Below are positions 1-64,000 of a stretch of 64,000 bases of DNA, piece by piece. This DNA comes from Pseudonocardia broussonetiae (GTDB taxonomy: Bacteria; Actinomycetota; Actinomycetes; Mycobacteriales; Pseudonocardiaceae): contig NZ_CP053564.1 in the NCBI RefSeq assembly GCF_013155125.1, positions 69,501-133,500 of the forward strand, written 5' to 3'. How positions within the stretch are numbered: the stretch's first letter is position 1; every line of letters starts with the position of its first letter. Below the pieces are notes generated by a model, which saw nothing but the letters and a program-made list of their open reading frames with translations, had not been told where the DNA came from and ran no database searches. The position numbers and the translations under genes were made by a program.

Positions 1-2
1 CC

Positions 3-998
3 CGCTTCGAGCTGGCGCACATGGCCCACGCCGAGCTCCACACCCCCGACCTCGAGGGCAGCCTCTGGTTCTTCACCCGGCTCCTCGGCATGCGCGAGAC
101 CGCCCGCCACCAGGACTCGATCTACCTGCGCTGCTACGAAGACCCCTACCACCACAGCCTCAAACTCACCGCCCACGACCGACCCGGCCTGGGCAACATC
201 GGCTGGCGCACCACCTCCCCCGACGCCCTCCAACGCCGCGCCACCGCCCTCGACCAAGCCGGCCTCGGCACCGGCTGGACCACCGGCGACATCGGCGTCG
301 GCCGCACCTTCGGCTTCACCTCCCCCGACGGACACCCCATGGAACTCGTCTGGGACATCGAGAAGTACACCGCCCCACCCGCACTGCAGTCCCGGATCCT
401 CACCCGCCGCTCCAAGCGCCCCCTCCACGGCCTCCCCCCGCGACGCCTGGACCACGTCAACCTCATGGCCTCCGACGTCACCACCCAGAAGGAACTGTTC
501 GAACGCACCCTCGGGTTCCAGACCCGCGAACGCGTCATCGACGCCGCCGGCGGCGGCACCGAGATCGGCGCCTGGCTCAGCGTCAACAACCTCGGCCACG
601 AGATGGCCGTCATGCGCGACTCCACCGGCTCCCGGGGCCGCCTGCACCACCTCGCGTTCTGGTACGGGGTGCCCCAGCACAACACCGACGCCGCCGAACT
701 CTGCCGCGAGTACGGCATCCAGATCGAAGCCGGCCCCGACGTCCACGGCATCACCCAAGGCGCATTCCTCTACGTCTTCGAACCCGGCGGCAACCGCATC
801 GAACTGTTCGGCAACTCCGGCATCCTCCAGTTCGAACCCGACCACGACACCGTCACCTGGGACCTCGCCGACTTCGACACCGGCCTGGCCATCGGCGGCG
901 CCACCCTGCCCGCCGAGACCTACTTCGTCTACGGCACCCCCGCCACCGACGGCCAGGACAAGCTCCTCGACGGCTGGAAGGACCGCGACCTCGTCTGA
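3..998 (+). CDS. Extradiol (catechol 2,3-dioxygenase-like) ring-cleavage dioxygenase, 5' end cut by window
   Basis: Two-domain vicinal-oxygen-chelate dioxygenase. Counted from the Met at base 21, the metal triad fits the class I extradiol family: His145 (RRLDHV), His210 (GRLHHLAF) and Glu261 (GNRIELFG). The family signature is visible in VHGITQGAFLYVFEPGGN. The length is close to the usual ~300-330 residues. Codons upstream of base 21 stay open to the window edge and read RFELAH, so the true start lies outside the window. It probably cleaves a catechol-type ring with Fe(II) and O2, as part of aromatic degradation with the SDR that follows 44 bp later. The substrate cannot be told from sequence. 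Its codon use, almost all C-ending, is more extreme than that of its neighbours. Confidence 0.88.
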   Translation, partial: RFELAHMAHAELHTPDLEGSLWFFTRLLGMRETARHQDSIYLRCYEDPYHHSLKLTAHDRPGLGNIGWRTTSPDALQRRATALDQAGLGTGWTTGDIGVGRTFGFTSPDGHPMELVWDIEKYTAPPALQSRILTRRSKRPLHGLPPRRLDHVNLMASDVTTQKELFERTLGFQTRERVIDAAGGGTEIGAWLSVNNLGHEMAVMRDSTGSRGRLHHLAFWYGVPQHNTDAAELCREYGIQIEAGPDVHGITQGAFLYVFEPGGNRIELFGNSGILQFEPDHDTVTWDLADFDTGLAIGGATLPAETYFVYGTPATDGQDKLLDGWKDRDLV

Positions 999-1042
999 CG
1001 GGCGCACCGACCACAGCCGGAACGGACGGGAACGAGGGGAAC

Positions 1043-1876
1043 GTGGCAGGACGGATGGAAGGGAAGGTCGCGCTGGTCTCCGGCGCGGCCCGCGGCCAGG
1101 GCCGCAACCACGCCCTGCGGCTGGCCGAGGAGGGCGCGGACATCATCGCGTTCGACGTGGCCGCCGCGGTGCCCGCGCAGGGCGCCCCGGCGGCGACACC
1201 GGCGGACCTCGCCGAGACCGTGCGGCTCGTGGAGGACCGCGACCGGCGCATCGTCGCCACGCGGGCCGACGTCCGCGACCCCGACGCCGTCGCGGAGCTG
1301 GTCGAGCGCGGCGTGGCCGAGCTGGGCGGGCTCGACGTCGTGATCGCCAACGCCGGGATCCAGGGCAACCCGGGCCCGGCCGCGTCGACCTCGCCGGCCG
1401 ACTGGCAGGCGGTCATCGACACCAACCTCACCGGGGTGTTCCACACGGTCCGGCCGGCGATCCCGCACCTGATCGCCCGGGGTGGCGGCTCGATCGTGAT
1501 CACCAGCTCGTCGATCGGGCTCCGGTCCGTGCCGAACCTCGCCCCCTACGGAGCGGCGAAGGCCGGGCTGACCGGGCTCATGCGCACCCTCGCGCTGGAG
1601 CTGGCGGAGCACTCGATCCGGGTCAACACCGTCAACCCGACCACCGTCGGGACCCCGATGCTGCTCAACCCGGTCAACTTCGGCCTGTTCCGACCCGACC
1701 TGGAGGACCCGACCGAGGAGGACGTCCGGCCCGTGTACCGGACGCTCAACGCGCTGCCGGTCGCCTACCTGGACCCCGACGACATCAGCAACGCCGTGCT
1801 GTTCCTCGCCTCCGACGAGGGGCGCTACATCACGGGCGTCGCCCTGCCGGTGGACGCGGGGTACGCCGTGAAGTGA
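1043..1876 (+). CDS. Short-chain dehydrogenase, mycofactocin-dependent type
   Basis: 277-residue SDR. It has the nucleotide motif GAARGQG (residues 14-20), NAG (103-105), Asn128, catalytic Ser about 156 and Tyr169-x3-Lys173. The acidic/Ala-rich insertion between beta2 and beta3 (about residues 41-68) and the QGRNHA context are typical of SDRs that keep a bound NAD recycled by mycofactocin. That cofactor link is family knowledge, not visible chemistry. The GTG start is preceded by GAGGGGAA. It lies 44 bp after the dioxygenase and on the same strand, so the two are probably co-transcribed. The likely reaction is oxidation of an alcohol or cis-diol; the substrate is unknown. Confidence 0.88.
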   Translation: MAGRMEGKVALVSGAARGQGRNHALRLAEEGADIIAFDVAAAVPAQGAPAATPADLAETVRLVEDRDRRIVATRADVRDPDAVAELVERGVAELGGLDVVIANAGIQGNPGPAASTSPADWQAVIDTNLTGVFHTVRPAIPHLIARGGGSIVITSSSIGLRSVPNLAPYGAAKAGLTGLMRTLALELAEHSIRVNTVNPTTVGTPMLLNPVNFGLFRPDLEDPTEEDVRPVYRTLNALPVAYLDPDDISNAVLFLASDEGRYITGVALPVDAGYAVK

Positions 1877-1972
1877 GCGGCGGTGCCGAAGGTCTCGGCG
1901 ACCCAGTCGGCGATGAAGTGGGTGGCGTGGGGCATGTCGTCGAGGTTGACGTGCCCCACGCCGCAGCTCGGG

Positions 1973-2818
1973 TCAGTCGATCTGACCGGCTTCCCGGGCC
2001 GCGCGGACCGTCTCCGTGCGGTTGCGCGTGCCCAACTTGCGCATGGCGTTCTGGAGGTAGGTCTTCACCGTCGTGGGCATGACGGCGAGCTGCTCCGCGA
2101 CCTCGGCGTTCGTGCGGCCCAGCGCGACTGCGGCGAGCACCTGGTGCTCCCGCCCGGTCAGGTGGGGAACGGCACTCCCGCCGCGCACGGACGGCGGCCG
2201 CAGTCGATCGCACAGCACGTGCAGGCGGTCGCGCAGGCCGTCGTCGGACGTGGCCCGGGCGATCGACAGCAGTTCCTCGTGGATCTCGTGCAGGGCGGCG
2301 ACGGGCCGCGGTTCCTCACGCCGCCGGAGCTCGTCGACGATCCGCAGCCGGCGGGCCACCTCGTACTCGACGGCGAACTCCCGTGCCAGTGCGGCCGCGA
2401 CGCGGGCCGAGGCGTCGAGAGTGCGTTCGCCGAGCGGTTGGGTCGTCCGCGCCGACCCGTAGAGCAGTGCCCGGACATCCCGGCCGACGTGCACCGGCAC
2501 GGCCAGCAGACCGTGGGTCCGTTCCTCGACGAGCTTGTGGTCGTACACGTGGCTGATGGTCGTCGCGTGCAGGTAGTCGTTCACCAGGATCGGCCGCCCC
2601 AGCTGGAGCGCCTTGCCCCCGGCGCCCATGCCCCGCGTCACGACGAAGCCGCGCATCGTCTCGGTCAGCATGCCGTGCAGCTGGGTGACGACCAGTCGCC
2701 GCCCGTCCTGGGTGACCGTGCCGGCCATGGCACCGTCCAGCCCGGTGGCCCGCTGCAACCGGGGCAGCGCGTGGCGCAGGGGGCGGCCCAGGTCTGGACC
2801 CGTCGCGGTGTCGATCAT
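1973..2818 (-). CDS. LuxR-type transcriptional regulator with N-terminal GAF-like domain
   Basis: 281 residues from the ATG at 2818. The reading frame is open further upstream to 3007, but that extension is low-complexity. The C-terminal 60 residues form a LuxR/NarL helix-turn-helix (LTGREHQVLAAVALGRTNAE, then TVKTYLQNAMRKLG). The N-terminal two-thirds, with a GKALQLGRPILVNDYL motif, resembles the GAF sensor fold of IclR/LuxR aromatic-pathway regulators. It is transcribed toward the SDR gene and divergently from the small ABM gene at 2988, so it may control either. No autoinducer-binding domain is evident. Confidence 0.85.
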   Translation of the reverse strand: MIDTATGPDLGRPLRHALPRLQRATGLDGAMAGTVTQDGRRLVVTQLHGMLTETMRGFVVTRGMGAGGKALQLGRPILVNDYLHATTISHVYDHKLVEERTHGLLAVPVHVGRDVRALLYGSARTTQPLGERTLDASARVAAALAREFAVEYEVARRLRIVDELRRREEPRPVAALHEIHEELLSIARATSDDGLRDRLHVLCDRLRPPSVRGGSAVPHLTGREHQVLAAVALGRTNAEVAEQLAVMPTTVKTYLQNAMRKLGTRNRTETVRAAREAGQID

Positions 2819-2987
2819 GATGGCCTCGGATCGGACGCACCCACGCCTCGAGTGGGCTGGGGCCGAGTGTGGCACGCGGCGACCACCGGGCTCCTCCTCC
2901 TTTCGGACGTGACCGGAGCCGGCGTCGCCGCCGAAGCTCGTCCCCGCGGGCCGCCCACCCGGGCAGCCCTCGACGAAGGGGGACGAC

Positions 2988-3284
2988 GTGTTCGCTGTCA
3001 TCCGCACCTACGAGGACGAGGCGCCGGGAGTGGTCGAGGAGATCCGCACGCGAGCGGACGGCCTCCGCGACGTGATGCACGGCATCGACGGCGTCGTGGC
3101 CTACTACCTGCTGGACCTCGGCAACGGCGCGGTGACGACGGTCGGCGTCTTCGACGACCGGTCGGGCGCCGAGGAGTCGACGCGGGCAGCAGGCCGGTGG
3201 TTGCGCGAGACCGGCCTCGCGGAGCTGGTGCCGAACCCGCCGACGATCGCCCAGGGCGAGGTCGTGGTCGACGCACGGCCGTGA
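2988..3284 (+). CDS. Small ABM-like (ferredoxin-like fold) protein
   Basis: 98 residues. The start FAVIRTYEDEAP and the alternating beta/alpha pattern, with a GVVAYYLLDLGNGAVTTVGVFDD core, match the antibiotic-biosynthesis-monooxygenase/dimeric alpha-beta barrel fold. GTG start with GAAGGGGG upstream. Members include small cofactor-free oxygenases and many proteins of unknown role. Divergent from the LuxR regulator, 169 bp away. No catalytic residue can be assigned. Confidence 0.7.
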   Translation: MFAVIRTYEDEAPGVVEEIRTRADGLRDVMHGIDGVVAYYLLDLGNGAVTTVGVFDDRSGAEESTRAAGRWLRETGLAELVPNPPTIAQGEVVVDARP

Positions 3285-3340
3285 CGCGACCCGGGCGAGG
3301 CGGCCCGACTCCCGCCCACGTCCGTCGGCTCTGCCCCGGC

Positions 3341-3358
3341 CGGCTCGTCGACGAGCCG
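3341..3358. promoter_or_regulatory. 18-bp perfect palindrome
   Basis: CGGCTCGTCGACGAGCCG is self-complementary without a loop, so it suits a dimeric protein site better than a terminator. It lies 42 bp upstream of the small gene at 3401 and 57 bp after the ABM gene. No bound protein is known. The intergenic stretch 3285-3400 holds nothing else obvious. Confidence 0.4.
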
Positions 3359-3400
3359 ATCACCGCACCGGACACACCTGAGCACGCCGAGAGGAACACG

Positions 3401-3700
3401 ATGGACGCGAACACGCGCCTCGTCCCCCGCGCGCCGGCCGGCGGGATCCGGCTCTTCCCTCCGTCCGAGCCGCCGATCACCGGCGATCCGCGCGGCCGCC
3501 TGCCCCTGCACGAGGCCTCCCGCCTCCGCGCCGCCGCCCACCACGCCAGACGCGCCTACCCGGGACCGATCGGCGAGCTCCTGGCGCGCGAGCTCACGGC
3601 CCACGCGGAGTTCGGCTACCGCTTCGCTGCCGATCACCTGCTCACCCGTCTCGTGGCCGAGGTGCTGCGCACCCCCCTTGCTCCCGTCGTGCCGTCCTGA
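3401..3700 (+). CDS. Hypothetical small protein
   Basis: 99 residues from an ATG preceded by GAGAGGAAC, in a frame open upstream but without convincing coding character there. The N-terminal third is Pro/Arg-rich. The remainder is predicted helical (LHEASRLRAAAHHARRAYPG, then ELLARELTAHAEFGYRFAAD). I do not recognise the family. Helical Arg/Ala-rich proteins of this size are common next to actinobacterial LuxR genes, but nothing shows a function. Confidence 0.5.
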   Translation: MDANTRLVPRAPAGGIRLFPPSEPPITGDPRGRLPLHEASRLRAAAHHARRAYPGPIGELLARELTAHAEFGYRFAADHLLTRLVAEVLRTPLAPVVPS

Positions 3701-3713
3701 TCGGTGTTGCCGG

Positions 3714-4430
3714 TCAGCGCGACGGCGGCATCGAGTCCGTCCGTGCGGCTCGATGGGCCGCTGTGCCCGGAACGTGTGCGGCGAAGGGACTGGGGCGGAT
3801 CCACGAGGAGAACTCACGGATCAGGCCGGTCGCGCCGGCCAGTTCCAACCGGCCACACCGCAGGGCATCGGCGTAGGTGGTCCGGGTGAGGTGGATGTCG
3901 ACGAGACAGGCGGCGTCGGTCCGCGCCACCAGGTCCTCGGTGTAGCCCGTTCCTCGCGTGCACAGCTCGGAGGCCGGGCGGTGGAGGATCATCCAGTAGT
4001 GCTCCTCGGGGCGGTCGCGCAGGTCGACCCGAACGACGACGGTCCGGTCCGGCAGCCGATCCACGTCGACGAGTCTCGTCGTGGCCCACAACACGTAGGC
4101 AGGGTCCAGGTGGTGCGGCTCGACCTCGATCCAGCGGGCGCCCCACCGTCCCAGGGCGTCACAGACCGGCTTGAGCTCGCGCCCCATGTCGGTGAGGCTG
4201 TACCAGCGTCCGCGGCCGGTCGGGGCAGGCCTGCTGGTGATCACGCCGTTGCGCTCCAGGGTGTCCAGCCTCTGTGCGAGGAGCGCCGTGGAGATCCCGG
4301 GGGCACCTTGCCGGATCTCGGTGAAGGTGCGGCACCCGACCAGCAGGTTGCGCACGATGACCGGCGTCCAGCGCTGCGCGAACAGCTCCGCGGCACGCGC
4401 GATCGGGCAGAACTGCCCGTAGGTCTGCAT
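3714..4430 (-). CDS. HxlR-family winged-helix transcriptional regulator
   Basis: 238 residues from the ATG at 4430. Residues 1-95 are a typical HxlR domain: CPIARAAELFAQRWTPVIVR with the conserved N-terminal Cys, then EIRQGAPGISTALLAQRLDT and a basic wing (RPAPTGRGRWYSL). The ~130-residue C-terminal part (EHYWMILHRPASELCTRG) is longer than in minimal HxlR proteins and could bind a ligand. Divergent from the cupin gene at 4539, its likely target. The inverted repeat AACT-TC-AGTT at 4464-4473 lies between them. Confidence 0.85.
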   Translation of the reverse strand: MQTYGQFCPIARAAELFAQRWTPVIVRNLLVGCRTFTEIRQGAPGISTALLAQRLDTLERNGVITSRPAPTGRGRWYSLTDMGRELKPVCDALGRWGARWIEVEPHHLDPAYVLWATTRLVDVDRLPDRTVVVRVDLRDRPEEHYWMILHRPASELCTRGTGYTEDLVARTDAACLVDIHLTRTTYADALRCGRLELAGATGLIREFSSWIRPSPFAAHVPGTAAHRAARTDSMPPSR

Positions 4431-4463
4431 CCGCCCAGCGTGGGCCGAGTGCGAGGGCGACAC

Positions 4464-4473
4464 AACTTCAGTT
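4464..4473. promoter_or_regulatory. Possible HxlR operator
   Basis: AACT-TC-AGTT, a short inverted repeat in an otherwise GC-rich 108-bp divergent intergenic region between the HxlR gene and the cupin gene. HxlR regulators often bind ACTT-N-AAGT-like dyads beside their own gene; that link here is inference. Confidence 0.3.
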
Positions 4474-4538
4474 TCTGGGCTTTCCCCACGGCGACCGAGC
4501 CAGGAGCCTGGCCTTCGGACAGAGAGGTGGTGGGCCGG

Positions 4539-4988
4539 ATGCTCATTCCGGGGCAGGGACATGTGGTGGCGCCGGGCGAGGGCCGCGTCGTCGACCTCGG
4601 CGTCACCAGGATGAGGGTGCTCGCCGCCGGACAGGACGTCACCCGGGGCACGTTCACGCTGGCCGAGTTCAGCGGCGGCGCGGGACCGTGGACGGTGCCG
4701 CACCTGCACCGGGGCATGGAGGAGTCGTTCTTCGTGCTCGACGGCGAGTTCGCCTTCACCATCGGCGAGCAGGAGGTCACCGGTGGCACGGGCAGCTACC
4801 TCCTCGTCCCGCGCGACACCCCGCACGTCCTGGCCGCGACGACCGAGCACGCGCGCTGCCTCGTCCTGATGGTGCCCGGCGGCCAGGAGGAGATGTTCTA
4901 CGAGCTCGGAGCCCTGGGGGCCGACAGCCTGCGCGACCCGGCCGTGCGAGCAGCGATATCCGCGCGGTACGACTCGGTCCCCGTCTGA
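4539..4988 (+). CDS. Cupin-domain protein
   Basis: 149 residues. A single cupin barrel carries both conserved motifs: motif 1 with HLHRGMEESFFVLDGEF (two His plus Glu, metal ligands) and motif 2 with VPRDTPHVLAA. ATG at 4539 with AGAGAGGTGG upstream; an in-frame GTG at 4527 is an alternative. The fold allows isomerase, dioxygenase or sensor roles, and no family-specific function can be assigned. Divergent from the HxlR regulator. Confidence 0.82.
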   Translation: MLIPGQGHVVAPGEGRVVDLGVTRMRVLAAGQDVTRGTFTLAEFSGGAGPWTVPHLHRGMEESFFVLDGEFAFTIGEQEVTGGTGSYLLVPRDTPHVLAATTEHARCLVLMVPGGQEEMFYELGALGADSLRDPAVRAAISARYDSVPV

Positions 4989-5057
4989 CGGGCGGGGCCG
5001 CGCTGCGGGACCGGATGTCAGGGCGCGCCCGCCCCGGGGTCGCCCCGCGCCCCGCGA

Positions 5058-6557
5058 TCAGGCCAGCACCGTCGCCAGGGTGGCGATGCCGTGGCGCATG
5101 TCCTCGGTCGTGGTGCCGGCGTACCCGAGCAGGAGCGCGGGCATCTGCTCGGGGCGCAGGTAGTGGTTCGACAGCGGCCAGACGTGCACGCCCTGGCGCA
5201 GCGCGTTCTTGGCGACGGCGCGGTCGTCGCGGTGCGCCTCGAGGAGGCCGACCAGGTGGAGCCCGCCGTCCGACGGGACCAGGCGCAGCTGCTCCCCGAG
5301 CGGCTCGGCCAGCCGGAGCAGCTCCTGCTGGCGCTCGCGGTGCAGCACCCGGGTGCGGCGCAGGTGGCGGGCGAAGTGGCCCTGCTCGATGAAGTCGGTG
5401 ACGACGGCCTGGTCGATGACGTGGGCGTGCATGTCGGTGGACAGGTGCGCGGCCAGGAAGCCGTCGACGAGATCGGGTGGGGCGATGACGTAGCCGAGCC
5501 GCAGGCCGGGGAACAGCACCTTGCTGAACGTGCCCACGTAGATGACGCGCTGGCGGGAGTCGATCGCCATGAGCGCGGCGTGGGGCCGGCCGAGGTACCG
5601 GAACTCGGCGTCGTAGTCGTCCTCCACGATCCACGAGTCGTGCGTGCTGGCCCAGTCGATGAGGGCGAGGCGGCGCTCCAGGGTCATCGTGTGACCGAGC
5701 GGGAACTGGTGCGACGGGGTGACGACGGCCAGGCGCGCCCGCGGTTCGAGCATCCGGCCGGCGTCGACGTCGAGCCCGTTCCGGTCGACGGGGACCGGGA
5801 TGATCCGGGCGCTCGCCGACACCAGCGCCGCGCGCGCGCCGAGGTACCCCGGGTCCTCGAGCCACGCCGCGTCCCCGGGATCGAGCAGGATCCGCGCGCA
5901 GAACTCGAGGGCCTGCTGGGAGCCGGTGGTGATGATGACCTGCTCGGCGCGGCAGTGGATGCCGCGGGCGGTGCTGATGTAGCCGGCGATCGCCTCGCGG
6001 AGGGGGCGGTACCCGGCGGGGTCGTCGTAGCGCATCAGGCGGACCCCGGACCTGCGGAACCGCTCGGTGTACAGCGACAGCCAGATCTCGCGGGGGAACG
6101 CGTCGAGCGCGGGGAGGCCGATGAGGAAGGACGTGCCCCGGGGCGCGCGGCCCAGCACGGAGGGCAGGGGCACTCGGCGGGTCATCGCGAGCCGTTCGCC
6201 CCGGGCGGACAGCTTCGCCGTCGTGCTCACGGACGGCGGTGCCGCGCCCGCCCTCGCGCTCACCGACCCGCTGGTGAGCAGCTGCTCGGGCAGCAGGTGG
6301 GCGACGTAGGTGCCCGATCCCTGGCGGCCGGTGATGTACCCCTCCGCCTGCAGCTGCTCGAAGGCGGCCAGCACCGTGTTGCGCGACAGGCCCGTCTCGA
6401 CCGCCAGGGTGCGGCTGGGCGGCAGCCGGGTCCCCGCTCCCAGCTGCCCGGTCAGGATGCTGGACCGCAGCTGCTCGTAGAGCGCCTTGTAGGCCGGTGT
6501 CCTCGCCCGACCCGGATTGGTCCCGTCCGCATCCGGCGTGTTGCGCGCAGATGACAC
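5058..6557 (-). CDS. MocR/PdxR-type regulator (GntR HTH fused to aminotransferase fold)
   Basis: About 499 residues. The N-terminal GntR winged helix (ALYEQLRSSILTGQL, PPSRTLAVETGLSRNTV, QAEGYITGRQGSGTYV) is followed by a fold-type I PLP-aminotransferase domain with the Schiff-base Lys in YVGTFSKVLFPGLRLGY. Such proteins are PLP-sensing regulators of B6, GABA, taurine or aminotransferase genes. I prefer the GTG at 6557 because GGGGGAA lies 4 bp upstream; a TTG at 6626 would add 23 residues. Divergent from the ABM-zinc-ribbon gene at 6708, which makes that gene a likely target. Confidence 0.9.
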   Translation of the reverse strand: MSSARNTPDADGTNPGRARTPAYKALYEQLRSSILTGQLGAGTRLPPSRTLAVETGLSRNTVLAAFEQLQAEGYITGRQGSGTYVAHLLPEQLLTSGSVSARAGAAPPSVSTTAKLSARGERLAMTRRVPLPSVLGRAPRGTSFLIGLPALDAFPREIWLSLYTERFRRSGVRLMRYDDPAGYRPLREAIAGYISTARGIHCRAEQVIITTGSQQALEFCARILLDPGDAAWLEDPGYLGARAALVSASARIIPVPVDRNGLDVDAGRMLEPRARLAVVTPSHQFPLGHTMTLERRLALIDWASTHDSWIVEDDYDAEFRYLGRPHAALMAIDSRQRVIYVGTFSKVLFPGLRLGYVIAPPDLVDGFLAAHLSTDMHAHVIDQAVVTDFIEQGHFARHLRRTRVLHRERQQELLRLAEPLGEQLRLVPSDGGLHLVGLLEAHRDDRAVAKNALRQGVHVWPLSNHYLRPEQMPALLLGYAGTTTEDMRHGIATLATVLA

Positions 6558-6605
6558 GTGGTTCCCCCCGTCGCCGCTCGATTGGCTCTGGCCGATGCCC
6601 GGATC

Positions 6606-6664
6606 CGGGCTAGCGTCAGGAACCAACAGGCCGGGTCAGACTAGCCCGAGGCTGCTGCAGCAGC
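6606..6664. promoter_or_regulatory. Dyad cluster in the MocR divergent promoter region
   Basis: An 8-bp inverted repeat CGGGCTAG/CTAGCCCG (6606-6613 and 6641-6648, 35 bp apart) is followed by the 14-bp perfect palindrome GCTGCTGCAGCAGC at 6651-6664. All lie between the MocR gene and the divergent gene at 6708. They are candidate operators for MocR; no experimental consensus is available to compare. Confidence 0.35.
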
Positions 6665-6707
6665 GCCCTGTCCAGCACCGATGACCGAGTCGAACAGGAG
6701 CAGAGCT

Positions 6708-7220
6708 GTGCCCATCTACCTGAGCATGCAGCGCGTGCGGTTCTCCAGCCCCGACGCCTACGAGAAGTTCAAGGTCGTCTTCGGCGACACCCGGCACCAC
6801 CTGATGAAGCTCCCCGGCTTCCTGCACCTCACCTGGTGGGAGCACCCGGACGACCCGACGTGGTTCAACGAGTGCAGCTTCTGGACGAGCAAGACCGCGC
6901 TCTACGACTGGCACACCGACACCTACCACAAGCACGCCAAGGCCTGGGCCGCCAACGGCGCGATCATGGAGGACATCATCACCAACTTCGAGCTCGTCGG
7001 GACGCGCCTGCTGCGCATCTGCCCCTGCTGCAACGAGCTCCAGGACAAGGTCTACGAGCTGGCCCAGGAGCAGGCGGTCCTGCGGGAGCAGTGCCCGAAG
7101 TGCGGCTTCCACTTCCCCTACCTGACCGAGCAGCCCTCGAGCTTCGCCGTGTTCAAGGACGCGCCACTGGGTCAGATCGAGGAACCCGCCGCCGCGGAAC
7201 GGCAGGCGGTCCAGGCGTAG
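6708..7220 (+). CDS. ABM-fold domain fused to a CxxC-CxxC zinc-ribbon
   Basis: 170 residues from the GTG at 6708, which has AGGAG seven bases upstream; an ATG at 6681 would place that Shine-Dalgarno inside the gene. Residues 1-90 look like an ABM/heme-degrading-monooxygenase-like alpha-beta barrel (IYLSMQRVRFSSPDAYEKF, HHLMKLPGFLHLTWWEHPDD). The C-terminal part has two Cys pairs, CPCC near residue 105 and CPKCGF near 136, about 30 residues apart and enough for a zinc ribbon or rubredoxin-like site. I do not know a characterised protein with this order. Divergent from a MocR regulator. Confidence 0.75.
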   Translation: MPIYLSMQRVRFSSPDAYEKFKVVFGDTRHHLMKLPGFLHLTWWEHPDDPTWFNECSFWTSKTALYDWHTDTYHKHAKAWAANGAIMEDIITNFELVGTRLLRICPCCNELQDKVYELAQEQAVLREQCPKCGFHFPYLTEQPSSFAVFKDAPLGQIEEPAAAERQAVQA

Positions 7221-7230
7221 GCGCCGCCCG

Positions 7231-8154
7231 TCAGGGGGTCGCCGCGAGGTCGGACACCTCACCGCTGCGGGTGGTGTCGTAGCCGCCGAGCGCGGTGACC
7301 GCGGCCCGCACGGCGGGCTCGTGCAGCGCGGCGATCAGCGGTGCGGCGGCGTCGAGCGCCGCCGCACCGAGGACGATGTCGTAGTCCTCGGTGACCAGCG
7401 GCAGGAAGTCCAGGTCCAGGTCGTGCGCAGCGGACCGGACCCCGAGGCCGGCGTCGACGGTCCCGGACGCGACGGACAGCGCCACCTCCATGTGCGAGCC
7501 GGTCTCCGGGCCGCGCAGCGCGTCGGGGTCCCGACCGGCGGCGAGCAGCAGCGTGTCGAGCAGGATGCGGGTGCCGGTGCCGGGTCGGCGCTTGGCGACC
7601 CGCAGCGGCCCCAGGTCGGCGGCGCCGGACAGCCCGCGGGGGTTGCCGGGGGCCACGATGATGCCCTGCTCGCGTCGCCACAGGTGGATGAGGTGCGGCC
7701 GCCGGTCGCGCAGGAGGCTGCGGGCGAACGGCGCGTTGTAGACGCCGCTGTGGTGCAGCAGGTGCACCGCGGCGCCGTCGGCCCGGCCCTGGCGGACCGC
7801 GCGCAGCCCGTCGAAGCTGCCGTCGGTCCCGATGCTGTGGACGGACTGGCCGAGGGTCCGGGTGACGACGTCGAGGGCCGGGTCGTCGCTGCCGGCGAGG
7901 CGGAACACCAGCTCGGCGTGCAGGAACCGGCGGGCGGCGACCGCGCCTGCGGCCGCCACCCGGGTGCGTCGCCGGTCGGCGGTGACGATCACCCCGGCGT
8001 CGACCAGGGTCCGCTGCGCGCGGCCGACCGTCGTGGCCGTCGTCCCGAACCGCTGCGCCAGCTCGCGCACCGGGGGGAGCTCGGCGCCGGCGGCGATGTC
8101 GCCCGCGCTGATCCTCTCGGCCAGATCGGTGCAGATCTCCCGGTATCGCGTCAC
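7231..8154 (-). CDS. GntR-type HTH fused to a periplasmic-binding-protein-like domain, probable tup regulator
   Basis: About 307 residues from the GTG at 8154. The N-terminal GntR winged helix (ERISAGDIAAGAELPPVREL, FGTTATTVGRAQRTLVDAG) is joined to a ~210-residue PBP-like ligand domain (RPGTGTRILLDTLLLAAGRD, SVASGTVDAGLGVRSAAHDL). This domain is found in oxyanion-responsive one-component regulators of the ModE/PBP_like type. It lies divergently 26 bp from the tungstate-binding lipoprotein gene, so it probably senses tungstate or molybdate and controls tupABC. The longer frame up to 8214 would run into tupA and is rejected. Confidence 0.8.
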   Translation of the reverse strand: MTRYREICTDLAERISAGDIAAGAELPPVRELAQRFGTTATTVGRAQRTLVDAGVIVTADRRRTRVAAAGAVAARRFLHAELVFRLAGSDDPALDVVTRTLGQSVHSIGTDGSFDGLRAVRQGRADGAAVHLLHHSGVYNAPFARSLLRDRRPHLIHLWRREQGIIVAPGNPRGLSGAADLGPLRVAKRRPGTGTRILLDTLLLAAGRDPDALRGPETGSHMEVALSVASGTVDAGLGVRSAAHDLDLDFLPLVTEDYDIVLGAAALDAAAPLIAALHEPAVRAAVTALGGYDTTRSGEVSDLAATP

Positions 8155-8180
8155 AGCCCCGCACCCTAGGCTCCCGCTCT
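8155..8180. promoter_or_regulatory. Overlapping divergent promoters of regulator and tupA
   Basis: Only 26 bp separate two divergent GTG starts. The palindrome CCTAGG (8165-8170) supplies a -10-like TAGGCT on the plus strand and TAGGGT on the minus strand. Each lies about 8-11 bases before its GTG, so one or both mRNAs may be leaderless and the two promoters would compete. Inferred from spacing only. Confidence 0.35.
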
Positions 8181-9020
8181 GTGATAGGTCAGAACAGGAC
8201 AGTCCTCGCCGCACTCGCGCTGCTGCTGCTCGTGGGGTGCGGCGCCCCGGCGGCCGGGCCGTCGGCGGAGCGGTCGCTGATCCTGGCCACCACCACCAGC
8301 ACGCAGGACTCCGGCCTGCTCGACGCGCTGCTCCCGGCGTTCACCGCCGACACCGGATGGCAGGTGAAGACGGTGGCCGTGGGCAGCGGTCAGGCCATCG
8401 AGCTGGGCCGCCGCGGCGAGGCCGACGTGCTGCTCGTGCACTCCCCGGCGGCGGAGGAGGAGTTCGTGGCCGAGGGCACCGCCGGGCGGCGCCGGCTGGT
8501 GATGCACAACGACTTCGTGCTCGTCGGGCCCGCGTCCGATCCCGCCGGCGTCCGCGGGGCCGGTGCGGTGGAGGCGATGACGCGGATCGCCGGCTCGGGC
8601 GCGGTGTTCGTCTCCCGCGGCGACGACTCCGGCACCCACGCCCGGGAGGACCGGCTCTGGGAGTCGGCCGGGATCGCTCCGGGCGGACCCTGGTACCAGG
8701 AGACCGGGCAGGGCATGGGGGCGACGCTGCGGGTCGCCGACGAGAACGGCGGCTACACCCTCTCGGACCGGGCGACGTGGCTGAGCCAGGCGGGCTCGCT
8801 GGTGGTGCTGGGCGAGGGCGACCCGGGACTGCTCAACGTCTACCACGTGATCGAGATGACGACCGGCGCCGGTGAGCGGGTGCAGGCCGACGGCGCCGCC
8901 GCCTTCGCCGACTGGATCCTCGGCGCCCCCGCTCAGGAGATGATCGGCGACTTCGGCCGCGCGGAGTACGGGCAGCCGCTGTTCGTGCCCGACGCCGGCA
9001 AGCCCGATCCCACCGGATGA
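8181..9020 (+). CDS. tupA: Tungstate-type ABC transporter substrate-binding lipoprotein
   Basis: 279 residues. It has a lipoprotein signal with lipobox LVGC (Cys20) followed by a TupA-type binding protein: ATTTSTQDSGLLDALLPAF, the TTTS loop that binds the oxyanion, GSGQAIELGRRGEADVLLVH and FVSRGDDSGTH. The family captures tungstate (some members molybdate) outside the membrane. It is followed by its permease and ATPase, and lies divergent from a PBP-domain regulator. The metal choice between W and Mo cannot be proven from sequence. Confidence 0.88.
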   Translation: MIGQNRTVLAALALLLLVGCGAPAAGPSAERSLILATTTSTQDSGLLDALLPAFTADTGWQVKTVAVGSGQAIELGRRGEADVLLVHSPAAEEEFVAEGTAGRRRLVMHNDFVLVGPASDPAGVRGAGAVEAMTRIAGSGAVFVSRGDDSGTHAREDRLWESAGIAPGGPWYQETGQGMGATLRVADENGGYTLSDRATWLSQAGSLVVLGEGDPGLLNVYHVIEMTTGAGERVQADGAAAFADWILGAPAQEMIGDFGRAEYGQPLFVPDAGKPDPTG

Positions 9021-9042
9021 GCCGGCCCGTGGGCGTGGCCTG

Positions 9043-9744
9043 ATGGACGTCCTGCTCGACGGCCTGGTGGAGGCGTGGCGGCTGCTGGTCGGCGGCGACG
9101 CGGACACCTGGGAGATCACCGCACTGACGCTGCGGGTCTCGCTGACCGCGACCGCCGTGGCACTGGTCCTCGGTGTGCCCCTGGGCGCGGTGGTCGCGCT
9201 GACCCGGTTCCGGGGGCGACGGGTCGTGCTCGCCGCCGCCAACACCGGCCTCGGGCTGCCGCCGGTGGTGATCGGGCTGTTCGTCACCGTGCTGCTGTGG
9301 CGCAGCGGCCCGCTCGGGGCGTTCGAGCTGCTCTACACACCGACGGCGATGATCGTCGCGCAGGCGGCGATCGCCACGCCCGTCGTGGTCGCGCTGGCCA
9401 CCGTGGCGCTGCACCAGGTCGACCCGGACTTCCTCGTCCAGATGCAGGGCCTCGGCGCGACCCGCGGCCGGGCGCTGCTCGCGCTGTTCGGTGAGGCGCG
9501 GCTCCCGCTGCTCGCCGCGGCCATGGCCGCGTTCGGGGCGGTGGTCAGCGAGGTGGGTGCGGCGCAGATGGTGGGCGGCAACCTGGCCGGGGAGACCCGG
9601 GTGCTCACCACCGCGGCGGTGCTCGCCACCAGCCGCGGCGACTTCGCCCTGGCCATCGCGTTCGGGATGATCCTGCTGCTCATCGCGTTCGCCGTGAACC
9701 TGGTGCTGACCCTCGCCCACCACCGCGAGCCCGCCCGACCGTGA
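9043..9744 (+). CDS. tupB: Tungstate-type ABC transporter permease
   Basis: 233-residue hydrophobic protein with about five to six membrane segments and the binding-protein-dependent EAA loop around DFLVQMQGLGATRGRALLAL. The TupB family is about this size. It starts 22 bp after tupA, and its stop overlaps the start of the ATPase gene by 4 bp (GTGA), so translation is probably coupled. Confidence 0.86.
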   Translation: MDVLLDGLVEAWRLLVGGDADTWEITALTLRVSLTATAVALVLGVPLGAVVALTRFRGRRVVLAAANTGLGLPPVVIGLFVTVLLWRSGPLGAFELLYTPTAMIVAQAAIATPVVVALATVALHQVDPDFLVQMQGLGATRGRALLALFGEARLPLLAAAMAAFGAVVSEVGAAQMVGGNLAGETRVLTTAAVLATSRGDFALAIAFGMILLLIAFAVNLVLTLAHHREPARP

Positions 9745-10808
9745 GCCCCCGGATCGGGTGCCGCGACCTGCGGGTCGGCGTGCGCGACCGCGAACTGCTG
9801 CACGTGGAGCACCTCGACGTCGAGGCCGGTGAGGCGCTGGCGGTGCTCGGACCCAACGGCGCCGGGAAGTCCACGCTGCTGCGCGCGCTCGCCCAGATCG
9901 GCCGGCTGCACCGCACCGGACAGGTCCTGCTCGACGGGCGCCCCGTCGACGCCCGGGCGATGCGAGGCGCGGTCGCCGCGGTGCTGCAGCGCCCGATCCT
10001 GCGCCGGGGGACGGTCGCGGCCAACGCCGCCGCGGGACTGCGGCTGCGCGGTGCCGGCCGTGCCGAGGCCGCCCGCCGGTCCGCGCCCTGGCTCGACGCC
10101 CTCGGCGTCGGGCACCTGGCCGGCCGCGACGCCCGGACGCTGTCCGGCGGCGAGGCCCAGCGGGTGGCGATCGCCCGCGCGCTCGCCGTCGGGCCACGGG
10201 TGCTGCTGCTCGACGAACCCTTCAGCGGACTGGACGCCACCACCCGCACCGACCTGCTCGCCGACCTGCGCGCGGTGCTCGACGACCTCGACACCGCCAC
10301 CGTGCTCGTCACCCACGACCGCTACGAGGCCCGTGCTCTCGCCGGGCGCACCGCGCTGCTCGTGGCCGGGCGGATCCGCCAGCACGGCCCCACCGCCGAG
10401 GTGCTCGACCGGCCCGCCGACGCCGACTGCGCGCAGCTCGTCGGCTGCACCAACCTGTTCCCGCCCTCCCTCACCGGGCGGTCCGGGCTGCTCGCCGCCC
10501 GTCCCGAGCACTGCCGCCCGCTGCGGCCCGACGACAGCGCGCCGCCCGGCGACGGCGACGTCCGGGTGCGGGGCACCGTCCGCCGGATCGTGCCGTGGGG
10601 TGCCGGCGTGCGCGTCGACGTCGACCCCGGGACCGGCGGTCCGGCACTGACCTGCCTCGTTCCCACCGGCCCCGACGGAGACCTGCACCGCGGCACGCCC
10701 ACGGTCGTCACCGTCGGGAGCGCCGATCTGCGCGCGGTCGCGGCGTCCGGCGACGCAGCTCCCCTGCCCGCACCCGTCCTCCGGGGCGGGCGGCGTCACC
10801 GGTGGTAG
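9741..10808 (+). CDS. tupC: Tungstate-type ABC transporter ATP-binding protein
   Basis: 355 residues. Walker A is GPNGAGKST (37-45), the Q-loop Gln is near 83, the signature LSGGE is at 134-138, Walker B is VLLLDEP (154-160) and the switch His lies in VLVTHD. The C-terminal ~120 residues (VRVRGTVRRIVPWGAGVRVD) resemble the TOBE/MOP-like domain found in molybdate and tungstate ATPases, where it may bind the anion and gate transport. It completes the tupABC operon. Confidence 0.88.
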   Translation: MSPRIGCRDLRVGVRDRELLHVEHLDVEAGEALAVLGPNGAGKSTLLRALAQIGRLHRTGQVLLDGRPVDARAMRGAVAAVLQRPILRRGTVAANAAAGLRLRGAGRAEAARRSAPWLDALGVGHLAGRDARTLSGGEAQRVAIARALAVGPRVLLLDEPFSGLDATTRTDLLADLRAVLDDLDTATVLVTHDRYEARALAGRTALLVAGRIRQHGPTAEVLDRPADADCAQLVGCTNLFPPSLTGRSGLLAARPEHCRPLRPDDSAPPGDGDVRVRGTVRRIVPWGAGVRVDVDPGTGGPALTCLVPTGPDGDLHRGTPTVVTVGSADLRAVAASGDAAPLPAPVLRGGRRHRW

Positions 10809-10816
10809 AAGGGACT

Positions 10817-11638
10817 ATGACCGCCACGACGCACTCCACGACGGCGACCGACGGCGCGCGCGTCGACTACACCGAGCACCACCGCTCCGGCGCCGGCCGC
10901 CCGGTGGTGCTGCTCGCCGGGTTCGGGGCGCCGGCGACCTCGTGGCTGCACCAGGTGCCCGCGCTCGTGCGGGCGGACCACCGGGTGGTCACCGTGGACC
11001 TGCCCGGCCACGGCACCGCGGGCCCGACGCCGGACGGCAGCACCATGGCGGGCCGCGCCGACCACCTGCACGCGCTGCTCGAGCACCTGGACCTGCACGG
11101 CGCCGTGCTCGTCGGCGGCTCGATGGGCGGCAACACGATCTGGGCGCGCGTGGCGGCCCACGGCACCGGGCGGCTGGCCGGCGTCGTGATCGCCGACCAG
11201 ACGCCGACGATGGTCAACACGGCCGACTGGCCGCACGGGTTCTACGGCTACACCGAGGCCAACCGGGAGGCGTTCTTCGACGACGGCATCCCGGGCACCG
11301 GGCACGGCACGCCGCTGTGGCGCCGGGGCCTGCGCCTGGTCCGGCTGCTCCGGGCGATGCGGGGCGCGCGGCGCACGCTGAGCCCGGCCGACCACGTGCT
11401 CCTCGACGACCACGGCGCCGCCGACTGGCGCGGCACGGTGCGTGCGGTGGACGTGCCCGTCCTCTTCGTCGCCGGGGCCGAGAGCGAGCTGTGGCCCGCC
11501 GCCCACGCCGACGCGTCGGCCGCACTCACCCCCCGCGCCCGCGCGGTCACGATCCCCGGCGCCGGCCACGCGGTGAACATGGAGCAGCCCGCGGCGTTCA
11601 ACCGGGCGCTGCTGGAGTTCGTGCAGGGCCTGGGCTGA
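10817..11638 (+). CDS. Alpha/beta-hydrolase
   Basis: 273 residues from the ATG at 10817, with AGAAGGG upstream. The nucleophile elbow is GGSMGG with Ser102, the His is in GAGHAVNME (His250), and the acid is probably in the GAESELW loop (about 221-223). The oxyanion strand LLAGFGAP and DLPGHG are typical. It could be an esterase, epoxide hydrolase-like or C-C hydrolase; the sequence does not decide. It starts 8 bp after tupC but need not share its role. Confidence 0.85.
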   Translation: MTATTHSTTATDGARVDYTEHHRSGAGRPVVLLAGFGAPATSWLHQVPALVRADHRVVTVDLPGHGTAGPTPDGSTMAGRADHLHALLEHLDLHGAVLVGGSMGGNTIWARVAAHGTGRLAGVVIADQTPTMVNTADWPHGFYGYTEANREAFFDDGIPGTGHGTPLWRRGLRLVRLLRAMRGARRTLSPADHVLLDDHGAADWRGTVRAVDVPVLFVAGAESELWPAAHADASAALTPRARAVTIPGAGHAVNMEQPAAFNRALLEFVQGLG

Positions 11639-11642
11639 TCCC

Positions 11643-13352
11643 TCAGCCGAGCCGGCCCGACGCCGCGTGCAGGACCAGGAGCACCTGCAGGTCCAGCGCC
11701 CGCTTCTGCCAGCCGTCCCCGAGCAGGCGGTCGAGCGTCGCCAGCCGCTGGTAGAGCGTGTTGACGTGGACGCCGAGCGCGGCGGCGGTAGAGGTCGGGC
11801 GCCGCCCGTGCTCGAGGTAGGTGCGCAGCGTGTCGACCAGCGGCACCCGGCGCACCCGCTCCTCCGCCAGCACCCGGCCGAGCTCGCGCTGCACCTGGTC
11901 GGCGAGCTCGCGGCGCCCGGAGTGGCTGAGCAGCACGGCGAACACGCCGAGGTCGCCCGCGCGGACCAGCTCGCCGTCACGTCCCAGCGCGGTGAGCGCC
12001 CGGGCGGTCCGGCTCGCGTCGGCGTAGGCCCGGCGCAGCTCCGACGCGGGCACCGGCCCGGCGAGGCCGGCCGTCGGCGCCCCCGCGCGGGTCCAGGCGT
12101 CGTGCAGGTCCGCGCCGTCCGCGCCCGCACCCACCGGGCGCACCAGCACGAGCTGGCCCCGTAGTGCGGCGGCGGCGCCCGGCTCGCCGGGCAGCCCGGC
12201 CGCCCACCGGCGCGCCGCCTCGGGGTCGCCGTCCGCCACCAGCACCAGGTGCTCGCGGCGCGGGTCGAGGCCGGCACCGCGCAGCCGGCGCCGCTCCGCC
12301 GCGGCGTCGGGTTCGGCGCGGGTGAGCAGGTCGACGGTCGCGATGTCGCGCCCGAGGCGGTCGGCGCGCTCCGCGGCGCGGCGCCCGGTCAGCGTGAGCG
12401 CCAGCACCGGCGCCGCCCGCTCCATGAGGAGCACGACGGCCGGGTCCGGATCGGGGTCGTCGACGGCGAGGGCGCCGAGGAGGTCGCCCGCGGCCACGAC
12501 GGGGCGGACGACGCCAACGTGCGGGCCCCGCGCGGCGTCCGGGTCGAGCCACCGCAGCGGGGTGGGCGTCATCGCCCGCACCCGCTCCAGCAGCGAGTCC
12601 AGGTCGCCGCCCTCGAGGACGGCCGCGGTGAGCTCGGCGTCGAGCGCCAGGGTGCGCTGCAGCACCGCCTCCGACTCCGCCAGCCGCTGCCGCGACCGCG
12701 CGTTGTCGATGGCGAGGGCGGCGTGCGCGGCCAGGCCCTGCAGCAGCCGCACCTCGTCGTCGTCGAACACCCGCTCCTGGCGCTTCGCCGCCAGCAGCGC
12801 CCCCAGGACCCGGCCGCGGACGGCGAGCGGGACGCCGAGCAGGCCGCGCAGCCCCTCGGCCGACGCCGCCCGGTCGGCCGTCTCCTCGTGCTCGATCCGG
12901 GCCTCGGTGCGGTAGTCGCGGGTCCACATCGCCTCGCCCGAGGCGATCACCCGGCCGATCAGGCCGCCGCCCGCGGGCAGGCGCACGCCCACCAGCCGCG
13001 GGCTGCGGGCACCGTCGGCCACCGCGATCCGCATGGCCCGGTCCTCGCCCTCGACCAGCGCCAGGTAGGTGAGGTCGACGCCGAGCAGCCGCCGCGCCTG
13101 CGCGACGACCTCGCGCAGCAGGTCCTCCGGGTCGAGCACCACGGCGAGCCGTCCCGCCACGTCGTTGAGCGCCGCGAGCTCGACCGCCCGCTGGCGGCGC
13201 TCGGCCAGCAGCGCGGCCACCTCGAGCGCCGCGCGGGCCTGCGCGTCGGCCCGCTCGGGGGGCGTCCCCGCGGCGACGAGGGCGCGCCGGTGCGCCTCGA
13301 GCGCGTCGAGCGACGCCTGGCCGGCCAGCAGGTGCACCCAGTCCGACGTCAT
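11643..13352 (-). CDS. GAF-domain PucR/CdaR-family transcriptional regulator
   Basis: 569 residues. A GAF sensor at about 75-215 (DPEDLLREVVAQARRLLGVD, VPLAVRGRVLGALLAAKR) is followed by a GGDEF-like central region and a PucR C-terminal helix-turn-helix (PLVDTLRTYLEHGRRPTSTA, VHVNTLYQRLATLDRLLG). Such regulators typically activate an adjacent catabolic operon in response to a small molecule. Divergent from the MFS/FAD-oxidase pair at 13476-16192 with 123 bp between, so that pair is the most likely target. It converges with the alpha/beta-hydrolase, leaving only 4 bp. Confidence 0.88.
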   Translation of the reverse strand: MTSDWVHLLAGQASLDALEAHRRALVAAGTPPERADAQARAALEVAALLAERRQRAVELAALNDVAGRLAVVLDPEDLLREVVAQARRLLGVDLTYLALVEGEDRAMRIAVADGARSPRLVGVRLPAGGGLIGRVIASGEAMWTRDYRTEARIEHEETADRAASAEGLRGLLGVPLAVRGRVLGALLAAKRQERVFDDDEVRLLQGLAAHAALAIDNARSRQRLAESEAVLQRTLALDAELTAAVLEGGDLDSLLERVRAMTPTPLRWLDPDAARGPHVGVVRPVVAAGDLLGALAVDDPDPDPAVVLLMERAAPVLALTLTGRRAAERADRLGRDIATVDLLTRAEPDAAAERRRLRGAGLDPRREHLVLVADGDPEAARRWAAGLPGEPGAAAALRGQLVLVRPVGAGADGADLHDAWTRAGAPTAGLAGPVPASELRRAYADASRTARALTALGRDGELVRAGDLGVFAVLLSHSGRRELADQVQRELGRVLAEERVRRVPLVDTLRTYLEHGRRPTSTAAALGVHVNTLYQRLATLDRLLGDGWQKRALDLQVLLVLHAASGRLG

Positions 13353-13475
13353 GTGGAGGATCCTGCCACCGGATCGGCGGGACGACGGAGGATCCGTCCA
13401 TTACGCGGCGGGGTGCCCGCACCGCACCCTGGTGCGACCACCGAGCGACAGCGCCGCCGACTCCAGGAGAACACG

Positions 13476-14768
13476 ATGACCCGAGCGATCCCGTCGCCCA
13501 CCACGGACGGTGCCGACGCCCCGGCCGCCGGGGTGCGGCCGTCCGGCCTGCGCCGCCTGTCGTTCGGGCTGCTGATGGTGTACGTGTCCATCCTCGCCAT
13601 CAACTCCGGCGGCCTCGGCATCCTGATCCCCGACCTGGTCAGCCGCATCGACGAGGCGAACAAGGTCGGCAACCTCGCGATCGTCTCCACCGTCGCGTTC
13701 CTCGCCAACGTCTTCGCGCAGCCGATCGCGGGCGCCCTGTCCGACGCGACGCGCTCGCGGTTCGGCCGCCGGACGCCGTGGATGGTCGGCGGTGGACTCG
13801 TGGCCGCAGGGTTCATGGTCGGGCTGCCGATGGCGGGCTCGGTCGTCACCGTCGCGATCGTCTGGCTCGCCGTGCAGCTCGGCGTGAACGCCCTGCAGGC
13901 CGCGGCCACCGCGCTCGTCCCCGACCGCTTCCCGCCCGCCCGCCGCGGCGGCGTCTCCGGCATGGTCGGCCTCGGCATCACCATCGGCAACGCGGTCGGC
14001 GCGATCGTCGCGGGCTCGCTGGCCGCGCAGGGCGCGCTCCCCTATCTGGTGCTGGCCGTCCTGATGGTCGTGGTCGTCGGCTCGTTCGTGCTGGTCAACC
14101 GCGACTCGTCCAGCCTCACCGACGCCCCGCGCGAGCCGTTCTCGCCGACGGCGTTCCTCGCCGGCTTCTGGGTCTCGCCGCGCCGCCACCCCGACTTCGC
14201 CTGGGCCTTCGCGTCACGCTTCCTCATGGTGATCGGCTTCTACGGCGCCCAGACCTACGGCCTCTACATCCTGCGCGACTACGTGGGCCTGTCCGACACC
14301 GAGTCGACCGCCGTCGCCGCCCAGGTCGGCATCGTGCTGCTCGTCGGCGTCCTCCTCTCGGCTCTGGCCAGCGGCTGGCTGTCGGACAAGGTGGGCCGGC
14401 GCAAGCCCTTCATCGTGTGGTCCTCGGTCGTCATGGCGATCGCCCTGGCCGTCCCGCTGTTCGTGCCGACCGTCACCGGCGTGCTGGTCTACAGCTTCCT
14501 GCTCGGCCTGGGCTTCGGGACCTACATCTCGATCGACCTCGCCCTGATGACCGAGGTCCTGCCCGCCCGGCCCGCCGGCGGGCAGAGCACCGCGGGACGC
14601 GACCTGGCCGTCCTCGGCCTGGCCACCACGCTGCCGCAGGCGCTGAGCCCGTCGATCGCGGCCGGCCTGGTGAGCGCCACCGGCGGCTACCCCGCCGTGT
14701 TCGTCTCCGGCATCGTGTTCGTCATCATCGGCGCGGTGGCCGTCCTGCCGATCCGGTCGGTCCGATGA
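13476..14768 (+). CDS. MFS transporter
   Basis: 430 residues with about 12 membrane segments. The A-motif-like loop is GALSDATRSRFGRRTPWM, and a second one in the C-terminal half reads GWLSDKVGRRKPF. ATG after AGGAGA. It shares a 4-bp ATGA overlap with the following FAD-linked oxidase, so it probably imports that enzyme's hydroxy-acid substrate (inference). The PucR regulator lies upstream in opposite orientation. Confidence 0.87.
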   Translation: MTRAIPSPTTDGADAPAAGVRPSGLRRLSFGLLMVYVSILAINSGGLGILIPDLVSRIDEANKVGNLAIVSTVAFLANVFAQPIAGALSDATRSRFGRRTPWMVGGGLVAAGFMVGLPMAGSVVTVAIVWLAVQLGVNALQAAATALVPDRFPPARRGGVSGMVGLGITIGNAVGAIVAGSLAAQGALPYLVLAVLMVVVVGSFVLVNRDSSSLTDAPREPFSPTAFLAGFWVSPRRHPDFAWAFASRFLMVIGFYGAQTYGLYILRDYVGLSDTESTAVAAQVGIVLLVGVLLSALASGWLSDKVGRRKPFIVWSSVVMAIALAVPLFVPTVTGVLVYSFLLGLGFGTYISIDLALMTEVLPARPAGGQSTAGRDLAVLGLATTLPQALSPSIAAGLVSATGGYPAVFVSGIVFVIIGAVAVLPIRSVR

Positions 14769-16192
14769 CCGCCGTCCTGCCCGACGTCGACCGGGACCGG
14801 CACCACGCCGAGGACGCGCTGCGCTCCGCCCTCGTGCTGCTGCTCCCCGAGGGGACGGTCCTCACCGCCCCCGAGTCCCGCGAGCAGTACCGGGATGACG
14901 AGGCCGAGTGGGCGCCGTCCGCCCTCCCGGTCGCGGTGGTGCGGCCGACCACCGCCGAGCAGGTCCGCGACGTGGTGCGGCTGTGCCTGCGGCACGGCGC
15001 GCCCGTCGTCGCCCGCGGGGCGGGCACCGGCCTGTCCGGCGGCGCCAACGCCGTCGAGGGCGGCGTGGTCGTCAGCCTGGAGCGGATGGACGCGGTGGTC
15101 GAGGTGAACACCCTCGAGCGCTACGCGGTCGTGCAGCCGGGCGTCGTCAACGACGACCTGCGCTCGGCCGCCGCGGAGGTGGGGCTCTGGTACCCGCCGG
15201 ACCCGGCCAGCTCCCCCTGGTCGACGATCGGCGGCAACGTGGCCACCAACGCGGGTGGCGTCTGCTGCGTGAAGTACGGCGTGACGCGCGACTACGTGCT
15301 CGCGCTGCAGGTCGTCACCGGCACCGGCGAGCTCGTGCGGGTCGGGCGGCGCACCGCCAAGGGCGTCGCGGGCTACGACCTGGTCGGCCTGCTCGTGGGG
15401 TCCGAGGGCACCCTCGGCATCGTCACCGAGGTCACCGTCCGGCTGCGCCCGGCCCGGCCGGCCGAGCAGACGGTCGTCGGCTACTTCGACTCGCTGGTGG
15501 CGGCGGGCGGGGCCGTCGCCGCCGTCGCCGCGGCGGGCGTGGTCCCGTCCGCGCTCGAGCTGCTCGACGAGCAGTGCCTCGCCGCGGTCGACGCGTGGAA
15601 GAACACCGGCCTGCGCGCCGACGCCGTCGCGATCCTGCTGGCCCGCGTCGACGCCCCCGGGCCGGCCGGGGACGCCGAGGCCGACGCGGTGCTCGCCGCC
15701 TTCGAGACGGCCGGCGCGAGCTGGGCGGCCCGGTCCGGCGACCAGGCGGAGGCCGACGCGCTGTTCGCCGCGCGCCGCCTCGCCTACCCCGCGCTCGAAC
15801 GGCTCGGCCCGGTGCTCACCGAGGACGTCTGCGTCCCGGTGGGCGCCGTCCCCGCGATGCTCGCCCGCGTCGAGGAGATCGGGCGGCGCCACGACGTCCG
15901 GGTCGCGACCATCGCCCACGCGGGCGACGGCAACCTGCACCCGCTGCTCATCACGCCCCCCGGCGACGACGCCGCCCGCGAGCGGGCGCAGCGCGCCTTC
16001 GCCGAGATCATCACGGCGGCGCTGGACCTCGGCGGGACCGTCACCGGCGAGCACGGCGTGGGCCTGCTCAAGCGCGACGGCCTGGAGGCCGAGCTCGACC
16101 CGGCCGTCACCGAGATGCACCGCGCCCTGCGGCGCGCGCTCGACCCGCACGGGATCCTCAACCCCGGCAAGGTCGTCGCCGCGCGGCCGTAG
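14765..16192 (+). CDS. FAD-linked 2-hydroxy-acid oxidase/dehydrogenase (GlcD/D-lactate dehydrogenase type)
   Basis: 475 residues. The PCMH/FAD_binding_4 domain shows VARGAGTGLSGGANAVEGG and SPWSTIGGNVATNAGG. The C-terminal oxidase domain ends with IAHAGDGNLHPLL, GEHGVGLLKRD and ILNPGKV, as in GlcD and D-lactate dehydrogenases. It oxidises a 2-hydroxy acid to the 2-oxo acid, passing electrons to the respiratory chain. No GlcE/GlcF partner is adjacent, so it probably works as a single subunit. Translationally coupled to the MFS gene. Confidence 0.88.
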   Translation: MTAVLPDVDRDRHHAEDALRSALVLLLPEGTVLTAPESREQYRDDEAEWAPSALPVAVVRPTTAEQVRDVVRLCLRHGAPVVARGAGTGLSGGANAVEGGVVVSLERMDAVVEVNTLERYAVVQPGVVNDDLRSAAAEVGLWYPPDPASSPWSTIGGNVATNAGGVCCVKYGVTRDYVLALQVVTGTGELVRVGRRTAKGVAGYDLVGLLVGSEGTLGIVTEVTVRLRPARPAEQTVVGYFDSLVAAGGAVAAVAAAGVVPSALELLDEQCLAAVDAWKNTGLRADAVAILLARVDAPGPAGDAEADAVLAAFETAGASWAARSGDQAEADALFAARRLAYPALERLGPVLTEDVCVPVGAVPAMLARVEEIGRRHDVRVATIAHAGDGNLHPLLITPPGDDAARERAQRAFAEIITAALDLGGTVTGEHGVGLLKRDGLEAELDPAVTEMHRALRRALDPHGILNPGKVVAARP

Positions 16193-16298
16193 AGCGGCAG
16201 CCCTCACACGACCACCACGCGGGTGTGCACGGTCAAGGACATGCGGGTGCCTCTCCTCCCGTCTCACGACCGCGCCGATCGGTCGTCGGTCAAGCGCG

Positions 16299-16346
16299 GT
16301 GCCTGCTCGTCTCGGTGCCTGCTCGTCTCCGTGCCTGCTCGTCTCA
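16299..16346. repeat. Three tandem 16-bp repeats at the end of the MHS transporter gene
   Basis: GTGCCTGCTCGTCTC plus one variable base (G, C, A) at 16299-16314, 16315-16330 and 16331-16346. The last unit contains the stop codon of the minus-strand transporter (complement at 16344-16346). The copies differ only at the sixteenth base, suggesting recent slippage. The rest of the gap 16193-16298 has no recognised gene except a doubtful 12-codon frame at 16204-16242 (minus). Confidence 0.85.
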
Positions 16347-17684
16347 GTGCGTGCGCAGGTCCGACCAGGCCGTCTCGCGGATCCCGAGCGACACGGCGCC
16401 GCTCAGCAGGGCGGCGGCGAGCAGGTACCACGCTGGGGCGATCACGCTGCCGGTCGCCGACACCAGCAGCGTCGACACGAGCGGGGCGGTACCGCTGAAG
16501 ATCGCGGTCACCAGTGCGTGCGGGAAGGCCATGGCGGTGGTGCGGTTGCGGGCGGGGAACATCTCGGCGAAGAGCGACGGGATCACGCCGAGCCCGATCG
16601 CCACGGGGACCCAGAGCAGGAGCTGCCCGGCGAGCGCCGGCCCGAACCCGCCCGTCGACAGCAGCAGGTAGGCGGGGAAGGCGAGGACGGCGAGCAGGAC
16701 GGCCGAGGCGAGCATCATCGGCCTGCGTCCGACGCGGTCGGACAGGTGTCCGGCGGCCAGGACGAGCAGCGAGCCGATGGTGGTGGCGACCAGGGCCGTG
16801 CCGTAGGCGACGCCCGGCGGCTGCTGCACCACGACGAGCAGGTAGGACAGGACGAACCCGAGGACGGTGTAGGAGCCGACGGCGACGGCGATGCCGATGC
16901 CGAAGACCTGCAGCATCGGCCGGATCGAACGCGACGGGGCGGCCTGCCCCGGCGCGGCCGCCGCGGCCTCGGCCTTCATCGCCTGGAAGGCCGGGGACTC
17001 GGTCGCGCGGCGCCGCAGGTAGCGGCCGATCAGCAGGAGCGGGACGCTGAGCAGGAACGCCAGCCGCCACCAGCCGTCGGCCACGCCCTGCGGCGTGACG
17101 ACCGCGTTGAGCACCACGACCACGGCGAGGCCGAGCGCGAAGCCCAGTGCCGCGGTGACGTAGGTGATCGAGCCGTACAGCCCGCGGCGCCGGGGAGGCG
17201 CGACCTCGACGAGGTAGGTCGTGGCCGTGGCGAACTCCCCGCCGATGGCCATGCCCTGCGCGACCCGGAGCAGGACGAGCAGGACCGGCGCCGCCACCCC
17301 GATCGCGGCGTAGGTGGGCAGCAGCCCCATCCCGACGGTCGAGACCCCCATCAGGACGATGATCACCACGAGCCCGGACCTGCGGCCGCGGTGGTCGGAC
17401 AGCCGGCCGAACACGAGCGCACCGATCGGCCGGGCGACGTAGCCGACGGCGAAGACGGACAGGCTCGCCAGCAGGCTGGCCGAGGCGCTGGTGGACGGGA
17501 AGAAGAGCGGCCCGAGGATGCTGGCGAGCGTCGCGTAGACCGCGAAGTCGTACCACTCCAGCAGGTTGCCCATGGCGATCGCGACGACCGCCCGGCGCCG
17601 GACGGCCGCGGTGGGCCGCTCGACGACGGCGACGGTGTCGGGCTCGGCGGTCCCGGAGGGGGCGCTGTCTGCGGGGACGGTCAT
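16344..17684 (-). CDS. MFS transporter, metabolite:H+ symporter (MHS) type
   Basis: 446 residues, 12 predicted membrane segments. MHS-family hallmarks are GNLLEWYDFAVYATLASILG in segment 1, FGRLSDHRGRRSGLV after segment 2, and RVAQGMAIGGEFATATTYLV. Relatives carry citrate, proline/betaine, alpha-ketoglutarate, shikimate or aromatic acids with protons. Its ATG overlaps the stop of the broken iron-ADH gene upstream (ATGA), so it was once the last gene of that operon. Confidence 0.88.
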   Translation of the reverse strand: MTVPADSAPSGTAEPDTVAVVERPTAAVRRRAVVAIAMGNLLEWYDFAVYATLASILGPLFFPSTSASASLLASLSVFAVGYVARPIGALVFGRLSDHRGRRSGLVVIIVLMGVSTVGMGLLPTYAAIGVAAPVLLVLLRVAQGMAIGGEFATATTYLVEVAPPRRRGLYGSITYVTAALGFALGLAVVVVLNAVVTPQGVADGWWRLAFLLSVPLLLIGRYLRRRATESPAFQAMKAEAAAAAPGQAAPSRSIRPMLQVFGIGIAVAVGSYTVLGFVLSYLLVVVQQPPGVAYGTALVATTIGSLLVLAAGHLSDRVGRRPMMLASAVLLAVLAFPAYLLLSTGGFGPALAGQLLLWVPVAIGLGVIPSLFAEMFPARNRTTAMAFPHALVTAIFSGTAPLVSTLLVSATGSVIAPAWYLLAAALLSGAVSLGIRETAWSDLRTH

Positions 17685-18189
17685 GGTGGAGCTCCTTCGC
17701 TCGCACTGCGGGACAGGAACGTGCAGGTACGGCTCACCAGGCGGGACACGAGGTCCCCGACGGCGCCGATCGCGGCGTCGGCGGCGGCGTCGTCGTCGAG
17801 GTCGCGGGTGTCGACGCCCATCGCGTCGGCGATCACCCGCAGCCGGGGCAGGGTCTGCGCCCGGGTGAACTCCATGACCAGCGGCAGCATGATGATCGCG
17901 GAGGTCACCCCGTGGACCATGTCGAACTCGGCGGCGAGCTGGTGCCCGATGCCGTGCGAGAGGCCCACCCCGACGTGGGGCAGCCCGAAGATCGACAGCC
18001 AGGTGCCGAGCAGGCAGTCCGTCCGGGCCTGCTCGTCGTGCGGGTCCGCGGCGCTGCCCGCACCGCGTAGGTCACGCGCCGCTCACCGAGGACGAACGCG
18101 TCTCGGGCCGGGTAGCGCGCGAGGGCCTCGACGATCACGTCGCTGCAGGAGGGGCCCACCCGGTGGTGGAGGGTCGGTCCGGGAGCCAC
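17681..18189 (-). pseudogene. Chimeric remnant: acyl-CoA synthetase N-terminus joined to iron-ADH C-terminus
   Basis: From a GTG at 18189 (GGAGAGGGGAGA upstream) about 40 codons read as the N-terminus of an AMP-dependent acyl-CoA synthetase (DVIVEALARYPARDAFVLGE, RRVTYA). Around 18066 the homology switches, in another frame, to the C-terminus of an iron-containing alcohol dehydrogenase/maleylacetate reductase (CLLGTWLSIFGLPHVGVGLS, HGIGHQLAAEFDMVHGVTSA) running to the stop at 17681. The rest of the ligase and the first half of the dehydrogenase are missing. One deletion between two neighbouring operon genes explains this. Metal-site His residues remain in HGIGHQ, but the product cannot be functional. 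Confidence 0.75.
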
Positions 18190-18248
18190 GTCGCTCTCCC
18201 CTCTCCGCGCTGCGCCACGGCGCGCGCTCGGCGTCGGCGGCAATATTG

Positions 18249-18262
18249 ACTTATCAGTAAGT
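18249..18262. promoter_or_regulatory. AT-rich palindromic operator candidate
   Basis: ACTTA-TCAG-TAAGT, an exact inverted repeat in an AT-rich island (18241-18275) that contrasts with the surrounding GC. It lies between the divergent starts of two broken genes. The form and spacing suit TetR/AcrR-type regulators of fatty-acid or steroid catabolism; the cognate protein could be the TetR at 21538. It is intact although both flanking genes are ruined. Confidence 0.5.
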
Positions 18263-18294
18263 ATTTTGCAATCCTCGGACGGCAGGTAGTCACC

Positions 18295-18759
18295 GTGGAC
18301 GGAAGGCGCGCCGTGCGAGACGTCAGCATCGCCGGGGTCGGGATCACCGGTTCCGGCACGTTCCCCGACACCTCCCTGCGCGCACCGGGCACCGCCGCGA
18401 TCGACGAGGCGCTCGCCGACGCCGGTCTCGCGCCCGTCGACGTGGACCTGGTCGTGCACGCCGCGGGCAGCTCGACCGCCGTGCCCGTGCGGCCCGGGAG
18501 AAAGCCTGAAGCTCCTGCACTCGGGGGCGACCCGGCTCGGCGGACGCGTGCCGGTCGACCCGAGCGGAGGGCTCGTCTCCCGCGGGCACCGGTCGGCGAG
18601 ACCGGCGCGGCACAGCTCGTCGAGCTCGTCACCCGGCTCCGCGGCCGGGCGGGCGACCGGCAGGTCGACTCCGCCCGCGTCGCGCTCGCCGAGAACGCCG
18701 GCGGCCACACCCATCCCGAGGGCGCAGCGTGCGTCGTCACGATCCTCAGCAAGGACTGA
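18295..18759 (+). pseudogene. Internally deleted, frameshifted thiolase/lipid-transfer protein
   Basis: The first 58 codons match a thiolase-like N-terminus ([40 protein letters not shown]). Then about 250 residues, including the catalytic Cys, are absent. In another frame the sequence resumes as [31 protein letters not shown]. One base is missing near 18588-18591, where RGHPVGETG would be expected, after which the original frame continues to the normal thiolase C-terminus ([20 protein letters not shown]). The open frame is therefore accidental and the product is not a working thiolase. Confidence 0.75.
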
Positions 18760-18764
18760 TCACC

Positions 18765-19580
18765 ATGACCTCCACCCTGACCGGCACCACCGTGCTGCGG
18801 GAACGCCGTGGCGCCGCGCTCTGGCTGCGGCTCAACCGGCCCGACGTGCTCAACGGCATCGACCAGGACGTCCTCGACGGCCTCACCGCGGGCCTCGACG
18901 CCGCCGCCGCGGACCCCGACGTGCGCGTCGTCGTCCTCGCGGCGGCCGGCCCGGCCTTCTGCGCCGGTGCGGACCTGCGCTACGCCCGGTCCCTCGCCGA
19001 CGTCCCCGCGCCGCCCGGCAGCGCGAGTGCGGGCAACGCGTTCCTGCACCGCGTCCGCGCCGTCCTCGACGTCGTCGAGTCCTTCCCCAAGCCGGTGATC
19101 GCCGCGGTGAACGGGATCGCGGTCGGCGGCGGCCTCGAGCTGCTCCTGGTGTGCGACCTGGTCGTCGCCTCCCGCACCGCGCGGATCGGCGACGGTCACG
19201 CGGTCTACGGGCAGATCCCCGGCGGGGGCGCCTCCGTCCGGCTCGTCCGGCGGCTCGGCCTCTCCACCGCGAAGCACCTGCTGTTCACCGGTGAGCTGCA
19301 CCCCGCCGAGCGCTACCTCGGCACCGACCTCGTGGTCGACGTGGTCGACCCCGACGAGCTCGTCCCCGCCGTCGACCGGCTGGCCGCGACGGTCGCCGGC
19401 CGCAGCCCCGTGGGGCTCGCGACGATGAAGCGGCTGGCCAACGACGCGCACGACACCCCGCTGCCGGTCGCGGTCCTGCGGGAGCTCGAGGCCTCCGCCC
19501 TGCACGAGCGCTCCGCCGACTGGCGGGAGGGCATCACCGCCTTCGCCGAGAAGCGCACCCCCGATTTCCCCGGCCACTAG
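18765..19580 (+). CDS. Enoyl-CoA hydratase/isomerase family protein
   Basis: 271 residues. Crotonase-fold motifs are present: AFCAGADLRYARS (first oxyanion-hole backbone) and NGIAVGGGLELLLVCDLVVA (second), then GQIPGGGASVRLVRRLG. The usual active-site Glu in the latter stretch is not in the standard place, so it may be an isomerase or hydrolase rather than a simple hydratase. It lies 5 bp after the thiolase remnant and 9 bp before an SDR, in what was a beta-oxidation-like operon. Confidence 0.86.
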   Translation: MTSTLTGTTVLRERRGAALWLRLNRPDVLNGIDQDVLDGLTAGLDAAAADPDVRVVVLAAAGPAFCAGADLRYARSLADVPAPPGSASAGNAFLHRVRAVLDVVESFPKPVIAAVNGIAVGGGLELLLVCDLVVASRTARIGDGHAVYGQIPGGGASVRLVRRLGLSTAKHLLFTGELHPAERYLGTDLVVDVVDPDELVPAVDRLAATVAGRSPVGLATMKRLANDAHDTPLPVAVLRELEASALHERSADWREGITAFAEKRTPDFPGH

Positions 19581-19589
19581 GAGACACCC

Positions 19590-20375
19590 GTGAACGTCCT
19601 GGACATGACCGACCGCGTCGCCCTCGTGACCGGCGCCGGACAGGGGGTCGGCCGGCAGGTCGCCCTGCACATCGCCGCCCACGGCGGCGCCGTGGTGGTC
19701 AACGACTACCACCTCGACCGCGCCGAGTCGGTCGCCGCCGAGATCACCGGGCAGGGCGGCCGGGCCGTCGGCCTGCGCTGCGACGTCACCGACCTCGACG
19801 CGGTGACCGCGATGGTGGCGCAGGGGGCCGAACGGCTCGGACCGATCGACGTGCTGGTCAACAACGCGGGCAACGCCGGACCCGCCGAGAACGCGCTCGA
19901 CCGCACACCGCCGTTCTGGGAGACCGGCCCGAAGGACTGGGAGCCCTGGATCGCGACCAACTTCTACGGGGTCCTGCACTCCTGCCGGGCCGTGCTGCCC
20001 GGCATGGTCGAGCGCGGCTACGGCCGGGTCGTCTCCGTGATCTCCGACGCCGGCCGCACGGGCGAGCCCCACCTCGCCGTCTACGGCGGGGCCAAGGCGG
20101 GCGCGGCCGGCTTCAGCCGCGGGCTCGCGAAGGCGGTGGGGCGGCACGGGATCACCGTGAACTGCGTGGCGCTGTCGACGATCAACACCCCGGGGGTCGC
20201 CTCGGTCATCGCCGATCCCGAGGTGGCCAGGAAGGCGCTGCGCAGCTACGTCGTCCGCCGCTTCGGCGAGCCGACCGACGCCGCCAACGCCGTGCTGTTC
20301 CTCGCCTCGGACGCGGCGTCGTGGGTGACCGGGCAGACGTACCCGGTCAACGGCGGATACGCGATCACGCCGTGA
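19590..20375 (+). CDS. Short-chain dehydrogenase/reductase
   Basis: 261 residues. Nucleotide motif TGAGQGVG (14-21), NNAG (91-94), catalytic Ser152, Tyr165 and Lys169, all intact. GTG start after GGAGACAC. Probably a 3-hydroxyacyl-CoA or secondary-alcohol dehydrogenase working with the hydratase upstream and the CoA-transferase downstream (4-bp GTGA overlap). The substrate is unknown. Confidence 0.87.
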   Translation: MNVLDMTDRVALVTGAGQGVGRQVALHIAAHGGAVVVNDYHLDRAESVAAEITGQGGRAVGLRCDVTDLDAVTAMVAQGAERLGPIDVLVNNAGNAGPAENALDRTPPFWETGPKDWEPWIATNFYGVLHSCRAVLPGMVERGYGRVVSVISDAGRTGEPHLAVYGGAKAGAAGFSRGLAKAVGRHGITVNCVALSTINTPGVASVIADPEVARKALRSYVVRRFGEPTDAANAVLFLASDAASWVTGQTYPVNGGYAITP

Positions 20376-21505
20376 GCGCCCAGCCGGTCCGGCCGCTGGA
20401 CGGGTACCGCGTCGTCAGCCTGGCCGAGCAGTACCCCGGCCCCTTCGCCACGATGGTCCTGGGCGACCTCGGGGCGGACGTCGTGCAGGTGGAGCGCCCG
20501 CAGGGCGGCGACCCGTCCCGGGCCTTCCCGGGCCACCACGCCGCGCTCAACCGCGGGAAGCGCTCGGTCGCGCTGGACCTGAAGACGCCGTCCGGGCTCG
20601 CGGCGTGCCGGGCCCTGGTCGCACGGGCCGACGTGCTGGTGGAGGGCTTCCGCCCGGGCGTGCTCGACCGGCTGGGGCTCTCCCCCGCCGACCTCACCCG
20701 CGACCACCCCGGCCTGGTGGTCGTCTCCGTCTCCGGCTTCGGCCAGGACGGCCCCTACCGCGACCGGCCGGCCCACGACCTGTCGTTCCAGGCCGTCGCG
20801 GGCCTGCTCGACGCGGAGGCGCCGGTGGTGCCCCAGGTCGCGCTGGCCGACGTCGCCGCCGGGCTGTTCGCCGCGATCGCCGCGCTCACCGGCCTGGCGG
20901 GGCGGGCGACCGGGGGGCGCGGCGGGCACTACGACGTCGGCATGTTCGACGCGCTGGTGTCCTTCGTGGTCACCCGGCTCGTGCCCGTCGCGAACGGGAT
21001 GCCGGCCGACGCGCTCGGGCAGGACCCCGGGTACGGCCTGTTCGCCACCGCCGACGGGCGCTGGATCTCGCTCTCCATCGTGTTCGAGGACCACTTCTGG
21101 CGGGCGCTCTGCGCGGTATCGGGGCTCGACGCGCTGGCCGGCCTCACCGCGCCGGAGCGCGCCGCCCGGCGCGACGGGGTGCGGGCCGAGCTGGCCCGGC
21201 GCATCGCCGCCGAGCCCCTGGCCCACTGGGAGCGGGTGCTGCCGGCGGCGGGCGTCGCGTACGGCGCCGTGCAGGACCTGGCCGGGCTGGTCGAGGACCC
21301 GCACCTGCGGGGTCGGGGGCTCCTGCAGACCGTCGAGGGCCGCCGCCACCTGCGGCAGCCGCTCGTCGTCGACGGCACCGCTCCCGGTCCGCGCAGCGGC
21401 GTGCCCGGGCTCGGGGCGCACACCGGGGAGGTCCTGCGGGAGGCGGGCGTGGCGGAGGAGACGGTGGCGGCGGTGCTCGGGGCGGCGCTGACGGGGCGAG
21501 GCTGA
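20372..21505 (+). CDS. Family III CoA-transferase (CaiB/BaiF type)
   Basis: 377 residues from the GTG at 20372 that overlaps the SDR stop. N-terminal YPGPFATMVLGDLGADVVQV, VEGFRPGVLDRLG and the catalytic Asp136 in AHDLSFQAVAG match formyl-CoA/bile-acid/carnitine CoA-transferases and alpha-methylacyl-CoA racemases. With the hydratase and dehydrogenase it probably activates a carboxylic acid by CoA exchange before beta-oxidation. The pair of motifs favours a transferase over a racemase, without proof. Confidence 0.87.
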   Translation: MSAQPVRPLDGYRVVSLAEQYPGPFATMVLGDLGADVVQVERPQGGDPSRAFPGHHAALNRGKRSVALDLKTPSGLAACRALVARADVLVEGFRPGVLDRLGLSPADLTRDHPGLVVVSVSGFGQDGPYRDRPAHDLSFQAVAGLLDAEAPVVPQVALADVAAGLFAAIAALTGLAGRATGGRGGHYDVGMFDALVSFVVTRLVPVANGMPADALGQDPGYGLFATADGRWISLSIVFEDHFWRALCAVSGLDALAGLTAPERAARRDGVRAELARRIAAEPLAHWERVLPAAGVAYGAVQDLAGLVEDPHLRGRGLLQTVEGRRHLRQPLVVDGTAPGPRSGVPGLGAHTGEVLREAGVAEETVAAVLGAALTGRG

Positions 21506-21537
21506 TGGGGCAAGACTGATGGGGCAGTATTGGTCTC

Positions 21538-22110
21538 ATGGCGCGAGGACGGGCGACGGACACCACCGCTCTGGTCGCCGCCGCGGGAGAGGCGTTCCGC
21601 CGCAAGGGGTACCGCAACGCCACGATCGACGACATCGCCGAGGCGGCCGGGATCTCCCGCCCGACCGTCTACAAGTACACGCGCAGCAAGCAGCACCTCC
21701 TCGACCTGATGGTCGAGGAGGTCACCAGCGACCTGCGGCGTCGGCTCGCGGAGGTCCTCGACAGCGGGGAGCCGCCGGAGACCCGGCTGCGCGGGATGAT
21801 CTCCGGTCACATCGAGGCCGCGTCGGCCAACCGCACCTTCTACGCGATCGTCTTCAGCGAGGAGGTCGAGCTGTCCGAGCAGGGCCGCGCGTCGTTCCGC
21901 GCCTGGGCCCACGACCGCACGCGCGACTTCCGGCTGCTGCTCGACGAGTGCGTCCCGGAGGGCAGCCGCATCGACACGACGATCGCGGCGAACCTGGTCC
22001 TGTCCATGCTCTCCACCCTCTACCGCTGGTACGACCCGGCGGGGCCGGTCACGCCCGAGCAGCTCTCCCAGCAGATCGAGGAGCTGCTCGGGGCGCTGTT
22101 CCGGCACTGA
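21538..22110 (+). CDS. TetR-family transcriptional regulator
   Basis: 190 residues. Residues 10-57 are a typical TetR DNA-binding domain (AAGEAFRRKGYRNATIDDIA, EAAGISRPTVYKYTRSKQHL). The C-terminal part is helical and ligand-binding in kind. It sits 32 bp after the CoA-transferase on the same strand and probably controls this operon. The ACTTATCAGTAAGT palindrome at 18249 is a possible target. Confidence 0.88.
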   Translation: MARGRATDTTALVAAAGEAFRRKGYRNATIDDIAEAAGISRPTVYKYTRSKQHLLDLMVEEVTSDLRRRLAEVLDSGEPPETRLRGMISGHIEAASANRTFYAIVFSEEVELSEQGRASFRAWAHDRTRDFRLLLDECVPEGSRIDTTIAANLVLSMLSTLYRWYDPAGPVTPEQLSQQIEELLGALFRH

Positions 22111-22130
22111 GCCCTCCCCCGCCGGAGCGG

Positions 22131-23132
22131 TCAGGAGGAGGAGAAGGCCGCGTCGAAGGCCGCGGACGGCGGGTCGAAGGCCTGGCGGCGCACGAACTCC
22201 AGCGCCTCGGGCGCCCCGACGAGCCGGTCCATCCCCGCGTCCTCCCACTCCACGGAGATCGGGCCGTCGTAGCCGATCGTGTTGAGCATCCGGAAGCACG
22301 CCTCCCACGGGACGTCGCCGTGCCCGGTGGACACGAAGTCCCAGCCGCGGCGCGGGTCGGCCCACGCCAGGTGCGAGCCCATCCGCCCGTTGCGGCCGTT
22401 GCCGACCTGGCGCTTCGCGTCCTTGCAGTCCACGTGGTAGATCCGGTCCTTAAAGTCCCACAGGAAGCCGACCGGGTCGAGGTCCTGCCACACGAAGTGG
22501 CTGGGGTCCCAGTTGAGGCCGAACGCCGGGCGGTGCTCGACAGCCTCCAGGGCCGCGACGGTCGTCCAGTAGTCGTAGGCGATCTCGCTGGGGTGGACCT
22601 CGTGGGCGAACCGCACGCCGACCTCGTCGAACACGTCGAGGATCGGGTTCCAGCGGTCGGCGAAGTCGCGGTAGCCGGCGTCGACCATCGACTGCGGCAC
22701 CGGCGGGAACATCGCCACGGTCTTCCAGATGCTCGACCCGGTGAACCCGACGACCGTGTCGACGCCCAGCGCGGCGGCGGCCCGCGCGGTGGCCTGCATC
22801 TCCTCGGCGGCTCGGCGGCGGACGCCCTCGGCGTCGCCGTCGCCCCACACCCGGTCGGACAGGATGCCGCGGTGGCGCTCGTCGATCGGGTCGTCGCACA
22901 CGGCCTGCCCGGCGAGGTGGTTGGAGATCGCGAAGACCTGCAACCCGTGCTCGTCGAGGATGTCGCGGCGGCCCTGCACGTAGGAGGGGTCCTCCGCGGC
23001 GGCGACAACGTCGAGGTGGTCGCCCCAGCAGGCGATCTCCAGGCCGTCGTAGCCCCACTCCCCCGCCAGGCGCGCCACCTCCTCGAAGGGCAGGTCGGCC
23101 CACTGGCCGGTGAACAGCGTGACGGGCCTCAT
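22131..23132 (-). CDS. Sugar phosphate isomerase/epimerase (AP-endonuclease-2 TIM barrel)
   Basis: 333 residues. Xylose-isomerase-like TIM barrel with [59 protein letters not shown] and the terminal SVEWEDAG, which supply the usual Glu/Asp/His metal ligands. Relatives include IolE, IolI and 3-keto-glycoside-processing enzymes. Its ATG overlaps the stop of the Gfo/Idh gene, making it the last gene of the sugar module. It converges with the TetR gene. Confidence 0.86.
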
Positions 23133-24313
23133 GATCCGATCTCCTCCCAGTTGCTGCCCCCGGCGGCCGAGCGCGCGACGGCGTCGAGCACGAGCTGCAC
23201 CTGCAGCCCGTCGGCGAACGACGGCGACGGCCCGGTCCCGGCGGCCAGGTCACGCACGAGGTCGGCGACCTCGTGGACGAAGGTGTGCTCGTAGCCCAGC
23301 CCGTGGCCGGGCGGCCACCAGGCGCCCGCGTACGGGTGGTCGGCCTCGGTGACGAGGATCCGGCGGAAGCCCGCCGTGACCGCGTCCTCGGTGCCGTCGT
23401 AGAACTCCAGCTCGTTCATGGCCTCGAAGTCGAACGCCAGCGAGCCGAGGCTGCCGTTGACCTCCAGCCGCAGGGCGTTCTTGCGGCCCGTCGCGAAGCG
23501 CGTCGCCTCGAAGCTCGCCAGGCCGCCCCCGGCGAGCCGGCCGACGAACAGTGCGGCGTCGTCGACGGTGACCGGCCCGCGGCCCGTCCCGCCCGACGCG
23601 GCGAGGCCGTGCGCGTCGGCCGGCAGGGGCCGCTCGCGCACGAACGTCTCGGTGAGTGCGGAGACACCGGTGAGCGCCTGGCCCGTGACGAACTGGGCGA
23701 GGTCGACGACGTGCGCCCCGATGTCGCCCAGCGCCCCGGACCCGGCCCGCTCCTCCTGCAGCCGCCAGACCAGCGGGAACTCCGGGTCGACGATCCAGTC
23801 CTGCAGGTACGCGCCGCGGACGTGGCGCACCTCCCCGATGCGGCCCTGCTCCACCAGCCGCCGGGCCAGCGCGACGGCGGGCACGCGGCGGTAGTTGAAC
23901 CCCACCATGGCGTGCACGCCCCGCGCCCGGGCCCGCTCCGCCGCGGCCACCATCACCCGGGCCTCCTCCACCGAGTTGGCCAGCGGCTTCTCGCACAGCA
24001 CGTGCTTGCCCGCGTCCAGCGCCGCGACCGCGATCTCCGCGTGCGTGTCGCCCGGCGTGCAGACGTCGACGAGTGCGACGTCGTCACGCCGCAGCAGCGC
24101 CTTCCAGTCCGTCTCGGCCTCCCGCCAGCCCAGCCGGGCTGCTGCCGCGCGGGCGCGCCCCGCGTCGCGGCCGCAGAGCACCGCCATGTCCGGCTCCCAC
24201 GGCAGGTCGAAGAAGCGCCCCGCCGTGCGCCACGCCTGGGAGTGGGCCGCGCCCATGAAGGCGTGGCCCACGAGGCCGATCCCGAGCGCGGGCTTCGGGG
24301 GGCCGGGCGTCAC
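23129..24313 (-). CDS. Gfo/Idh/MocA-family oxidoreductase
   Basis: 394 residues from the GTG at 24313 that overlaps the binding-protein stop (GTGA). The Rossmann N-terminus is [18 protein letters not shown], and the catalytic Lys is in the family EKP motif (CEKPLAN, 108-110). The C-terminal domain includes [20 protein letters not shown] with the conserved Asp/His pair. It would oxidise a hydroxyl of a sugar or inositol with NAD(P). Flanked by an epimerase and a ribose-type importer, so it probably acts on the imported sugar. Confidence 0.88.
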
Positions 24314-25367
24314 GACTCGAACCCGAGGGGCAGGTAGGTGTCCACGTTCTCCTTGGTGATCGTGGCCGAGGCCAGCGTGATCGAGGTCGGCACCTCCTTC
24401 TCGACCAGGTCGCCCATGCCGCGGTTCTGTGCGACCAGGCGGGCCAGCGCCATCGCCGAGGACGCCATCGTCGGGCTGTAGGTGACGGTGGCCTTGAGCA
24501 CCGAGGTGTCGGCCTTGATCTCGCGCATGGCGTTGGCCGAGCCCGCGCCGCCGACCATGAAGAACTCGCTGCGCCCGGCCTGGGTGATCGCCGCCAGGAC
24601 GCCGATGCCCTGGTCGTCGTCGTGGTTCCACACCGCGTCCAGCTGCGGGGCGGCCTGCAGCAGGTTCGCGGTCACCCGCTGCCCGCCCTGGGCGGTGAAG
24701 TCCGCGGCCTGCCGCGGCCCGACGGCGAACCCGAACGAGGCCAGCGCGTCGGAGAACCCCTGGCTCCGGGCCTGGGTCAGGGGCAGGTTGTCGATCCCGG
24801 CGATCTCCCCGATGATCGGGTTCGCCACCCCGGCCTCACGCAGCCGGGTCCCGATGTAGGTGCCCGCGGACACGCCCATGCCGTAGTTGTCCCCACCGAT
24901 CCAGGTCCGGTAGGCCAGCGGCGAGTCGAAGATCCGGTCCAGGTTGATCACCGGGATACCCGCGTCCATCGCCCGACGGCCCAGCGAGGTGAGCTGGCTG
25001 CCGTCGTTGGGCAGGATCACCAGCGCATCCACACCCTGGTTGATCAGCGTCTCGACCGCGGCGATCTGCTGGGTGATGTCGTTGGTCGGGTTCACCGCCT
25101 CCAACGTCACATCCGGGTACTGCCCGGCCTGCGCCTGGGCGTTCGCCGCGATCGCGGCGATCCAGCCGTGGTCCGCGGCCGGGGCCGAGAACCCGATCGT
25201 GACCGGGGTGCCGGGCTCGGCGTTGTCCCCCCGCGGCTGGGGGCGGTGTTGGTACCGGCCGCGGTCGGGGCGGCGGCGTTGCTGGTGCACGCCGTGGTCA
25301 GCGCGGCACCCACACCGAGGGCGCCGACGAGGAAACCGCGGCGCGCGAGAGCGGACGAGTCGGACAT
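24310..25367 (-). pseudogene. Sugar ABC transporter binding lipoprotein with a frameshift in a G6 tract
   Basis: The N-terminus at 25367 reads MSDSSALARRGFLVGALGVG then ALTTACTS: a twin-arginine-like signal with lipobox Cys27, preceded by GAAGGAG. After about 45 codons the frame must change at six G (plus-strand C run 25227-25232). The mature protein then continues as GDNAEPGTPVTIGFSAPAAD through to the stop at 24310, a complete ribose/xylose-type periplasmic binding protein. All later family blocks are intact, so this is either a recent mutation, a phase-variable homopolymer or a sequencing error. The rest of the importer is intact. Confidence 0.78.
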
Positions 25368-25411
25368 GAGAAGGGCACTCCTTCGTGCAAAGGGGGACGT
25401 GCGGGGGCCGA

Positions 25412-25458
25412 GAAGAGGGGAACCGGGAAGAGGGGGAACCGGGAAGAGGGGGAACGGG
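25412..25458. repeat. Three tandem 15/16-bp repeats between binding-protein and permease genes
   Basis: GAAGAGGGGAACCGG (25412-25426), GAAGAGGGGGAACCGG (25427-25442) and GAAGAGGGGGAACGGG (25443-25458). The array abuts the stop codon of the minus-strand permease gene and fills most of the 91-bp gap. On the transcript it is a pyrimidine-rich (C/U) stretch upstream of the binding-protein ribosome site. Confidence 0.85.
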
Positions 25459-26496
25459 TCAGGTGGAGGTGCGCTGGGCGCGGGTCTGGATCAGGACCGC
25501 GACCACGATGATCACGCCCTTGGCGATGTTCTGGACCTCGGTCGCCAGGTTGTTCAGCACGAACAGGTTCGTGATCGTGGTGAACACCAGCACCCCGAGG
25601 ATCGAACCGATCAGCGTGCCGCGACCACCGGTCAACAACGTCCCGCCGATGATCACCGCGGCGATCGCGTCGAGCTCGTAGAGCGTGCCGTGGGTGCTCG
25701 ACCCCGTCGTCGTCAACGAGGCGATCATGATCGCGGCGATGCCGCAGCACAGCCCGGACAGCACGTAGAGCGCGATCGTGTGCCGCTTCACGTCCAGCCC
25801 GGCCAGACGGGCCGCCTCGGGGTTGCCGCCGATCGCGAACGTGCGCCGCCCGAACGTGGTCCGGTTGAGCAGCACCCACCCCAGCGCCACCACCGCGGCG
25901 AAGATGTAGACCAGCAGCGGGATCCCCAACAGCCGGGTGTTGGCGATCCCGGCGATCACCGGGTCGACCACGATCTGGCTGCGCCGCCCCGAGATCCGCT
26001 CCGCCAACCCCTGCGCGGTGATCAGCATCGCCAGCGTCACGATGAACGGCACGATCCGGCCGTAGGCGATCAACAGGCCGTTGACCAGACCCGCCCCCGC
26101 CCCCACCGCCAACGCGCAGAAGATCATCACCCAGGGCCCGTAGGACTGGGTCGCGACCGTGGTCGCCCACACCGAGGCCAGGGCCATCACCTTGCCCACC
26201 GACAGGTCGATACCCCCGCCGATGATCACAAACGTGACCCCCACGGTGATCACACCGATGATCGACGCGGAGGTCAGGATCGTCAGCAGGTTCGACGTCG
26301 TGGCGAACGTGTCGGCGGTCGACACCCCCACCACGCACAGCAGCACCAGCACCGCGACCAGACCCAGGTTGCGCCCGGCCCCGCTGTCGAGCAGCCGCGC
26401 CGCACGCGACGGGCCCCGGCCCGCGGCCGAGGCGGCCTTCTCGACCCGTCCGCTCTCGTCGGCGGCCGGCGCCGTGACCAGCTCCTGGTCAGCCAT
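25459..26496 (-). CDS. Ribose/xylose-type ABC transporter permease
   Basis: 345 residues, about nine or ten membrane segments. RbsC-type blocks include IGVITVGVTFVIIGGGIDLS VGKVMAL, NGLLIAYGRIVPFIVTLAML and GRRTFAIGGNPEAARLAGLD (coupling loop), then GGRGTLIGSILGVLVFTTI. Its start overlaps the stop of the ATPase gene by 8 bp. Together with the ATPase and the lipoprotein it forms a carbohydrate uptake (CUT2) importer. Confidence 0.9.
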   Translation of the reverse strand: MADQELVTAPAADESGRVEKAASAAGRGPSRAARLLDSGAGRNLGLVAVLVLLCVVGVSTADTFATTSNLLTILTSASIIGVITVGVTFVIIGGGIDLSVGKVMALASVWATTVATQSYGPWVMIFCALAVGAGAGLVNGLLIAYGRIVPFIVTLAMLITAQGLAERISGRRSQIVVDPVIAGIANTRLLGIPLLVYIFAAVVALGWVLLNRTTFGRRTFAIGGNPEAARLAGLDVKRHTIALYVLSGLCCGIAAIMIASLTTTGSSTHGTLYELDAIAAVIIGGTLLTGGRGTLIGSILGVLVFTTITNLFVLNNLATEVQNIAKGVIIVVAVLIQTRAQRTST

Positions 26497-28063
26497 GGGA
26501 ACTCCCTTCCGTCTTCCGGTCCGTCGTGTCCCGGTCCGTCACGTGATGGCCCTCCATCACCAGGTCGAGCACGCGGCCCTCGTCGAGCTCGTCGGCGGGC
26601 GCGCTGTGCACGACCCGGCCCTCGCGCAGGACGAGCACGCGGTCGGCCAGCCCGAGCACCTCGGGCACCTCGCTGGACACCACGACGACCGCGACGCCCG
26701 ACGCGGCCAGCGAACGGATCACCGCGTAGATCTCGCTCCGGGCGCCGACGTCGACGCCCCGCGTGGGCTCGTCGAGCAGCAGCACCGAACAGCCCTGCAG
26801 CAGCCAGCGGGCCAGGACGACCTTCTGCTGGTTGCCGCCCGACAGCGTGCGCACCGGGCGCCGGGGGTCGGCCGGGCGGACGTCGAGCTGCCCGGTCACC
26901 TCACGGGCGGCGGACAGCTCCGCCTCCGGCCCGAGGAACCCGCCGCGGGCGAAGCGGCGCAGCCCGGGCAGCGACACGTTGCGCGACACCGGCTCGGCCA
27001 TCAGCAGGCCCTGGCTCTTGCGCTCCTCCGGGCTCAGCCCCAGCCCCGCACGCACCGCCGCGGGCACCGCCCCGGGCCTCAGCGCCGCGCCACGCACCCG
27101 CACGGTCCCGGCGGTCGGCGTGCGCGCGCCGTACACGGTCTCCAGGACCTCCGAGCGTCCGGAGCCGACCAGCCCCGCGAGCCCGAGCACCTCGCCGGCG
27201 CGCACGGTGAAGGAGACGTCGGCGAACTCCCCCGCGCGGGAGAGCCCCTCGACCTCCAGGACCACCTCGTCCGAGGGCTCCCCGGTCCGCGGCGGGAACG
27301 CGTGCTCCACGGTGCGCCCGGTCATCAGGCGCACGACGTCGGCGGTGGGAGTGGTGCGGGCCGGCAGGTCCCGGGCCACGGTGCGCCCGTCCTTGAGGAC
27401 GGTCACCCGGTCGCCGATCGCGCGGATCTCCTCCAGCCGGTGGGAGATGTAGACGACGGCGACGCCCTCGGCGGTCAGCTCGCGGACCACGCGGAAGAGG
27501 TTGCGCACCTCCTCCGGGTCGAGCACCGCCGACGGCTCGTCCATGACGATCAGCCGGGCGTCCCGGGCCAGTGCGCGGGCCATGCTGACGACCTGCTGCC
27601 CGGCCGCCGAGAGCCGGCCCAGCTCACGGCGCACCGGGATCTCCGGGTGCCCCAGCCGGGTGAGCAGCTCGCGGGCTCGGCGGTCGGCGTCCCGGGGGCG
27701 GGTGAACCCGTAGCGCGACGGCTCCCGGCCCAGGACGACGTTCTCCGCGACCGACAGCCCGGGCACCAGGTCGAGCTCCTGGTGGATCGTGGCGATCCCG
27801 GCGACGTCGGCCGCGTGCGGCGAGGCGAAGGAGACCGGCTGCCCGACGAAGGTGACCTCGCCGGAGTCCGGCCGGTGCGCACCGGCCAGGACCTTGATCA
27901 GGGTGGACTTCCCGGCGCCGTTCTGGCCGAGCAGGCAGTGCACCTCGCCGGCGGCCACGTCGAGGTCGACGCCGTCGAGCGCGCGGACGCCCGGGAACTG
28001 CTTGACGATCCCGCGCATCGTGAGCAGGGGTGGAGCGGACGCAGCAGCGGGAGCAGCTGTCAC
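26489..28063 (-). CDS. Sugar ABC transporter ATP-binding protein with two ABC domains (CUT2 type)
   Basis: About 524 residues from the GTG at 28063 (GAGGG upstream); an in-frame GTG at 28093 is possible. The first domain has an intact GQNGAGKST Walker A, LSAAGQQVVSMARAL signature and LIVMDEPSAVLD Walker B. The second has the degenerate GLVGSGRSE loop characteristic of RbsA/XylG, but a good LSGGNQQKVVLARWL signature and VLLLDEPTRGVD. First gene of the minus-strand sugar operon, divergent from the ROK regulator. Confidence 0.9.
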   Translation of the reverse strand: MTAAPAAASAPPLLTMRGIVKQFPGVRALDGVDLDVAAGEVHCLLGQNGAGKSTLIKVLAGAHRPDSGEVTFVGQPVSFASPHAADVAGIATIHQELDLVPGLSVAENVVLGREPSRYGFTRPRDADRRARELLTRLGHPEIPVRRELGRLSAAGQQVVSMARALARDARLIVMDEPSAVLDPEEVRNLFRVVRELTAEGVAVVYISHRLEEIRAIGDRVTVLKDGRTVARDLPARTTPTADVVRLMTGRTVEHAFPPRTGEPSDEVVLEVEGLSRAGEFADVSFTVRAGEVLGLAGLVGSGRSEVLETVYGARTPTAGTVRVRGAALRPGAVPAAVRAGLGLSPEERKSQGLLMAEPVSRNVSLPGLRRFARGGFLGPEAELSAAREVTGQLDVRPADPRRPVRTLSGGNQQKVVLARWLLQGCSVLLLDEPTRGVDVGARSEIYAVIRSLAASGVAVVVVSSEVPEVLGLADRVLVLREGRVVHSAPADELDEGRVLDLVMEGHHVTDRDTTDRKTEGSSHG

Positions 28064-28218
28064 AGGACGACCCTCGCCTCGGGTGAGTGGCACCGATCAC
28101 AACGAACGCGCCCATCCTGCACGAGCCCCCGGCACCTGCCAAGACCGTTAGTCAGGAAAGTGGACGAAGTGTTCCGACTGCTTCCCTCCAGCTACGCGCG
28201 CTGGGAGGATCGCATCTC

Positions 28219-28251
28219 GATCGTGTATCGATCCTGTGGTCCAGACTCTGG
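28219..28251. promoter_or_regulatory. Two dyads between the sugar operon and the ROK regulator
   Basis: GATCG-TGTAT-CGATC at 28219-28233 and CCAGA-C-TCTGG at 28241-28251 are exact inverted repeats in the 220-bp divergent region (28064-28283). ROK regulators bind inverted repeats in such regions. A further imperfect pair, AGTCAGGAA and TTCCGACT, occurs at about 28151-28179. Which one is the operator is undecided. Confidence 0.4.
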
Positions 28252-28283
28252 ATCCCGCCGCTCGGCCGTGATGAGGTGGTCCG

Positions 28284-29501
28284 ATGAGACCGGTCGGTGG
28301 AGCCACGCCCATGCGCCCCGGCGGGATGCGCGAGCACAACCTGGCCGTGGTGCTCGGGGAGGTCGCGCGGCAGCAGCCGGTGAGCCGCGCACGCGTCGCG
28401 GCGGCCACCGGACTCACGAAGACCACGGTGTCGGCACTGGTCGCCGACCTGGTCCGGGACCGGCTCGTCACGCAGGCCGAGGCGGTCCGGGGGCAGGGCG
28501 ACCGGGGCCGCCCCGGATCGGGGCTCAGCCTCGACGGGGACCACGTGGCGGCGCTCGGGTGCGAGATCAGCGTCGACCGCCTCGCCGTCAGCGTCCTCGA
28601 CCTGCGGATGCGCCAGCGGGTGCGCCTGGAGCGGTGGGCCGACAACCGACGCGACCCGATGACCGTCCTCGGCGAGATCAGCGGGCTCGCGGCGGAGGCG
28701 GTGCGACTGGCCGGCGAACAGGGCCTCTCGGTGGTCGGCGCGACGGTGGCGGTCCCGGGCCTGCTCGACCGGGCGTCGTCGCGGATCACCGTGGCCCCCA
28801 ACCTCGGGTGGCACGACGTGCCGCTCGACCACCGGTGGAGCGTCCTCGGGGCGGCCGCGCTGCCGACACAGGTCGACAACGAGGCCAACCTGGCCGCCAT
28901 CGGAGAGCTCCGCCTCGGCGCGGGCACCCTCTACGACTCGTTCATGCTGGTCACCGGCGAGGTGGGCATCGGGGCCGGGCTGGTCATCGACTCGGCGCTG
29001 CACTCCGGGGCCGGCGGGTACGCGGGCGAGCTCGGCCACGTCGTCGTCACGCCGGACGGCGACCTGTGCGGCTGCGGTGCCCGCGGCTGCCTCGAGACCG
29101 TCGCCGGGAAGGAGGCCCTGCTCCGGGCGGCCGGCCTCGATCCGCGCGACGGGCTGCGCCCGCTGATCGAGGGGGTCGGATCCGGCGAGCCCCGGGCCCT
29201 GGCCGCCGTCGACGCCGCCGCCCGGGCGCTCGCCGTCGCCCTCGCGGCGGCGGTGAACCTCCTCGACCCCGGCGCGATCATCCTGGGCGGGCCGCTCGCC
29301 GCGATCGGACCGCGGCTGCTGGACACCCTCGAGACCAACCTGGCCGCCCGGCTGCGCAACCTGCGGGGCAGCGCACCGCCGGTGCTCGCCTCCGCGCTCG
29401 GCGACGACTCGGCGGTGCTCGGGGGCGCGGTCGCGGTGCTCGACGCCGTCGTGGCCGACCCGGGACCGGTCATGAGGCGGGCCGGACGCCCCGACGGCTG
29501 A
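28284..29501 (+). CDS. ROK-family transcriptional regulator
   Basis: 405 residues. An N-terminal winged helix (REHNLAVVLGEVARQQPVSR, ARVAAATGLTKTTVSALVAD) precedes a sugar-kinase-like ROK domain with the ATP/sugar motif ELGHVVV and the zinc-binding CGCGARGCLE motif. Divergent from the CUT2 importer/Gfo/epimerase operon, of which it is the probable sugar-responsive repressor. The kinase phosphate loop is diverged, as in XylR/NagC-type regulators. Confidence 0.88.
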   Translation: MRPVGGATPMRPGGMREHNLAVVLGEVARQQPVSRARVAAATGLTKTTVSALVADLVRDRLVTQAEAVRGQGDRGRPGSGLSLDGDHVAALGCEISVDRLAVSVLDLRMRQRVRLERWADNRRDPMTVLGEISGLAAEAVRLAGEQGLSVVGATVAVPGLLDRASSRITVAPNLGWHDVPLDHRWSVLGAAALPTQVDNEANLAAIGELRLGAGTLYDSFMLVTGEVGIGAGLVIDSALHSGAGGYAGELGHVVVTPDGDLCGCGARGCLETVAGKEALLRAAGLDPRDGLRPLIEGVGSGEPRALAAVDAAARALAVALAAAVNLLDPGAIILGGPLAAIGPRLLDTLETNLAARLRNLRGSAPPVLASALGDDSAVLGGAVAVLDAVVADPGPVMRRAGRPDG

Positions 29502-29641
29502 CGACGCCTCCTCGAGGAGCCTCGTCGGTGGGCGCCCCGGCACCTGACGGTGGCGTCGGCGACGCGGTCGGCGACACTGGTCCGGCGGACGGAGGGACGG
29601 TCGGGGCCGGCCGCCCGATCGGCGGACGGGGAGACAGCACG

Positions 29642-30352
29642 ATGGCGAGGCCGAGCAGCAGGCGACAGCTCGTGTCGAACGAGCTGCTCGAGCACGCCGC
29701 GCGGCTGTTCACCGACAAGGGGTTCGCCGCGACGTCGCTGCAGGACATCGCCGACGCGATGGGCATCAGCCGCCCGTCCCTCTACACCTACGTCCGCAAC
29801 AAGGAGGAGCTGCTCGCCGCGCTCGTCCAGGACGTCCTCGGTCCGACGGTGCGCATCCTCGAGGAGGCGATCGCGCGGACCGACGCCGCGGCGGACGTGC
29901 GCCTCACCGACGCGGTCCACGCGATGGCGGTGCACAACTGCCGCAACACCACGCGGTTCCGGCTGCTCGACCGCAGCGAGCCGCACCTCCCGCCCGAGCT
30001 GGCCGCCGAGCACCGCGACTCCCGGCGGCGCGTGCTGGCCCTCCTCGTCACGCTCGTCGAGGACGCGATCGCGGCGGGGGCCGTGCGCCCCGTGCCGGCG
30101 CGCACCGCGGCCCTGTCGATCCTGGGGATGCTCAACTGGATCGCCTGGTGGTACCGCGCAGGGGTCGACGACCCGGCCGAGGACGTCGCCGACGTGATGA
30201 CCCGCATGACCATGGCCGGCATCCAGCGCGACGACGGCCGCTCCCCCGCGACGAGCCCCTGGACCGCGGTCACCCAGCTCAGGGAGGACCTCGCGCAGCT
30301 CGAGCGGACGCTGGCCGCCGTCGTGCCGCCCGAGACCGACCGCCCCGGCTGA
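29642..30352 (+). CDS. TetR-family transcriptional regulator
   Basis: 236 residues from the ATG at 29642. The DNA-binding domain is LLEHAARLFTDKGFAATSLQ, DIADAMGISRPSLYTYVRNK. The C-terminal domain includes the Trp-rich LGMLNWIAWWYRAG, typical of TetR proteins sensing acyl-CoA or aromatic effectors. It lies 140 bp upstream of the aromatic-acid operon on the same strand. Two operator-like boxes in that gap make it the probable regulator. Confidence 0.87.
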   Translation: MARPSSRRQLVSNELLEHAARLFTDKGFAATSLQDIADAMGISRPSLYTYVRNKEELLAALVQDVLGPTVRILEEAIARTDAAADVRLTDAVHAMAVHNCRNTTRFRLLDRSEPHLPPELAAEHRDSRRRVLALLVTLVEDAIAAGAVRPVPARTAALSILGMLNWIAWWYRAGVDDPAEDVADVMTRMTMAGIQRDDGRSPATSPWTAVTQLREDLAQLERTLAAVVPPETDRPG

Positions 30353-30439
30353 CGCCGACCCTCCCCGCCGCCGGCCGCCGGCCGTCGGCGGCACCGCCCT
30401 GCCCGCAGCGCCCGTGCCACCACCCGAACGGCGGCTTGT

Positions 30440-30471
30440 GACATTAATGTCGGGAAACCAACACTGATGTC
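30440..30471. promoter_or_regulatory. Tandem operator boxes 20 bp apart upstream of the aromatic-acid operon
   Basis: Box 1 GACATTAATGTC (30440-30451) is a perfect 12-bp palindrome. Box 2, ACACTGATGT followed by C (30461-30471), is a near copy whose start is displaced exactly 20 bp from the matching ACATTAATGT, two helical turns. They are followed by AGGAGG-like sequence and the transporter ATG at 30493. Paired sites on one helix face suggest cooperative binding, most simply by the adjacent TetR. Confidence 0.6.
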
Positions 30472-30492
30472 GACCCGCTTCGAGGAGGCGCA

Positions 30493-31743
30493 ATGACTGC
30501 ACTGCTCACCACCCGACGGACCCGCTCGCCGTGGGCCGTCGTCGCCCTGGGTTTCGCCGCGATCGTGTTCGACGGCTACGACCTGATCGTCTACGGATCG
30601 GCCGTCCCGGCCCTGCTCGCGCACCCCGACTGGAACCTGACGCCGCCCCAGGTCGGCGCCATCGGCAGCTACGCGCTGCTCGGCATGTTCGTCGGGGCGA
30701 TCGGCGTCGGCGCGCTGACCGACCGCATCGGCCGGCGCCGGATGTTCATCGCCTGCGTCACCTGGTTCTCGCTGATGATGCTGGCCGTCGCGGCCGCTCC
30801 CACGCCCGAGCTGCTGGGGGCGGCCCGGTTCCTCGCCGGTCTCGGCTTCGGCGGCATCGCGCCGGTGGCCATCGCCCTGGTCGTCGAGTGGGCCCCGCCC
30901 GGGCGGCGCAACCTGCTCAACGCCGTGATGCTCTGCGGCTTCCCGGTCGGCGGGGTGCTCGCCGCGCTCGCGGGCATCGCGCTGCTGGAGCCGGCGGGCT
31001 TCCGGACCCTGTTCGCCCTCGGCGCGCTGCCGCTGGTCACCCTGGTCCCGCTGGCCCTGCTGCTGCTCCCGGAGTCGCCGGGGTTCGTCGCCGGAGGACC
31101 GCGGCAGGTCCGCTCCACCGGCCTGCTGCGCGGCCGGCCCGCCGTCGCGCTCGCACTGCTGGCCGTGGCCAACGTCGCCGGGTTCCTGCTCGTGTTCGGC
31201 CTGAACACCTGGCTGCCCCAGCTGATGCGCCAGGCCGGCTACGCGCTCGGCTCCGCCATCGCGTTCCTGCTCGTGTTCAACCTCGGCGCCGTCGCCGGCG
31301 GGCTGGCGGGGTCCGCGCTCGCCGACCGGCACGGCCCCCGCCCGGTGGCCACCGCGGCGTTCGGCATCGGCGTCGTGTCGATCGCCCTGCTCGCGCTGCC
31401 CCTGCCGACCCTCGTGCTCTACGCCCTGATCGCCGTGGCCGGCGCCGCGTCGGTCGGCACCCAGATCGTCGTCTACGGCTACGTCGCGACCCACTTCGCG
31501 CTCCGCGACCGCGCCACCGCGCTGGGCGTCACCAGCGGCGTGGGCCGCCTCGGTGCGGCCGCGGGCCCGATCCTCGGGGGCTACCTCATCGCGTCCGGGC
31601 TCCCGCTGGGCTGGAACTTCGCGGCGTTCGCCGCCGTCGCCCTCGTCGGCGCGCTGGCCGCCGTCGCCGTCCCCGTCCTCGCCCCGGCGGCCGGGCCGGG
31701 CGCGACGACCACGGCGCCCTCCTCCGAGGCGGTCGCCCGATGA
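30493..31743 (+). CDS. MFS transporter, aromatic acid:H+ symporter (AAHS) type
   Basis: 416 residues, 12 predicted membrane segments. The AAHS signature in segment 1 is present (AAIVFDGYDLIVYGSAVPAL), followed by GALTDRIGRRRMF and RFLAGLGFGGIAPVAIALV. Relatives import 4-hydroxybenzoate, protocatechuate, gentisate or salicylate. GAGGAGG precedes the ATG. It overlaps the ligase gene by 4 bp and leads the seven-gene operon. Confidence 0.89.
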   Translation: MTALLTTRRTRSPWAVVALGFAAIVFDGYDLIVYGSAVPALLAHPDWNLTPPQVGAIGSYALLGMFVGAIGVGALTDRIGRRRMFIACVTWFSLMMLAVAAAPTPELLGAARFLAGLGFGGIAPVAIALVVEWAPPGRRNLLNAVMLCGFPVGGVLAALAGIALLEPAGFRTLFALGALPLVTLVPLALLLLPESPGFVAGGPRQVRSTGLLRGRPAVALALLAVANVAGFLLVFGLNTWLPQLMRQAGYALGSAIAFLLVFNLGAVAGGLAGSALADRHGPRPVATAAFGIGVVSIALLALPLPTLVLYALIAVAGAASVGTQIVVYGYVATHFALRDRATALGVTSGVGRLGAAAGPILGGYLIASGLPLGWNFAAFAAVALVGALAAVAVPVLAPAAGPGATTTAPSSEAVAR

Positions 31744-33395
31744 GCGCCCCCGAGCCGGCCACCGACCTGCCGCCCTTCGACCCGGACCGCGCCGCCGCCT
31801 ACCTCCGGGACGGGCTGTGGGGCAGCCGCACCGTCGGCGACCGGCTGCGCGACTCGGCCGAGCGCTTCGCCGGACGGCCCGCGCTCGTCACCGCCGAGCA
31901 GCGGCTGAGCTACCGCGAGCTCGACGACGCGACCGACGCCTTCGCCGCCGGCGTCCTGGCGACGACCGCGCTGCGCCCCGGCGACCGCGTGATGTTCTCG
32001 GCGGGCAACGTCGCCGAGACCGTGGTCGCCTACTACGGCTGCGTGAAGGCCGGCCTGCTGCCGGTCTGCACCCTGCCCGCGCACGGGCACCGCGAGATCG
32101 GCCTGCTCGCCGAGCACACCGGCGCCCGCGGCCACGTCGTGCAGGCCGACTTCGGGCGCCAGGACCTCGCCGCCCTGTCCGCGACCGTGGGGCTCGACGT
32201 CGTGATCTCCCTGCGCGGGCGCCTGCCGGGCGCGGTCGGGTACGACGAGATCCTCGCGGCCGGGGCCACCGCCCCCGCCCGCGCGGCCCTCGCGGCCGTC
32301 GAGATCGACCCCGACGGGCTGGTCGCGTTCCAGCTCTCCGGAGGCACGACGGGCCTGCCGAAGGTGGCGCCGCGCCGGCACCGCGAGTACGTCCACAACG
32401 CCGAGGCCTTCACCGGCCCGCTCGGGATCGGCCCCGGGTCGGTCGTCCTGCACGTCCTGCCGATCATGCACAACGCCGGGATTGCCGCGGCCATGCAGCC
32501 GGCGCACTGGGCGGGGGCGACGTTCGTCCTCGGCGCGTCCGCGGACGCCGCGGCGGTGTTCGAGATCGTGCACCGGGAGCGGGTGACGACCATCCCGCTG
32601 CTGCCGCCCGCCGTCGTCATCCGGCTGCTGGAGCGCGCCGCGACCACCGGCGAGGACCTGCGCCCGGTCGAGCGGATGCTGGTCGGCGGGCAGAAGCTGC
32701 CCGCGGAGGCCGCCGCCCGCGTCGAGCCGGTGCTGAAGGTGCCGTGTGCCCAGATGTTCGGCATGGCTGAGGGCATGTTCCTGGCCACTCCCCCGGACGC
32801 GCCCGGGTGGGTGCGGGAGCGGACCGTCGGCACGCCGATCTCCGCGGGCGACGAGATCCGGGTGCTGGAGATCGGCGGCGAGGACGAGGTGCCCGACGGG
32901 GAGCTGGGCGAGCTCGCCTGCCGCGGCCCGTACACCGTGCCGGGCTACTACCGGGCGGCCGCGCACAACGCCGCCACCTTCACCGGCGACGGGTTCTACC
33001 GCACCGGTGACCTCGCGGTCCGGCACGTCGTCGACGGCCGCACCTACTACGCCATCGAGGGCCGCATCAAGGACGTCATCAACCGCGGCGCGGAGAAGAT
33101 CCACGCCGAGGAGGTCGAGGAGATCGTCGTGCGCCATCCGGACGTGACCACCGCGGCGCTGGTCGCCATGCCCGATCCGGTCCTCGGGGAGCGCGCGTGC
33201 GTCTTCCTGATCCTGGCCGCCGGGGCCCCGCCGCTCGACGTGGCCGGGCTCGGGGAGTTCCTCCGGGGCGAGGGCCTCGCCCGCTACAAGTGGCCGGAGC
33301 GGGTCGAGGTCGTCGCGGAGCTCCCGCTGACCAACGTGGGCAAGGTGTCCAAGAAGGACCTGCGGGACCGGCTGGCCGAGGCGGTGTCGGCATGA
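31740..33395 (+). CDS. Aryl-AMP/CoA ligase (DhbE/salicylate-AMP ligase type)
   Basis: 551 residues. Adenylation motifs: FQLSGGTTGLPKVAPR (P-loop), YRTGDLA, EGRIKDVINRGAEKIHAEEV and the C-terminal Lys in NVGKVSKKDLR. The overall layout, with LPIMHNAGIAAAMQPAHWAG and an N-terminal GLWGSRTVGDRLRDSAERF, is closest to 2,3-dihydroxybenzoate/salicylate adenylating enzymes. It probably activates an imported ortho-hydroxy aromatic acid for the FAD hydroxylase encoded next (4-bp overlap). The CoA-transfer partner is not separate here. Confidence 0.86.
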   Translation: MSAPEPATDLPPFDPDRAAAYLRDGLWGSRTVGDRLRDSAERFAGRPALVTAEQRLSYRELDDATDAFAAGVLATTALRPGDRVMFSAGNVAETVVAYYGCVKAGLLPVCTLPAHGHREIGLLAEHTGARGHVVQADFGRQDLAALSATVGLDVVISLRGRLPGAVGYDEILAAGATAPARAALAAVEIDPDGLVAFQLSGGTTGLPKVAPRRHREYVHNAEAFTGPLGIGPGSVVLHVLPIMHNAGIAAAMQPAHWAGATFVLGASADAAAVFEIVHRERVTTIPLLPPAVVIRLLERAATTGEDLRPVERMLVGGQKLPAEAAARVEPVLKVPCAQMFGMAEGMFLATPPDAPGWVRERTVGTPISAGDEIRVLEIGGEDEVPDGELGELACRGPYTVPGYYRAAAHNAATFTGDGFYRTGDLAVRHVVDGRTYYAIEGRIKDVINRGAEKIHAEEVEEIVVRHPDVTTAALVAMPDPVLGERACVFLILAAGAPPLDVAGLGEFLRGEGLARYKWPERVEVVAELPLTNVGKVSKKDLRDRLAEAVSA

Positions 33396-34912
33396 GGCGC
33401 GTCGCCGTCGTCGGCGGTGGACCGGGCGGGCTGTACGCGGCCCGGCTCCTGCGGCTGGCGGACCCGCACGCCGAGGTCACCGTGCACGAGCAGGGCCTGC
33501 CGGAGACGACCTTCGGCTTCGGGGTCGCGCTCGGGGCGCGGACCCAGCGCAACCTGGAGGACGCCGACCGCGACTCGCTGCGCGACATCCTGGCCGCGTC
33601 CCACCCGCACGACATGAGCATGCGCGTCGGCGACGACGTCGCCCGCGTGCCGGGTGGACGGCTCGTCGCCATCGCCCGGACCGAGCTCCTCGCCGTCCTC
33701 ACCCGGCACGCGGAGAAGGCCGGGGTCGACCTCCGGTACGGCGAGCGGGTCGACGCCCGCGACCTCGACGCCGACGTGGTCGTCGTCGCCGACGGCGTGA
33801 ACAGCGCGACCCGCACCGCGCTGGCCCCCGAGCTCGGTGAGCGCGTCGAGGTGGGGCGCGGCCTGTACCTGTGGGCCGGCACCGGGTTCGCCCTCGACGA
33901 GGCCGTGTTCGCCCCGGCGCGGACGCCGCACGGCACCTTCGTCGCCCACGCCTACCCCTACGCGCCGGACCGCAGCACGTTCCTCGTCGAGGTCGACCAG
34001 GACACCTGGCGCCGCGCCGGGTTCGACGCCACCACCGTGGCCACGGCACCCGAGGACTCCGACGAGGAGGCGCTGGGGTACCTCACCGACGCGTTCGCCG
34101 GGCACCTGGGCGGGCACCGGCTCATCGGCAACCGCACCCGCTGGCTGCGCTTCCGCACCGTCACCTGCGACCGCTGGTCGCACGGCCGCCTCGTGCTCCT
34201 CGGCGACGCCGCCCACACCGCGCACTACTCGGTCGGCTCGGGGACGAAGCTCGCCATGGAGGACGCGATCGCGCTGTGCGCCGCGCTCACCGCCGAGGAC
34301 GACCGGGACCGCGCCTTCGCCCGGTACCAGGCCGAGCGCAAGCCCGCGGTGACGCGCATGCAGCAGATCGCCCGGCGCAGCCAGTGGTGGTGGGACTCGT
34401 TCCCCGCCCGCACGCACCTGCCCGTCGACCAGCTCACCGTCGCGTACATGACCCGGGCCGGCAACGTCTCGCTGGAGCGCTTCGCCGCCAGCAGCCCCGA
34501 GGTCACGCGGCGGGGGCTCGCCCAGTACGCGGACGTCGCGCCGCAGGAGGTCGACCTCGCCGCCCCCGTGCCGTGGACGGTCGCGCGGCCGCACCGGGAC
34601 CTGCCCGGACGGCTCGTGGACCGGACGTCGTTCGCCGAGGGGGCGCTCGTGGAGGTCGACGCCGTGCCCGACGACCCGTGGGGCCCCGCGGCCGACGCGC
34701 TCGTCCGGCGGGTCTCCCGCGACGGGCGCACGGCCTGGGTCACCGGCGCGGTCGACCGCGCCGGCCTGCTCACCCGCCTCGACGTCGCCGAGCGCCTGCG
34801 CCTTCGTGGGCAGCGCGTCGTCACCGAGGGGCCGCCCGAGCTCCTGCCCGACCTGGCCGCGGGCCTCGCCGCCGGCCGGACCGACCTGATCGCCCTCGGA
34901 GGGAACCCGTGA
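33392..34912 (+). CDS. FAD-dependent aromatic hydroxylase, salicylyl-CoA 5-hydroxylase-like
   Basis: 506 residues. FAD-binding GGGPGGLYAARLL near residues 8-20 and GDAAHTAHYSVGSGTKLAME, the latter typical of salicylyl-CoA 5-hydroxylase and of the monooxygenase half of 2-aminobenzoyl-CoA monooxygenase. The length suits the stand-alone type. With the ligase upstream it would hydroxylate an aryl-CoA, salicylyl-CoA to gentisyl-CoA being the best-known case. The assignment to this substrate is inference. ATG overlaps the ligase stop; GTG of the isomerase overlaps its own stop. Confidence 0.82.
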   Translation: MRRVAVVGGGPGGLYAARLLRLADPHAEVTVHEQGLPETTFGFGVALGARTQRNLEDADRDSLRDILAASHPHDMSMRVGDDVARVPGGRLVAIARTELLAVLTRHAEKAGVDLRYGERVDARDLDADVVVVADGVNSATRTALAPELGERVEVGRGLYLWAGTGFALDEAVFAPARTPHGTFVAHAYPYAPDRSTFLVEVDQDTWRRAGFDATTVATAPEDSDEEALGYLTDAFAGHLGGHRLIGNRTRWLRFRTVTCDRWSHGRLVLLGDAAHTAHYSVGSGTKLAMEDAIALCAALTAEDDRDRAFARYQAERKPAVTRMQQIARRSQWWWDSFPARTHLPVDQLTVAYMTRAGNVSLERFAASSPEVTRRGLAQYADVAPQEVDLAAPVPWTVARPHRDLPGRLVDRTSFAEGALVEVDAVPDDPWGPAADALVRRVSRDGRTAWVTGAVDRAGLLTRLDVAERLRLRGQRVVTEGPPELLPDLAAGLAAGRTDLIALGGNP

Positions 34913-35670
34913 GCCACCACCGGATCGGGCTCGTCGTCCCGAGCTCCAACGTGACCGTGGAGACCGAGATGCCGCGCCTGCTGGCCCGCCACCCGGACGC
35001 CGCGTTCTCCTTCCACGCGAGCCGCATGCGGCTGCACTCGGTGTCCGAGGAGGAGCTGCGGGCGATGAACGCCCAGCGCGGGCGCTGCGTCGACGAGATC
35101 GCCGACGCGGGCGTCGACGCCGTCCTGTACGCCTGCCTGGTCGCGCTGATGGCGCAGGGCGCGGGCGAGCACACGCGCACCGAGGCCCTGGTGCGGCAGC
35201 AGTTCCACGAGCGGGGGCTCGACCCGGTCGTCGCGTCGAGCGCCGGGGCCCTCGTGACCGCGCTCCGCGCCCTGGACGCCCGCCGGATCGGCCTGGTCAT
35301 GCCCTACCTCGCACCGATCGCCCGGCTCGTCGTCGACTACCTGGCGGCGGAGGGGTTCGACGTCGTCGCCTGGACCGCGCTGGAGGTCGGCGACAACGCG
35401 CAGGTCGGCTGCATCCCGGGCGACCGGGTGCGGTCCGCGGCCCGCGGGCTGGACCTGTCCGGGGCCGACGCGCTCGTGCTGTCGGCGTGCGTCCAGATGC
35501 CCTCGCTCGACCTCGTCGCCGACGCCGAGCAGGAGCTCGGCATGCCCGTGCTCTCCGCCGCGACGGCCGGCGCGTTCACCCTGCTCGACGGCCTCGGCCT
35601 GCCCGTCGACCTCCCCGGCGCGGGGCGCCTGCTCGCCCGCGACCGCGCCGTCGCGGCCACCACCCACTGA
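34909..35670 (+). CDS. Maleate cis-trans isomerase
   Basis: 253 residues of the Asp/Glu racemase superfamily. Both catalytic Cys are present, Cys76 (LYACLVA) and Cys194 (LSACVQMPS), the same positions as in the characterised Nocardia maleate isomerase as I recall it. Arylmalonate decarboxylases have only the second. N-terminal GLVVPSSNVTVETEMP binds the carboxylate. It converts maleate to fumarate, which feeds the TCA cycle, and indicates that the operon's pathway passes through maleate. Confidence 0.88.
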   Translation: MSHHRIGLVVPSSNVTVETEMPRLLARHPDAAFSFHASRMRLHSVSEEELRAMNAQRGRCVDEIADAGVDAVLYACLVALMAQGAGEHTRTEALVRQQFHERGLDPVVASSAGALVTALRALDARRIGLVMPYLAPIARLVVDYLAAEGFDVVAWTALEVGDNAQVGCIPGDRVRSAARGLDLSGADALVLSACVQMPSLDLVADAEQELGMPVLSAATAGAFTLLDGLGLPVDLPGAGRLLARDRAVAATTH

Positions 35671-35680
35671 GAGGGACCCC

Positions 35681-36295
35681 ATGGACCACCTCGTCAACGG
35701 CGTCGACCACGCCGCCTTCCCGACCTTCGACCCCGCCGCCACCGTGCGCTTCTACCGCGACGTGCTCGGCTTCCCCGTCGTGCACTCGATCTGCGCGGCC
35801 GGCTGGGGCCCCGAGGACCACCCCGACTTCATCCACTTCTTCTTCGACATCGGCAACGACGACCGCATCGCGTTCTTCTACTACTTCGGCGTGCAGCCCT
35901 TCCACGCCCACGACCGGGGCGACGTGTACGCGGGCTTCGGCCCGGAGGTCCCCACCTACTTCGTGAACTCCCGCCACCTGGCCCTGCACGTCGACTCCGA
36001 GGACGACCTCCTCGAGTACCGCAGGCGGCTCGACGCCAGTGCGTGGCCGGTGGAGATGCAGGTGCAGCACGAGACCATCGAGTCGATCTACACCCACGAC
36101 CCCAACGGCTACATGGTCGAGCTGACGCGGGCGCTGCGCCCGGTCACCCCGCAGGAGGACCTCGACGCCGAGCTGACGATCGAGGCGCTCGTCGAGGTGG
36201 CGTCCGGTCCCGAGCCGACGCTCGCGAAGCTGCTCACCCGCAAGGCCGAGCTGATCGTCGCCCGTGCACCGCAGTGGGAGGCGGTGCCGTCGTGA
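35681..36295 (+). CDS. VOC-superfamily protein, possible ring-cleavage enzyme
   Basis: 204 residues. A glyoxalase/dioxygenase (VOC) domain with a complete candidate metal triad: His10 (NGVDHAAF), His99 (SRHLALHV) and Glu147 (NGYMVELT). The ~55-residue C-terminal tail (DAELTIEALVEVASGPEPTL) is not part of the usual fold. In an operon that has a hydroxylase and a maleate isomerase but no recognisable gentisate dioxygenase, it is the best candidate for ring opening. This is inference. ATG after GAGAGGGA, 10 bp past the isomerase. Confidence 0.78.
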   Translation: MDHLVNGVDHAAFPTFDPAATVRFYRDVLGFPVVHSICAAGWGPEDHPDFIHFFFDIGNDDRIAFFYYFGVQPFHAHDRGDVYAGFGPEVPTYFVNSRHLALHVDSEDDLLEYRRRLDASAWPVEMQVQHETIESIYTHDPNGYMVELTRALRPVTPQEDLDAELTIEALVEVASGPEPTLAKLLTRKAELIVARAPQWEAVPS

Positions 36296-36537
36296 CCACC
36301 CTCTACGTGCTCGACGTCCCGGAGAACGTCGGCGTGCCGGCGGTCGCCGACGCCGACCCCGCCGTGACCGTCGACCGCGTCGGCCCCTACTTCGCGATCA
36401 CCGCCGAGGGCACCATCACGATCGACCGCCGGGCGACCGGCTGCCGCCACGCCGTCTGGTACAGCTGCGTCGCGGGCCTCACCGCGGCCACGGTCGTGCA
36501 GCACGACAAGGACGCGCTGCGCCTGGAGCCGTCGTGA
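36292..36537 (+). CDS. Conserved-looking 81-residue protein of unknown function
   Basis: GTG start overlapping the VOC stop and GTG of the hydrolase overlapping its own stop, so it is firmly embedded in the operon. The sequence is beta-rich (TLYVLDVPENVGVPAVADAD, VDRVGPYFAITAEGTITIDR) with a single Cys-His-Ala-Val-Trp-Tyr-Ser-Cys stretch (CRHAVWYSCVAGL). No membrane segment or signal. I do not recognise the family. Its place suggests an accessory subunit or small enzyme for the aromatic pathway. Confidence 0.7.
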   Translation: MTTLYVLDVPENVGVPAVADADPAVTVDRVGPYFAITAEGTITIDRRATGCRHAVWYSCVAGLTAATVVQHDKDALRLEPS

Positions 36538-37862
36538 CCGGGCCCCGGCTCGCCGCACCACGGCTGGGCGCGGGGCGCCACGTGCGCAGCGAGCCCCTGC
36601 CCGACGCCACGCGCACGAGCCTCCACGAGCTGTCCACGGCCGACGGCGCGATCGTCACGGGCGTGCTGCGGACCGTCCCCGGCGCCACCACGGTCGTCTG
36701 CATCATGCACCCGCGCCAGGACCAGACCCACCACCCGCTGGTGCCGGTCCTGCTCCGCGGCGGGGCGGCGGTGTGGACGCAGGTGTCGCGGTCGGTGAAC
36801 AACGACCTGGCCCTCGTCCACGAGCAGACCCTCCTCGACGTCGCCGTCGGCCTCGGTCACCTGCGGGACCTCGGTTTCGAGCACGTCGTGACCCTCGGCC
36901 ACTCCGGGGGCGGCACCCTCTACGCCTACTACCACGAGCAGGCCGGGCTGGACCCCGCCCGCCGGGTGGCGCTCACCCCGGCCGGTCGGCCGACCGGCCT
37001 GCCCGACGCCGACCTGCCCGCGGCCGACGCCGCGGTCTTCCTCGCCCCTCACCCGGGCCAGGGACTGCTGCTGCTCGCATGCATCGACCCGTCGGTCTCC
37101 GACGAGGACGACCCGCTCTCCCGGACACCGGAGCTCGACCCCTACGACCCGGCCAACGGCTTCGCCGACCCCCCGGCGAGCTCCCGGTACCCGCCGGAGT
37201 TCCTCCGGCGCTACCGCGCCGCCCAGCACGACCGCGTCGCCCGGATCGACGCCCGCGCCCGCGAGCGGGTCGCGGAGGCGGCGCAGGCGCGCGCCCGCGG
37301 GAAGGCCTCGGGCGACCCCCGGGACCGTCGCGCGGCCCTCGCCCCGCGCCTGATCACCGTGTACCGCACCGACGCCGACCCGCGGACCGTGGACCTGTCC
37401 CTCGACCCCAACGAGCGCCCCTACGGCTCGCTGTTCGGCCGCAGGCCCGACCTCATCAACCACGGCCTCGTCGGGTTCGGCCGCCTCACCACCCCGGACG
37501 CCTGGCTCTCCACCTGGTCGGGGCTCAGCACCAACGCCGACTTCGTCCGCTGCGCCCCGTCGGTCACGGCACCGACGCTGTTCGTCGAGCTGACCGGTGA
37601 CCAGGCCGCCTTCCCGGCCGACTCCCGCGCGATGCTCGCCGCGCTCGGCTCGACCGACCTGACGGCCGAGAAGGTCCGCGGCACGCACTTCGGCGGGCCC
37701 GTGGAGGAGGGCGCGCCCCCCGGCTCCCGGCTGGCCGGGGAGCGGATCCTCGCCTGGCTCGGTCAGCGGTTCGAACTGGCTGCCGGGTCGGGCCCGGGGA
37801 TCGACACCGTCTCGAACTCCTCCGGCGCCCACAGCACCAGCGCCTCGAAGTCGTCGGAGTAG
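36534..37862 (+). CDS. Alpha/beta-hydrolase-fold protein, last gene of aromatic-acid operon
   Basis: 442 residues. The core has LGHSGGGTLYAYYHEQAGLD (Ser-type nucleophile elbow G-H-S-G-G) and a C-terminal region with VTAPTLFVELTGDQAAF and GTHFGGPVEEG, which supplies the His. A long insertion (about 175-290, Arg/Asp-rich) is unusual. The last ~33 codons run antisense through the end of the convergent cupin gene and look non-native, as if the ordinary stop were lost. It could hydrolyse a CoA thioester or a ring-cleavage product. Confidence 0.78.
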   Translation: MTGPRLAAPRLGAGRHVRSEPLPDATRTSLHELSTADGAIVTGVLRTVPGATTVVCIMHPRQDQTHHPLVPVLLRGGAAVWTQVSRSVNNDLALVHEQTLLDVAVGLGHLRDLGFEHVVTLGHSGGGTLYAYYHEQAGLDPARRVALTPAGRPTGLPDADLPAADAAVFLAPHPGQGLLLLACIDPSVSDEDDPLSRTPELDPYDPANGFADPPASSRYPPEFLRRYRAAQHDRVARIDARARERVAEAAQARARGKASGDPRDRRAALAPRLITVYRTDADPRTVDLSLDPNERPYGSLFGRRPDLINHGLVGFGRLTTPDAWLSTWSGLSTNADFVRCAPSVTAPTLFVELTGDQAAFPADSRAMLAALGSTDLTAEKVRGTHFGGPVEEGAPPGSRLAGERILAWLGQRFELAAGSGPGIDTVSNSSGAHSTSASKSSE

Positions 37863-38194
37863 GCGAGCTCGTTGTGCCCGACGCCCGGGGGGATGTTCAC
37901 GCAGGTGCCGGCGGCGAGGCGGACGAGGCTGCCGTCCTCGAAGGCGATGTCCTCCCAGCCGCGCAGGCAGTACACGATCTGGAGCGCCAGCGGGTGGTAG
38001 TGCCAGCCGGTCGTGCCGTGCTCCCCGGGCAGGGCCCGGACGTGCTGGGCGTTGAACTCGCCGTTCGTCGCCGCCAGGATCCCGAGGTCGCGGTACGCGA
38101 AGAAGCTCCGTGTGCCGGTCGTGGCGAAGGAGTCGGCGTCGAGGTGCGAGACCGACAGGGAGTACGGGCTGGTGGGGCGGTCGGTTACGGACAT
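37763..38194 (-). CDS. Cupin-domain protein
   Basis: 143 residues from the ATG at 38194 (AGGAGGTCCCG upstream). Single cupin: GWHYHPLALQIVYCLRGW with motif 1 His residues, and PPGVGHNELAYSDDFEAL with the motif 2 His. It overlaps the SDR stop upstream by 10 bp and the convergent hydrolase gene by 100 bp. A metal-binding isomerase or small dioxygenase role is possible; nothing decides. Confidence 0.82.
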   Translation of the reverse strand: MSVTDRPTSPYSLSVSHLDADSFATTGTRSFFAYRDLGILAATNGEFNAQHVRALPGEHGTTGWHYHPLALQIVYCLRGWEDIAFEDGSLVRLAAGTCVNIPPGVGHNELAYSDDFEALVLWAPEEFETVSIPGPDPAASSNR

Positions 38195-39066
38195 GACGGG
38201 ACCTCCTGGTGGTGGGGTCGTGCGGTCAGCTGCAGCTCGTGGGTCCAGCAGCTCGGGTCCTGGCGGTGCAGGTAGAGGAACGCGTCGGCGATGCTCCGCG
38301 GGCTGATCAGCGCCTGCGGCGCGCCGGCGGCGCCGGGCATCGCCCGCGTCCCCGGGGAGTCGATGACCCCGTCCACGACGACGTTGACGACGTGCACGCC
38401 GTGCTCGGTGTACTCGTCGGTCAGGGCCTGCGCGAGAGCGCGCATCATCGTGCGCGGGTAGTAGAGCGACTCCCCCGTGCGCCGCCTCCGGCCGCGCAGC
38501 GAGTACTGGTTGTTCGAGAACAGGATCGTTCCCCGGCCGCGGCGGCGCATCGCGGGCAGCACCTCGCGCGCGACGAGGAACGGGCCGCGGCAGGCGATGT
38601 CGAGCGCGGTCTCGAAGAGCTCCGGCGGGAAGAGCTCCAGGAGCTCCTGCTCGGGCGGGAGCTCCCGGCCCGCCATGTAGCCGGGGTTGTAGACCAGCAC
38701 CTCGGGATCGCCCGCAGCGTCCCGGATCCGGGCGAACGCGCGGCGGATCGAGTCCGGGTCCCCGAGGTCCAGCTCCACCGCGGCGCAGTGGCCGCCGTCC
38801 TGCTGGAGGCTCCCGACGAGCGGGGCCGCGTTCGCCGCGGTCCGCGTCGTGAGCACGACGAAGCAGCCCTCCTGCGCGAACGTCCTCGCGAGCGCGCCCC
38901 CGAGGCCCCAGCGGACGTCGTCGGGCACGTCGGCGGCCGTGAGGCTCCGGCCGTGCACGAAGACCGTGTTCGGGCCGTCGGCCCGCCACTTCGACGTCGC
39001 GCCGACGATCACCACCACGGGCAGGCCGCTCGGGTTCCACGCCTTCTCCTGCGGCGACGCGGTCAC
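38185..39066 (-). CDS. Atypical short-chain dehydrogenase with a split nucleotide motif
   Basis: 293 residues from the GTG at 39066. Strand 1 reads VVVIVGATSKWRADGP, then about 25 extra residues precede GLGGALARTFAQEG, so the usual TGxxxGxG loop is interrupted. The region of the catalytic Tyr-x3-Lys reads ESLYYPRTMMRALAQAL, with no Lys at +4. The remaining fold (DLGDPDSIRRAFARIRD, VYNPGYMAG) is SDR-like. Either a diverged reductase or a non-catalytic family member. Encoded between the ABC ATPase and the cupin, with tight spacing. Confidence 0.76.
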   Translation of the reverse strand: MTASPQEKAWNPSGLPVVVIVGATSKWRADGPNTVFVHGRSLTAADVPDDVRWGLGGALARTFAQEGCFVVLTTRTAANAAPLVGSLQQDGGHCAAVELDLGDPDSIRRAFARIRDAAGDPEVLVYNPGYMAGRELPPEQELLELFPPELFETALDIACRGPFLVAREVLPAMRRRGRGTILFSNNQYSLRGRRRRTGESLYYPRTMMRALAQALTDEYTEHGVHVVNVVVDGVIDSPGTRAMPGAAGAPQALISPRSIADAFLYLHRQDPSCWTHELQLTARPHHQEVPSCP

Positions 39067-39070
39067 GGGG

Positions 39071-40201
39071 TCAGGCCGAGGCGGTCGCCGCACGGGCCGC
39101 CACCTCCACCCTGCGCCCGTCGCCGAACCACGATCCGTCGTGCCACCGCAGCCCGATCCGGACCGGGTCGCCCGGACCGAGCCGGGCCCCCTCCGCCGCC
39201 GCGACGTGCACGTTGAGCGTGGCGGACCCGGCCGTCACGCTCACGTCGTAGTGCCGCCCCTCGTAGACCGAGTCCGCGACCCGCCCCTCCAGCACCAGGC
39301 CGTCGTAGTCGGTCGTCGTGCCCGGCAGCAGGTCCACGTCGTGGGGCCGGAACCGCAGGGTCAGCGCGTCGCAGGCCCCGCCCGCGTCGACCGGGACCTC
39401 CCGGCCGGGCCCGCCCCGCAGCGTCCACGCCCCCGCACCGCCGGGTTCGAGCTCGAGCCGGTTGCTGAGCCCCACGAAGTTCGCGGCGTACTCGGTGAGC
39501 GGCCGCCCGTAGATCTCCTGCGGCGTCCCGATCTGCTCGACGCGGCCGGCGCGCATGATGGCGAGCCGGTCGCCGAGCGCGAACGCCTCGCTCTGGTCGT
39601 GCGTGACGTAGATGCCGCTGAAGCCCACGGTCCGGTGCAGCTCGTGCAGGTCGTGGCGGACCTGCGCGCGCAGCAGCGCGTCGAGGTTGCTCAGCGGCTC
39701 GTCGAACAGCATGAACCGCGGCCCCGCCACCAGCCCGCGGGCCAGCGCGACCCGCTGCTGCTGCCCGCCGGACAGCTCGCTGGGGAACCGCTGCAGGTAG
39801 GGCACGCAGTCCACCAGGCCCGCGGCCTGCTGCACGGCGTCGCCGGCGGCCAGCTCGGCCTTCATCTTCTGCGCCCGCAGCGGGAACTCGATGTTCCGCT
39901 GCACCGTGAGGTGCGGCCACAGGGCGTAGTTCTGGAAGACCATCCCGATCCGGCGGCGCTCCGGCGGGAGGTCCACCCCGCGGGCGGCGTCGAAGACCGG
40001 CTCACCGGCGAGGCGGATGCTGCCGCCCTGCGCCGTCTCGTGCCCCGCGATGCACCGCAGGACCGTCGTCTTGCCGCACCCGCTCGGACCGAGCAGCACC
40101 AGCAGCTCCCCGTCGGCGACGTCGAACGTGACGTCGTCGACCGCACGGACCACGTCGCCCTTCGCCGAGAACGACTTCTCCAGACCTTCGACCGCCAGCA
40201 T
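39071..40201 (-). CDS. Iron/spermidine/2-aminoethylphosphonate-type ABC transporter ATP-binding protein
   Basis: 376 residues from the ATG at 40201, with GAGGAGAA upstream. Walker A GPSGCGKTT, signature LSGGQQQRVALARGL, Walker B FMLFDEPLSNLDALLR and switch His in YVTHDQSEA. The C-terminal half is a TOBE domain (LEGRVADSVYEGRHYDVSVT). PotA/FbpC-type ATPases pair with the fused permease encoded next. It energises uptake of an as yet unknown substrate. Confidence 0.9.
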   Translation of the reverse strand: MLAVEGLEKSFSAKGDVVRAVDDVTFDVADGELLVLLGPSGCGKTTVLRCIAGHETAQGGSIRLAGEPVFDAARGVDLPPERRRIGMVFQNYALWPHLTVQRNIEFPLRAQKMKAELAAGDAVQQAAGLVDCVPYLQRFPSELSGGQQQRVALARGLVAGPRFMLFDEPLSNLDALLRAQVRHDLHELHRTVGFSGIYVTHDQSEAFALGDRLAIMRAGRVEQIGTPQEIYGRPLTEYAANFVGLSNRLELEPGGAGAWTLRGGPGREVPVDAGGACDALTLRFRPHDVDLLPGTTTDYDGLVLEGRVADSVYEGRHYDVSVTAGSATLNVHVAAAEGARLGPGDPVRIGLRWHDGSWFGDGRRVEVAARAATASA

Positions 40202-40217
40202 CGGGTTCTCCTCGTTC

Positions 40218-41951
40218 TCAGAGCTTCTCAAGGGTTCCGGAGCCCGCCCGGGCCGCGAGGGCGACGCCCACCGCGGTGATCACGCACATGACGATCCCCA
40301 TGACCGCGACCTTCGACGCGGTCCCGGTGGACCAGAAGTCGTAGAGCTGCGTCCCCATCACCTGGGTCCGGACGGACCGGACGAACACCGACGCGGTGAA
40401 CTCGTGGCTGAGCAGGACGAACATCAGCGCGGCCGCACCGGCGATCGAGCTGCGCATCATCGGCACGACGATCCGCAGGTGCGTGCGGAGCACCCCCGCG
40501 CCGGACGACCGGGCCGCCGCCTCGTAGGAGTCGCCGAGCGACAGCCGGGCGGTGAGCTGCAGGCGCACCGAGTACGGCAGCATCAGCGTGACGTAGAGCA
40601 GGACGATGATCCACGGCGTCCCGTAGAGCCGGAACCCGGGCTGGGAGTAGGAGTAGAGGAACCCGAGCCCGAACACGACGGCGGGGATGCCCAGGGGCAG
40701 ACCGACCACGAAGTCGACCAGCGCCGAGAGCACGCGGCCACCGCGCCGGCGGTAGATCACCTCCGCGGCCAGGTACCCGATCGGCAGCGCCAGCAGCACC
40801 CCGGCCACCGACGTCAGCAGGCTCGTCCGGACGGCGGTGCGCGCGGCCGGCGAGCCCAGCGTCTCCGTGAAGTTCCGCAGCGTGAAGGTGCCGACGTCCA
40901 CGTGCCCGGTCCAGAAGGGCGACAACGAGACCACCAGGAGCGTCAGGACCGGGACGACCACCGCCAGCAGCCCGTAGACCACCAGTCCGGGCAGCGCCCA
41001 CCGCGAGGCGCGGCCGCCGCCCTGCACGCCCTTCCCCGAGTCGGTGGCGAAGCGCTTGCTGTTGGCGAGCAGCCCGCGCTGGCCCAGGACCAGCGCGGTC
41101 CCCAGGACCAGCAGCGGCATCGACAGCGCGGAGGCGATCCCGTACTCGTTCAGGTTGACGAAGTAGTAGACCTCGGTCGTCAGCACCCGGACGTTGTTGT
41201 TGGCGCCGAGGATCAGGGGCGCGGTGAACTGGCTGAAGCCCAGCAGCAGGCAGATCGCGCCGCCGTAGGTCAGGGAGGGCCGCAGCAGCGGGAGCACCAC
41301 CGTGAGGAACGCCCGCGACGGCGTGGCGCCGCTCGACCGGGCCGCCTCGACCACCTGCGGGCCGACCCGGGCCAGGCCGGCCCGGATGAACACGAACATG
41401 AACGACGTCAGGTACAGCCCGGTGATCGCGACGATCCAGCCGAAGCCGTAGACGTCGATCGGACCGCCGGTGGCGGCGGTGTACCCGGAGAACACCGGCA
41501 GGCTGCGCAGCAGGTCGTTGACCAGCCCCGAGCGGGGGGCCAGGAGGAACCCGAAGGCGCTGATGCCCGCGATCGGCGGCAGGACGATCGGGAGCACCGG
41601 CAGGACGGCGGCCCAGCGGTGCCGGACCGGCAGCCGCATCGCCAGCCACGCGAGCAGCGTCCCGAGGACGGCCGCCGCCACGACGCTGACGAGGGCCAGG
41701 ACCAGCGTCGTGAGCAGCGTCCGGCCGAGACCGGGCGTCCCGACCGCGCGGGCGAGGTTCTCCCCGCCGTCCCCCAGTGCCAGGACGACGAGTCGGACGA
41801 TCGGGAACAGGACGAGGTAGACGAGCACGGCGGCCAGCACCGCCGTGAGGGCGGTGCCCGACGAGCGGGCGACGCGCCGCACGGCGGGCGCGGACGGGCG
41901 CGCGTCGCGCTCCGGTTCGGTGGCCACGATCAACGACGGCGGGGAGGTCAC
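40218..41951 (-). CDS. Fused double ABC transporter permease (FbpB/PhnV type)
   Basis: 577 residues with about 12 membrane segments, i.e. two permease domains in one chain. The two EAA loops are VVEAARSSGATPSRAFLTVV and DSYEAAARSSGAGVLRTHLR. Such fusions serve iron(III), 2-aminoethylphosphonate and related importers. GTG start at 41951. It lies 16 bp from the ATPase and works with the lipoprotein at 43852. Confidence 0.9.
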   Translation of the reverse strand: MTSPPSLIVATEPERDARPSAPAVRRVARSSGTALTAVLAAVLVYLVLFPIVRLVVLALGDGGENLARAVGTPGLGRTLLTTLVLALVSVVAAAVLGTLLAWLAMRLPVRHRWAAVLPVLPIVLPPIAGISAFGFLLAPRSGLVNDLLRSLPVFSGYTAATGGPIDVYGFGWIVAITGLYLTSFMFVFIRAGLARVGPQVVEAARSSGATPSRAFLTVVLPLLRPSLTYGGAICLLLGFSQFTAPLILGANNNVRVLTTEVYYFVNLNEYGIASALSMPLLVLGTALVLGQRGLLANSKRFATDSGKGVQGGGRASRWALPGLVVYGLLAVVVPVLTLLVVSLSPFWTGHVDVGTFTLRNFTETLGSPAARTAVRTSLLTSVAGVLLALPIGYLAAEVIYRRRGGRVLSALVDFVVGLPLGIPAVVFGLGFLYSYSQPGFRLYGTPWIIVLLYVTLMLPYSVRLQLTARLSLGDSYEAAARSSGAGVLRTHLRIVVPMMRSSIAGAAALMFVLLSHEFTASVFVRSVRTQVMGTQLYDFWSTGTASKVAVMGIVMCVITAVGVALAARAGSGTLEKL

Positions 41952-42014
41952 GGTGCAGCACTCCTCGGGGTGGTGGTGGAGGTCGGACGAGGGGCCCGGA
42001 GCCCGGGCAGCGCG

Positions 42015-42911
42015 CTACCCACCCAGCACCTCCAGGACGATCTCGCGGGTGCGGCCGAGGAGGTCGAGGTGCTCGTCGGTGCCGCGGCAGCCACCGTCGA
42101 CCGCACCGAGCATCCGGTTGCGCATCGTCGACACGACCACGTCGTCGACGCCCCTGCCCCGCCAGCCGTCGAGACCGCGTTTCAGGTCCTCCTCGCCGCG
42201 CAGGGCGTGCACCTGGACCAGCACGCGGAACCGCTCCGGGTCCCGGCCGGCCGCGACCAGGTGCTCGACGAGCGTCGCGTGCAGGTCGAGCGACTCGGCC
42301 GACGGGGTCGCGAACAGGAACCCGTCCCCGGACCGCACGGCCCGCCGGACCGCGACCTCGGACCCGCCGCCGAACACGAGGGGGATCGGCTGCGCGGGGC
42401 GCGGGCACAGGGCGACCCGCTCGATCCGGTGGAAGCTCCCCTCGAGGCTCACGAGCCCGTCGGTCCACAGCGCGCGCAGGAGGCGGACCTGCTCGTCGAG
42501 GCGCCGCCCGCGGCCGCCGAAGTCGACGCCGAGCGCGTCGTACTCCACGACGTTCCAGCCGATGCCCACGCCCAGCGTCAGCCGGCCGCCGCTGAGCAGC
42601 GCGACCTCGGCGGCCTGCTTGGCGACCAGCACGGTCTGCCGCTGGGGCAGCACGAGCACGCCCGTGACCAGCTCGACCCGCTCGGTCGCCGCCGCGAGGT
42701 AGCCCAGCAGCACCAGCGGCTCGCGGAAGGGGGTCGCCTCGTCGTAGTCCCGGGTGATGGGCGGCGTGCGGTCCCGGCGCTCGGCCCCCACGACGTGGTC
42801 GTAGACGACGACGGCGTCGTACCCCTGCCGCTCGACGGCGAGCGCCCAGCGCTTCACCGCCGCCGTGTCGGCGCCGATCTCCGTCATCGGCAGGGCCGCG
42901 GCGATCCTCAT
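42015..42911 (-). CDS. LLM-class F420/flavin-dependent oxidoreductase
   Basis: 298 residues of the luciferase-like TIM-barrel family. Motifs: VELVTGVLVLPQRQTVLVAK, GGRLTLGVGIGWNVVEYDAL and QPIPLVFGGGSEVAVRRAV, which fit the F420-dependent subgroup. ATG at 42911, overlapping the NHL-protein stop. It may oxidise the compound brought in by the surrounding ABC importer. The cofactor (F420 or FMN) is not certain. Confidence 0.85.
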   Translation of the reverse strand: MRIAAALPMTEIGADTAAVKRWALAVERQGYDAVVVYDHVVGAERRDRTPPITRDYDEATPFREPLVLLGYLAAATERVELVTGVLVLPQRQTVLVAKQAAEVALLSGGRLTLGVGIGWNVVEYDALGVDFGGRGRRLDEQVRLLRALWTDGLVSLEGSFHRIERVALCPRPAQPIPLVFGGGSEVAVRRAVRSGDGFLFATPSAESLDLHATLVEHLVAAGRDPERFRVLVQVHALRGEEDLKRGLDGWRGRGVDDVVVSTMRNRMLGAVDGGCRGTDEHLDLLGRTREIVLEVLGG

Positions 42912-43855
42912 CGGGGGCTCCAGCGCCGCAGGCACGGCAGTTCCTCCGCGGGCGGCACCGGCTGCCCGAGCAGGCCGAGGTACAGGGCGTTCACCTCGGC
43001 GACGTAGACCGTCCCGTCGGGGCCCACGGCGATCCCGTGCGGGCTCAGGAACCGGCCCTCGTCCACACCGGGGTGGCGGCCGCCGAGGCGGTCGACGACC
43101 GTGCCGTCGAGGGTCGCGACGGTGACGCAGCACCCCATGTCCGGGATGGAGCCGTGCATGTACCGGGGTGGGCCCAGCTCGGCGACGAACAGCAGGTCCC
43201 CGCTGCGGCGGATCGCGCAGGGGTGGTGCCAGTGCCAGCTGTCGACCAGCCCGCCGTCGAGGTCGAAGACCTGGATCCGGTAGTTCTCCCGGTCGCAGAC
43301 GGCGAGGTGGTCGTCGTCGAGCAGGCAGATCCCGTGCGGGTTCGACAGCTGCTCCGGCCCGGACCCCGGTGCGCCCCAGGAGGCGATGTGCGCGCCGGTC
43401 GCGTCGTACCGGTGGATCCGGGAGTTCCCGTACCCGTCGGCGACGAAGACGTCCCGGCTCACCGGGTGCTCGGCGGCGTCGGTGGGCTGGTGGAAGGGCT
43501 CGCCGGAGTACGCGGGCGACGGACGGCCGTGCGTGCCGAGCCGCAGGACGCGCTCGCCGTCGGGGCGGACCTTGTCGACGACGTGCGACCCCGCGTCGAC
43601 CAGGAGGAGGTCGCCGTCGGCGCAGACGGTGACCCCGTGGGGGCGGGGGTAGTCGCGCGCGGTCCCCCAGCCCCCCGCGACGGTGCCGTCCGGTTCGAGC
43701 ACCACCATGCGCTGCGGGCCGCGGTTGAAGACGTGGACCCGCCCGTCCGCGCCGACCGCCACGGAGGCCGCGTCGCCGGCGAAGGTCAGGCCGTCGGGAA
43801 GCGACGGCCAGCCGGGCGTCTCGCGGTACGTCGTCGTGCGGTACGTCGTGCTCAT
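42908..43855 (-). CDS. NHL-repeat beta-propeller protein, peptidyl-alpha-hydroxyglycine lyase-like
   Basis: 315 residues from the ATG at 43855. At least five NHL-type blades are visible, e.g. GWGTARDYPRPHGVTVCADG, VSRDVFVADGYGNSRIHRYD, LSNPHGICLLDDDHLAVCDR and LSPHGIAVGPDGTVYVAEVN. The spacing of His/Tyr residues resembles the lyase half of peptidylglycine-amidating enzymes. No signal peptide, so it is cytoplasmic. Bacterial proteins of this type often turn up in catabolic operons, but their reaction is unproven. Confidence 0.82.
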   Translation of the reverse strand: MSTTYRTTTYRETPGWPSLPDGLTFAGDAASVAVGADGRVHVFNRGPQRMVVLEPDGTVAGGWGTARDYPRPHGVTVCADGDLLLVDAGSHVVDKVRPDGERVLRLGTHGRPSPAYSGEPFHQPTDAAEHPVSRDVFVADGYGNSRIHRYDATGAHIASWGAPGSGPEQLSNPHGICLLDDDHLAVCDRENYRIQVFDLDGGLVDSWHWHHPCAIRRSGDLLFVAELGPPRYMHGSIPDMGCCVTVATLDGTVVDRLGGRHPGVDEGRFLSPHGIAVGPDGTVYVAEVNALYLGLLGQPVPPAEELPCLRRWSPR

Positions 43856-44931
43856 CGGCCGAAGATCTGTCGCCAGCGGGCGTTGTAGGTGTCGACGTGG
43901 TCGGTGTCGACGACGTTCTCCACGTTCATCGTCTGCACGTCGTCGATCCGGCCCACGGTGCCCGGGACGTCCGGCAGCACGCTGATGGCGTTCTCGTTGA
44001 TCACGGCCTGCCCCTCCGGGCTCGCCATGAAGTCGTAGAGGACCTGCGCCGCGTTCGGGTGCTCCGCCCAGCCGACGACGTAGGTGTAGAACTGGATCGC
44101 CCACTGCGGCTTCGTCGGGACGAAGGCCACCGGCGCACCCTGGTCGACCAGGTCCTGCACCGCGATGACGCTCGAGTAGTCGGTCATCGCGATCTCGCCG
44201 GAGGTCAGCGCCTGCAGGGTGGGGGCCATCGTCGGGAAGAACTGCGGCCGCTGGTCGGCGAGCCTCCTCAGGAAGTCCTCGCCGCCGTAGTGCTGCTCGA
44301 GGAACCCGTACAGGTCGGACGCCGCGGGGATGGCGCCGTCCAGGAGCCCGATCCGGCCCGCGAGCGCGGGGTCGAGCAGCGCGGTGAAGTCGGTCGGCGG
44401 GTTCGGGACCAGGGTCGTGTTGTAGGCGAGGCCGTACGGCACGACGTGGTGCATCTGGGAGACGCCCTGGAGCGTGACGTCCTCGTCCTGGTACTCGGGG
44501 CGCTGGGTGTTCGGCCCGGTCGGCGGGGTGAAGCTCGCCAGGTTCCGGAAGTGGAAGGGCACCATGTCGTGCAGCGCGATGTCCGCGCCGCTCCCGCCGG
44601 CGTTGCGCTCGTTCTCCAGGGCGGTCCCCAGCTCGACGCCCGGCACCCGGCTGGCCTGCAGGTCGATCGCCGGGTACCGCTCCTCGAACGCCTCCTCCAG
44701 CCGGTCGATCGTGCCCTGGACGGCGCTGGTGTAGAAGACGACCGTCCCCTCCTCCTCGGCCGCCCGAACCGTCTCCTGCCACCGGGGGTCGCCGGCGGCG
44801 GCGGGGTCGACGCCGCTCGACGCGCCGCCGCCCCCCTCCGACCCGCACGCGGTCAGCAGGGCGAGGACGAGGGCGAGTGCGACGGCGTGCCCCCGTCGGG
44901 GACGCGCGGACCTGCGGGCCTTCGGATGCAT
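43852..44931 (-). CDS. ABC transporter substrate-binding lipoprotein (iron/thiamine/phosphonate class)
   Basis: 359 residues. Basic N-terminus and a hydrophobic signal ending in the lipobox LTAC (about Cys29), followed by a type 2 binding protein with EEEGTVVFYTSAVQGTIDRL and TDYSSVIAVQDLVDQGAPVA. It overlaps the NHL gene by 4 bp. The matching permease and ATPase are two genes further on, so the operon order is binding protein, NHL, LLM, permease, ATPase, SDR, cupin. Confidence 0.88.
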   Translation of the reverse strand: MHPKARRSARPRRGHAVALALVLALLTACGSEGGGGASSGVDPAAAGDPRWQETVRAAEEEGTVVFYTSAVQGTIDRLEEAFEERYPAIDLQASRVPGVELGTALENERNAGGSGADIALHDMVPFHFRNLASFTPPTGPNTQRPEYQDEDVTLQGVSQMHHVVPYGLAYNTTLVPNPPTDFTALLDPALAGRIGLLDGAIPAASDLYGFLEQHYGGEDFLRRLADQRPQFFPTMAPTLQALTSGEIAMTDYSSVIAVQDLVDQGAPVAFVPTKPQWAIQFYTYVVGWAEHPNAAQVLYDFMASPEGQAVINENAISVLPDVPGTVGRIDDVQTMNVENVVDTDHVDTYNARWRQIFGR

Positions 44932-44976
44932 CGTTGCTCCAGAGCGTGGGGTGGTGGGGGTGGATCGGGAACGGGA

Positions 44977-45834
44977 CTAGGTCGCGGCGGGCGCGGCCTC
45001 GACGGCGGGGCCCGCCATCCGGCGGCGGGCGCTCTCGATCTCGGCCGCGCGGCCGGCGACGCCGGCCATGTGGATCACCGGCAGCTCGGGGACGTCCTGC
45101 TGCAGCAGCTCGACGTCCTTGAACAGCAGGTCCTGCCGGAACCCGGCGAAGTGGTCGCCCATCCAGCTCCGGCCCGACGAGGCCGCCACGACCGCCAGGA
45201 AGCCGGCGTGGTCGAGCCCGGCCGCGGCCGCCACGTCGGCCATCCCCGCGACCGCGAGGGCGATGTAGCCGGCCAGCGTGTTGTTCGTGAGCTTGGCGAC
45301 GGCGGGCAGCCCGGGGGCGTCGAACCGGAAGACCGTGCCCGCGATGTCCTCGACGACCCGCTCCGCAGCGGGCGTGAGCGGGGTGCGGGCGTGCAGGAAC
45401 ACCGTCAGCGCCCCGTCGCGGGCACCGCGCGGACCGCCCGAGACGGGTGCCTCGACGATCCGGTGCGGCGAGCCCGCCAGTGCGCGGGCGTCGGCCAGGG
45501 CCAGGGTGGTCAGCACGAGCACCGGCCCGTCGCCGACCGGGAGGGCGTCGAGGACGGACCACACCTGGGCCGCGAGCCGGACGGCGACGATCACGACGTC
45601 CACGTCGTCGCGGTCGGGTCCCTCGTCGAGGCGGCCGGCGACGGGCATCCCGGTCTCCGCCGCCCACGCGGCGGCGCGCTCGCTGTCCGGCTCGACGCCG
45701 AACACGCGCGCACCCCGCTCGGCCAGCGCGGCGCCGACACCGGCGCCGATCGGCCCCAGACCCACGACGACGACCGACGGGCCGGGTCCGGCCCCGCGCC
45801 GTCCCGCTCCGGGAACCTCGGTGGGTGCGTCCAT
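44977..45834 (-). CDS. NAD(P)-dependent beta-hydroxyacid dehydrogenase (3-hydroxyisobutyrate dehydrogenase family)
   Basis: 285 residues from the ATG at 45834. Rossmann motif VVVVGLGPIGAGVGAALAER (GxGxxG), substrate loop APVSGGPRGARDGAL and the catalytic Lys in KLTNNTLAGYIA, all normal for the family. It oxidises a 2-methyl- or 3-hydroxy acid to a semialdehyde or keto acid. First gene of the minus-strand transport operon, divergent from the IclR gene at 46007. Confidence 0.86.
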   Translation of the reverse strand: MDAPTEVPGAGRRGAGPGPSVVVVGLGPIGAGVGAALAERGARVFGVEPDSERAAAWAAETGMPVAGRLDEGPDRDDVDVVIVAVRLAAQVWSVLDALPVGDGPVLVLTTLALADARALAGSPHRIVEAPVSGGPRGARDGALTVFLHARTPLTPAAERVVEDIAGTVFRFDAPGLPAVAKLTNNTLAGYIALAVAGMADVAAAAGLDHAGFLAVVAASSGRSWMGDHFAGFRQDLLFKDVELLQQDVPELPVIHMAGVAGRAAEIESARRRMAGPAVEAAPAAT

Positions 45835-45931
45835 GGATCGTCCTCGATCTCGGGTGGGTCCCGGGCCGCGCCCCGGGTCGTGGCGACGAGGTTGGCACCC
45901 GCTCCGCGCACCGGTCGACGTTCTTCTTCTC

Positions 45932-45988
45932 TGCGGAATCCCTGGTGCGACTCCGCCATGTGGGATAGTCACGGTCCAACGTTCCGCA
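45932..45988. promoter_or_regulatory. Widely spaced inverted repeat in the IclR divergent region
   Basis: TGCGGAA (45932-45938) and its exact complement TTCCGCA (45982-45988) lie 50 bp apart, about five helical turns, between the dehydrogenase gene and the IclR gene. IclR proteins bind such dyads as tetramers and may loop DNA. Similar words (CCGCATGACGGAACAGTGCGG) occur in the promoter region of the second IclR at about 48911-48935. Confidence 0.35.
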
Positions 45989-46006
45989 CAACGAGAGAGT
46001 GGGGCC

Positions 46007-46774
46007 GTGGCCGAGACCCTCCAGTCGGTGCACCAGGCGCTGCGGATCCTCACGCTCCTGCGGCGGCACGACGACCTCACGCTGACCGAGATCGCCGACC
46101 GGCTGGGCATCGGCAAGTCCTCCACCTACCGCCTGCTCGCCACCCTCAAGACCGACCGGTACGTCGACCAGACCCCGGCGCGGAGCTACCGGCTCGGGCC
46201 CGCCATGAGCGCCTCGGCCGAGGCGGAGTCGGCGGCGCACTGCGCCGAGGTGGCGCACCCGCACCTCGTCGCGCTGTGCGCCGCCACGCAGGAGACCGTG
46301 CACGTCAGCGTCCTCAGCGGTGGGCACTCCGAGTACATCGCGGGCGTCGAGCCGGACCGGGCCCTGAAGGTCTCCACCCGGCTCGGGTCCGCCGTGCCCG
46401 CGCACGCCGCGGCGGCGGGCAAGATCCTCATGGCCGCGCTCACGTCGCGGGAGCGCGACCTGCTGCTCCCGGCCGCGGAGCTCACCCCGCTGACCGACCG
46501 GACCCTCAGGACCCGGGCGGCCCTCGAGGCCGAGGTCGAGACGGCCGGGCGGCTCGGCTTCGCCCGCAACGTCGGCGAGTCGGAGGACGGCGTCTACGCC
46601 CTCGCCGTCCCGATCCGGCGGCCGGTGGGCCGCCCGATCTGCTCGCTGACGATCGCCGGCCCGGCCTCGCGCATCGAGGTCGGGCCCGGGGAGGAGCTGT
46701 CGGCGAGGGAGGCGGTCCTGCTCGGCCGCCTGCGGGAGGCGGCGGCCGCGGTCGAGGCCGACCTGCGGTACTGA
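46007..46774 (+). CDS. IclR-family transcriptional regulator
   Basis: 255 residues from the GTG at 46007. Winged helix TLLRRHDDLTLTEIADRLGI, GKSSTYRLLATLKTDRYV, then an IclR effector domain (SRLGSAVPAHAAAAGK-like, GFARNVGESEDGVYALAVPI). It probably controls the divergent ABC/oxidoreductase operon, the MFS gene 23 bp downstream, or both. The GTG is assigned from homology at AETLQSVHQALRIL. Confidence 0.86.
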   Translation: MAETLQSVHQALRILTLLRRHDDLTLTEIADRLGIGKSSTYRLLATLKTDRYVDQTPARSYRLGPAMSASAEAESAAHCAEVAHPHLVALCAATQETVHVSVLSGGHSEYIAGVEPDRALKVSTRLGSAVPAHAAAAGKILMAALTSRERDLLLPAAELTPLTDRTLRTRAALEAEVETAGRLGFARNVGESEDGVYALAVPIRRPVGRPICSLTIAGPASRIEVGPGEELSAREAVLLGRLREAAAAVEADLRY

Positions 46775-46797
46775 TCCTCGGCGGAGAGGGAGATCCG

Positions 46798-48135
46798 ATG
46801 CAGCTCGAGCCGGCCACGACCTCCTCGGTCCCGCAGGCGCCCACCCGGCAGTCCCGCCGGGCGCTCGCGAGCGGGGCGTTCGGCGCGACCCTCGAGTACT
46901 TCGACTTCGCCCTCTACGGCGCGATGTCGGCGACGGTGTTCCCCGTCGTGTTCTTCGAGCGCTCGGACCCCTCCGTCGCGCTGCTGGCCTCGTTCGCGAC
47001 GTTCGGCGTCGGCGTCCTCGCCCGCCCGCTCGGCGGAGTCGTGTTCGGCTACCTCGGCGACCGCCTGGGCCGCCGGAACGTCCTGCTGGCGACGTTCCTG
47101 GTCATGGGCCTCGCGACGACCGCGATCGGCCTCATCCCCGGGTACGCCGCGGTCGGCGTCGTGGCGCCGGTCCTGCTCGTGGCGATGCGCTTCCTGCAGG
47201 GCTTCGCCCTCGGCGGCGAGGCCACCGGCGTCCAGCTGATGACGATGGAGCACGCCCCGCCCGACCGGCGCGCCTTCTACGGGGCGGTGCTGGGGATGGG
47301 CTCGCCCATCAGCCAGGTCGCCGCGAACTCGATCCTCGCGGTGCTGGCGGCCACCCTCAGCGAGCCCGAGTTCCTCTCCTGGGGCTGGCGCATCCCCTTC
47401 CTGCTCAGCGTCGCGCTGGTGGCCGTCGGCGTCTACGTCCGCCTGCGGGTCGAGGAGACCCCGCTGTTCCGCGAGCAGGTCGCGGACGGCGCCCTGCCGG
47501 GACCGCTGTCGGTGGTCCGCCTCCACGGCGTCGCGATCCTGCGGCTGGTGCTGGGCTTCGCGCCGATCACCCTGACGTTCTACCTGGTCACCGTGTTCGG
47601 CATCAGCCACATCACCGCGAACGGCTTCACCACGGGCGCGACCTTCACGATGCTGACGGTGGCCAACGTCCTCGCGACGGGCGCCGCGTTCTGGGGCGGC
47701 AGGCTGGCCGACCGCATCGGCCGCCGGACGGTGCTCCTGATCGGCAGCGGCGTCACGCTCGTCTCGGCGGTGACCTTCTTCCCCGCGGTGGCGACGGGGG
47801 ACTTCACGGCGGTGCTGCTCGCGGTGGTCGTCGCGTCCTGCGGGGCGCAGTTCGGCAACGCCGCCCAGGCCGCGCTGTTCGCCGAGGCCTTCCCGACCCA
47901 CCTGCGCTACACCGGCTCCGCGCTGGGCCTGACCGGCGTGAACGTGGTGTTCGCGGCCCCCACGCCGTTCCTGTGCGCCTGGCTGGTCGGCCTCGGCGGG
48001 GTCGCCGCGGTGGCCGCCTGGTGGGCGGGCGTGATCGTCCTGGCCATGGTCACCGTGGCGCTGATGCCCGACGGCCGCTCCCTCGAGGGCCTGCCCCTCG
48101 CGTTCGGCAGGCGCCGCACGGGCGTCAGCGGGTGA
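46798..48135 (+). CDS. MFS transporter, metabolite:H+ symporter type
   Basis: 445 residues, 12 predicted membrane segments. MHS hallmarks: GATLEYFDFALYGAMSATVF, FGYLGDRLGRRNVLLATFLV, MRFLQGFALGGEATGVQLM. GAGAGGGAGA precedes the ATG. It follows the IclR gene by 23 bp in the same orientation, so it is probably in the same transcript. It converges with the second IclR gene with an 11-bp overlap. Confidence 0.89.
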   Translation: MQLEPATTSSVPQAPTRQSRRALASGAFGATLEYFDFALYGAMSATVFPVVFFERSDPSVALLASFATFGVGVLARPLGGVVFGYLGDRLGRRNVLLATFLVMGLATTAIGLIPGYAAVGVVAPVLLVAMRFLQGFALGGEATGVQLMTMEHAPPDRRAFYGAVLGMGSPISQVAANSILAVLAATLSEPEFLSWGWRIPFLLSVALVAVGVYVRLRVEETPLFREQVADGALPGPLSVVRLHGVAILRLVLGFAPITLTFYLVTVFGISHITANGFTTGATFTMLTVANVLATGAAFWGGRLADRIGRRTVLLIGSGVTLVSAVTFFPAVATGDFTAVLLAVVVASCGAQFGNAAQAALFAEAFPTHLRYTGSALGLTGVNVVFAAPTPFLCAWLVGLGGVAAVAAWWAGVIVLAMVTVALMPDGRSLEGLPLAFGRRRTGVSG

Positions 48136-48889
48136 GCCGGGCCTGCAGCTCCGTGGCGGCGGCGCGCAGGCGCAGCACCAGCTCGCGCTCACGGGGCGTC
48201 GGGGTCGGGCTCCGCCGGTCCATCCGGAGCCGGCTGCGGGGGGCGGCGACCGTGAGGGCCAGCCGCTGCGCCCCGCGGACCCGCACGGGGACGGCGAGGG
48301 CGAGCGTGCCGGGCTCCCACTCCTCGATGTCCCGGGCGTAGCCGCGGCGCCGGACCGATCCCAGCTCGTGCGCGAGCTGGGTCTTCGTGGCGATCGTGGC
48401 GCCGGTCCGGACCGTCAGCAGGTCACCGGGGAGGAGGCGGTCCACGGCGGGCTGCGGGTGCGCCGCGAGGAGCGCCTTGCCGGCCGACGAGCAGTGGGCC
48501 GCGGTCCGCATGCCCGCCCGGCTCGGGATCGCGCCGCGGCGCCGCCCGGGGATGGAGTCGAGGTACAGGGCGTCGCGCCCGTCGAGCACCGCCAGGTTCA
48601 CCGTCTCCCCGGCGTCGCGCGCCAGCTCGACGAGCGTCTCCCGCGCCAGTACCGCGCACTCGTCGGCGGCGATCGTCCGGCGCAGGCCCAGGGCGCAGTC
48701 GCCCAGGCGGTACTGCCGGTCGTCCCGGTCCTGCGCCACGTAGCCGCGCTCGGCGAGCGTCGCCAGCAGCCGGTGGGCCGTCGACGCCGCCACGCCGATC
48801 CGCTCGGCGAGCTCGGTGACCCCGACCGTGTCCTCGACGCGCAGGATCTCCAGGACGGTGAGCGCGTGGTCGACCGACTGCAGCGTCAT
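48125..48889 (-). CDS. IclR-family transcriptional regulator
   Basis: 254 residues from the ATG at 48889; a 30-residue upstream extension to 48979 is not conserved in style. Winged helix EILRVEDTVGVTELAERIGV, AASTAHRLLATLAERGYV, and effector domain IPSRAGMRTAAHCSSAGKAL, with GYARDIEEWEPGTLALAVPV. Convergent with the MHS transporter. Divergent from the ArsR gene, 116 bp away. Confidence 0.87.
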   Translation of the reverse strand: MTLQSVDHALTVLEILRVEDTVGVTELAERIGVAASTAHRLLATLAERGYVAQDRDDRQYRLGDCALGLRRTIAADECAVLARETLVELARDAGETVNLAVLDGRDALYLDSIPGRRRGAIPSRAGMRTAAHCSSAGKALLAAHPQPAVDRLLPGDLLTVRTGATIATKTQLAHELGSVRRRGYARDIEEWEPGTLALAVPVRVRGAQRLALTVAAPRSRLRMDRRSPTPTPRERELVLRLRAAATELQARLTR

Positions 48890-48970
48890 CCGCCGAGGGT
48901 ACGACGTTCTCCCGCATGACGGAACAGTGCGGCACTGATTTTCCGACTGGCGGAGGCGCCGCCCGGCGGC

Positions 48971-49005
48971 TTGACGCATACCGATATCGGCATACGATGG
49001 GCGCC
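48971..49005 (+). promoter_or_regulatory. Promoter with operator-like palindrome, probable leaderless start
   Basis: TTGACG (48971-48976), a 16-bp spacer, then TACGAT (48993-48998) form a good vegetative promoter. The spacer contains the perfect palindrome CCGATATCGG (48981-48990). Transcription would begin at about 49005-49006, i.e. at the GTG of the ArsR gene, so the message is probably leaderless. The palindrome between -35 and -10 is well placed for ArsR autorepression. Confidence 0.55.
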
Positions 49006-49338
49006 GTGGCCCGGGCAGCGACGACGTCGGACGTCTTCAACGCGATCGCCGAGCCGCAGCGCCGGGAGATCCTGGCGCTGCTGCGCGGCGGTGAGCGGCC
49101 GGTCACCGAGCTGGCCCGGGAGCTGGGGATGACCCAGCCGGGGGCGTCGAAGCACCTGCGCGTCCTCCGCGAGGTCGGGCTGGTGCGGGACCGCAGGGCG
49201 GGCAAGCAGCGCCTCTACGGCCTCGACGCCCGCGGGCTGCGGCCGGTCCACGAGTGGGCCGGCGGGTTCGAGCGCTTCTGGAACGAGAGCTTCGACCGGC
49301 TCGACGCGTACGTGCGGGACCTGGAGCAGGAGGAGTAG
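49006..49338 (+). CDS. ArsR-type winged-helix regulator
   Basis: 110 residues from the GTG at 49006; an ATG at 48997 lies inside the -10 box and is less likely. Winged helix: VFNAIAEPQRREILALLRGG, ERPVTELARELGMTQPGASK, HLRVLREVGLVRDRRAGKQR. No metal-binding Cys/His set, as in the non-metal ArsR proteins paired with AHSA1 genes. It leads a three-gene operon with an SRPBCC and a DHFR-like protein. Confidence 0.85.
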   Translation: MARAATTSDVFNAIAEPQRREILALLRGGERPVTELARELGMTQPGASKHLRVLREVGLVRDRRAGKQRLYGLDARGLRPVHEWAGGFERFWNESFDRLDAYVRDLEQEE

Positions 49339-49342
49339 GCCG

Positions 49343-49810
49343 ATGGACGTGGCAGAGCGGGACACCGACCGCGAGATCGTGATCGCCCGGGTGATCAGCG
49401 CCCCGCGGGAGCGGGTGTTCGAGGCGTTCACCGCCGTCCGGCACCTGTCGCGGTGGTGGGGGCCGGAGGGCTTCACCACCACCACGCGGGCGTTCGAGTT
49501 CCGCGTCGGCGGGGCGTGGGACTTCGTGATGCACGGGCCCGACGGGACGGACTACCAGGAGTGGATCGCCTGGACCGAGATCGTCCCGCCGGAGCGGATC
49601 GCGATGCTGCACGGCGAGTCGCGCGACGACCCGAACGCGTTCGAGTCGGTCCTCACCTTCGCGCCCGACGACGCGGGGACCCGGATCGAGATGCGCACGG
49701 TGTTCCCCACGAGGGAGCAGCGCGACGAGGCGGTCGAGAAGTACCACGCGGTCGAGGCCGGCGGGCAGACCCTGGGCCACCTGGCCGCCTACGTCACCGG
49801 GACCGCCTGA
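49343..49810 (+). CDS. AHSA1/SRPBCC-domain protein
   Basis: 155 residues. START/AHSA1 fold: VIARVISAPRERVFEAFTAV, LSRWWGPEGFTTTTRAFEFR, GWAW-like GGAWDFVMHGPDGTDY and the C-terminal helix AVEAGGQTLGHLAAYV. These proteins bind hydrophobic ligands and often pair with an ArsR gene, as here (4-bp gap). Not a chaperone activator despite the domain name. Confidence 0.87.
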   Translation: MDVAERDTDREIVIARVISAPRERVFEAFTAVRHLSRWWGPEGFTTTTRAFEFRVGGAWDFVMHGPDGTDYQEWIAWTEIVPPERIAMLHGESRDDPNAFESVLTFAPDDAGTRIEMRTVFPTREQRDEAVEKYHAVEAGGQTLGHLAAYVTGTA

Positions 49811-50430
49811 TGGCCGGCACGGTGTTCTTCAGCGTGTCGATGTCGCTCGACGGCTTCGTCGCGCCGGAGTCCAGCGAGGACCTGATGGGGCCGCTCTGGA
49901 TGGAGCTGCAGCAGTGGGTGTTCCCGACGCGGTTCTTCCGGGAGAACCTGGGGCTCGGCGAGGGCGGCGAGGAGGGGCGCGACGACGCGATCCTGCGGGA
50001 GACCTTCGCCCGCACCGGCGCGAGCGTGATGGGCAAGCGCATGTTCGACGCCGGCGAGCGGATGTGGCCGGAGGAGGCGCCGTTCCACACGCCGGTCTTC
50101 GTCGTGACCCACGAGGAGCGCGACCCCTGGGAGCGCCCGGGCGGCACCGTCTTCCACTTCGTCAACGACGGCATCGGGTCGGCGCTGGAGCAGGCCCGGG
50201 CGGCCGCCGGCGACCGGGACGTCCGCATCGCGGGCGGCGGCGCGACGATCCTGGAGCACGTGAACGCCGGCCTGGTCGACGAGTTCTCGGTCGCGGTCTC
50301 CCCCGTGCTGTTCGGCGCCGGGGTGCGCCTGTTCGAGGGCGTGGACGCGGCCCGCGTGGCGCTGGAGGTGGTCCGGTCGGAGCCGACGCCGCGGGCGACG
50401 CACCTGACCTACGCCGTCCGGGAGCGGTGA
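49810..50430 (+). CDS. Dihydrofolate-reductase-family (RibD C-terminal) protein
   Basis: 206 residues; its ATG shares a base with the previous stop (TGATG). VFFSVSMSLDGFVAPESSED, SVMGKRMFDAGERMWPEEAP, RIAGGGATILEHVNAGLVDE fit the RibD_C/YwjB-like reductases. In contrast to true DHFR the substrate is unknown. Operon partner of ArsR and AHSA1, a combination seen in many actinomycetes. Confidence 0.87.
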   Translation: MAGTVFFSVSMSLDGFVAPESSEDLMGPLWMELQQWVFPTRFFRENLGLGEGGEEGRDDAILRETFARTGASVMGKRMFDAGERMWPEEAPFHTPVFVVTHEERDPWERPGGTVFHFVNDGIGSALEQARAAAGDRDVRIAGGGATILEHVNAGLVDEFSVAVSPVLFGAGVRLFEGVDAARVALEVVRSEPTPRATHLTYAVRER

Positions 50431-50434
50431 CGGC

Positions 50435-51814
50435 CTACCCCGGGTCGCCCGGCCGCCGGTCGAGCGGCGGACGCCGCACCCCCGTGACCCGCAGGCGGAA
50501 GCCGGCGGTCGGGCCCGGGGTCGGCGCGGCCCGGCGCCGCAGGACGGAGCCGGGCGGGTCGAGGGCGAGGTCGAGGCGGTGGAACAGGCGGGCGGCGGTC
50601 AGCGTCATCTGCACGTCGGCGATGCCCTTGCCGAGGCAGGTGTGCGGCCCCTTGCCGAACGGGGCGTAGGCACCGGGCGCCGCGTGCTCGCGCCGGTCGT
50701 CGCCGTAGCGGTCGATGTCGAACGCGAGCGGGTCGGGGAAGAACTCGGGCAGGAAGTGCGGCACGGTGACCGCGCAGTACACGGGCTCGCCCTCCCGGAT
50801 CCGGTGGCCCGCGTAGTCGAAGTCGCGGTCGGCGACCCGCGGCTGCGCGACGGCGATCGGGTAGAGGCGCATCGCCTCCTGCACGGCCCCGCTGATCGCG
50901 GAGAGGTCGGCGATCGACGCCTCGGTGACGGGGCCGCCCGCGAACAGGGCGTCGGCCTCGGCCCGGACCCGGCGGAGGACGTCCGGGTGCGCCAGCACGG
51001 CGTGGACGAGGCAGCCGAGGGTGTTCGCCACGGTGTCGAGACCGGCGACGTAGGGCCCGGTCAGGGCGAGCACCAGGTCGTTCTCCGCGACGAGCGACGG
51101 ATCGCGGTCGTGGGCGTCCATGATGTCGTCGACGAGCGTGCGCCGCTCCGCCTCCGCCGGCGGCCGGGCCCGGAAGTCGCGGATCATCGTCCGCCCCAGC
51201 TCCGCGACGCGCGCCTTCGCCCGCCGGTACTCCCGGCGCCGGAGCAGCACGGTCGGACGCTGCTTCGTGACCAGGGTGTTGAGGATGTAGAGGATCGTCG
51301 TGCGGATGTCGGCGACGTACTCGACCGGCGCCCGCCCGGTGAGCAGCGCACCGAGCTGGCTGGTCACCAGGTACTGGAACGCGGCGACCACCGGCACCGC
51401 CGTACCCGGCACCCAGTCGCGTTCGAGGCACCGGTCGGTGATCGCGACGAGCTCGTCGAGCCTGCCGTGCAGCGCCTCCCGGGAGTAGCCGCGGCGCATG
51501 ACCTCGCGCAGCCTGCGGTGCTCGGGTCCGTCGAGGCCGGTGAGCGTCCGCGTCGCCCCGTACTCGTCGACGAGCCCCTGCCACACCTCCCGCGACCGCA
51601 GGCACGACCGGCCCTCCCGCGAGCCCATCCACCGCCCGAGCTCCGGGCCGGCCAGCACGGTGAGCGTCCGGTTCAGCGCCCGGACCCGGAAGACCGGCCC
51701 GTGCTCGAGGTAGGCGCGGACGAACAGCGCCCCCGGGTCGCGGGCGAGCTCGGCGACGCTGCCCAGGACCGGCAGCCCCCGCACCACGGGTATCCGGTCC
51801 GCCGCTGCGCCCAT
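50435..51814 (-). CDS. Cytochrome P450
   Basis: 459 residues from the ATG at 51814 (GAGGGGGA upstream). Heme loop FGKGPHTCLGKG with the thiolate Cys, EAMR (ExxR), and the I-helix ALTGPYVAGLDTVANTLGCL, where the usual acid-Thr pair is Asp-Thr. No membrane anchor, so it is soluble and class I in type; no ferredoxin is adjacent. The substrate cannot be inferred. Divergent from the TPR/LLM operon. Confidence 0.9.
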   Translation of the reverse strand: MGAAADRIPVVRGLPVLGSVAELARDPGALFVRAYLEHGPVFRVRALNRTLTVLAGPELGRWMGSREGRSCLRSREVWQGLVDEYGATRTLTGLDGPEHRRLREVMRRGYSREALHGRLDELVAITDRCLERDWVPGTAVPVVAAFQYLVTSQLGALLTGRAPVEYVADIRTTILYILNTLVTKQRPTVLLRRREYRRAKARVAELGRTMIRDFRARPPAEAERRTLVDDIMDAHDRDPSLVAENDLVLALTGPYVAGLDTVANTLGCLVHAVLAHPDVLRRVRAEADALFAGGPVTEASIADLSAISGAVQEAMRLYPIAVAQPRVADRDFDYAGHRIREGEPVYCAVTVPHFLPEFFPDPLAFDIDRYGDDRREHAAPGAYAPFGKGPHTCLGKGIADVQMTLTAARLFHRLDLALDPPGSVLRRRAAPTPGPTAGFRLRVTGVRRPPLDRRPGDPG

Positions 51815-51938
51815 CGGTCCCCCTCGGCCCCCGCCGCGGGCGGCGGTGTCGTCGAGGCTCCCAGCGTGCCGCGTGCTCACCGGCCCGTCCAGGGCCGGTG
51901 GAATAGACCGCGCCCCTCCGGCGCTCCCCTGCCGTACT

Positions 51939-51957
51939 AGTTGAACGTTCTACAACT
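51939..51957. promoter_or_regulatory. TetR-like operator dyad
   Basis: AGTTG-N9-CAACT with the perfect core GAACGTTC at 51943-51950 lies 18 bp upstream of the TPR gene, in the 160-bp divergent region shared with the P450. Its form suits a TetR-type dimer. No TetR gene is adjacent, so the regulator is elsewhere. Confidence 0.45.
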
Positions 51958-51974
51958 GGACAGGGAGGGACGTC

Positions 51975-52304
51975 ATGACCGACACCCGGACTCCGCCCGG
52001 CGTCAGGTTCGCCCACGCCCACGGGCTCTTCGACGCCGCCGAGTACCAGCCGGCGGCCGCGCTGCTGGCCGAGCTGGCGGTGGAGGTCCCCGACGACCTC
52101 GCCGTGCGCCTGCTGCTGGCCCGCGCCTACTACCACTCCGCGCAGCTGCACCGCGCGGAGGCCGAGACGCGGGCGGTGCTCGACGCCGACCCCGCGAACG
52201 CCTACGCGCACCTCCTGCTCGGACGCACCCTGGAGCGCCAGAGCCGGCACGACGAGGCGGGCGGGCCCCTGCGGCTCGCGGCCGCGATGGGACTGGTGGC
52301 CTGA
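51975..52304 (+). CDS. Tetratricopeptide-repeat protein
   Basis: 109 residues. About two and a half TPR units: AHAHGLFDAAEYQPAAALLA, LLARAYYHSAQLHRAEAETR, AYAHLLLGRTLERQSRHDEA. The ATG follows AGGGAGGGA. Similar small TPR proteins precede LLM oxidoreductases in other actinomycetes, as far as I recall; the role is unknown. Its stop overlaps the next ATG (TGATG). Confidence 0.82.
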   Translation: MTDTRTPPGVRFAHAHGLFDAAEYQPAAALLAELAVEVPDDLAVRLLLARAYYHSAQLHRAEAETRAVLDADPANAYAHLLLGRTLERQSRHDEAGGPLRLAAAMGLVA

Positions 52305-53356
52305 TGGGCGCGATGGAGATCGGCATCGACAACTTCGTCGCCGCGGCGATCGATCCCGTCACCGGGGAGGCGGGGTCGGCGGCCGAGCAGATGCAGCGGG
52401 TGCTGGCCCAGATCGTCCAGGCCGACCGCTCCGGCGTGCACACCTTCGGCATCGGCGAGCACCACCGCGAGGAGTTCCTCGACTCCGCACCGGTCACGAT
52501 CCTCGCCGCCGCGGCGGCGCTGACCGAGCGGATCCGGCTGCGCAGCGCGGTCACGGTGCTCAGCGCGGACGACCCCGTCCGCGTGTTCGAGAGCTACGCG
52601 ACGCTCGACCTCATCTCCCAGGGGCGGGCCGAGCTCGTGGTCGGGCGGGGGTCGTTCACCGAGGCGTTCCCGCTGTTCGGCCTCGACCTCGCCGACTACG
52701 ACCTCCTGTTCGAGGAGAAGCTCGACCTGCTCCTGCGCATCCGCGACGACGCGCACCCGCACTGGTCCGGCCGGCACCGCGCCCCGCTGACCGGTCAGGG
52801 CGTGTTCCCGCGGCCGCACCAGGAGCGGCTGCCGATCTGGCTCGGCGTCGGAGGGACCCCGTCGTCGTTCGTGCGGGCCGGGGTGCTCGGGCTGCCGCTG
52901 ATGGTCGCGATCATCGGCGGCGCCCCGAGCCGGTTCCGGCCGCTGGTCGACCTCTACCGCGAGGCCGGGCGGCGGGCCGGGCACCCGGCGTCGCAGCTGC
53001 AGGTGGGCGTCCACTGCATCGGCTTCGTCGGCGACACCGACCAGCAGGCGGCCGACGCCTTCTACCCCGGCTACGCGAAGATGTTCACCGAGATCGGGGC
53101 CGAGCGCGGCTTCGCCCCGGTGACGCGCGCCGGCTACGACGCGCAGCGCGGCGAGGGCGGCCCGTTCCTCATCGGCAGCGCGGAGACGGTCGCGGCGGGG
53201 ATCCGGCGGGTGTCCGACGACCTCGGCGGCGTCTCCCGCGTCACGCTCCAGATGACCAACGGCCTGGTGCCGCACGAGGCGATCATGCGCAGCATCGACC
53301 TCCTCGGCACCAAGGTCGTCCCGCTCGTCCACGACGCCGAAGGAGAGAACGCATGA
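52304..53356 (+). CDS. LLM-class flavin-dependent oxidoreductase
   Basis: 350 residues, luciferase-like TIM barrel with FGIGEHHREEFLDSAPVTIL, GRAELVVGRGSFTEAFPLFG and ERLPIWLGVGGTPSSFVRAG. Closer to FMN-dependent members with a C-terminal MRSIDLLGTKVVPLV than to the F420 group. It sits between the TPR gene and a SnoaL-like gene with 1-bp and 4-bp overlaps. Confidence 0.87.
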   Translation: MGAMEIGIDNFVAAAIDPVTGEAGSAAEQMQRVLAQIVQADRSGVHTFGIGEHHREEFLDSAPVTILAAAAALTERIRLRSAVTVLSADDPVRVFESYATLDLISQGRAELVVGRGSFTEAFPLFGLDLADYDLLFEEKLDLLLRIRDDAHPHWSGRHRAPLTGQGVFPRPHQERLPIWLGVGGTPSSFVRAGVLGLPLMVAIIGGAPSRFRPLVDLYREAGRRAGHPASQLQVGVHCIGFVGDTDQQAADAFYPGYAKMFTEIGAERGFAPVTRAGYDAQRGEGGPFLIGSAETVAAGIRRVSDDLGGVSRVTLQMTNGLVPHEAIMRSIDLLGTKVVPLVHDAEGENA

Positions 53357-53712
53357 CCGGGATCGCCGACATCGTGCTGGCCGACCTGCTGGAGGTGTTC
53401 GGCGAGCGGGACCCCGAGCGCCGCCGGGCGGCCGTCGCCCGGCTGTGCGCGGAGGACGTCGAGTTCGCCGACGCCGAGGGCACGCTGACCGGCCGCGACG
53501 CCCTCGTCGCCAAGGCCCAGCAGATCCTCGACGGGGCGCCGGGGTTCGTGTTCACCCCCGAGGGCGACGTCCGCGTCGTCCAGGACCTCGGGTACCTCGC
53601 CTGGGGCTTCGGCCCCGAGGGCGCACCGCCCGTCGTCCGCGGTGCCGACATCGTGATCGTCCGCGACGGCCTGATCACGAGCATCCACACCCTGCTCGAC
53701 GGCGCAGCCTGA
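53353..53712 (+). CDS. SnoaL/NTF2-like small protein
   Basis: 119 residues, cone-shaped NTF2 fold: DLLEVFGERDPERRRAAVAR, LTGRDALVAKAQQILDGAPG, DIVIVRDGLITSIHTLLDGA. Members are small isomerases, cyclases or accessory proteins. Coupled to the LLM gene. A strong hairpin follows the stop. Confidence 0.83.
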   Translation: MTGIADIVLADLLEVFGERDPERRRAAVARLCAEDVEFADAEGTLTGRDALVAKAQQILDGAPGFVFTPEGDVRVVQDLGYLAWGFGPEGAPPVVRGADIVIVRDGLITSIHTLLDGAA

Positions 53713-53716
53713 CCGC

Positions 53717-53790
53717 CCGGTGCGCCCCCGACGGGGGCGCACCGGCGCCGGTGTGCACATGATCGTTCCCGGGACCCCGCCCGGGCGATC
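53717..53790. terminator. Two hairpins after the TPR/LLM/SnoaL operon
   Basis: CCGGTGCGCCCCC/GGGGGCGCACCGG forms a perfect 13-bp stem with a 3-base loop at 53717-53745. GATCG-tt-CCCGGG with CCCGGG-CGATC (53761-53790) forms a second, slightly imperfect stem. Neither has a U-tract, which is usual for actinobacterial terminators. The rest of 53713-54011 has no convincing gene; an open frame from 53808 that joins the next gene is low-quality. Confidence 0.75.
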
Positions 53791-54011
53791 TCGGCACACT
53801 CCGCGCCATGACCCCTCCCACCGACCGGTGCGTCGTCCCGTCCGCCGTGGCAGGCCACGGCCGGCCGGTCGGCGGGACCGGGGAGCACCGCATCCCGCGC
53901 CACTGCACCCGGGCCGTCGACGCCCGGGACCCGGCTGCCGCCCGGACGTATCCGGCGGGCTCCGACGGGCCTCCTGCCCCTCGACGACGCCCCGCCGACC
54001 GGGAGACCGCG

Positions 54012-55094
54012 ATGACCGCAGCCGACGGCCCGACGCCCGTCCGCGCGGTGCTGGACGCCGTGCGGCGCTCGGGCACTGCCGCGCTGGCGCCCGCGTTCCT
54101 CGCCGATCTGGCCGCCGTCCGGGACCGCGGCGTGGACGACCCCTTCCTGGCCGCCTTCCTCGACAGCGTCCTGGGCCGCCACGACGACCGCTTCCGCAAC
54201 CGCACCTACCTGGCCCTGCCCCTGGTCGAGGAGCTGATGGCGGCCACCGGCACGGACGCGGACGACATGGCGGCCCTGCTGATGGCCGACGTCGTGCGGT
54301 TCGAGCTCACCGCGGCGCGGCTGCCCGCCGGGGCCGGGGCGCCCGACCGGCCCGACGAGCGCACGCTCGCCACCAGGCTGCGCCACGCGCGGCGCTTCGT
54401 CGACCTCTGCCGGGGGGCGAACCCCGGCGCCGTCCTGCCCGAGCCCCGCGGGCCCGTCGCGGAGTGGCTCCCGGCGACCGCGCTGCCGGTGACGGCGCTG
54501 CACGACGAGTACTTCTTCCTGCGGGTGCTGCAGTGCCACGAACTCACGTTCACCGCGCTCCTCGCCGACGTCCGCCGCGCCACCGGCTCCCTGCGGGGCG
54601 GCGACCCGGACGCGGCCGCCGCGCACCTGCGCCACGCCGACGCCGTGTTCGCCCGGGCGGCGCTCCTGTTCCGGGTCGTGGCCACGATGCACCCGTCCAC
54701 GTTCCACGCGTTCCGGGTGTTCACCGAGGGCGCGAGCGCGATCCAGTCCGACCAGTACAAGCGCTTCGAGGCGGCCTGCCGGCGGCCCGACGCCGCGCGC
54801 CTGGACTCGGACGCCTTCACCAACGTGCCGGTGGTGCTGGCCGAGGTGCTGGGCGGCCAGGACGACCTCACCGCCGCCGCGCTCGCCGCCCGGGACGAGG
54901 ACCCGGACGCGCCGGGCTGGGCCGGGTTCGACGCCGCGCTGCACACGCTCGAGGAGAGCCACCAGCGCTGGAAGACGACCCACGTCGGGCTCGCGACCCG
55001 CCTGCTCGGCGACGCCCACGGGTCCGGGTACACCGCAGGCGTGCCCTACCTGCGCGGATGCGTCCGGAACCGGCTCTTCACCTCGACGGCCTGA
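54012..55094 (+). CDS. Diverged tryptophan 2,3-dioxygenase-superfamily protein
   Basis: 360 residues from the ATG at 54012 (GGGAGA upstream). TDO-like blocks in order: RNRTYLALPLVEELM, DEYFFLRVLQCHELTFTALL, FRVFTEGASAIQSDQYKRFE and ESHQRWKTTHVGLATRLLGD, with the proximal heme-ligand His of the W-x3-H motif conserved, then GSGYTAGVPYLRGC. The substrate-carboxylate Arg expected in QFRxxE is Lys here. It probably binds heme but need not act on tryptophan; natural-product enzymes of this superfamily are a precedent. No kynurenine genes nearby. Confidence 0.72.
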   Translation: MTAADGPTPVRAVLDAVRRSGTAALAPAFLADLAAVRDRGVDDPFLAAFLDSVLGRHDDRFRNRTYLALPLVEELMAATGTDADDMAALLMADVVRFELTAARLPAGAGAPDRPDERTLATRLRHARRFVDLCRGANPGAVLPEPRGPVAEWLPATALPVTALHDEYFFLRVLQCHELTFTALLADVRRATGSLRGGDPDAAAAHLRHADAVFARAALLFRVVATMHPSTFHAFRVFTEGASAIQSDQYKRFEAACRRPDAARLDSDAFTNVPVVLAEVLGGQDDLTAAALAARDEDPDAPGWAGFDAALHTLEESHQRWKTTHVGLATRLLGDAHGSGYTAGVPYLRGCVRNRLFTSTA

Positions 55095-55161
55095 TCGCGG
55101 CCGTCCGGGCGAGCGGCGGGCGGGCGGCAGCGCCGCCGCACGCCGCGGCTACCGTCGCGCC

Positions 55162-55485
55162 ATGACTGCACGCAGCGGCCGCGTCGGCCGGTACGTCCGG
55201 ATGGAGGCGCAGCCCGGGCAGGGCGAGGCGCTCGCGACCACCCTGCTCCGCGTGGCCGACGGCCTGCGCGGGGCGGCCGGCTGCGAGCTGTACCTGATCA
55301 ACGCCTCGGCCGACGAGCCCGACGTCGTGTGGGTCACCGAGGTGTGGGCCGACGAGGAGGCCTCCGACCGGGCGCTGTCCGGGGAGCTCGGCGAGGTCGG
55401 CATCGGCGACGTCCTGGAGCTGCTGGCCGGGCCGCCGGAGCTGGTGGACCTCACCCCGCTCGGCGGCGCCGGCCTGCCCTCCTAG
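55162..55485 (+). CDS. ABM-domain (putative quinol monooxygenase-like) protein
   Basis: 107 residues. VGRYVRMEAQPGQGEALATT, LRGAAGCELYLINASADEPD, VWVTEVWADEEASDRALSGE match the antibiotic-biosynthesis-monooxygenase fold (YgiN-like). Cofactor-free oxygenases of this type act on quinols. Its TAG stop and the stop of the convergent TerC gene share the same CTAG at 55482-55485. Confidence 0.82.
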   Translation: MTARSGRVGRYVRMEAQPGQGEALATTLLRVADGLRGAAGCELYLINASADEPDVVWVTEVWADEEASDRALSGELGEVGIGDVLELLAGPPELVDLTPLGGAGLPS

Positions 55486-56495
55486 GCCTCCTCGCGCTCG
55501 CGCCTCGACGCCTTCAGCGAGCCCGGGTGGGCCTTCGCGCTCGGGTCGCCCTTCGTCTTGACCAGGCTCGCGACGGTGACGACGACGAGCACCACGAGGA
55601 TCACGGTGAGGCTGACCGGCGTCGAGATCTCGGGGACGGCCGGATCGATGTCGACGTGGGCCCAGTGCAGGATCAGCTTCACGCCGATGAACGCGAGGAT
55701 GATCGCGAGGCCGGTCGACAGGTAGACCAGCCGGTCGAGCAGCCCCTTGACCAGGAAGAACAGCGCGCGCAGGCCGAGCAGCGCGAACGCGTTGGCCGCG
55801 AAGACGATGTAGGCCTCCTCGGTCACGCCGAAGACGGCGGGGATCGAGTCGAGCGCGAAGAGCAGGTCGATGCTGCCGATCGCGATCAGCACGATGAACA
55901 GCGGCGTGACCATGCGCCTGCCGTCGACCCGCGTGACCAGCTTGCCCTCGACGTACTCCTCCGTGACGGGCAGCAGCCGCCGCGCGGCCTTGACGACGCC
56001 GTTGTCCTCGATGTCGGGGTCCTCGTCGCGGTGCCGGAACAGCTGCACCGCCGTGAAGATGAGCAGCAGCCCGAACAGCAGGAACATGAACGAGAACAGC
56101 GACAGCAGCGTCGCCCCGAGCGCGATGAAGATCGCCCGCATGACCAGCGCCAGCACGATCCCGAACGTCAGGACCTTGTGCTGGTGCTCCTCGGGCACCG
56201 CGAACGTCGTCATGATGATCACGAAGACGAACAGGTTGTCGACCGAGAGGCTCTTCTCGACGATGTAGCCCGCGAAGTACTGCGTGCCGAAGTCACCGCC
56301 GTAGGCGGCGAGGAACCAGATCCCGAACCCGACCGCGACGAGGATGTAGAAGACCGACCAGGCCGTGGCCTCGCGGAAGCCCACCTTGTGCGGCCGGACG
56401 GCGGCGAGGACGAGGTCGAGGGCGAGCAGCCCGACGATCAGCGCGATCGTCAGGGCCCACGTCGCCCCGGAGATCTCCAGCACGGCATCCTCCAT
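55482..56495 (-). CDS. TerC-family integral membrane protein
   Basis: 337 residues, about eight to nine membrane segments. TerC hallmarks: KSLSVDNLFVFVIIMTTFAV, GATLLSLFSFMFLLFGLLLI, IGSIDLLFALDSIPAVFGVT with its two acidic residues. Family members (Alx, MeeF/MeeY, TerC) export manganese or help metallate secreted proteins. ATG at 56495 is used here; a GTG at 56484 with GGAGG just upstream is a good alternative. No yybP-ykoY riboswitch fits in the 26-bp gap. Confidence 0.9.
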   Translation of the reverse strand: MEDAVLEISGATWALTIALIVGLLALDLVLAAVRPHKVGFREATAWSVFYILVAVGFGIWFLAAYGGDFGTQYFAGYIVEKSLSVDNLFVFVIIMTTFAVPEEHQHKVLTFGIVLALVMRAIFIALGATLLSLFSFMFLLFGLLLIFTAVQLFRHRDEDPDIEDNGVVKAARRLLPVTEEYVEGKLVTRVDGRRMVTPLFIVLIAIGSIDLLFALDSIPAVFGVTEEAYIVFAANAFALLGLRALFFLVKGLLDRLVYLSTGLAIILAFIGVKLILHWAHVDIDPAVPEISTPVSLTVILVVLVVVTVASLVKTKGDPSAKAHPGSLKASRREREEA

Positions 56496-56521
56496 TACCG
56501 AGTCTTTACCTGAGGAGGAAT

Positions 56522-57379
56522 CTACCGGGCCCCGGCGAACACGCCATCCGGGAAGCAGCCGGCGGCGACGAGAGCCCGGACGAGCACGCCGCCCAGGTCG
56601 CCGAGCCGCGCCGCGCCCTCGTCGCCCAGGTGCAGCCACGGGCCCGCGCCCAGGCGGGTGGTGTCGTCCTCGATCCCCCGGCGCAGCGCCGTGCCGTCGT
56701 CGGTGAGCCCGCCGTCGGCGTCCAGCACGCCGCGCTCGACCAGGCCGGCCGTGGCGGCGTCCCACTGCTCGGTGGACCAGCCGCGGCTGCGCCGCGCGAA
56801 CTCCGGCACGAACCCGCGGCCGGAGGCGGTGTGGCAGACCAGCGCCTCCAGCCCGGACAGCCCGGCGTCCAGCAGCATCGCGACGTGCCCGTCGCCGCGG
56901 TGCTCGCGCAGCACGCTGAGCCCGTGCCAGAGCACGAGGTGCGGCTCGGCGGGCCAGGCGACGTCGAGGTGCGCGGCGGCGAGCGGGCGGCCGTCGACGG
57001 AGCACGCCTCGGCCGCGCGCCGCGCCAGCCCGGCGGCCTCGGCCACCTCCGGCGACGCGACGACGGTGTCGCCGAGCATCCGCCGCAGCGCCGCGTCGAC
57101 GGCGGCGAACCGGGCCTGCACCAGCGCGGACGGGCTCGCGAGCTCCCACGCGGCGGGGATGCTGCGGGCGACGAGCGTGGGGCTGAAGTTGTAGAAGGTG
57201 GCGGTGACGACGCCCGCGCCGACCGCGCCCATCGGGGCGGACCGCCCGGCGAAGTAGCTCATCCGCCCCGGCTGCAGGCCGGCGGCCGTCAGCGACTCCT
57301 CCGTCTCGGGCGCGAAGTAGGTCATCGAGTGCAGGGCCTCGAGGGAGCGGGCGAGGCGGCCGGTGTCGCGGATGTCCAC
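56522..57379 (-). CDS. SCO6745-family protein
   Basis: 285 residues from the GTG at 57379. Starts DIRDTGRLARSLEALHSMTY, FAPETEESLTAAGLQPGRMS, followed by AAPMG-like SAPMGAVGAGVVTATFYNFS and a C-terminal winged-helix-like segment (WSTEQWDAATAGLVERGVLD). This is a common actinobacterial family without known function, named after a Streptomyces coelicolor member. Divergent from the repeat-protein gene at 57472, 92 bp away. Confidence 0.84.
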   Translation of the reverse strand: MDIRDTGRLARSLEALHSMTYFAPETEESLTAAGLQPGRMSYFAGRSAPMGAVGAGVVTATFYNFSPTLVARSIPAAWELASPSALVQARFAAVDAALRRMLGDTVVASPEVAEAAGLARRAAEACSVDGRPLAAAHLDVAWPAEPHLVLWHGLSVLREHRGDGHVAMLLDAGLSGLEALVCHTASGRGFVPEFARRSRGWSTEQWDAATAGLVERGVLDADGGLTDDGTALRRGIEDDTTRLGAGPWLHLGDEGAARLGDLGGVLVRALVAAGCFPDGVFAGAR

Positions 57380-57471
57380 GGGCGGACCGTACCCGCAAGA
57401 TCGTCGTGAGTGACCCGCGTCCGTATCGGGTAGTCGGGCGTCGACCGTTCCGACTCCCCAGGAGGCACCAG

Positions 57472-57858
57472 ATGGCACTCAGCGACGACGACATCACGAC
57501 CAGCGGAGACTCCGGCACGGAGGGCCCGGCCGACTCCGGCGCGGGTCAGGGCACGCCCGGGCAGTCCGACGGCGGCGCCGACGGCGGCGCCGACTCCGGC
57601 GCCGAGGGCCCGGCCGACTCCGGCGCGGGCCAGGGCACGCCCGGCCAGTCCGACGGCGGTGCCGACGGCGGCGCCGACTCCGGCGCCGAGGGCCCGGCCG
57701 ACTCCGGCGCGGGCCAGGGCACGCCCGGCCAGTCCGACGGCGGTGCCGACGGCGGCGCCGACTCCGGCGCCGAGGGCCCGGCCGACTCCGGTGCCGGCGG
57801 CGGCACCCCCGGCGTCTCCGACGGCGGCGCCGACGGCGGTGCCGACAGCGGTGCGTGA
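57472..57858 (+). CDS. Acidic Gly/Asp/Ala/Ser repeat protein, candidate substrate of the adjacent oxygenase
   Basis: 128 residues: a 16-residue leader (MALSDDDITTSGDSGT) and exactly four 28-residue repeats of the type EGPADSGAGQGTPGQSDGGA DGGADSGA. No Cys, no aromatic residue, no signal peptide, only acidic charge, so it must be disordered or Ca2+-ordered. AGGAGG stands 6 bp before the ATG. The next gene, a JmjC/cupin oxygenase, starts inside its last codons. Small proteins of this composition are, as I recall, sometimes labelled BatC in actinomycetes without evidence. Asp in the DGGADGGAD runs are plausible hydroxylation sites; this is inference. Confidence 0.8.
   Translation: MALSDDDITTSGDSGTEGPADSGAGQGTPGQSDGGADGGADSGAEGPADSGAGQGTPGQSDGGADGGADSGAEGPADSGAGQGTPGQSDGGADGGADSGAEGPADSGAGGGTPGVSDGGADGGADSGA
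57520..57855 (+). repeat. Four in-frame 84-bp tandem repeats
   Basis: Units at 57520-57603, 57604-57687, 57688-57771 and 57772-57855. Units 2 and 3 are identical at all 84 bases. Unit 1 differs from them by three synonymous changes. Unit 4 is diverged (GGG for GQG, V for Q) and closes the gene. The array is therefore growing or shrinking by whole units under selection for the protein sequence. Confidence 0.95.
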
Positions 57859-59110
57859 GCCTGCCCTCGAGGCCGGACGGTCCACCTCGGACCGTCCGGC
57901 CTCGGCTGTCCGCCGGGCCACCGGCCTGGACCTCGACGCGTTCGCCGACGCCCACTGGGGCCGCGCGCCGCTGCTGGTCCGGGGCGCGGACGCCGAGTCG
58001 TTCCGCGACCTGCTCGACCTCGACGGCGTCGACGAGCTGCTCTCCGCCCGCGGCCTGCGCACGCCGTTCCTGCGCCTCGCGCGCAACGGGTCCGTCGTCG
58101 GCTCGTCCTCGTTCACCGGCCCCGCCGGCGTCGGCGCGGAGATCGCCGACCAGGTGCACGACGACCGCGTCGCCGCCCTGTTCGCCGACGGCACGACCGT
58201 CGTCCTGCAGGCGCTGCACCGCCTGTGGCCCCCCGTCATCGACTTCGCGACGCGCCTGGGCGCCGAGCTCGGCCACCCCGTCCAGGCCAACGCCTACGTC
58301 ACCCCGGCCTCCTCGCGCGGCTTCTCCGCGCACTACGACGTGCACGACGTGTTCGTGCTCCAGCTCGCCGGGACCAAGCACTGGACGGTGCACGCCCCCG
58401 TGCACGCCGACCCGCTGCGCGACCAGCCGTGGAACGACCACGCCGGTGCCGTCGCCGCCCGCGCCCGCGACGACGAGCCGGTGATCGACACCGTCCTCGA
58501 GCCGGGCGACGCGCTGTACCTGCCGCGCGGCTGGCTGCACGCGGCGACCGCGCAGGGCGAGGTGTCGGCGCACCTGACCGTCGGCGTGCACGTCCTCACG
58601 CGGTACGCGCTGGTCGAGGCGCTGACCGCGCTCGTGGCCGGCGACCCCGCGCTCCGGGCGTCGCTGCCGCCGGGGCTCGACGTCGCCGACCCCGACGTGC
58701 TCGCCCCGCACGTCGACGACGTGCGCGACGCGCTGGTGACCGCGCTGGGCCGGGTGCCCGCGGCCGACGTCGCCCGGCGGGTGCGCTCGCGCGTCTGGAC
58801 CGGCAACCGCCCCGAGCCCGTGCGACCCGTCGCCGGCGCCGCGTTCGCCGACGGCCTCGCGCCCGGTGACGCCGTCCGCCTGCGGACCGGCCTCGGGCAC
58901 CGGATCGTCGAGCGCGGCGACCGGGTGGTGCTGGAGCTCGCCGACCGGAACGTCGACCTGCCGGGCAGCACCGCCCCGGCGCTGCGTGCGGTGCTGGACG
59001 GGACCACCCGTGCTGTGGGTAGCCTGCCGGACATGGACGAGGCCGACCAGGTCGTGCTCGTGCGCCGGCTGCTGCGGGAGGGCGTGCTGGTGCCGGCCGC
59101 TCCGGCATGA
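57851..59110 (+). CDS. JmjC/cupin-8 Fe(II)/2-oxoglutarate oxygenase (NO66/MINA53/RoxA type)
   Basis: 419 residues from a GTG at 57851 that overlaps the repeat gene's stop by 8 bp; no ATG or GTG exists closer to the conserved region. N-terminal WGRAPLLVRGADAESFRDLL and PASSRGFSAHYDVHDVFVLQ: His161-x-Asp163 plus His230 (EPGDALYLPRGWLHAA) are the iron ligands, and Lys177 in KHW fits the 2-oxoglutarate site. The C-terminal winged-helix region (VGSLPDMDEADQVVLVRRLL) is like that of the ribosomal-oxygenase group, which hydroxylates His or Arg of proteins. The likely substrate is a protein, and the coupled repeat protein is the obvious candidate. Confidence 0.88.
   Translation: MREPALEAGRSTSDRPASAVRRATGLDLDAFADAHWGRAPLLVRGADAESFRDLLDLDGVDELLSARGLRTPFLRLARNGSVVGSSSFTGPAGVGAEIADQVHDDRVAALFADGTTVVLQALHRLWPPVIDFATRLGAELGHPVQANAYVTPASSRGFSAHYDVHDVFVLQLAGTKHWTVHAPVHADPLRDQPWNDHAGAVAARARDDEPVIDTVLEPGDALYLPRGWLHAATAQGEVSAHLTVGVHVLTRYALVEALTALVAGDPALRASLPPGLDVADPDVLAPHVDDVRDALVTALGRVPAADVARRVRSRVWTGNRPEPVRPVAGAAFADGLAPGDAVRLRTGLGHRIVERGDRVVLELADRNVDLPGSTAPALRAVLDGTTRAVGSLPDMDEADQVVLVRRLLREGVLVPAAPA
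57868..57904 (+). terminator. Perfect 16-bp hairpin 10 bases after the repeat-protein stop
   Basis: CGAGGCCGGACGGTCC (57868-57883) and GGACCGTCCGGCCTCG (57889-57904) are exactly complementary around a 5-base loop. It sits inside the first codons of the oxygenase. It most likely works as an attenuator that gives many copies of the repeat-protein message for each full-length message; it could alternatively protect the 3' end of processed RNA. Confidence 0.75.
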
Positions 59111-59126
59111 CCCCCCGCACGCCCGC

Positions 59127-59990
59127 ATGACCGCCGCCCCCCGCTGCTCGGACCTGGCCGTCGACGACGCCCGCGCGGGCACCGCCCCGCCCGGCGACCG
59201 CTGGTTCCTCGTCGAGCACCCCGGGCCGTGGGGGCGCGTCGCGTTCGCGCAGTCCGGCTTCGGGCCCGCCGCGGTCACCGCGATGGACGCGTGGGCCCGC
59301 GAGGTCGGCGGTCGGGTGCTGCTGATCCGGCGGGCGGGACGCGCGACCGGCGGCCTCCGCCGCTGGTTCCGGGTGGACTCGCGGCCCGGCCACGAGGAGG
59401 TCCGGACGGGCACGTGGACCGACGACGACGGCCTCGTCGACGCCCTGCGCGCCCCCGGCACCGTCCACACCGGACCGCTGTTCCTCACCTGCGCGCACGG
59501 CCGCCACGACACCTGTTGCGCGGTCCGCGGCCGCCCGCTCGCCGCCGCGCTGGCCGCCGCCCGGCCCGCGGAGGCGTGGGAGTGCTCGCACGTCGGCGGC
59601 TGCCGCTTCGCCCCCTCGCTCGTGGCGCTGCCGCACGGCTTCGCGTTCGGCGGGATGTCGCCGCAGGAGGGGGTGGGGATCGCCGCCGCCTACGTCGACG
59701 GGACGGTGGACGCGGAGTTCCTGCGCGGCCGCTCGGTCCACCCGCCCGCCGTGCAGGCGGCGCAGCACCACGCCCGCCTCTTCACGGGGGTGCGGGGGGT
59801 CGACGCGCTGGCGCTGCGCTCGGTCACCGCACTCTCCTCGGGGACGTGGCGGGTGGTGCTCGGTGATCCCGACGTCGTGGTGGAGGTGCGGGAGAGGCGG
59901 GTGGAGGCCGGCCGCCCGCTCACCTGCTCCGCCACGGCGCCGGGGTGGATGCGGGAGTTCGACCTGATCAGTGTCGCCGCGAGCGGGTGA
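59127..59990 (+). CDS. Sucrase-ferredoxin-like thioredoxin-fold [2Fe-2S] protein
   Basis: 287 residues from the ATG at 59127. Apd1/sucrase-ferredoxin family: FLTCAHGRHDTCCAVRGRPL with Cys122 and Cys130 as cluster ligands, WECSHVGGCRFAPSLVALP with His155 and, at the position of the second His ligand of fungal Apd1, Cys159. The C-terminus is a small domain (VVEVRERRVEAGRPLTCSAT). Known members bind a 2Cys-2His [2Fe-2S] cluster. 16 bp after the oxygenase; a 7-codon open frame (ATG 59107) bridges the gap. It could supply electrons or iron to the oxygenase. Confidence 0.82.
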   Translation: MTAAPRCSDLAVDDARAGTAPPGDRWFLVEHPGPWGRVAFAQSGFGPAAVTAMDAWAREVGGRVLLIRRAGRATGGLRRWFRVDSRPGHEEVRTGTWTDDDGLVDALRAPGTVHTGPLFLTCAHGRHDTCCAVRGRPLAAALAAARPAEAWECSHVGGCRFAPSLVALPHGFAFGGMSPQEGVGIAAAYVDGTVDAEFLRGRSVHPPAVQAAQHHARLFTGVRGVDALALRSVTALSSGTWRVVLGDPDVVVEVRERRVEAGRPLTCSATAPGWMREFDLISVAASG

Positions 59991-60234
59991 TCGTCGGGAC
60001 CGCGACCTGGCGGCCCTCCCGACGACCGTGGTGTCACGGTCTCGACGATCAAGGGCGGATGGTGCGGGCCGACCACGTGAGAGCGCCTGATCGCCGGGAA
60101 TGCACCGTCACGGTCCTTCGCACGGCCGTGGTGTCTCGGTCTCGGCGATCAAGGGCAGGTGGTGCGGGGGTGATCGTCGAGATCGTGACCTGACGGCCCT
60201 CCCGACGACCGTGACGTCACGGTCTCGGTGATCA
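59988..60234. repeat. Upstream array of three 64-bp REP-like palindromic elements
   Basis: Elements at 59988-60051, 60088-60151 and 60171-60234, each exactly 64 bp, begin TGATCG(T/C)CGnGA and end with the inverted sequence TCGnCGATCA (14 of 15 bases in the first). The linkers carry AAGGGCnGnTGGTGCGGG. The first TGA of element 1 is the stop codon of the sucrase-ferredoxin gene. The whole gap 59991-60270 consists of this array and holds no gene. Confidence 0.85.
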
Positions 60235-60270
60235 CGGAACCGCGAGGGTGGCGGGTCCGTCAGTAGCGCC

Positions 60271-61155
60271 ATGTCGATCCCCCTGCTGTCCCCGTTCCGC
60301 GGGTCGCGCGCCATCGCCGCGGGCCTCGTCACGCCGCGGGTCCTCCGAGGCCCCCGCTATCGGCGCCTCTTCCCCGACGTCTACGTCGGTGAACGGGTGC
60401 TGCTCACGTTGTCGGTGCTGTCGCGGGCCGCGTTCGTGCTCGTCGACGGGCAGGGCGTCGTCGCGGGCTACTCCGCGGCGGAACTGCTCGGCGCCTCCAG
60501 CGCCCGCCCGGGTGCGCCGGCGGAGGTGCTGATGCTCGACGGGCGGCCGCGGCGGCCGGTGCCCGGGCTCGTCGTCCACCGCGACGTGCTCGGGCCCGGC
60601 GAGACCGTCTGCCGTGGCGGTGTCCTCATGACCGACGCGGTCCGCACCGCCTTCGACCTGATCCGCTGGGCGCCCGACCTCGTCGAGAAGGTCACCGCGT
60701 TCGACGCGCTGGCGTTCCACTGCGGGGTGACGGTCGAGGCGGTGCGGGCGCTGGCCCGGCTTCACCTCGGGGCGCACCACACGCGCGGGCTCGACCGGGT
60801 GCTGGACCTGACGGACGGCCGGGCGGAGTCGCCGATGGAGTCGCGGATCCGGGTGGCGGTGGTGCTCGACGGCCTGCCGGCGCCCGTGGTCCAGCACGTG
60901 GTCGAGGTCGACGGCCGCCGCTACCGGCTCGACCTCGCCTACCCGGACCTGATGCTCGCCATCGAGTACGACGGACGCGAGCACCGCGGCCAGCAGCGGG
61001 CCCACGCCGACCTGCGCCGCGAGGCCGACCTGGCCCGGCAGGGCTGGCGGATCCTCCGCTTCGACGCCGTCACGGTCCTGCAGCACCCGGGGTTCGTCGT
61101 GGCGGAGGTGCGGGCCGAGCTCGCCCGCCGCGCGGCCCGCACCGTCTCCCCTTGA
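60271..61155 (+). CDS. DUF559/Vsr-like endonuclease-fold protein
   Basis: 294 residues. The N-terminal ~130 residues resemble the winged-helix/AbiEi-like part common in these proteins (VTPRVLRGPRYRRLFPDVYV). The C-terminal ~105 residues carry the Vsr/PD-(D/E)xK pattern: ESR (190-192), Asp221 (YRLDLAYPDL), Glu232-x-Asp234-Gly (IEYDGREHRG), His238 and the basic helix ADLRREADLARQGWRILRF. The DNA target is unknown. Its stop codon is the first TGA of a REP-like element and the gene is enclosed by such elements on both sides. Confidence 0.82.
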   Translation: MSIPLLSPFRGSRAIAAGLVTPRVLRGPRYRRLFPDVYVGERVLLTLSVLSRAAFVLVDGQGVVAGYSAAELLGASSARPGAPAEVLMLDGRPRRPVPGLVVHRDVLGPGETVCRGGVLMTDAVRTAFDLIRWAPDLVEKVTAFDALAFHCGVTVEAVRALARLHLGAHHTRGLDRVLDLTDGRAESPMESRIRVAVVLDGLPAPVVQHVVEVDGRRYRLDLAYPDLMLAIEYDGREHRGQQRAHADLRREADLARQGWRILRFDAVTVLQHPGFVVAEVRAELARRAARTVSP

Positions 61156-61550
61156 TCACCGGGACCGCACCACCACGGTCGCCGCGGGGACCGTGGTGTC
61201 ACCTTCCCGACGATCACCGAGCCGGATCACGCAAGACCGCACCACCACGGCCCTCGTGGCGACCCTGACGGCGCACTTCCGACGATCAAGGGCAGGTGGC
61301 GCGCCCCGCCGCGGAGGCGGCGCACCATCCGCCCTTGATCACCGAGACCGCACCACCACGGCCGCCACGAGGACCGTGGCGTCACCTTCCCGACGATCAC
61401 CGAGCCGGATCACGCAAGACCGCACCACCACGGCCCTCGTGGCGACCCTGACGGCGCACTCCCGACGATCAAGGGCAGTAGGCGAGCCGGCCGAGGCCCG
61501 CCCGCACCATCTCCCCTTGATCACCGAGACCCCACCACCACAGCCGCGTG
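61153..61550. repeat. Downstream array of REP-like elements with a 147-bp direct duplication
   Basis: Five copies of the same element family, in the opposite sense to the upstream array: 61153-61216, 61224-61288, 61336-61399, 61407-61471 and a truncated one from 61518. Segments 61149-61295 and 61332-61478 (147 bp, period 183) are almost identical, so two elements plus linker were duplicated together. Inside, CACCACGGTC/GACCGTGGTG can form a stem. The 408-bp gap 61156-61563 contains only this array. Confidence 0.85.
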
Positions 61551-61563
61551 CCGGCGGCTCGGC

Positions 61564-62691
61564 TCAGCTCAACTCCGCCCGCACCGCCGCCACCGCATCG
61601 GCGTCCATCAACCCGTGCTCCGACGCGTGCTCGGCGATCTGCACGCTGTCGTCCACCGCCCGCATCGGCACGCCCAGGGCGGTGATCTCGGCCGCCAGTG
61701 CGTCGATCTCGTCGTTGCGGCCCAGGTCGATGCCGGTGGTGCGGCGGATGTAGACGGCGGCGACGCGGTCGGGGTGCTCGCGGGCGATGTCGCCGTAGAT
61801 CTCGGGGTCCTCCTGGCCGCTGTCGCCGATCAGCACCAGCCGGAGCTGGGGGTGCTCGTCGAGCAGGCGGCGGACCAGGCCGGGCTTGTGGGCCTGCGCG
61901 CCGATCCGGAACAGGCCCGTGTGCGAGGGGCCCCAGTCGGTCAGCAGCAGCGGGCCGAGCGGGAAGCCGCGCATCGACACGAACTGCAGCAGCATCTCGT
62001 GCAGGTTCCACGGGCTCGTCGACACGTAGAACACGGGCCGCTCGGGCTTGCCCGGCTTCGTCACCAGCGCGCGGTACAGGGCGGCGGCACCGGGGAGCGG
62101 GGTGCGCTCCTCGACGTCGGTGAGCAGGGTGGCCTTGAGGAAGTCGAGGCCGCGGGTGAGGCCGGTGTTGAGGATCGTGTCGTCGACGTCGCTGATGACG
62201 CCCACGTCGACGGCCGGGTCGACCAGCAGCACGCGCGCCGTGGCGTGCGCGCCGTCGGGGCCGCTCAGCCGGAGCTCCAGCCACCCGGGCGCGACGCCGG
62301 AGAGCTCCAGCTCGTGGTCGATGTAGCCGTCGCGGTTGGTCTGCACGACGACGTCGCCGCCGGGCGCGTGGATCGTCACCGACGCCCGCGGCACCTCGAC
62401 GGTGAGGAACCGCGCGAGGCTGACCCGCAGGGTCGCCCGGCGCGACCGCGGCGAGGACGGGGCGTCGCCGATGCGCACCGCGGGCGCCGACGGCTCGACG
62501 GCCGCGCGCCGCCCCAGCACCAGCCGCGCACCGACCCGCGCGCGCTCGGTGGTGCCGTGCCCGATGAACGGGATGATGAGCGGGTACCGGTGCCCCCCGA
62601 GGCGGGCGCCCGCGGCGATCCCGGTCTCCACGACGTCCTCCAACCGGAGGAGGGCGTACGTGAGCTGTCTGCGCCAACTGCGTGCCGTCAC
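61564..62691 (-). CDS. App1-type phosphatase-domain protein (DUF2183)
   Basis: 375 residues. HAD-like catalytic motif ISDVDDTILNTG (DxDxT), later motifs YVSTSPWNLHEMLLQFVSMR and LIGDSGQEDPEIYGDIAREH. The N-terminal ~150 residues include a beta-sandwich-like section (ASVTIHAPGGDVVVQTNRDG). Yeast App1 is a phosphatidate phosphatase; the bacterial substrate is unknown. No membrane segment. It overlaps the PIG-L gene by 4 bp (ATGA). Confidence 0.86.
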   Translation of the reverse strand: MTARSWRRQLTYALLRLEDVVETGIAAGARLGGHRYPLIIPFIGHGTTERARVGARLVLGRRAAVEPSAPAVRIGDAPSSPRSRRATLRVSLARFLTVEVPRASVTIHAPGGDVVVQTNRDGYIDHELELSGVAPGWLELRLSGPDGAHATARVLLVDPAVDVGVISDVDDTILNTGLTRGLDFLKATLLTDVEERTPLPGAAALYRALVTKPGKPERPVFYVSTSPWNLHEMLLQFVSMRGFPLGPLLLTDWGPSHTGLFRIGAQAHKPGLVRRLLDEHPQLRLVLIGDSGQEDPEIYGDIAREHPDRVAAVYIRRTTGIDLGRNDEIDALAAEITALGVPMRAVDDSVQIAEHASEHGLMDADAVAAVRAELS

Positions 62692-63446
62692 GGGAGTAGG
62701 GCTACCGCACCGGGTACCGCGGCGCTACACCGGGGCACCGTGAACACCTCCGCGCACCCGCCGGATCCGGGGCCCGCCTCGGCCGCCGCCAGCTCGCGCA
62801 GCACCGGCCCCACCTGCTCCGGACCGCCGAACTGGAACCCCAGCTGGGTCGTGTAGCAGCGGGCGGCGGCGATCTTGAGGTCCAGGTGCCGGGTGACGTC
62901 GACGGCGCGCCGCTCCCCCGGCGGCGACCACGGCCGCGCGTCCGGGCGCCGCAGCACGTACGGCGCGTCGCGCCACCACGCCGCCCCGGGCGCGAGCCGG
63001 GCCACCACGTCGACGACGACCCGGTGGTCGGCGTGGTCGCCGATCCCCTGCGGCGCCAGCACCAGGTCGACGCCGGCGAGGTGCGCGTTGAGGGCGTCGG
63101 CGAGCGGGCCGCGCACCCCGTCGTCGTCGTGGACGCCCGCGAACAGGTCCGGGGCACTCACGTAGCCGCGGTGCGGCGCCTCGGGCAGCGGCAGGTGCAC
63201 CGGCGTCGCGCCGAGCACCGCGCAGGCGGCGGCGTCCTCGGCGCGGCGCAGGGCCAGGTAGTCGACGGACGCGTCGAGGCCCTTGTCCAGCTGCGTCGAC
63301 AGCGCGAACGGCGGCGGGTCCGGCACGCTCGCGGTGAAGCAGGTGACGACCACGACCTCCCATCCCGCCCCGGCGAGCGCGGCCAGGGTCGCGCCCGCGG
63401 AGAACACGGCGTCGTCCAGGTGCGGGGAGACCGCCACGGCCCTCAC
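62688..63446 (-). CDS. PIG-L (LmbE-like) deacetylase
   Basis: 252 residues from the GTG at 63446. Zinc site AVSPHLDDAVFSAG (HxDD) and GIGDHADHRVVVDV (HxxH), both intact. It would remove an acetyl group from an N-acetyl-glucosaminyl or similar conjugate (MshB-, BshB- and lincosamide-type enzymes are relatives). Between the App1 gene and a glycosyltransferase, so a small glycoconjugate or modified sugar is a plausible substrate. Confidence 0.86.
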   Translation of the reverse strand: MRAVAVSPHLDDAVFSAGATLAALAGAGWEVVVVTCFTASVPDPPPFALSTQLDKGLDASVDYLALRRAEDAAACAVLGATPVHLPLPEAPHRGYVSAPDLFAGVHDDDGVRGPLADALNAHLAGVDLVLAPQGIGDHADHRVVVDVVARLAPGAAWWRDAPYVLRRPDARPWSPPGERRAVDVTRHLDLKIAAARCYTTQLGFQFGGPEQVGPVLRELAAAEAGPGSGGCAEVFTVPRCSAAVPGAVALLP

Positions 63447-63456
63447 AGCGCCGCCC

Positions 63457-64000
63457 TCACAGCAGGTGCGGCGCCGCGCGGAACCGGCAGTCCGGGTCGA
63501 CGGGCGGGTCGGGGATCTCCGGGATCTCCGCGCGGTCGGCGAGCACGGCGTCGTAGACGTCGGTGATCCGCCCCGCGACCACCGGCCACGACCAGAGCCG
63601 GTGCACGTCGGAGTGCGCCTGCGCGACGATCCGCCGGCGCAGCGCGTCGTCGTCGAGCACGCGGCGGATGCCGGCGGCCAGCGCGGGCGGGTCGGCGGGC
63701 GGCACGAGGACGCCGTTGTCGTCCGGCCGGACGCAGTCCCGCACGCCCACCACGTCGGTCGACACCACCGGCAGCCCCGACGCCATCGCCTCCAGGATCG
63801 TGTTCGAGAACCCCTCGGCGTAGGTCGGGCTGACGAACACCTCACCGCGCCGGTAGACCTCGTGCGCCCGCTCGTAGGGCACGGCGCCCAGCAGTTCGAC
63901 GTCGGCGCGCAGACCGAGCTCGTCGACGGTGCGGGCGACGAGGTCGGTGTCGGGCCCGATCCCGGAGACGAGCAGCCGCACGGGCACGTCGTCGTCGCGC
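63457..64000 (-). CDS. GT4-family glycosyltransferase, 5' part outside the window
   Basis: The C-terminal ~180 residues of a GT-B glycosyltransferase: LLVSGIGPDTDLVARTVDEL, VELLGAVPYERAHEVYRRGE, then VFVSPTYAEGFSNTILEAMA SGLPVV, which contains the nucleotide-sugar-binding Glu pair (E-x7-E). The frame is open to the window end, so the start lies beyond base 64000. Stop 10 bp before the PIG-L start; the two are probably co-transcribed. Confidence 0.86.
   Translation of the reverse strand, partial: RDDDVPVRLLVSGIGPDTDLVARTVDELGLRADVELLGAVPYERAHEVYRRGEVFVSPTYAEGFSNTILEAMASGLPVVSTDVVGVRDCVRPDDNGVLVPPADPPALAAGIRRVLDDDALRRRIVAQAHSDVHRLWSWPVVAGRITDVYDAVLADRAEIPEIPDPPVDPDCRFRAAPHLL

What the first reader, a model, noticed from the sequence alone, without database searches (positions are those of the whole stretch)
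57472..59990. Candidate protein-oxygenation system: acidic 28-residue repeat protein + JmjC/cupin oxygenase + [2Fe-2S] thioredoxin-like protein
Seen: three genes in tight order. The first encodes a 128-residue protein of four 28-residue DGGADGGADSGAEGPADSGA-type repeats with no Cys, aromatic residue or signal. The second starts inside the last codons of the first and has the full HxD...H iron site of NO66/MINA/RoxA oxygenases. The third is a sucrase-ferredoxin-type Fe-S protein. Known: this oxygenase group hydroxylates protein side chains, and other 2OG oxygenases hydroxylate Asp or Asn in repetitive or EGF/ankyrin segments. Inference: the repeat protein is the dedicated multi-site substrate, with Asp as the likely acceptor, and the Fe-S protein supports the oxygenase. 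That would be a RiPP-like or Ca2+-binding-polymer system that I do not know to have been described.
Basis: partly seen in the sequence, partly recalled or inferred. Interest (0 to 1): 0.85.

Follow-up and report, generated by a model that had tools for sequence, protein, structure and literature searches.

The report
Aspartate-repeat protein with dedicated oxygenase
Many soil actinobacteria carry a small protein made almost only of aspartate, glycine and alanine, encoded right next to an iron enzyme that probably adds oxygen to its aspartates, and often next to an iron-sulfur protein; this looks like an undescribed protein-modification system, possibly for handling iron.

Summary
At 57472-59990 of a Pseudonocardia-type genome lie a 128-aa Asp/Gly/Ala repeat protein (16-aa leader + 4 x 28), an overlapping PF08007 JmjC/cupin oxygenase with a complete HxD...H site, and a Suc_Fer-like [2Fe-2S] protein. 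The oxygenase start is GTG 57851; the Suc_Fer start is better placed at 59127 than at 58866.

The pairing is not local. In 296 genomes of the class, 38 of 39 with the repeat protein have the strong oxygenase (49 of 296 have it). An Asp-rich ORF lies just upstream of the oxygenase in 129 of 135 loci, against 55 of 1930 random anchors. Suc_Fer is at 107 of 135 loci. Repeat number, spacers and unit vary (DGGA, DATDTTDG, DADADST), but Asp stays.

Distant homologues of the oxygenase also follow short Asp-rich precursor-like ORFs (17 of 32 loci), some beside FhuF-type or Suc_Fer genes with DtxR-type iron boxes.

Best reading: a dedicated multi-site Asp hydroxylation (RiPP-like) system. Iron binding is plausible but unproven; the DGGA cassettes themselves lack iron boxes. 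No paper in the library held the motifs searched. No chemistry was shown here.

The parts
57472..57858 (+). Asp/Gly/Ala repeat protein, 128 aa: leader 57472-57519, units 57520-57603, 57604-57687, 57688-57771, 57772-57855; proposed multi-site substrate
57851..59110 (+). PF08007 JmjC/cupin oxygenase, NO66/MINA/RoxA-like fold with C-terminal winged helix; GTG start overlaps the repeat gene by 8 nt; Fe ligands at 58331 (His), 58337 (Asp), 58538 (His)
59127..59990 (+). Suc_Fer-like [2Fe-2S] protein, probably thioredoxin-like; candidate cluster ligands Cys 59490, Cys 59517, His 59589, Cys 59601 (Asp in most relatives)
57460..57465 (+). Shine-Dalgarno AGGAGG before the repeat gene; AGGAGGA is enriched upstream of the repeat genes (32 of 123 against 1.2 in shuffles)

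Best explanation
This is a dedicated protein-oxidation cassette. The Fe(II)/2-oxoglutarate JmjC oxygenase binds the (probably disordered) Asp-rich repeat protein made just upstream in the same gene row, and hydroxylates many of its Asp side chains (most likely at the beta carbon). Shown: the three genes, their overlap, the enzyme's complete metal site and predicted NO66/MINA/RoxA fold, and the enzyme/repeat pairing across the class. Inferred: that the repeat protein is the substrate, that Asp is the acceptor, and that the product is a poly-hydroxyaspartyl chain. Also inferred, with lower confidence: that the added oxygens make hard-metal ligands, most likely for Fe(III), and that the [2Fe-2S] Suc_Fer protein acts as a reductase that releases the iron or keeps the oxygenase iron reduced. 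No conserved protease or exporter was found with the cassette, so the product is probably used whole and inside the cell.
For: (1) Co-occurrence: 38 of 39 repeat-positive genomes among 296 have the strong oxygenase (E < 1e-70), which 49 of 296 have (hypergeometric P 8e-37; genomes are related, so P is nominal). (2) Adjacency: Asp-rich ORF within about 330 bp upstream in 129 of 135 loci, 122 of them with DGGA-type repeats by pattern, against 55 of 1930 random anchors and 0 of 131 on the opposite strand. Three of the 6 negatives lie near contig ends, three are distant oxygenases. In the genus, 17 of 19 orthologues including the window. (3) Around the 135 loci the recurrent real genes are the repeat ORF, the oxygenase and Suc_Fer; the other large groups are antisense or out-of-frame ORFs lying over them (my reading of their positions). 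(4) Asp is the constant: 11.7-38% of the last 60 residues in 124 of 124 proteins, while Gly falls to 1.7% in one; distant members swap DGGA for DATDTTDG or DADADST. (5) Protein-level constraint: pooled pN/pS 0.32 in a 21-codon stretch of unit 1 of 17 Pseudonocardia copies, Asp invariant (the stretch was chosen by a pattern that fixes some residues, so the ratio leans low). (6) Invariant HxD...H and Lys, full-length NO66-like model, pLDDT 93.9. (7) Distant homologues of the oxygenase follow short Asp-rich precursor-like ORFs in 17 of 32 loci examined (judged by eye, no shuffled control).
Against: No mass-spectrometry or enzyme data. The nearest solved relatives hydroxylate His or Arg of ribosomal proteins, not Asp, and FIH, the known JmjC Asp/Asn hydroxylase (recalled), is a much weaker structural match. 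The window's genome has only one PF08007 match, so a ribosomal role of the same enzyme is not excluded. Two oxygenases (L131 = L183, and L132) have a different, non-repetitive acidic ORF in the repeat position; they pass the composition criterion but not the repeat pattern. L007 has the oxygenase without a repeat gene, and a TGA inside the match. Fifteen of the 32 distant loci showed no clear precursor. For iron: 0 of 135 cassette loci have an iron box (5 mismatches or fewer) within 1200 bp upstream.
Confidence: 0.65

Rival explanations
1. The oxygenase is an actinobacterial ribosomal oxygenase (RoxA/NO66-like) acting on a ribosomal protein; the repeat gene only couples its translation, or is a hitch-hiker.
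For: Best fold matches are NO66, MINA and RoxA; the two genes overlap in the window; a single PF08007 match in the genome.
Against: The repeat ORF is constrained at protein level and kept in 17 family-level groups with very different sequence and spacing (from overlap to about 230 bp before the oxygenase match), so it is not just a coupling device. The strong oxygenase is in only about a sixth of the genomes (49 of 296), unlike a ribosomal housekeeping enzyme.
Confidence: 0.12
2. The system makes an Fe(III)-binding product: beta-hydroxyaspartates in the repeats act as bidentate ligands (iron buffer or store), and Suc_Fer is the ferric reductase.
For: Sister loci. Seven loci of family group f16, chosen because they have the short precursor TSRD[IV]TAGGDxDGTDxSSDFI, all have an S9 peptidase gene upstream (one member tested in Pfam) and a FhuF_C-type [2Fe-2S] gene downstream (together; two members tested in Pfam), with an iron box of 3-4 mismatches within about 100 bp before the fhuF-like gene. 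The three distant Pseudonocardia loci that have a precursor all have a divergent Suc_Fer gene with an iron box at its start (4-5 mismatches; 1, 5 and 4 of 3000 shuffles as good). Beta-hydroxyaspartate is a known siderophore ligand (recalled).
Against: No iron box at any of the 135 cassettes; Suc_Fer not found at 28 of 135 loci and absent altogether from 3 of 9 genomes checked; no iron-transport gene seen to recur beside the cassette; no iron box at the five Streptomyces-type sister loci. The iron-box consensus is recalled, not from a call.
Confidence: 0.33
3. The repeat protein is a hydrophilin-like stress protectant (very hydrophilic, Gly-rich, disordered), hydroxylated or not.
For: Composition: 38% Gly, 18% Asp on average in the last 60 residues, no Cys in 124 of 124; strong ribosome-binding sites.
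Against: Does not explain the near-obligate oxygenase partner.
Confidence: 0.15
4. A Ca2+-binding polymer of RTX type.
For: Many Asp and Gly residues.
Against: RTX-like GGxGxD followed by a hydrophobic residue in 1 of 124 proteins (L152); the repeats have almost no hydrophobic residues to build a beta-roll.
Confidence: 0.05

Closest known systems
Ribosomal oxygenases NO66, MINA and RoxA/YcfD (JmjC_2, PF08007)
   Same: Predicted full-length fold (JmjC barrel, helical part, C-terminal winged helix), HxD...H site; best PDB matches by structure and sequence (E 3e-24)
   Different: About 25% identity; paired with a repeat-protein gene instead of acting (as far as known) on ribosomal proteins; HxDxHD is invariant here, while NO66 reads HYDDIEAF at that place
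RiPP pathways with cupin/JmjC hydroxylases (PbsQ, BpmG of the biphenomycin-like clusters, PMC12257519, passages seen)
   Same: A cupin or JmjC hydroxylase next to a gene-encoded precursor
   Different: PbsQ hydroxylates an ornithine made in a short core; here the substrate is a 51-200 aa Asp-rich protein (lengths by predicted starts) without a conserved protease or transporter
PF08007 proteins with RRE-like folds reported in PMC12710340 (abstract, section 6 and passages seen)
   Same: PF08007 enzyme with an RRE-like domain in fish and algae; closest bacterial homologues said to lie in RiPP-like contexts
   Different: Section 6 names no Asp-repeat precursor, no Suc_Fer gene and no actinobacterial distribution
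FIH (Asp/Asn hydroxylation in ankyrin repeats; function recalled)
   Same: JmjC-type 2OG oxygenase known to hydroxylate Asp in repeats
   Different: Weak structural match (2cgo, TMq 0.34); substrate here is a dedicated low-complexity protein
Apd1/Aim32 and thioredoxin-like [2Fe-2S] ferredoxins (Suc_Fer, PF06999)
   Same: C-X8-C...H-X3 motif (Aim32 motif from a heading seen); nearest solved folds are thioredoxin-like [2Fe-2S] ferredoxins, though only weakly (Foldseek E 0.03)
   Different: Fourth ligand position is Asp in 103, Cys in 3 (window included) and His in 1 of 107, instead of the His of Aim32

Membership tests
JmjC/ROX oxygenase (PF08007) | HxD...H iron triad | tested here: met
   H159, D161, H228 are invariant columns of the 56-row alignment; PF08007 E 9.5e-28
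JmjC/ROX oxygenase (PF08007) | JmjC barrel followed by helical part and winged helix | tested here: met
   Predicted model pLDDT 93.9; NO66, MINA, RoxA are the best PDB matches over most of the length, TMq about 0.5-0.7
JmjC/ROX oxygenase (PF08007) | hydroxylates a ribosomal protein | not testable with these tools
   needs protein mass data
RiPP system | small precursor gene conserved next to the modifying enzyme | tested here: met
   129 of 135 loci against 55 of 1930 control anchors
RiPP system | conserved leader plus variable core | tested here: inconclusive
   LxDDDIxTT-type leader in several lineages and in deep branches (40 of 124 by a simple pattern), but other N-termini in Streptomyces, Arthrobacter, Nocardioides
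RiPP system | leader protease and/or exporter in the cluster | tested here: not met
   no such family recurs around the 135 loci; groups of 19 loci and fewer were not identified
RiPP system | modification demonstrated | not testable with these tools
   needs mass spectrometry
RiPP system | RRE-type leader-binding domain | tested here: inconclusive
   C-terminal winged helix in the model, but no RRE/PqqD match in Pfam for that part
Suc_Fer / bis-His [2Fe-2S] proteins (Apd1, Aim32) | PF06999 family | tested here: met
   E 4.8e-13, 50 bits against a cut-off of 34.9
Suc_Fer / bis-His [2Fe-2S] proteins (Apd1, Aim32) | thioredoxin-like [2Fe-2S] fold | tested here: inconclusive
   top Foldseek matches are Aquifex and Azotobacter thioredoxin-like ferredoxins (TMt 0.63-0.68) but at E 0.03 and worse, none at 0.001 or better; profile match E 0.0013 over 31 residues
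Suc_Fer / bis-His [2Fe-2S] proteins (Apd1, Aim32) | C-X8-C...H-X3-H ligands | tested here: not met
   last His replaced by Asp (103 of 107) or Cys (3, window included); His in 1
RTX Ca2+-binding repeats | GGxGxDx(hydrophobic) repeats | tested here: not met
   1 of 124 proteins

The most novel reading that the evidence does not exclude
A ribosomally made poly-beta-hydroxyaspartyl protein: one JmjC oxygenase hydroxylates ten or more Asp residues of an encoded (DGGA)n-type chain, giving an intracellular hard-metal (Fe3+) buffer whose iron is released by a [2Fe-2S] Suc_Fer reductase. It would be one branch of a wider actinobacterial family in which JmjC enzymes turn Asp-rich precursors into iron ligands, the short-precursor branches (with S9 peptidase, FhuF or Suc_Fer and iron boxes) being ribosomally encoded siderophore-like peptides.
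Probability: 0.3. Interest if true: 0.93.

Novelty: new variant of a known kind. Interest (0 to 1): 0.82.

Why it matters
It would give JmjC ribosomal-oxygenase-like enzymes in bacteria a dedicated, gene-encoded, highly repetitive substrate, and give a role to a protein family now called 'hypothetical' or 'BatC' where sources name it (Amycolatopsis, Micromonospora, Salinispora, Streptomyces and others). The prediction is directly testable by intact mass in easy laboratory actinomycetes. If the oxygens are metal ligands, it would add a ribosomal route to hydroxyaspartate chelators.

Tried and rejected
Iron box at the cassettes: not found (0 of 135 within 1200 bp at 5 mismatches or fewer; best matches like shuffles). 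SigR, ECF and sigma-70 patterns: no excess (patterns recalled). Conserved fourth gene (the divergent HTH_67, TerC, ABM, Trp_dioxygenase-like and DUF559 genes of the window): by tblastn only HTH_67 was seen again, at 1 of the 54 loci searched (L120). RTX-type Ca2+ repeats: rejected. Pfam match of the C-terminal domain to an RRE/PqqD model: none, so RRE identity is not claimed. Plasmid or phage carriage: 46 plasmid records (43 Streptomyces, 3 cyanobacterial), all under 60% identity; no phage match. Papers: searches for three DGGA motifs and six other core motifs gave 0 papers; JmjC/cupin + RiPP searches gave near cases only. 'Not described' means only these ten searches of an open-access library. 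NCBIfam, PHROGs and PADLOC were not searched; VIA-align was not obtained.

The composition counts left out five rows (L183, L184, L214, L154, L155), so 124 of 129. L141 (G203, the one weak repeat hit without strong oxygenase) was dropped from the 135 because it has no oxygenase. L197 is titled Bacillus and marked unverified; its oxygenase falls among Geodermatophilaceae. L138 is counted as DGGA by pattern but is of the mixed DATDTTDG type. L153 has an X (unread base) in the repeat. The oxygenase match of G310 (L136) is split in two frames. The 32 distant loci are a choice: 8, 20 fetched of the weaker matches plus L140, L142, L143, and one plasmid; 20-kb flanks were read only for 15 loci that had a precursor, so the other five distant Pseudonocardia loci were not checked for Suc_Fer or iron boxes. 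The whole-flank shuffles were scanned on one strand, the real sequences on both; those on both.
Full report
WHAT IS THERE. The window is part of a 7.29-Mb genome whose closest named oxygenase relatives are Pseudonocardia. Three genes run head to tail. The repeat gene (57472-57858) has a leader of 16 residues and four units EGPADSGAGxGTPGxSDGGADGGADSGA. The oxygenase gene starts at GTG 57851 inside its last codons and ends at 59110. The Suc_Fer gene starts 16 bp later at ATG 59127 and ends at 59990.

THE REPEAT PROTEIN IS REAL. In 60 genomes of the genus (own included), 19 have a close oxygenase orthologue (71-100% identity) and 8 a distant one. Of the 19, 17 have the repeat gene directly upstream on the same strand, with 1 to 4 units. 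The exceptions are L009, a contig edge, and L007, which lacks it. Leader and Asp positions are kept while third codon positions drift: pooled pN/pS 0.32 over a 21-codon stretch in 17 of 17 copies (the stretch was picked by a pattern that fixes some residues, so the ratio leans low). A search of 5.8 billion proteins with the profile of 16 copies listed 120 proteins at E <= 1e-5 among 8000 scored candidates. Those with a source's name are in Amycolatopsis, Micromonospora, Salinispora, Catellatospora, Streptomyces, Aeromicrobium and a few others, called 'hypothetical' or 'BatC'.

IT IS TIED TO THE OXYGENASE. Over the same 296 genomes of the class, the repeat profile rings in 39 and the oxygenase profile at E < 1e-70 in 49; 38 have both (P 8e-37, nominal because genomes are related). 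The exception, G203, is the weakest repeat hit (E 2.8e-4). The flanks of the 48 other strong-oxygenase genomes were read. Each of these 48 loci, and the window, has an Asp-rich ORF just upstream: DGGA-type in 45 of 49, another Asp repeat in two (L134, L135), and a non-repetitive acidic ORF in two (L131, L132). They come from 17 family-level groups. In all, 129 of 135 loci pass the upstream-ORF criterion, against 55 of 1930 random anchors in the same loci and 0 of 131 on the opposite strand. The six failures are three loci near contig ends (L195, L211, L215, with 94, 313 and 138 bases before the match) and three distant oxygenases (L140, L142, L143).

THE CASSETTE ENDS THERE. All-against-all comparison of neighbouring ORFs gives groups for the oxygenase (134 loci), Suc_Fer (101) and the repeat ORF (57 at that cut-off). 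Two further large groups (132 and 54 loci) lie over the oxygenase on the other strand or in another frame. The remaining groups (19 loci and fewer) were not identified. With a profile, Suc_Fer is found at 107 of 135 loci; of the 28 without, three have distant oxygenases and at least one (L163) is cut short. Of nine strong-oxygenase genomes without it at the locus, six have a PF06999 gene elsewhere and three have none. So the repeat gene, not the Fe-S gene, is the oxygenase's closest partner.

WHICH RESIDUE. In the last 60 residues of 124 proteins, Asp never falls below 11.7%, whereas Gly can fall to 1.7%, and Pro, Ser, Thr, Glu and His are absent from some. The alternative units DATDTTDG, ADTTDGGD and DADADST keep Asp every two to four residues and change the spacers. 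This is the main argument for Asp as the acceptor. A tree of 127 oxygenases puts the DGGA type on most branches and the other Asp repeats on deep ones (quick search, several long branches, so the deep order is unsure).

THE ENZYME. AlphaFold2 gives pLDDT 93.9 with a JmjC barrel, a helical middle and a C-terminal winged helix. The best solved matches are NO66, MINA, RoxA/YcfD and YxbC; FIH is far weaker. HxDxHD, Lys174 and the second His are invariant columns of the 56-row alignment. That Lys174 binds 2-oxoglutarate is recalled from the family, not tested. PMC12710340 (abstract, section 6 and passages seen) reports RRE-like folds on PF08007 proteins and bacterial homologues in RiPP-like contexts, which fits a peptide-holding role for the winged helix; the Pfam library gave no RRE match here.

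THE IRON-SULFUR PROTEIN. AlphaFold2 pLDDT 89.6. The nearest solved folds are thioredoxin-like [2Fe-2S] ferredoxins of Aquifex and Azotobacter, but weakly (Foldseek E 0.03, none at 0.001 or better; profile E 0.0013 over 31 residues). The motif is C-X8-C...H-X3-[D/C/H], with Asp in 103 of 107, Cys in 3 including the window, and His in 1. Passages of PMC8482512 give C-X8-C-Xn-H-X3-H for Aim32. All three alternatives can bind metal, so this position is probably a cluster ligand (inference).

WIDER FAMILY. Of 32 distant oxygenase loci examined (L021-L028, L140, L142, L143, L230-L250), 17 have a short Asp-rich ORF upstream, alike within groups (judged by eye, without a shuffled control): '...RRETNGDNDGSDxxSDF[IV]'-type in Pseudonocardia (3), 'TSRD[IV]TAGGDxDGTDxSSDFI' (7), '...SDGGGTGRSDGND'-type (5), and two single cases (L230, L249). 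The other 15 showed no clear candidate. For the seven loci of the second group an S9 peptidase lies upstream, and a FhuF_C-type gene downstream when searches are put together (two members tested in Pfam). An iron box of 3-4 mismatches lies within about 100 bp before the fhuF-like gene, where 20-kb shuffles reach 5-8. In the three Pseudonocardia loci with a precursor a divergent Suc_Fer gene has such a box at its own start. The five '...SDGGGTGRSDGND'-type loci have an aldo/keto reductase and no iron box. So JmjC + Asp-rich precursor + [2Fe-2S] protein recurs in at least three arrangements, two of them with predicted iron control. The DGGA cassettes have no such box.

MECHANISM AND CONFIDENCE. 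Shown: architecture, pairing, constraint, predicted fold and metal site. Inferred: oxygenase-substrate relation (about 0.8), Asp hydroxylation (0.65), metal/iron role (about 0.33). The cassette is RiPP-like in logic but fails the protease/exporter feature and has no shown modification, so it is not filed as a RiPP class. It is best called a new variant of gene-encoded-substrate oxidation by a ROX-type JmjC enzyme. Ten paper searches listed no description that I recognised; subscription papers are not covered.

Noticed in passing
L233, L234, L235, L237, L239, L240, L242 and L251-L257: Distant JmjC gene with a short precursor '...TSRD[IV]TAGGD[SN]DGTDxSSDFI', S9 prolyl oligopeptidase and FhuF_C [2Fe-2S] gene with an iron box: looks like a ribosomal, possibly siderophore-like, peptide cluster.
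   Followed up: partly
L023, L025, L026 / L263-L265: Second JmjC system in other Pseudonocardia: 36-38 aa precursor ending N[GS]DNDG[SG]DxxSDF[IV], divergent Suc_Fer gene, iron box at the Suc_Fer start.
   Followed up: partly
L236, L238, L243, L244, L246: Short precursors of the '...SDGGGTGRSDGND' type before a distant JmjC gene; an aldo/keto reductase follows in 5 of 5 of L258-L262 (same genomes); no iron box.
   Followed up: partly
L230:5757-5903 (S. clavuligerus plasmid pF1D18A): 48-aa ORF with an ADNDPSDPPIAIADPDPFDPVI tail before a distant cupin, S9 peptidase and ABC transporter downstream.
   Followed up: no
window 59601-59603: The probable fourth cluster ligand of Suc_Fer is Cys here, Asp in 103 of 107 relatives; an Asp-ligated [2Fe-2S] cluster would be unusual.
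   Followed up: partly
L131, L132 (L183): Two oxygenases of family group f30 (L183, the same contig as L131, is Arsenicicoccus) have a non-repetitive acidic ORF ending GPT[IV]EPGA in place of the repeat gene.
   Followed up: no
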